From: an uncultured Moraxella sp.
Lineage (GTDB): Bacteria > Pseudomonadota > Gammaproteobacteria > Pseudomonadales > Moraxellaceae
Length of the DNA: 19,161 nucleotides
Direction: 5' to 3'
NCBI GenBank assembly: GCA_927911235.1
Contig: CAKMOY010000105.1
Span: 1-19,161, forward strand
In this document: positions 1 to 19,161 of the stretch, in pieces
Layout: every line of letters begins with the position of its first letter
Position numbering within the stretch: position 1 is the first letter of the stretch
The notes under the pieces: generated by a model
What the model saw: only the letters and a program-made list of their open reading frames with translations
Told to the model about the DNA's origin: nothing
Databases searched by the model: none
Program-made: the position numbers and the translations under genes

Positions 1-328
1 TATTCTCATTGCTTGCGTTGATGGCCTTAAAAGGCTTTCCTGAGGCGATACAGGCTGTCTTCCCTAATACGGAGGTGCAATTGTTGTGTGATTCATCAAA
101 TTCGCAATAGTCTGCGTTATGTGGCAAGTCGTGACCAAAAAGCCTTTTATGCGTGATTTAAAGCCTGTCTATAAGGCGGTAAACGAAATAAGCTTGCTAA
201 AATTACTGTATGTTGGTATGCTAAATGCGTCAGAGAAATGGACGATGCCAATTAATAATTGGGGTCAAACAATGATGCAGTTGTCTATCCATTTCCCTGG
301 TCGTTTAGATACTGTGATGAAACTATAA
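1..328 (+). pseudogene. IS256-family (Mutator-type) transposase remnant
   Basis: Reading across three frame changes, the first 180 bases encode a typical IS256-family catalytic segment: VDGLKGFPEAI (carrying a DDE aspartate), then VQLCVIHQIRNSLRYVAS, then DLKPVYKAVN. The sequence then jumps directly to a C-terminal tail (LLKLLYVGM, ASEKWTMPINNWG) and stops at 326-328. About 100 residues that normally lie between these parts, including the region with the catalytic glutamate, are absent. The frame changes fall near AAAA (about 29-32), TTGTTG (about 80-86) and TTTT (about 145-148). The internal deletion shows this copy is dead whatever the status of the frameshifts. The 5' part lies outside the window. 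Family assignment is from motif recognition and is fairly secure. Confidence 0.75.
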
Positions 329-345
329 TTTAACTGACACAGAGT

Positions 346-429
346 TTTGAACGCCCTCGCAAAACTCAAACCTTTACTCCTTATGAGTGGTTGGAGTTTT
401 ATTTTAAACAAAATGTAAATAACGCTTGA
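346..429 (+). pseudogene. Possible C-terminal tail of a second transposase
   Basis: Directly after the IS256 remnant one frame reads FERPRKTQTFTPYEWLEFYF and ends at TGA 427-429. The R-P-R-K-T...T-P-x-E pattern resembles the C-terminus of IS30-type transposases, where a similar motif follows the last catalytic residue. Only about 27 codons remain and no start is visible. Part of the sequence just upstream (about 337-357) could instead be the inverted-repeat end of the IS256 element, in which case the first residues are fortuitous. This is a suggestion only. Confidence 0.25.
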
Positions 430-458
430 GGTTCTTACAACTAACTATAGTCCTTACT

Positions 459-623
459 ATGCTAACAGTATCTGATTTATCTTATTTAATACATGAAGCT
501 CTGGAACACAATGGCTTTACAGTCATTAATCCATTTGATTATAAAGTTAAGCCACGTCGTAGATACCCTTCTTTTTCTTCACATTGTTATGCAAAATATA
601 GAAAAATTTTGGGGTTGAACTAG
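459..623 (+). CDS. Small hypothetical ORF, 3' end overwritten by an insertion sequence
   Basis: I do not recognise this product. From the ATG at 459 it encodes about 54 residues with a basic C-terminal half (KVKPRRRYPSF, then CYAKYRKIL). An in-frame TTG lies at 426. The last four codons fall inside the left inverted repeat of the IS1595 element starting at 611, so the present stop codon is supplied by the insertion. Joining the flanks across the element (removing one putative target duplicate) would give a slightly different end, roughly KYRKILNILNC and a stop. No clear ribosome-binding site is seen. It may be another fragment of mobile DNA or not a gene at all. Confidence 0.25.
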   Translation: MLTVSDLSYLIHEALEHNGFTVINPFDYKVKPRRRYPSFSSHCYAKYRKILGLN

Positions 624-650
624 ATTAGAATTAAATTTCACACCATTTTC

Positions 651-1306
651 TCAAAAACTTTTAAGCTGATTAGATGGTGTCCCATAATTAAATCTAAACC
701 TTGCGAAGCAGTGCTTCTCATCTTTGATAAATAAATGAAAGTTTTCTTTTTTAATACCGTTGTATCTTCTAAGAATACGTTTAGCTTGATTCCAGAAGTT
801 CTCAATACCATTGATGTGATTTAGCTTGTTGCTTTTATCTGCAAACTCTTTTGAATGATTAATTCTAAAGTGCTTAAAATCACTGACATCAAGAGCATTA
901 TAACTTCTATAGCTGTCAGTAAAAACAATGCTTTCAGGCTTTTACTTGTGATAATGGGCATTAACGTGGTTTGTTTGGTATCTTTGACAACGATGGTATA
1001 AACTCTACCATTACGTTTTAAAAGACCAAATACAGCAGTCTTTCCACCTGCACCACGACCACGTTTGACTTTACGAATACCGCCGAAATAGCTTTCATCT
1101 AATTCTATTTCACCGTCAAAGGTTTCATGAGCTTCAAGGATAAGATTGTATTCTATCACAAGTCTTATTTTATGGTAAAATAAGGCTGCTGTATTATGTT
1201 GAATTTGCAGTAAATCAGCTGCTGCTCGAGCAGTAACTTCTAGTACAAAACATTCAAGTGGTTTTTTCTGTACTTTTTTACTTAATCTACAATGTGTTAG
1301 CTTCAT
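651..1306 (-). pseudogene. IS1595-family transposase, frameshifted
   Basis: The protein starts MKLTHCRLSKKVQKK and contains the IS1595/IS1016 signature ELDESYFGG with R-G-R-G-A-G-G-K, the first part of the catalytic domain. The frame is lost near 944-954. In the next frame the rest continues as PESIVFTDSYRSYNALDV (second catalytic aspartate), then INHSKEFAD and HINGIENFWNQAKR (the family's conserved C-terminal H/E-N-F-W motif), ending at TGA 651-653. Restoring one A in a short A run on the coding strand gives about 218 residues, a normal length for the group. Near the C-terminus the coding strand carries a palindromic stretch (699-720) that is repeated at 7806-7827 and may be an insertion within the gene. 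Transposition needs the frame restored, unless the indel is a sequencing error. Confidence 0.8.
699..720 (-). repeat. 22-bp palindromic repeat, copy 1 (inside transposase gene)
   Basis: On the minus strand this reads TG, then AGAAGCACTGCTTCGCAAGG. The inner part GAAGCA-C-TGCTTC is a perfect 6-bp inverted repeat with a one-base centre. The identical 22 bases occur on the plus strand at 7806-7827. Confidence 0.8.
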
Positions 1307-1401
1307 ATTTTTAGTATAATATGATAGCTAATCTAGTACAGCCCCAAAATTTAAAATATTTTGAATTGTTGATGATTTAGAGTAAAATTAGATTTAAAAT
1401 T

Positions 1402-1492
1402 TGGCGGTAACAGAGAGATTCGAACTCTCGATACGCTATTAACGTATACACACTTTCCAGGCGTGCGCTTTCAACCACTCAGCCATGTTACC
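1402..1492 (-). tRNA. tRNA-Ser(GGA)
   Basis: The minus strand folds as a class II tRNA. The acceptor arms GGTAACA (1486-1492) and TGTTACC (1406-1412) pair perfectly, the discriminator is G (1405) and the 3' CCA is encoded (1402-1404). The anticodon loop reads CTGGAAA, giving anticodon GGA, which decodes UCC and UCU. A long variable arm and the T loop GTTCGAATC follow. The length is 91 nt including CCA. Confidence 0.95.
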
Positions 1493-1508
1493 AAAAGAAA
1501 ATTAACAA

Positions 1509-1514
1509 AGTATA
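1509..1514 (-). promoter_or_regulatory. Candidate -10 box for tRNA-Ser
   Basis: TATACT on the minus strand lies 16 nt upstream of the mature tRNA 5' end, a sensible place for transcription to begin a short leader. No good -35 box was found at the expected spacing, so support is modest. Confidence 0.35.
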
Positions 1515-1556
1515 GAATAGAAGCATATTTTACCGAAAAAATTCGCCATTGTCATG

Positions 1557-1562
1557 TATAAT
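1557..1562 (+). promoter_or_regulatory. Candidate -10 box upstream of the nuclease gene
   Basis: A perfect TATAAT lies 31 bp before the ATG at 1594. It falls between an upstream in-frame TTG (1549) and that ATG, which supports ATG 1594 as the start. No -35 box with standard spacing is apparent. Confidence 0.35.
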
Positions 1563-1593
1563 TAGCAAAATTATTCAATCAATTCACGCCGTC

Positions 1594-2502
1594 ATGTCAA
1601 AAACTTTTATTTATACAACATTTGTTTATTTTATTACGTTTGGCAGTATCAATCCAGCCGTTGCCGAAGACGATGTTTTTTTCCAAAAAAAACACACCCA
1701 TGACTGTGGCAATCAGTATTACGGACAAACCACCCCACAATATTTAAGCCAAAACAATTTTGACATTTATTATTTGTGTTTTGATGGATTTGCCGTCGGC
1801 TACACAGGCGTGGGTAAGGTTGCGTTATGGTCGGCAGAGCATTTGACAAAACAACGATTGGAGCAAGCCCAAACCCTTGAGCGAAAAGACAGTTTTCACG
1901 AAGAAAGCCAACTGCCAAACCGTGTTAAAGCAACGTTAAATGACTATAAAAAAATGCCTTATGACCGTGGACATCTCGCCCCAAATGGCGATATGGCAAC
2001 GCCTGAGCAACAATACGACAGCTTTAGCCTTGCCAATATCGTGCCACAAAACCCTAATCACAATCGCAGTCTTTGGCGAAGTCTTGAAACTCGCACTCGC
2101 TATTTGACCTTAAAATATGGCGATGTTTATGTGGTAACAGGGACGGCTTTTTTGGGCAAAAATATCAAAAAACTTAACAACAAAATCCTTGTACCGACCC
2201 ATTTGTACAAAGCGATTTATATCCCAAGTCTTAACCAAGCGGGCGTTTATTTTTCGCCAAATAATGACAGCGGTCTGGTAGAAGTGATTAGTTTGGACGA
2301 ATTGGCAATGCGTATCAGCGTTGATGTCATGCCAAGCGTTGACCCATCGGTGCAAAAAATCGCCATGCCCCTACCCACCGAAAATTTAGATGACACACCA
2401 AAAAGCAAACCCAAAAACCAAGACAATCACACATTTTGGGTATTTTTGATAAATCTTGCATTGGCATTATTAGAATGGTTAGCAAGTGTGCTAAAAAATT
2501 GA
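1594..2502 (+). CDS. DNA/RNA non-specific endonuclease (NUC family), exported
   Basis: This is a sugar-non-specific nuclease of the Serratia NucA/EndoG type that hydrolyses DNA and RNA using one metal ion. The 302-residue protein contains the active-site motif DRGHLAPNGDM (general-base histidine at about residue 127). A downstream N-P-N-H-N-R-S-L-W segment supplies the metal-binding asparagine region. Residues 1-24 form a signal peptide ending A-V-A, so the enzyme should leave the cytoplasm. The start at 1594 is preferred because the signal peptide begins there and a TATAAT lies between it and the upstream TTG. Unusually, residues about 278-298 form a hydrophobic stretch (FWVFLINLALALLEWLASVL), suggesting a C-terminal membrane anchor after a polar linker rich in K, P, N and D. 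Plausible roles are nutrient scavenging, clearing extracellular DNA, or defence. The gene appears monocistronic. Confidence 0.85.
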   Translation: MSKTFIYTTFVYFITFGSINPAVAEDDVFFQKKHTHDCGNQYYGQTTPQYLSQNNFDIYYLCFDGFAVGYTGVGKVALWSAEHLTKQRLEQAQTLERKDSFHEESQLPNRVKATLNDYKKMPYDRGHLAPNGDMATPEQQYDSFSLANIVPQNPNHNRSLWRSLETRTRYLTLKYGDVYVVTGTAFLGKNIKKLNNKILVPTHLYKAIYIPSLNQAGVYFSPNNDSGLVEVISLDELAMRISVDVMPSVDPSVQKIAMPLPTENLDDTPKSKPKNQDNHTFWVFLINLALALLEWLASVLKN

Positions 2503-2580
2503 CGCCACCCAAAAAGCATACAACTGTAAACGATAGGTAACATTTTTTACAAAATAACTGCTAAAAAACTAAAAAAACGC

Positions 2581-2608
2581 TTTACCTAGATTAAATTTTC
2601 GCTATAAT
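2581..2608 (+). promoter_or_regulatory. Sigma70-type promoter for the DUF2147 gene
   Basis: TTTACC (2581-2586, a 4 of 6 match to the -35 consensus) and a perfect TATAAT (2603-2608) are separated by 16 bp. They lie about 40 bp upstream of the start codon, and AAAGGAA (2637-2643) serves as ribosome-binding site. Confidence 0.6.
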
Positions 2609-2650
2609 AAAACTTCAATCCTTTCTTTTCACAACCAAAAGGAATTTGTG

Positions 2651-3019
2651 ATGAAACTATCTACCAAATCTATCATTTTTGCAGGTCTTTCTGCCCTAAG
2701 TATCTCTGCAATGGCAGCCGACCCAATCGTTGGCACATGGCAAACCTACGAAGACGGTCAAGCCAAAGCCCAAGTCAAAATCACCCAATCTGGCAATGCT
2801 TTCAATGGCACTATCGTGGCTGGTAACACCGAAAAAGCCAAACAATACGTTGGCAAAACCGCATTGATGAACTTGACTTCTCAAGGCGGTGGCAAATACA
2901 AAGGCAAAGCCAAAGACCCACGCTGGGGCTTTTCAGTGGGTGCAAACATCACTGTCAGTGGCAATACGCTAACCATTTCTACCCTAAAAGGTACACAGAA
3001 CTGGAAAAAATTAAAATAA
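2651..3019 (+). CDS. DUF2147 family exported protein
   Basis: The protein is small (122 residues) with a cleavable signal peptide (residues 1 to about 20, ending A-M-A before ADPIVGTW). The mature part follows the DUF2147 pattern: D-P-I-V-G-T-W at the N-terminus, a central G-K-Y-K-G-K-A-K-D-P segment and a C-terminal T-x-N-W-K-K ending, suggesting a small beta-barrel fold. Members are periplasmic or outer-membrane associated and their function is largely unknown. ATG 2651 is chosen over the adjacent GTG at 2648 because of its spacing from the AAGGA site. The gene has its own promoter and a strong terminator, so it is probably transcribed alone. Confidence 0.8.
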   Translation: MKLSTKSIIFAGLSALSISAMAADPIVGTWQTYEDGQAKAQVKITQSGNAFNGTIVAGNTEKAKQYVGKTALMNLTSQGGGKYKGKAKDPRWGFSVGANITVSGNTLTISTLKGTQNWKKLK

Positions 3020-3035
3020 TTTTTCCAAAATCCAT

Positions 3036-3066
3036 AAAAAACCTTAACAATGTTGTAAGGTTTTTT
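3036..3066. terminator. Bidirectional terminator between the DUF2147 gene and gph
   Basis: AAAAAACCTT (3036-3045) pairs with AAGGTTTTTT (3057-3066), with ACAA/TTGT extending the stem after a single bulge. A-rich and T-rich flanks on both sides allow termination of both convergent genes. Confidence 0.75.
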
Positions 3067-3085
3067 GTTTTGTCAGTTTTTAATC

Positions 3086-3752
3086 TTAGTTTAATAAATA
3101 TTGTGTCAAGTCTGCAAAACTATCAAAAGTCATATCAGGCTCAAAACTGCGAATATCTTCGCCATAATTATAACCATAAGACAACGCCAAAGTCGTCATG
3201 CCTGCGTTTTTGCCTGCTAACACATCATTTTTTGAATCGCCAATCATATAACTGTCCGCCACGTCAAAGCCTAAGGTCTGACAAGTTGTCAGCAGTGGCA
3301 ATGGGTCGGGTTTTTTGACAGGCAGACTGTCGCCACCCAAAATATGACTAAACAGCCCTTGCCAGCCCAAGGTTTGTACAATCGCAGGGACAAATTGTGC
3401 AGGTTTATTGGTAACAATGCTTAAGGTATAGCCCGCTTGTTTTAGGCGGTTTAAGCCGTCTGTTACGCCTTGATAAGGGATTGTTTTTTCACAAGTTTTT
3501 TGGGCATAATGATAAAAAAAAGCGTTGCAATGCGTTATCAAGTGTTATTTCATCCACGTCTGTGCTTTGGCTTGCGGTCAAAGCTCGTTGTATCAGCACT
3601 TTTGCACCATTGCCGACCCAGTTACGGATTTGATTTTCGTCAAAATTTTGGCGTTGCAAATCGCTTAAGGTCTGATTGACCGCAATGGCGATATCTGGCA
3701 CGCTGTCAATGAGCGTGCCGTCCAAATCAAAAATTAACAAGGCATTTTTCAT
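3086..3752 (-). CDS. gph: Phosphoglycolate phosphatase (HAD family), frameshifted as read
   Basis: Gph dephosphorylates 2-phosphoglycolate, for example that formed when damaged DNA ends are repaired. The N-terminus holds the HAD nucleophile motif D-L-D-G-T (residues 9-13). The second part has the motif II region (SIVTNKP) and the acidic motif GDSKND near the C-terminus. The two halves lie in different frames. The coding strand has eight Ts (forward A run 3514-3521), and seven would join ALQRFF to YHYAQKTCEK and give a normal 221-residue protein. The start at 3752 follows an AAAGGAT site. The gene is 67 bp downstream of phoU on the same strand and ends at a shared bidirectional terminator. A related HAD phosphatase is possible, but length and motifs favour Gph. 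Confidence 0.75.
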
Positions 3753-3819
3753 ACGTTTATCCTTTGTTTTAATCAAAACAACAGTTTAACAAAAAGCGTG
3801 TGAAATTGGCAATGTTTGT

Positions 3820-4538
3820 TTAGTTATTTGTGGTTTGTTGCTCGGCGATTTTTTGGGCGGATTTTTGGTAACGCACATCTTCGCCTGTGATACAGTAAAG
3901 TAGCTGTTCTGCCATGTTGCGAGCGTGGGCGGCGATACGTTCTTCTAGCGAGCGTAATACCCACATGATATCAATGATTTTGGCGACATTTCGGCTGTCT
4001 TCCATGACGTAAGTCAAAACGGCACGAGAAGCAGATTTGTACATATCGTCAATTTCTTGGTCTTGGGCTATCACTTTTTGGGCGGTGTCGGCATCAAATT
4101 TGGCAAAGGCATATAGCACGTCATTGAGCATATTTTGCACGTTTTTGCCGATTTGGTAGGCTTCTGAATAACCGATGGGGGCTTGCCCTGTTTTGGTGTC
4201 TTTGCGTGCCATTTTGGCGATTTTTTTGGTTTCATCGCCAATGCGTTCCACGTCCGCACGCATTTGCTAATCGCCATAATCAGGCGTAAATCGGTGGCGA
4301 CAGGTTGGCGTTTTACCAAAACTTTGACGACCATATCGTCCAATTCTTGTTCGGCAAGGTTGATATGACTGTCAGCGTCAATGACTTTGTTTGCCAAAGT
4401 GCCGTCTGTGTCCATCAAGGCTTGCAGAGCTTCGGTAACGTTGGCTTGAGCCATTTCACCCATGTTTAAAAATTGGTTCACCAAATTTTTTAAATCGTTG
4501 TCATAACTTTTTGACAAATGTTCACTAATAATATTCAT
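3820..4538 (-). CDS. phoU: Phosphate signalling protein PhoU, frameshifted as read
   Basis: PhoU is a cytoplasmic all-helical regulator that links the Pst phosphate transporter to the PhoR/PhoB two-component system. The N-terminal repeat (SEHLSKSYDNDLKNL, then M-G-E-M-A) and the C-terminal repeat with R-A-D-V-E-R-I-G-D-E and R-S-L-E-E-R-I-A-A-H-A-R-N form the two three-helix bundles. The frame breaks at 4263-4265: one more A on the coding strand would join RLIMAISK to MRADVERIG and restore 239 residues, the usual length. ATG 4538 is chosen over the adjacent 4541 because GGAG lies five bases upstream. No pst or phoBR genes are present in the window, so the gene is separated from its usual partners here. 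Confidence 0.85.
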
Positions 4539-4617
4539 CATCACTCCGTTTATCAATTGTTAAAAAAAATTCATGCTAAATTTTAACGAACAAATAAGAC
4601 AAAATGATGACAAAAGT

Positions 4618-5949
4618 TTAATCAGTTTTTAAAATGGCATTTAGGCGTTGTACAGTGTCATTATTAAGCTGTCCTGTGGCTTTTTGCAAGTCCACATAGG
4701 CGGTCAGATAATCAAAATACGCCGTTATCAACTGACGTTTGGCATTGTGATATTGACGCTGGGCGAGCAAGGTGTCCACCATAGACCGCACGCCCAAGTC
4801 GTAGCCTGTTTGGGTGGCGGTGGCGACTTTTTGATTGGCATTGACGGCGGTTTGTTGGGCGGTGATGGTCGCTTTTTGGGCGACTAGGTTTAGGTAGGCT
4901 TGGCTGGTTTGGGTCATCACGCTTTGGTTGGCAAAGCGTAATTGGCTGATTGCCGATTCGGTCTGATACGCCCCTTGTTGCAGTCCTTTGAGCGTGCGTC
5001 TGCCTGTGTAAAGCGGTAATTCAAGCTCCACGCCAATGCCATAATTTGTGCCGTTACTGGTTAATAACGCATTGTTATCCGTGTCTTGCCAGCCGACATC
5101 GGCAACAAGGTCAACTTTTGGGTATAAGTTGGATTTTAAATAATCTTGATTTTTGTGGGCAAGGGCGACTTGGGCTTGGGCTAATAACAAATCAAAATTT
5201 TGTTGTTGGGCGATGTTTAAATAATTTTCAAGACTTTTTTCGGCAACCAAATCCGCCTTAAAATCTGTTTTTAAAGGCAAAATTTCATCAATCACCTTGC
5301 CTGTCAAAAGCGACAACTGCTGTTTGGCGTTCAAAATCGCCACATCATTGTTGGCTAACAAGGCTTGCACGCTTTGTAATTGGGCGTAAGTTTCTTCGGT
5401 GTCCACACGTGCGACCACGCCTTGCTGTAAGCGAGCTTGCATCATGTCGTTTTGGGCTTTTAAAGCGGTGTATTCAGCGGTCAGACTTTCGGTCATCGCT
5501 TGGGCTTGTAGCACACCAAAATAAGCTTTGATAACTTGTTCTGCCAAGGTTTGCTGTTGCTGTAACAGTTGAATTTCGTTGATATCTTGGCTAATTTTGG
5601 TTTTTTCCAAAGTCGCCCATTTGTCCGCACGAAACAAGGCTTGACGTAGCCCTACCCCAATTTGACTGGTTTGGCTACCCATATCAGGAATGTTGTCATT
5701 TTCTGGGTAAAAATGGTTACGCTTTATGCCTGCTTGCAAGCCAATTTGTGGCAACAAATCCCCCTTTGCCAAATCTTCATTTACCGCATTGGCAAGGTAG
5801 TCATATTGTTGGCTTGCCCATCTGCCGTTGTAGCGTTGGGCAGATTGGTACAGTTGCCACAGGCTTTCTGCATATACAGATGTGCTTAAACCGATGGTTA
5901 AAAAAACACAACCCAATGATTTTGCAAGATTTTTTGATAAAAAATGCAT
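4618..5949 (-). CDS. tolC: TolC family outer membrane efflux/secretion channel
   Basis: TolC proteins form trimeric outer-membrane channels with a long periplasmic alpha-barrel, serving RND efflux pumps and type I secretion. From ATG 5949 the protein has 443 residues. The signal peptide ends V-Y-A before ESLWQLYQSA, the canonical mature start (family members begin with a similar L-x-x-x-Y-x-x-A segment). Two internal repeats follow. Features include L-L-P-Q-I-G-L near residue 60, G-x-G-L-R-Q-A-L-F-R-A-D-K, and in the second half Y-P-K-V-D-L with G-V-E-L-E-L-P-L-Y-T-G-R-R. The upstream extension to 6093 overlaps pgsA and is not credible. No strong ribosome-binding site is seen. A small hairpin over the pgsA stop lies just upstream, so tolC may have its own promoter inside pgsA. 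Confidence 0.85.
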   Translation of the reverse strand: MHFLSKNLAKSLGCVFLTIGLSTSVYAESLWQLYQSAQRYNGRWASQQYDYLANAVNEDLAKGDLLPQIGLQAGIKRNHFYPENDNIPDMGSQTSQIGVGLRQALFRADKWATLEKTKISQDINEIQLLQQQQTLAEQVIKAYFGVLQAQAMTESLTAEYTALKAQNDMMQARLQQGVVARVDTEETYAQLQSVQALLANNDVAILNAKQQLSLLTGKVIDEILPLKTDFKADLVAEKSLENYLNIAQQQNFDLLLAQAQVALAHKNQDYLKSNLYPKVDLVADVGWQDTDNNALLTSNGTNYGIGVELELPLYTGRRTLKGLQQGAYQTESAISQLRFANQSVMTQTSQAYLNLVAQKATITAQQTAVNANQKVATATQTGYDLGVRSMVDTLLAQRQYHNAKRQLITAYFDYLTAYVDLQKATGQLNNDTVQRLNAILKTD

Positions 5950-5963
5950 ATTATAAAAAGCCC

Positions 5964-5990
5964 AAAAAATTGACAGCCTTAGGGCTGTTT
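5964..5990 (-). terminator. Small hairpin with U tract overlapping the pgsA stop
   Basis: On the minus strand CAGCC (5983-5987) and GGCTG (5974-5978) flank the loop CTAA, which contains the pgsA TAA stop. A run of six Ts (5964-5969) follows. This could terminate or attenuate transcription between pgsA and tolC. The stem is short, so efficiency is uncertain. Confidence 0.45.
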
Positions 5991-6659
5991 TAGGTACGGC
6001 CACGCCGCTTTTAAATAAATCATCATCGACCACAAGGTCAAAATTACCGAAATTATCATCAAAATATAACCAAGTTTTTCCAACAATTGCCAATTTAACA
6101 ACAATACGGTAATGGCTATCATCTGAAAGGTGGTTTTAAGTTTGCCGACATATGATACCGCCACACTGGTGCGATTGCCAAGTTCTGCCATCCACTCACG
6201 CAGGGCAGACACTGCAATTTCACGAGAAATAATCACAATTGCCGAAATCGCCATGACAATATCAGGGTGCCATTGCACAAGGATAATCAAAGCGGCTGCC
6301 ACCATCAACTTATCCGCCACAGGGTCGAGAAACCGCCCAAATGCCGAACTTAAGTTTAATTTTCTGGCAAAATAACCGTCTAGCCAATCGGTTATCGCCG
6401 CCAACACAAACACCGCCGTCAATAAAAAATGCCGTAATAGACTGTCGCTAAAGTGATACATACCAATGTTGGCAATGGTATTATCGCTAATCGGTGGCTG
6501 ATTAATCCCCATCGCAGGCGGCCAGTACGCAATCGCCACAAATAACGGAATCATCACAATGCGTGCAATGGTAAGATTATTGGGCAGATTAAAAATACTC
6601 GTCTGAGCGGTGGCGACAGCTTGGCTAGCTGAATTTGGCTGTTTGTCGGTTTGGCTCAT
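5979..6659 (-). CDS. pgsA: CDP-diacylglycerol-glycerol-3-phosphate 3-phosphatidyltransferase
   Basis: PgsA is an inner-membrane enzyme that makes phosphatidylglycerol phosphate, the committed step to phosphatidylglycerol and cardiolipin. The protein (226 residues) contains the complete CDP-alcohol phosphatidyltransferase signature D-x2-D-G-x2-A-R-x8-G-x3-D-x3-D, starting at D-W-L-D-G. Hydrophobic helices follow the family pattern. The N-terminus is about 25 residues longer than the minimal enzyme and is rich in Q, S, T and A before FNLPNNLTIARI, the usual start of the conserved region. ATG 6659 has an AAGG site 9 bases upstream. The lipoprotein gene ends 35 bp upstream on the same strand, so the two could be co-transcribed. 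Confidence 0.92.
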   Translation of the reverse strand: MSQTDKQPNSASQAVATAQTSIFNLPNNLTIARIVMIPLFVAIAYWPPAMGINQPPISDNTIANIGMYHFSDSLLRHFLLTAVFVLAAITDWLDGYFARKLNLSSAFGRFLDPVADKLMVAAALIILVQWHPDIVMAISAIVIISREIAVSALREWMAELGNRTSVAVSYVGKLKTTFQMIAITVLLLNWQLLEKLGYILMIISVILTLWSMMIYLKAAWPYLKQP

Positions 6660-6694
6660 GGGTAGTTGCCTTGATTGTTCATGGTTGTTTTGTA

Positions 6695-7709
6695 TTATTC
6701 ATAATTATTAAAATATTCTTTAACTTCATAATACCGCTCGCCCAGCAGTCTTGCCACGCATTGCATTCTGACGGTTTCTTGATAAGCGGGTTCGGCATCT
6801 TGGGCTTCTTCGGTACAGGTGGCATCACGGTCAATCACCCATTGTTTTTGGTCATCGGTCAAAGACTCTTGGGCTTCGGCACTGGCAGAATTCCACAATT
6901 CATTAAATTCTTTGCGTTTAAAATCCACTTGGGCTTTGGCTTTTGCCTGTTCACGTTTGATTTTTGCCAATTCCGCTTGGCTGATGGCTTCTGTGTCTAT
7001 TTCTGGTTCTGCTTCGTCATCGGCAGTTGTCCCTGCAGGCCCGACTGCTGATGGTGTCTGCGGTACAGTTGGCATTGGTGCAGATGCAACGACCACTGAA
7101 GCCACCGTTGTCGTACTGGCGACTGCTGATGCGGTGTTTTCAATAGGTGACAAATCCCCTTGTTGGCTTGCATCCACGATGATTTTGGCAATAAATTCTT
7201 GTAGATTATTCACGTCCATCAGCTCAACGCTGACTTTGTCGGCGGTGTCTGTCGGCTGTGTGCTGTATTTTAACTGGTGCTGAACTTGTGTACCTAACAG
7301 CTCAATGTCTTGGCGAAAGGCAAAATCTTGAATCGGCAACTCGCCATTGGCTTTACGCACCTCTTCGGCACGTTCTAGCATGGATTTGTTTAAACCAACA
7401 ATCAGCTCACCTGTACAGATGTTTTTACTGCTATTGCCATCTTTTTCACCGTTGCCAATGTTATCCACACTCACTTTTAAATGGCTGACCGCCTGTTTTA
7501 TCAAGGCGATATCCACATTGTTATTGTTAAATTGCAAATAATTTTTGGTGGCGGATAAAATGTCTTTTTGTAATTGTTCTTCAATCAATTCTAAGGCGAC
7601 AGGGTCGTTACACGCCACCGTTTTTTGGGTCATGGCTTTGATTTTGTCGCACCCTGTCAAACCCAAAGCGGACACCAACGCCAAAGCGAATACAGATTTT
7701 TTTTAACAT
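6695..7709 (-). CDS. Lipoprotein with C-terminal DUF1311/LprI-like domain, frameshifted at the start
   Basis: The first in-frame codon of the long frame (7684, TTG) lies inside a lipoprotein signal peptide. Upstream is ATG 7707-7709 with an AAGGA site. Removing one T from the eight-T run at 7697-7704 joins it to give MLKKSVFALALVSALGLTGC, a perfect lipoprotein leader with the lipid-carrying cysteine at residue 20 (total about 337 residues). The middle is a low-complexity linker rich in A, T, V, P and acidic residues. The C-terminal 80 residues (ELWNSASAEAQ, then QKQWVIDRDATC, then M-Q-C-V-A-R) match the DUF1311/LprI pattern, which includes periplasmic lysozyme inhibitors. Inhibition of host lysozyme is therefore possible but unproven. 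The N-terminal domain is not recognised. Confidence 0.65.
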
Positions 7710-7753
7710 ACCATTTTCCTTAAAAGTGTATTTGAATTTATCTCATTCTCAAC

Positions 7754-7837
7754 ACCCTCCCCCAGCCCCTCTCATAGGAAGGGGAGTTCCCTCCACCTTT
7801 GGAGGTGAGAAGCACTGCTTCGCAAGGTGGAGGGGGT
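7754..7837. repeat. Foldable intergenic palindromic repeat
   Basis: The 186-bp gap between yraN and the lipoprotein gene holds nested inverted repeats. CCCTCCACCTT (7789-7799) pairs with AAGGTGGAGGG (7824-7834), 11 of 11. CTCCCC (7757-7762) pairs with GGGGAG (7781-7786), and GAAGCA pairs with TGCTTC within 7809-7821. The outer ends ACCCTCCCCC and GGAGGGGGT are also nearly complementary. It resembles a REP/MITE-type unit. Its central 22 bases (7806-7827) are identical to a stretch inside the IS1595 transposase gene. Confidence 0.7.
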
Positions 7838-7895
7838 AATAAACTTAATGACTTATATTTTAAGTTGAGATTAGAATTTGATTTATTGTAGCAAA

Positions 7896-8321
7896 TTATT
7901 CACCGACAATAAACGCTGATTTTAGCCAACTGGGTAATAACAAGGCTTTTTCGCCCTTATTACCATCATTTACACCATCAAAACTCACCACATCAAACCG
8001 CACGTCAAAGTCCTGATATTGTGGAAAACATTGCAAAAAGGCTTGCGTGGTTTTGATTAATTTTTTTTGTTTGGTTTTGGTAATGCTGTCGTCTGCCGTG
8101 CCAAATTGACTGGTTTTGCGTTGTCGTACTTCTACAATAACAAGGCAATCGGGCTGTTTTGGGTACTGTTTTTGGTTGTCTATCATCACCAAATCCAACT
8201 CGCCCATATTTTTGTAATGCCAATTTTGACATACCAAAACCAAGCCTTGCTGTTGTAAAAATTCACAAGCCAATTGTTCAAAATATTCGCCTTGTCGTTG
8301 TTTTGGTGCGGTTAATTTCAT
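7896..8321 (-). CDS. YraN/UPF0102 family endonuclease-like protein
   Basis: The 141-residue protein belongs to UPF0102 (YraN), which adopts a Holliday-junction-resolvase/restriction-endonuclease-like fold. An N-terminal helix (GEYFEQLACEFLQQQGL) is followed by N-W-H-Y-K-N-M-G-E-L-D-L-V-M-I-D and, about 30 residues later, V-I-V-E-V-R-Q-R. Together these supply the acidic and basic residues of the E-D-x-E-x-(K/R) nuclease-like core. The family role is not firmly established. The insert between the two motifs (NQKQYPKQPDC) is slightly long. The start is 17 bp after the argA stop, so the two are probably co-transcribed. No good ribosome-binding site is seen. Confidence 0.85.
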   Translation of the reverse strand: MKLTAPKQRQGEYFEQLACEFLQQQGLVLVCQNWHYKNMGELDLVMIDNQKQYPKQPDCLVIVEVRQRKTSQFGTADDSITKTKQKKLIKTTQAFLQCFPQYQDFDVRFDVVSFDGVNDGNKGEKALLLPSWLKSAFIVGE

Positions 8322-8338
8322 GATTTTTGTTTATCTTT

Positions 8339-9745
8339 TTAAATTTTGACGGTATTTTGGTTTAACACTTTTAACAATACTTTGGATTTTCGTTCGTGGT
8401 TATAATTGGCAAACCGTGCCTTTGGCAAGCGTTCAGCAGGGACTTCGGCAAAGCCTAATTCCATAAACCAATGGGCGGTGCGGGTGGTCAAAACGAACAA
8501 TTCGCTGATGTGCTGGATTTTTGCTTGTTTTTGCAAAAATGCTATCAAATCCGCCCCACGATTGCCCTGCCGATAGTTTGGGTGAATGGCGATACAGGCA
8601 ATTTCACCTTGAAAAATCTCGCCTACGTCCGCCTGTAGCGGATACAACGCCCCACAACCAATCACCATGCCATCTCGCTCAATGATACAAAATTTGTCAA
8701 TCTCACTTTCAAGGCGTTCTTTGGAACGGCGAACCAATATCCCTTGTTGTTCCAATGGTTCTAATAATTGTAACAAACCACCAATATCGGCAATGCTAGC
8801 AGGGCGGATTTCGTCATACGCACTTTGGCTAATCAACGTGCCTGAACCGTCATGGGTAAACAATTCTTCTAACAACGCCCCTTTTTTTGCATAAGATAAA
8901 ATATGGGTGCGTGGCACATTTTTTTGGCAAGCGGTGATTGCCGATTGTAAAAAACGCTGGCTTTCTAGCTGTTCAAAATTTGCAGTTTCTTCCATTTGTT
9001 TAACATTTGTCAAATCGTTTAGCAAAATTTGGGCTTGTTTATCGGTTATTTCTCTTATCAAATGTTGGCTAATATCGTACACGCCTGCATTTTTGCCAAG
9101 TAAAATCAATTTATCCGCTTGCAAGGCAATCGCCGTTTGTACCGCCACTTCTTCGGCAAGTAGGTTAAACACCTCGCCTGTCGCCGAATAGCCCATTGAG
9201 CCTAACAGCACGATATGCCCTTGTGATAAACTGTTGGCAATCGCTTGGCTGTCAATGCTCCGCACCTCGCCTGTGAATTGATAATCCACGCCATCATGCA
9301 CGCCATAAGGACGTGCGGTCACGAAATTGCCCGACACCACGTTGATTTTTGAGCCATACATGGGTGAATTTGCCAAGCCCATACAAAACAACGCCTCTAT
9401 CTGTAGCCGTATTGAGCCGACCGCATTTAGCACATGGGGCAAAGCAGTTTTTGGGGTAATGCGTAAATTTTTATAAAAAGGCGTGGTGATATCCGCCTGT
9501 TGCAAATTGCCATCAATCTGCGGACGAGAACCATGCACCAACACAAGGCGAATCCCCAAACTGTGAAGCAACGCAAAATCATAAATCATATCATGAAAAT
9601 TGGCATGACTGACCGCCTCACCACCAAACATCACCACAAAGGTTTTGTTACGGTGCGTGTTAATATAAGGAGCGACATGGCGAAACCAGTGAATATGGTC
9701 GCTATTTTCAAGGTTGGTAGAATTTGGTGATAAGTGTTGGTTCAT
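8339..9745 (-). CDS. argA: N-acetylglutamate synthase (amino-acid N-acetyltransferase)
   Basis: ArgA acetylates glutamate with acetyl-CoA, the first step of arginine biosynthesis. From ATG 9745 the protein has 468 residues. The N-terminal amino-acid-kinase-like domain begins HWFRHVAPYINTHRNKTFVV and contains GGEAV and LVLVHGSRPQI, with G-S-M-G-Y-S-A-T-G-E-V-F-N-L further on. In classical ArgA proteins this domain binds the feedback inhibitor arginine. The C-terminal GNAT domain follows, with CIAIHPNYRQGNRGADLI as the acetyl-CoA binding loop (R/Q-x-x-G-x-G/A pattern). The extension upstream to 9796 has no support. The gene is transcribed divergently from the secreted DUF11-like protein and precedes yraN. 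Confidence 0.93.
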   Translation of the reverse strand: MNQHLSPNSTNLENSDHIHWFRHVAPYINTHRNKTFVVMFGGEAVSHANFHDMIYDFALLHSLGIRLVLVHGSRPQIDGNLQQADITTPFYKNLRITPKTALPHVLNAVGSIRLQIEALFCMGLANSPMYGSKINVVSGNFVTARPYGVHDGVDYQFTGEVRSIDSQAIANSLSQGHIVLLGSMGYSATGEVFNLLAEEVAVQTAIALQADKLILLGKNAGVYDISQHLIREITDKQAQILLNDLTNVKQMEETANFEQLESQRFLQSAITACQKNVPRTHILSYAKKGALLEELFTHDGSGTLISQSAYDEIRPASIADIGGLLQLLEPLEQQGILVRRSKERLESEIDKFCIIERDGMVIGCGALYPLQADVGEIFQGEIACIAIHPNYRQGNRGADLIAFLQKQAKIQHISELFVLTTRTAHWFMELGFAEVPAERLPKARFANYNHERKSKVLLKVLNQNTVKI

Positions 9746-9911
9746 GGCGTTTTTTTTAGTTTTTATCAAAAAAAATAAGGTAACAAATTTTGCCAAAAAA
9801 ACAAGCTTTATTTTAAAAATTTCAAAAAAATATTACAAAATTTCGCTCGCCTGTTTTTATTTGTTACAACGCTGTCAATTTTAACAAGTTTATGATGTGT
9901 TTTTGCCAAAA

Positions 9912-9930
9912 TTTTGTTATGCTAACAAAA
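9912..9930. promoter_or_regulatory. Inverted repeat upstream of the secreted protein gene
   Basis: TTTTGTTA (9912-9919) and TAACAAAA (9923-9930) are perfect 8-bp arms around TGC, 28 bp before the start codon. The position suits an operator or a leader hairpin. No bound regulator can be named. Confidence 0.35.
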
Positions 9931-9957
9931 ATTTTTTTAATAAATCTTGGAGTTTCT

Positions 9958-10509
9958 ATGAAATTATTCAACAAATCTTTGACAAAAAACAGCACACTGG
10001 CAAGCCTTGGCATCGTTGCAAGCCTTGTATCGGCTCAAGCATTGGCAGTACTACCTGCATCAGGGCTTGCCACCACCGATTTAAACCCTACCGCCATGCC
10101 AACGGCTAACACCCAGCTCAACACCCGTATTTTGGCTTCAGTCGTGGCAACGGATGCACAAGGGCAAGAAGTGCTAAGCCCAATCACCAACCAAACCCAA
10201 CTGACATCAGGCAATGTGATTGAGTACCGTGGCTATGTGGTGAACAACAGCCCAGAGCGTATCCGCAATGCGACTGTAACGCTGGATATCCCTGCGAATA
10301 CCGAACTACTTAGCACTGAGACCTTATCACCAAATCGTGCCAAAGGTAGCATTGATGGCGTGAATTTTCAGTATTTGCCATTAAGAACCAACGTCGGTGG
10401 CGTTATGCAACCTGTGGCAACCCATTTTTATAAAGCGGTTCAATGGGACATTGAAGGCTTGGGATTAAACGAAGTGGCAACGGTGAAATACCGTGTTCGC
10501 GTAAAATAA
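9958..10509 (+). CDS. Exported protein with DUF11-like (conserved repeat) domain
   Basis: The 183-residue protein has a signal peptide (residues 1 to about 31: MKLFNKSL, a hydrophobic core, then A-Q-A-L-A). ATG 9958 is chosen because this leader begins there and GGAG lies upstream. The mature protein contains G-N-V-I-E-Y-R-G-Y-V-V-N-N-S-P followed by VTLDIPANTELL, the pattern of DUF11/TIGR01451 Ig-like domains in surface and secreted proteins (a prepositional Y-x-V-x-V-x-N stretch, then a 'dIPa.t.' strand). The C-terminus V-A-T-V-K-Y-R-V-R-V-K matches the domain's last strand. It probably works outside the cytoplasm as an adhesive or structural module, but no specific role can be assigned. 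It is a single gene between a divergent neighbour and a strong terminator. Confidence 0.65.
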   Translation: MKLFNKSLTKNSTLASLGIVASLVSAQALAVLPASGLATTDLNPTAMPTANTQLNTRILASVVATDAQGQEVLSPITNQTQLTSGNVIEYRGYVVNNSPERIRNATVTLDIPANTELLSTETLSPNRAKGSIDGVNFQYLPLRTNVGGVMQPVATHFYKAVQWDIEGLGLNEVATVKYRVRVK

Positions 10510-10516
10510 AGTTTAT

Positions 10517-10551
10517 AAAAAAAGGTTTGTTTTTTAACAAACCTTTTTTTT
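10517..10551. terminator. Bidirectional terminator between the DUF11-like gene and gabD
   Basis: A perfect 15-bp stem, AAAAAAAGGTTTGTT (10517-10531) with AACAAACCTTTTTTT (10536-10550), is closed by a TTTT loop. A/T tracts on both sides suit termination of the two convergent genes. Confidence 0.85.
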
Positions 10552-10569
10552 GCGTACGTTCTATTTAAT

Positions 10570-12085
10570 TTAATCAGCAACATTGATTGCCCAATATTTG
10601 GTGGTTAAATATTCTTCCACGCCATATTTTGAACCCTCACGCCCAAAACCTGACTGTTTCACCCCACCAAACGGTGCAACAGCGGTAGAAATCAGCCCTG
10701 TATTTTGTCCAACAATGCCGTATTCCAACTGCTCGGACACTCGCCAAGACCGCTGTAAATCATTGGTATAAAAATAACACGCCAACCCAAAAATGGTATC
10801 ATTGGCACGCTGTATCACTTCGTCTTCAGTATCAAAGCCATAAATGGCAGTTACAGGGGCAAAAATCTCGGTGCTTGCCATCGCCATGCTCTCATCAACA
10901 TTGTCCAAAATTGCAGGGGTCAAGCACAGTTTTGATGATGAATGCACCTTGCCTCCTGTTACAAGTTTTGCCCCTTTGTCGGTGGCATCTTTGATTAGAC
11001 TTTGGGCTTTTTTCATCGCATCTTGGTTAATCAACGCACCAATGTCGGTGTTTTTGTTCATGCCGTTGCCGACTTTTAATTGTTCAACTTGTTTTTGGTA
11101 AAGTTTTACAAATTTATCCTTAATGCTGTTTTGCACATAAATGCGGTTGGCACACACGCAGGTTTGCCCTGCGTTGCGGTATTTTGATGCAATTAAGCCA
11201 TCACACGCTTTTTGCAAATCGGCATCGTCAAAAATGATAAATGGGGCATTTCCACCCAATTCCATAGACATTTTTTTGACAGTTTCTGCACATTGTGCCA
11301 TCAGCTTTCGCCCAACTTCGGTTGAGCCTGTGAATGAAAATTTGGCAATGCGTTCATCGCTAGTCAAAACCCCACCGACCACGTCCGATTTGCCAGTAAC
11401 GATTTGCAATAATCCTTTAGGGAAGCCCGCTTGCAATGCCAATTCGCCCAATGCCAATGCCGAAAAAGGCGTTTGGGTGGCAGGTTTAACAATCATGCTA
11501 CAGCCGACCGCCAAGGCTGGGGCGACTTTACGAGTAATCATGGCGGACGGAAAATTCCACGGTGTCACCGAAGCACACACGCCCACAGGCTGTTTTAGCA
11601 CGACATAACGCAAGTCGTCTTTGTCATTTGGCAAGGTGTCGCCGTACACTCGCTTGCCCTCTTCGGCAAAAAATCGGATATAGCTATTGGCATAATCAAT
11701 CTCGCCAAGCGATTCTTTGATGGGTTTGCCCTGCTCGGCAGTCATGATGATGGCAAGGTCTTGTTTGTTTTGTTCAATCAAATCCGCCCATTTGTGGAGC
11801 AATTCAGCACGGTGAAAGGCGGTTTTTTTCGCCCAGTCTTTTTGGGCTTTTTGTGAATGGGTAACGGCTTTTTTGACTTCGGCTTTGGATAGGCTCGGTA
11901 CTTGTCCGACAAGGCTACCGTCAAAGGGATTGACGACATCTATCATCTCGCCTGTTTTGGCAGTTTTCCAGTCATTATTGATAAAACAGGCTTGTTTTAA
12001 CAAGGCTTTGTTTTTTAATTTTAAAGTGGATTTTTTGGGTTTTGCAGTTTTTGCGGTTTTTGGAAGTTTTACTTGATTTTGCCAT
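10570..12085 (-). CDS. gabD: NAD(P)-dependent succinate-semialdehyde dehydrogenase
   Basis: GabD oxidises succinate semialdehyde to succinate, the last step of 4-aminobutyrate (GABA) breakdown. The 477-residue core (to 12003) has the aldehyde dehydrogenase landmarks in order: TPWNFP, FTGSTEVG (nucleotide binding), M-E-L-G-G-N-A-P (catalytic glutamate) and G-Q-T-C-V-C-A-N-R (catalytic cysteine; the nearby second cysteine is typical of GabD). The core lacks an ATG and starts a few residues too late compared with known GabD. An ATG at 12085 with an AAGGA site lies in another frame. Removing one T from the five-T run 12057-12061 joins it, adding a lysine-rich leader (KTAKTAKPKKSTLKLKNKAL) for about 504 residues. 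No gabT is nearby. Other semialdehyde dehydrogenases of the class are possible but less likely. Confidence 0.85.
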
Positions 12086-12220
12086 GATGGTTTTCCTTTT
12101 TTACAAATTTTACAAATGAGTTTGCATAAAGTTTACACCCAAAACCGCTTTTCGTCATTAGGCTATGCGTTGCAAAAATTTATCAAATGTAGTGTTCATG
12201 TAAAAAACTTCCAAAAAAAA

Positions 12221-12236
12221 TGTTCCACGTGGAACA
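12221..12236. other. parS centromere site (ParB binding)
   Basis: TGTTCCACGTGGAACA is a perfect 16-bp palindrome identical to the chromosomal parS sequence known from pseudomonads and close to the general bacterial consensus TGTTTCACGTGAAACA. ParB binds parS and, with ParA, segregates the replication origin region. The site lies between gabD and cysG in a 160-bp gap. A flank of As and Ts extends the palindrome to 26 bp (12216-12241). Because it follows the cysG stop by 9 bases and is followed by a T tract on the minus strand, the same DNA could also end cysG transcription. Confidence 0.85.
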
Positions 12237-12245
12237 TTTTTGGAT

Positions 12246-13646
12246 TTAAGCACCATATAAAGCCACCACTTCCCCAACAATAATCACCGCAGGGGCAGGT
12301 AATTGAGCGACCGCTTGCTTTGCAACAATATCATCAAGCGTGCCTGTCAAAACCTGCTGATTTTCTCGCCCTGCATTAGACACAATGGCAACAGGCGTAT
12401 GCTGTGGTACGTCTGCCTTTACAAGGTTTTGGCAAAGCGGTGCTAAGGCGTGTAGCCCCATATAAAACACCAACGTTTCGTCCTTGTGGTATGGACTTTT
12501 TAGCTCATCAAGATATTCATCGCTTTGATAACACGCTGTCAAAAACCGCACAGACGTTGCCACGCCACGATGAGTAAGCGGAATGCCTGCCCCATTTGAT
12601 GCCGCCAAAGCAGACGTGATGCCACTCACCACTTGATACGGCACGCCTGCTTGACGGCACGCCAGCATTTCTTCACCGCCACGCCCAAAAATAAACGGGT
12701 CGCCCCCTTTTAGGCGTAACACTCGCTTACCCGCTTTGGCATGAAACACAAGCAGTTCATTAATCTCGTCTTGGGTTTTGGTGTGGTTACTGCGTTTTTT
12801 GCCCACAAAAATTTTATCGCTATCACGGCGACACAAATCCACAATCTCTTGTGGCACAAGGGCATCATACAGCACGATATCGGCTTGTTGCATGAGACGC
12901 AAGGCTTTAAAAGTCAGCAAATCTGCCCCACCTGCCCCTGCACCAACGATATAGACTTCGCCTGTGTGCGTACCGGTTAAATTTTGTTCAAAATCCGCCA
13001 AAGCGACCGCCAAATCATCAGCCGTCAATGCTTGCTTGCCGTGCGTTGTGGCGTTGTTTAAACGTGGGTTTACCGCTGTTTCGTTTAGACTATCGGCAAA
13101 GATTTTTTCCCAAAATTTGCGTCTTAAATTCATATTTGGCAATTTCTCTTTGACCGTTTGGCGAAATTCCCCTGCCACTTTGGCAATGTGGCTTAAGTTT
13201 TGCGGTAACATACTCTCAATTTTGGCACGCACAAGCCTTGCTAACACAGGGGCTTTGCCGTTACTCGTTATGCCAATAACCAAAGGACTTCTATCGACAA
13301 TGGCAGGAAAAATAAAATCGCAAAGCTCTGGGGTATCCACTACATTGACAGGGATATGTTTGGCGTGAGCATCTGTATAAATTTGGCGGTTTAAGGCGTT
13401 GTCGTCCGTTGCCACAATGATGATGGCAAAATTGGCAAGGGCTAAATCCTCCTTATCATAGCTTTTTTGCAAAATCTGCTCGCTTGGTAAAAGTTCAAAA
13501 AACTTCTCATCAACGGATTTTGCCACCACAAATACCCTTGCCCTTGCCAACATGACAAGGCTTGCCTTACGATAAGCGACATCGCCACCGCCAACAATAA
13601 GCACGTCTTTATTGGTCAAATTAAAAAATAAGGGCAAGGTGTTCAT
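12246..13646 (-). CDS. cysG: Siroheme synthase CysG (fused dehydrogenase/ferrochelatase and methyltransferase)
   Basis: CysG converts uroporphyrinogen III to siroheme, the cofactor of the sulfite reductase CysI encoded upstream in this cluster. The 466-residue protein is the full fusion. The N-terminal module (MNTLPLFFNL, then V-L-I-V-G-G-G-D-V-A-Y-R-K-A binding NAD) performs dehydrogenation and iron insertion. The aspartate in N-V-V-D-T-P and the serine in I-T-S-N-G-K correspond to Salmonella CysG Asp104 and Ser128. The C-terminal SAM-dependent methyltransferase begins at GEVYIVGAGAG and has V-L-Y-D, RLKGGDPFIFGRGGEE and F-Y-M-G. The glycine-rich loop reads GAGAGGADLLT where most relatives have GAGPGDxxLLT. 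The start at 13646 follows an AAAGGAAA site. It is the last gene of the minus-strand sulfur cluster. Confidence 0.93.
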   Translation of the reverse strand: MNTLPLFFNLTNKDVLIVGGGDVAYRKASLVMLARARVFVVAKSVDEKFFELLPSEQILQKSYDKEDLALANFAIIIVATDDNALNRQIYTDAHAKHIPVNVVDTPELCDFIFPAIVDRSPLVIGITSNGKAPVLARLVRAKIESMLPQNLSHIAKVAGEFRQTVKEKLPNMNLRRKFWEKIFADSLNETAVNPRLNNATTHGKQALTADDLAVALADFEQNLTGTHTGEVYIVGAGAGGADLLTFKALRLMQQADIVLYDALVPQEIVDLCRRDSDKIFVGKKRSNHTKTQDEINELLVFHAKAGKRVLRLKGGDPFIFGRGGEEMLACRQAGVPYQVVSGITSALAASNGAGIPLTHRGVATSVRFLTACYQSDEYLDELKSPYHKDETLVFYMGLHALAPLCQNLVKADVPQHTPVAIVSNAGRENQQVLTGTLDDIVAKQAVAQLPAPAVIIVGEVVALYGA

Positions 13647-13706
13647 GAGTTTCCTTTTTACAACTTTTCAATCATTTTAAAATAAAATATTGAACATGGG
13701 TCAAAA

Positions 13707-13732
13707 GGGCTTATGCAATAAGCCCCTACGGT
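13707..13732. repeat. REP-like palindrome, copy A (cysG-cysH gap)
   Basis: GGGCTTAT (13707-13714), loop GCA and ATAAGCCC (13718-13725) form a perfect 8-bp hairpin followed by CTACGGT. It shares outer bases, loop and tail with copy B at 14420-14445, while the inner arm bases differ in a compensated way. Confidence 0.7.
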
Positions 13733-13735
13733 AAA

Positions 13736-14391
13736 TCAAATTTGCGTATGCAAACCGCATTCACGGTGGGCAAGGGCTTTGGTTGGGTCAAAATAATCAT
13801 CTTCGCCATACTCGGCAAGGGTTGGCAAGCCGTTATCTTTTTGATAAGCGTCCAGCTCGTCTGCGGTAGCGTTAAACAGCGGCGCAACTTTTAGCACGCC
13901 ATCTTTTGACAAAGACAGCACGTCCAACGCCCCACGAAACTCGGTTTGGTCTTTTCGAATGGCGTTAAACCACACGTCTGGGGCAAGCTCGGCTAAGGCT
14001 CGGCGAAACGGCTCAAGTTTGACCTGCTCGGTAAATTCGCCATGCAAATCGCTGTCCACATCTGGAATGCCGTTCATTGCCACATCACGAAAGGCACGAG
14101 TTTGGGCAGGGATAAAGGTTTTGACCGATAGGTTTAAATCTTTGATGATTTTTGGGCGTGTTGGTAGGTTTGCACGGTGTTATAACCACTGTCCACAAAC
14201 AGCACCGTGATGTCAGGTTTAACACCGCTGACAAGGTGCAAAATAGACGCTTCAAATGGGCGAAAATTGGTGGTGATGATTGGGTTTTTGGCGATGGATA
14301 ATGCCCATTCCACAATCTCTTTTGGCGATTTGCCTTGAAGTTTGGCGTTGTATTCGGCAAGGTTTTGCTCGGTTACGATGGTTTTTGACAT
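13736..14391 (-). CDS. cysH: Phosphoadenosine phosphosulfate (PAPS) reductase, frameshifted as read
   Basis: CysH reduces activated sulfate (PAPS) to sulfite using thioredoxin or glutaredoxin. The N-terminal half (S-P-K-E-I-V-E-W-A, TTNFRPFEASILHLV, then V-L-F-V-D-S-G-Y-N-T) is the nucleotide-binding PP-loop-like domain. The C-terminal half has N-A-I-R-K-D-Q-T and ends with E-C-G-L-H, the redox-active cysteine motif. The CC...CxxC iron-sulfur cysteines of APS reductases are absent, which points to the PAPS-specific class. The halves are in different frames. One more T in the run 14149-14153 would restore TYQHAQKIIKDLNLSVKTF and a normal 218-residue protein. The start is at 14391. REP-like palindromes flank the gene on both sides. 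An APS kinase (cysC) would be needed and is not in the window. Confidence 0.85.
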
Positions 14392-14419
14392 GACTGTCTC
14401 CTGTTTTGAAAAATTGATT

Positions 14420-14445
14420 GGGCGTAAGCATTACGCCCCTACGGT
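14420..14445. repeat. REP-like palindrome, copy B (cysH-DUF934 gap)
   Basis: GGGCGTAA (14420-14427), loop GCA and TTACGCCC (14431-14438) form a perfect 8-bp hairpin followed by CTACGGT, the same layout as copy A at 13707. It lies just upstream of cysH within the cluster. Confidence 0.7.
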
Positions 14446-14453
14446 TACGATTT

Positions 14454-15031
14454 TTAAAATAAATTTGAAAATTGACGAAACATTGGCAAACTGTTTACCG
14501 ATGTGCCATGATGGGCGGACGCTAAGTCGTTTAGTGTTTTTAGCACAATTTGGGCTAAGGCAACATCATCATCTGCCACGACAAATGCCGACACGCCTGC
14601 ATTACTAAAATAAGCGGTTTGGTCGTGTCCAAAATTACCAGCGATAAAAATATTGCCATCAAAGCCATGCTTGCGTAATTGACGAATTAAACTAAACACT
14701 CGCCCATCACTAAACACTTTTTGATAAATGACAATGTTTGGCAAAGCGTTTGCCATTGATGCGTTTGTAAAACTGTTTGCACTTGAGCAAAACTGTCGTC
14801 AGCGGTTAATAACAAACCATTGGCATTGCCGTCAATCTCATCACTTAGCACATTTAACACCAACGTATTGTCATCTTTCACAAGCGTTTGGGCTTGGCTT
14901 GTGCTGATAAAATTTGGCTCAAATCCCGCCCACGCATTGTTATCGGCAGTTGGCTCGGTATTTGCAATGAGATAAATTTGGCTTGATTTTTGATAACTGT
15001 CGCCATTTTTATTGGCAAAAATAATGTTCAT
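14454..15031 (-). CDS. DUF934 family protein, frameshifted as read
   Basis: DUF934 proteins are encoded next to cysI in many gamma- and betaproteobacteria and their biochemical role is unresolved. An accessory function for sulfite reductase is the usual guess. The N-terminal half starts MNIIFANKNG. The conserved C-terminal part has V-F-S-D-G-R-V-F-S-L-I-R-Q-L-R, H-G-F-D-G-N-I-F-I-A-G-N and H-D-Q-x-A-Y-F-S-N-A-G-V-S-A-F, typical of the family. The frame breaks near 14756: restoring one A on the coding strand joins LQTHQ to MANALPNIVIY and yields 192 residues. ATG 15031 lies two bases after the cysI stop, so translation is likely coupled to cysI. Confidence 0.75.
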
Positions 15032-15033
15032 GC

Positions 15034-16731
15034 TTAACCCCCATAAACCGCTGATTTGAACGGTGCAATCCCTACTCGTTTCAGCATCTCACCAAAGCTT
15101 TCTGGCTCATCGCCATTGTCTTGACGCTCGTTTTTGTACACTGTCATGATAGTGGCGATGGTGTTTGCCACTTCATCGGCAGGGACGGCTTTGCCCAAAA
15201 TATCGCCCAATTTGGCATCACTGCCAGAGCTACCGCCAAGGCTGATTTGATACCAATGCTCGCCTTTTTTGTCCACGCCCAAAATGCCAATATCGCCCAC
15301 ATGGTGGTGCGCACAGGCGTTCATACAGCCTGACATATTGAGCCGAATCTCGCCCAAATCGTACAAATAATCCAAATCGTCAAACTTACGTTCAATGGAC
15401 TCGGCAATGTTGTGCGTGGTCGCATTCGCCAACGCACAGTAGTCAAAGCCAGGGCAGACAATCATGTCAGTCAGCGTGCCGATATTGGCACGCGCCAAGC
15501 CGATTTTTTGTAAGGCTTGCCAAACATCATATAATTTGCCAATTTCCACATCGCCCAATACCATATTTTGCTGATGAGTAATGCGAATTTCACCAAAGCT
15601 ATACTCGTCCGCCAAGTCCGCAAGTACCAGCATTTGTTCACTGGTTAAATCGCCAGCTGGTATGTATTTTGACACGCCATTTTGGGTAACTACGCCAGCT
15701 TTTAGCGACAAAATCACCGCTTTATAACCGCCAATTTTGTGGGCTTGGGTGTTATGCTTGTACCAGTCGGCAAAATCTTTGTCCTTATCCAGTTGTTTTT
15801 GTAATTCGCCATTGACAGCAAGCACGTCAAATTTTTGATAGTTTGGCTCGGTAAAATAACTTTCGGCTTTGGCAAAATGTTCATCACTCAAGGTCAAATC
15901 GCCATCTTTGCTGTATTGCCATTCTTCATCAACAAGCCGTGCAAATTCTTCTTTACCAACACTTTCCACCAAAATTTTGATACGGGCTTTAAATTTGTTA
16001 TCACGTCTGCCTTGCAAGTTATACACACGCAAAATCGCATCAAGATAACTTAGCAGATGCTCTCTTGGCAAAAATTCGTTAATCACCTTGCCAATCATCG
16101 GCGTACGCCCTAGCCCACCGCCTACAATCACTTCAAAACCAATTTCACCTGCGTCATTTTTGACAATATGTAGCCCAATATCATGCACTTGCGTGGCGGC
16201 ACGGTCGGCAGTTGTGCCAATCACCGCAATTTTAAATTTGCGTGGCAAATAGGCAAATTCTGGGTGAAAGGTACTCCATTGACGGATAATTTCACAATAC
16301 GGACGTGGGTCAGCAATTTCATCAGCATGAATGCCCGCATAAGGGTCGGTAGTGGTGTTGCGAATGCAATTGCCAGATGTTTGAATGGCGTGCATTTGGT
16401 TGTCGGCAAGCACTTGCAAAATGTCTGGCACGTCTTCTAATTTTACCCAATTTAACTGCATGTTAGTGCGAGTGGTAAAATGCCCATAACCACGGTCAAA
16501 ATCGGTGGCAATGTTGGCAAGCGTGCGAAGTTGATAACTTGCAAGCAATCCATAAGGAATGGCAATACGGAGCATGGGGGCATGGCGTTGAATGTATAAG
16601 CCGTTTTGTAATCGCAAGGGCAAAAACTGCTCTTCTGGCAACTGCCCTGCCAAAAAACGCTCAGTTTGGTGGCGAAACTGAGCCACTCGTTCATTGACCA
16701 ATGCTTGGTCGGCATAAGAATATACGTACAT
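15034..16731 (-). CDS. cysI: Nitrite/sulfite reductase hemoprotein (sulfite reductase beta subunit)
   Basis: CysI reduces sulfite to sulfide by six electrons using a siroheme coupled to a 4Fe-4S cluster. The 565-residue protein (E. coli CysI has 570) shows the duplicated half-domains of the family. The cluster and siroheme ligands are present: C-P-G-F-D-Y-C (Cx5C) and S-G-C-M-N-A-C-A-H-H (Cx3C) in the C-terminal half. Siroheme-binding arginines are suggested by HFTTRTNMQLNW and SGNCIRNTTTDPYAG near the N-terminus. ATG 16731 has an AGGA site. It is the first gene of the minus-strand cluster cysI-DUF934-cysH-cysG. No flavoprotein partner (cysJ) is present, so the electron donor is unknown. Ferredoxin or another reductase is possible. 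Confidence 0.92.
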   Translation of the reverse strand: MYVYSYADQALVNERVAQFRHQTERFLAGQLPEEQFLPLRLQNGLYIQRHAPMLRIAIPYGLLASYQLRTLANIATDFDRGYGHFTTRTNMQLNWVKLEDVPDILQVLADNQMHAIQTSGNCIRNTTTDPYAGIHADEIADPRPYCEIIRQWSTFHPEFAYLPRKFKIAVIGTTADRAATQVHDIGLHIVKNDAGEIGFEVIVGGGLGRTPMIGKVINEFLPREHLLSYLDAILRVYNLQGRRDNKFKARIKILVESVGKEEFARLVDEEWQYSKDGDLTLSDEHFAKAESYFTEPNYQKFDVLAVNGELQKQLDKDKDFADWYKHNTQAHKIGGYKAVILSLKAGVVTQNGVSKYIPAGDLTSEQMLVLADLADEYSFGEIRITHQQNMVLGDVEIGKLYDVWQALQKIGLARANIGTLTDMIVCPGFDYCALANATTHNIAESIERKFDDLDYLYDLGEIRLNMSGCMNACAHHHVGDIGILGVDKKGEHWYQISLGGSSGSDAKLGDILGKAVPADEVANTIATIMTVYKNERQDNGDEPESFGEMLKRVGIAPFKSAVYGG

Positions 16732-16929
16732 GATAAATCCTAATATTTTTTTATGGCGATTTGGCTAAAAATTGCTTATTATGTTAATGCCAATTTTTTA
16801 TATCTCTAAATTCTATAACGGCATATAAAAAGGCGTTTACTGCATAGGTATTTTTAAAAAAAATAGATTAGCCTATACTCACCAATTTTAAGCAAAAAAA
16901 CTTTAAGCAAAAAAACAGTAGGAAAAATT
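16732..16929. promoter_or_regulatory. Divergent cysI/sat control region
   Basis: This 198-bp AT-rich gap must hold promoters for cysI (leftward) and sat (rightward). TATACT (16874-16879) is a good -10 box for sat, with only a poor T-rich hexamer at the -35 position, as is common for activator-dependent promoters. ATAGG (16844-16848) and CCTAT (16872-16876) are inverted arms around that segment. A LysR-type activator such as CysB would be expected for these genes, but no defined site can be claimed. Confidence 0.4.
16887..16916 (+). repeat. Perfect 15-bp tandem duplication in the sat leader
   Basis: TTTAAGCAAAAAAAC occurs twice in a row (16887-16901 and 16902-16916), immediately followed by the sat ribosome-binding site AGGA (16920-16923). 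It lies downstream of the candidate -10 box and so inside the untranslated leader. Confidence 0.9.
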
Positions 16930-18170
16930 ATGAGCCAAACCAACGCCAACATTTTTAGCAATGACGACATTTATACCGAACTTGTGCCACCGCACGGCAG
17001 TCCTGTTTTAAAACCCCTTGCCCTAACAGGCAATGAGCTTGCCAATGCCATTAGCACCGCCAAAACTTTGCCAAAAATCACCTTGTCATCTCGTGAGCGT
17101 GGCGATTTGATTATGCTAGGCATTGGCGGATTTACACCGCTTGATGGCTTTATGGGCGAAACCGATTATCAAGGCGTGGTGGACAACATGACCTTAACGC
17201 AAGGCGGTGTGGACGGCGACTATCAAGGCGTATTTTTCCGATTCCAATTACTCTAAGCGTAGATAAAGCCACAGCCGACACCATTAAACTTGGCGATACG
17301 CTTGCCCTTTATTCTCATGCCGATGATGGTGATGAATTGATGGGAACAATCACCGTTAGCAGTATTTTTACGCCAAACAAAGCCCACGAATGCCGTCAAG
17401 TCTTTGGCACGGACGACACTGCCCACGTTGGTGTTAAACAAGTGTTGGATAACGGTGAAGTGTATATCGGTGGCAAAGTGCAAGTGTTTAGTCAAGGCGA
17501 ATTTGTCAAAGATTATCCAGAGATTTACAAAACCCCTGCCCAAACTCGTGCCTTGTTTAAACAAAAAGGCTGGAAAACCATCTCAGCGTTCCAAACTCGC
17601 AATCCGATGCACCGCTCGCATGAATATCTTGCCAAAATCGCCCTAGAAATTACTGATGGTGTGATGATTCACTCATTACTTGGCAAGCTAAAAGCTGGCG
17701 ACATTCCTGCAAGCGTCCGCCAAAAAGCCATTGCCACGCTTATTGACAATTACTTTAAAAAAGACACCGTGATACAAGCAGGCTATCCGCTTGATATGCG
17801 TTACGCAGGCCCAAAAGAAGCCCTACTTCATGCCCTGTTCCGCCAAAATTATGGCTGTAGTTATTTGATTGTGGGGCGAGACCATGCAGGCGTGGGCGAT
17901 TATTATGGGGCGTTTGATGCACAAAAAATCTTTGACACCTTGCCAAAAGACGCTCTTTTGACCAAACCTTTAAAAATTGACTGGACGTTTTATTGCACAG
18001 CGTGTAACGGCATGGCAAGCACCAAAACCTGTCCACATGACGAGAGCAATCACGTTAAAATCTCTGGCACAAAACTACGCACCGCCCTTAGCAATGGCGA
18101 AGACGTGCCAGACACCTTTAGCCGTCCAGAAGTTTTAGCGATTTTAAAAGAATATTATCAAGGTTTATAA
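16930..18170 (+). CDS. sat: ATP sulfurylase (sulfate adenylyltransferase, Sat type), frameshifted as read
   Basis: Sat makes adenosine 5'-phosphosulfate from ATP and sulfate, the first step of sulfate assimilation. It is the single-chain enzyme, not CysD/CysN. Key motifs are [11 protein letters not shown] (ATP binding), [12 protein letters not shown] and K-I-S-G-T-K-L-R. The segment F-Y-C-T-A-C-N-G-M with K-T-C-P-H resembles the zinc-binding cysteines and histidine of some Sat enzymes. The frame is lost at 17238-17239. With CCC instead of CC, the sequence continues [20 protein letters not shown] into the long second part, giving 413 residues, a normal length. The start has an AGGA site. The gene is divergent from cysI and ends at a bidirectional terminator. 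Confidence 0.88.
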
Positions 18171-18203
18171 ACTTTTTTTAAAATTTGTAAACCATTAAGC
18201 CAT

Positions 18204-18234
18204 AAAAAAACCGATAATTGCTATCGGTTTTTTT
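18204..18234. terminator. Bidirectional terminator between sat and the SPOR gene
   Basis: A 13-bp perfect stem, AAAAAAACCGATA (18204-18216) with TATCGGTTTTTTT (18222-18234), has a 5-base loop. A/T tracts on both sides suit the convergent genes. The SPOR gene stop lies 2 bp to the right. Confidence 0.85.
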
Positions 18235-18235
18235 A

Positions 18236-18982
18236 TTATTTTCTACGCTGTTCCACAATCAATGAGTCAATGCCACTGTTTTGTAATCGACGTTGGGCTT
18301 GGGTTGCCATTTCATTATTCGGCATTTGTCGTGAAATCACTTGATAAAGCATACTGCCATCGTCCAAACGTTTTTTGACAATCTGGGCATCTACCCCTGC
18401 CATCAACACTTCGGCTCGGCGTGTATCGGCTTCGTCCGCATTATCAAAGCTGTTAATCTGCAAAATATACGTTTTTGACGGTTCGCTATTCACAATCACG
18501 ACTTTTTTACTGGTTTGTATTTCTAGCTGACTTTTGTTGGATAAAATTGGATTATCCGTGGGATTTTCAATCGCCACATCTGCCATCATTGGATTGTCAG
18601 TTTCGGCAGAATTTGGATTTTTATCGGTGTTGACGGTGTCAGTTTTATTGTCGTCTGTTTTTTGGGATTTGGCTTGTTGTTTGCCTGTTACTACCGCATC
18701 AGGTTTGGTTGATGGTGCGATTTGACTGGCAATCGGCTTTGTCGGCACGCCTGTGACTTGTTGCTCTGGTAGCAGTTCATAAAAGTCGTATTCGGGCTGT
18801 TCGGTTTGGGTCTGTTTGGGTTTGACGATGTCATCAGCTACAACGTTTGGCTTTTTGTCCGATGGATTTAACAAATACAAAAACAGCCCAACCAATACCG
18901 CAATCAAAAACCCCACCAAGATTTTTGCAAAGGTTGCCATACTGTTTGACGGCTCTTTTGGGGTCGCTCCTTGTTTTGACAT
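18236..18982 (-). CDS. SPOR domain protein, membrane anchored
   Basis: The 248-residue protein has a short cytoplasmic N-terminus, one membrane helix (about residues 19-38) and a long polar periplasmic linker rich in K, T, D, N and P. The linker starts with an EYDFYELLPEQQV segment typical of FtsN-like SPOR proteins. A C-terminal SPOR domain follows (about 170-248: K-T-Y-I-L-Q-I-N-S-F, then a repeat ending S-L-I-V-E). SPOR domains bind denuded peptidoglycan at the division septum, so a role in cell division or wall maintenance is likely. ATG 18982 is chosen because it has a strong AAGGAG site. The longer frame to 19090 runs into the end of an insertion sequence and is artefactual. In relatives a similar gene lies near argS, but here an IS element replaces the upstream neighbour. 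Confidence 0.85.
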   Translation of the reverse strand: MSKQGATPKEPSNSMATFAKILVGFLIAVLVGLFLYLLNPSDKKPNVVADDIVKPKQTQTEQPEYDFYELLPEQQVTGVPTKPIASQIAPSTKPDAVVTGKQQAKSQKTDDNKTDTVNTDKNPNSAETDNPMMADVAIENPTDNPILSNKSQLEIQTSKKVVIVNSEPSKTYILQINSFDNADEADTRRAEVLMAGVDAQIVKKRLDDGSMLYQVISRQMPNNEMATQAQRRLQNSGIDSLIVEQRRK

Positions 18983-19020
18983 GATTTGCTCCTTGTAGGG
19001 TTTAGATTGATAAAATTTAT

Positions 19021-19161
19021 GGTAGTGTCCTGAAAAGTGTGCTGTAAAACTAAACAATGCCAAAGTGAATATCAAAGAAAGCCAAATCAAAAACTTTCTT
19101 ATGATAAAACATACTTTTAGAAAAGCAACACGTTTTTCTAAACGCTCGCCTTACTTTGTGC
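19021..19161 (-). mobile_element. End of an IS1-family insertion sequence (continues past the window)
   Basis: The element terminus appears to be GGTAGTGTCCTGAAAAGTGT from 19021, resembling IS1-family inverted-repeat ends. The transposase stop lies about 30 bp inside it. The other end and any target duplication lie outside the window, so the exact boundary is inferred. Confidence 0.6.
19050..19161 (-). CDS. IS1-family transposase (InsB-like), C-terminal fragment
   Basis: On the minus strand the window edge enters an open frame reading HKVRRAFRKTCCFSKSMFYH, then KKVFDLAFFDIHFGIV and a stop at 19050-19052. This matches the conserved C-terminus of IS1 InsB transposases (a R-K-T-x-C-F-S-x-S motif, then a helix ending near the stop). 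Only 37 codons are visible because the gene continues outside the window. The plus-strand frame through the same DNA is open too but has no recognisable similarity. Confidence 0.6.
   Translation of the reverse strand, partial: HKVRRAFRKTCCFSKSMFYHKKVFDLAFFDIHFGIV

Follow-up and report, generated by a model that had tools for sequence, protein, structure and literature searches.

parS sites and intrinsic terminators are each well documented, and the new element reported here is a predicted overlap of the two. The closest described counterparts are parS2 and parS3 of Pseudomonas aeruginosa, printed as TGTTCCAC/GTGGAACA in the available part of PMC4368675, which also gives them as the sites bound most strongly by the ParB of that species. 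Nine of the ten P. aeruginosa parS are said to lie within coding sequences, unlike the site described below, and a terminator role goes unmentioned in the same part of that source. The word "terminator" is likewise absent from the accessible text of a review of chromosomal ParB (PMC7022226), and the string "terminat" from that of a ParABS review (PMC7333895). No report of parS sites as terminators was found in the literature on parS/ParB and termination, searched mostly outside subscription journals.

The window, meaning the whole analysed stretch of 19,161 bp, carries a single such site, placed directly behind a gene:

12221..12236, no strand: perfectly palindromic 16-bp parS core TGTTCCACGTGGAACA; unmatched elsewhere in the window even when 3 mismatches are allowed, with the letters of P. 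aeruginosa parS2/parS3
12216..12241, no strand: 26-bp perfect palindrome AAAAATGTTCCACGTGGAACATTTTT, the parS core with A5/T5 flanks
12202..12244, minus strand: predicted intrinsic terminator behind cysG, the parS core forming the tip of its hairpin, from sequence, fold energy and the style of other gene ends
12246..13646, minus strand: cysG (siroheme synthase), the gene ending at the site; NF007922, 564.1 bits, cut-off 400
10570..12003, minus strand: gabD-like aldehyde dehydrogenase, the next gene on the same strand; best models under cut-off, relatives 55-67% identical

The core agrees letter for letter with parS2/parS3 as they stand in the available part of PMC4368675, and it is an exact match to the TGTTYCACGTGRAACA class of 16-bp palindromes. 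By base composition, 3.6e-6 exact copies of TGTTCCACGTGGAACA are expected in the window; for the looser family TGTTYCAYRTGRAACA, the expectation is 1.1e-4 in the window and 0.013 in 2.2 Mb. Matches with 3 mismatches occur in shuffled windows with a mean of 0.11 (at least one in 21 of 200 shuffles), so such a match alone has little meaning and it is the exactness that counts. AAAAATGTTCCACGTGGAACATTTTT is the sole perfect palindrome of at least 14 bp in the window, and the A-run on its plus-strand side is 8 nt long (12213-12220). The core is separated by 9 bp from the cysG stop codon (12248-12246, minus strand), and the gabD-like ORF, also on the minus strand, begins 217 bp from the core. The earlier note had read an exact core, the longer palindrome, an improbable chance origin and this spacing from the letters of the window, and all four readings hold. 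Long palindromes are often dimer sites, and the operator of an unrelated regulator might share this one; the exact identity with parS, the location past a gene end with the next start 217 bp away, and the single copy in the window make such an operator extremely improbable.

The gene ending at the site is cysG, while the gabD of the earlier note can be kept only as a gabD-like gene: its protein comes near the SSADH models but stays under their curated cut-offs (643.6 of 828 bits and 638.6 of 646.35 bits). The window CysG is 61-66% identical, in the best segment, to proteins of 12 Moraxella records; no relatives of it were found in viral contigs. Judged by this protein, the host is a Moraxella-like bacterium and no pseudomonad. 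The designation "parS of pseudomonads" thus suits the motif, whose letters are those of parS2/parS3, and not the host. Elsewhere in the window (3820-4556, 13736-15031 and 16930-18170), phoU and sat each occupy a pair of ORFs that differ in frame, and short ORFs are all that the cysH/DUF934 region contains. These look like sequencing errors or decayed genes, and because phoU and sat are apparently split by frame, the exact lengths of homopolymer runs in the window may carry sequencing error. A piece of an IS1595-family transposase lies at 821-1306 (65.9 bits, under the cut-off of 75).

On the cysG strand, the predicted hairpin carries the loop ACGU on the stem UGUUCC, which is prolonged by an A/U extension and, at the base, by UCC/GGA pairing. 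It exceeds the 26-bp palindrome, since TCC at 12210-12212 can pair with GGA at 12242-12244. The core is followed by U8, then GGAAG, then a second U6. The 61 nt at the cysG end fold at -14.5 kcal/mol (z -2.52), with 6 of 200 shuffles equally good. By sequence, then, a predicted stable hairpin and a U-run stand directly behind the stop codon, the arrangement of an intrinsic terminator. The same A-tract/stem/T-tract style recurs at three other spots of the window (gabD-like/hypothetical, ftsN/sat and gph/DUF2147), with -10.0 to -15.7 kcal/mol where the hairpins lie wholly inside the 60 nt folded. A consensus terminator scan of the window returned 32 candidates (23.9 expected) and did not include the cysG hairpin, because its stem uses up the T-run and leaves too few T in the tail window. 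The cysG 3' ends of the 12 relative loci have different or weak hairpins. Were the site a working parS only, the hairpin would be a by-product of a palindrome set between A/T runs in AT-rich intergenic DNA; the shared style at other gene ends of the window argues against this.

Relatives of the host also carry the motif. In six single-contig relatives (G058, G071, G097, G023, G083 and G106), all 46 sites of the TGTTYCAYRTGRAACA family lie within 138 kb of dnaA, and the farthest site varies by genome from 20 to 138 kb. The stricter pattern TGTTYCACGTGRAACA is present in 253 of 299 family genomes, with 0 occurrences of its reversed control among the matches listed. The exact core occurs also in the dnaA cluster of G097 and, among the matches listed, in G001, G002 and G005; the exact A4-core-T4 form was found in 0 of the 299 family genomes. 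A parB gene scored above cut-off in all 11 relatives searched, and together with the 253 genomes that have parS this agrees with the earlier note's expectation of ParB in the genome. Because the relatives' sites cluster near dnaA and parB was found in each of the 11, the parS of the window very likely binds ParB. In the six single-contig relatives parB itself lies about 684-989 kb from dnaA (6/6), though parS clusters round dnaA; par operons within the ori domain are described as a conserved feature in the accessible text of a review (PMC7022226). In G058, beside an extended parS about 15 kb from dnaA, translations of a region (462-816 of L178) contain the peptide FLSHLCGVRL again and again at even intervals, the pattern expected of an array of short repeats, CRISPR for example.

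The chromosomal position of the window was judged from the maps of relatives, with two further genes as anchors:

8339..9796, minus strand: argA, map anchor; 91-201 kb from dnaA in 6/6 relatives
5979..6659, minus strand: pgsA-like gene, map anchor; 190-313 kb from dnaA in 5/6 relatives, 971 kb in the sixth

In the window, argA lies about 2.4-3 kb from the core; the one exception for pgsA is G023. A TolC-like protein was dropped as an anchor, being matched in 0 of 7 relatives. By contrast with argA and pgsA, cysG maps 738-1051 kb from dnaA in 6/6 single-contig relatives, and cysI adjoins it in 11 of 12 Moraxella loci. The position of the gabD-like gene varies widely (294-1069 kb from dnaA in the five relatives where it was sought), and the gene was absent near cysG in 33 fetched relative loci, 20 of which reach about 1.5 kb on each side. 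From these different maps, the window thus appears to join mostly origin-side genes to an operon that is terminus-side in relatives, with parS at the junction. The earlier note had placed the window in the origin-proximal domain; this is plausible by argA and pgsA, and the distance of cysG speaks against it. No parS was found in the fetched DNA of the 12 Moraxella cysG loci, so the site is unconserved there.

These maps touch on one more reading, in which the site is a terminator only, its stem resembles parS by chance and ParB is uninvolved. Because terminators are palindromic to begin with, the match would have to cover about 8 free positions, and cysG is terminus-ward in 6/6 relatives. Against it stands the exact match to the best-bound parS, with an expectation of 3.6e-6 in the window. 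Moreover, any ParB with the usual specificity would bind a 16-bp palindrome of these letters, and such a specificity is what the parS clusters of relatives show. Chance resemblance is therefore very unlikely.

Beyond the window, flanks were read at 162 distinct parS sites in the family. These are the 46 sites of the six genomes, 75 others and some from further Moraxella genomes, among the matches listed; the sample is non-random and was picked before the flanks were known. Near-identical 60-mers were counted once, which reduced 168 sites to 163 with the window included. In 21 of the 162 the perfect palindrome runs at least 4 bp past the core, where 0.86 are expected when the flanks of each site are shuffled; 141 sites are without such an extension. 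Extended sites number 6 of 89 in the genomes labelled as genus Moraxella plus G106 (0.42 expected) and 15 of 73 in the remaining genomes (0.44 expected). Eighteen of the 21 belong to the 102 sites without a frame open across +/-140 bp and three to the 60 sites with one. By ORF context, 17 of the 21 are situated 5-63 bp behind a stop codon. L338 and L339 follow the same aminotransferase, L339 at a distance of 71 bp; ORF context had put L339 in a 79-aa frame. The extended sites off gene ends are L350 and L355, inside ORFs, and L358, between divergent ORFs. Of 16 comparison sites with at most 2 extra pairs, hand-picked once the extension was known, 13 lie inside ORFs.

Upstream of the extended sites at gene ends, seven gene families were recognized: alpha/beta hydrolase, aromatic aminotransferase, RsuA facing CrcB, aldehyde dehydrogenase, TsaC, DapB and ThrC. 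The families are named by their best models, some of them under the curated cut-off because the proteins are cut. Orthologous sites inflate the number 21; counted by context there are seven cases at gene ends, plus L350, L355 and L358. The cysG of the window is an eighth gene context.

The alpha/beta hydrolase context allows the arms of the palindrome to be compared among orthologous sites. Eleven of the 162 sites were found by a C-terminal peptide motif of the upstream hydrolase, blind to the extension; the variant YRKFWDK (sites L217 and L290), at least, escapes this motif. At the first six flank positions of these sites 59 of 66 pair despite very different flanks, against 28.3 +/- 3.4 pairs and a maximum of 39 in column shuffles (n=2000). 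When the register is slid by 1 or 2, only 10 to 27 of 55 pair. L243 has no pairing past 2 bp, and the constant core of the set is no result, since the sites were found by the core. A first count with 12 sites gave 97.4% of cells paired and 0 of 500 shuffles as high, but most of these sites had been chosen for being extended, and the 11-site set is preferred for this reason. The parS behind the hydrolase lies 34-40 kb from dnaA in the six genomes where both share a contig and the distance is hence measurable (G118, G254, G087, G154, G067 and G284). A run of at least four T behind the core, in the sense-strand flank, is present at only 5 of the 11 sites, so not all of them resemble textbook terminators. 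Some hairpins of the set could have a different role at the 3' end, or the palindrome could be important as DNA.

Strand asymmetry of the core was compared between gene ends and coding sequences. The 23 single 3'-end sites, window included, comprise 14 symmetric cores and 9 that give G-U on the sense strand, with no C-A mismatch among them, against 23 symmetric, 17 G-U and 8 C-A among 48 sites inside ORFs; this is weak evidence, as the 9 come from few gene contexts. The comparison leaves out 25 sites (11 convergent, 5 ambiguous and 9 other). Behind genes, the sense strand of the asymmetric cores has the form TGTTTCA[CT]GTGGAACA, which allows a G-U pair in RNA, in 9 of 9 cases, versus 17 of 25 inside ORFs.

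The family sites bear on whether the hairpin is a by-product of a site used by ParB alone. Most family sites (141 of 162) do without the extension, 13 of the 16 hand-picked unextended sites lie inside ORFs and need no terminator, and 6 of the 11 covarying sites are without a clear T-run, all of which a by-product would explain. It would leave unexplained 21 extended sites against 0.86 expected, their clustering behind stop codons and the covariation of the arms in the hydrolase set, and it is considered unlikely. The guess of the earlier note, that one sequence serves as both centromere and transcription terminator, gains support from the hairpin at the cysG end, the recurrence and the covariation. 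Quite probably, then, this is a true parS on the chromosome of a Moraxella-like bacterium and at the same time forms the apex of the intrinsic terminator predicted for cysG. On balance, parS of Moraxellaceae also seem to have merged repeatedly with predicted intrinsic terminators, with ParB loading where upstream transcription stops, and cysG would be one independent case.

We infer binding and loading of ParB, termination, and any advantage of their union as follows. In double-stranded DNA, by the known ParABS mechanism, a ParB dimer would recognise the 16-bp palindrome, load with CTP and spread. Once transcribed with cysG, those 16 nt would form a stem of 6 bp closed by the loop ACGU; the A/U flanks would extend the stem, and U-runs follow it. 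From fold and position, hairpin and U-runs would release RNA polymerase. The two uses need not conflict, because they act on different molecules. As DNA the merged palindrome would be maintained by ParB, and as RNA by transcription termination; a terminator at parS would stop cysG transcription from crossing the ParB loading site. A milder form of this dual reading, contained in its probability, holds both functions to be real and their union to be without benefit, with terminators supplying palindromes for parS, or the reverse. It accounts for the recurrence in seven contexts and at cysG, and for the covariation as long as termination stays needed; the data are equally compatible with a selected overlap, and the milder form is put forward tentatively, as a possibility.

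Behind the dual reading stands the question of how ParB, as it loads and slides as a clamp, is reconciled with transcription across the centromere region, and a recurring class of terminator-like parS makes this question testable. It also suggests a simple route to new parS sites, because a terminator is already a palindrome.

Compared with known systems, the site shares its 16-bp core with parS2/parS3 of P. aeruginosa (PMC4368675, available part) and its motif family with the parS clusters round dnaA in relatives of Moraxella. It differs from the latter in adjoining cysG, as these relatives have parS in 0 of 12 cysG loci and cysG far from dnaA in 6/6. In architecture, energy and position at a gene end, the site is like bidirectional A-tract/stem/T-tract terminators; unlike the ordinary ones, its stem and loop together make up a complete parS, the sequence of a putative ParB site. 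In Neisseria and Pasteurellaceae, paired DNA uptake sequences serve as terminators. There, too, a protein-recognised DNA word is reused as a terminator stem, as is proposed here for parS; uptake words are present in very many copies per genome, whereas parS copies are few, 0-11 per genome.
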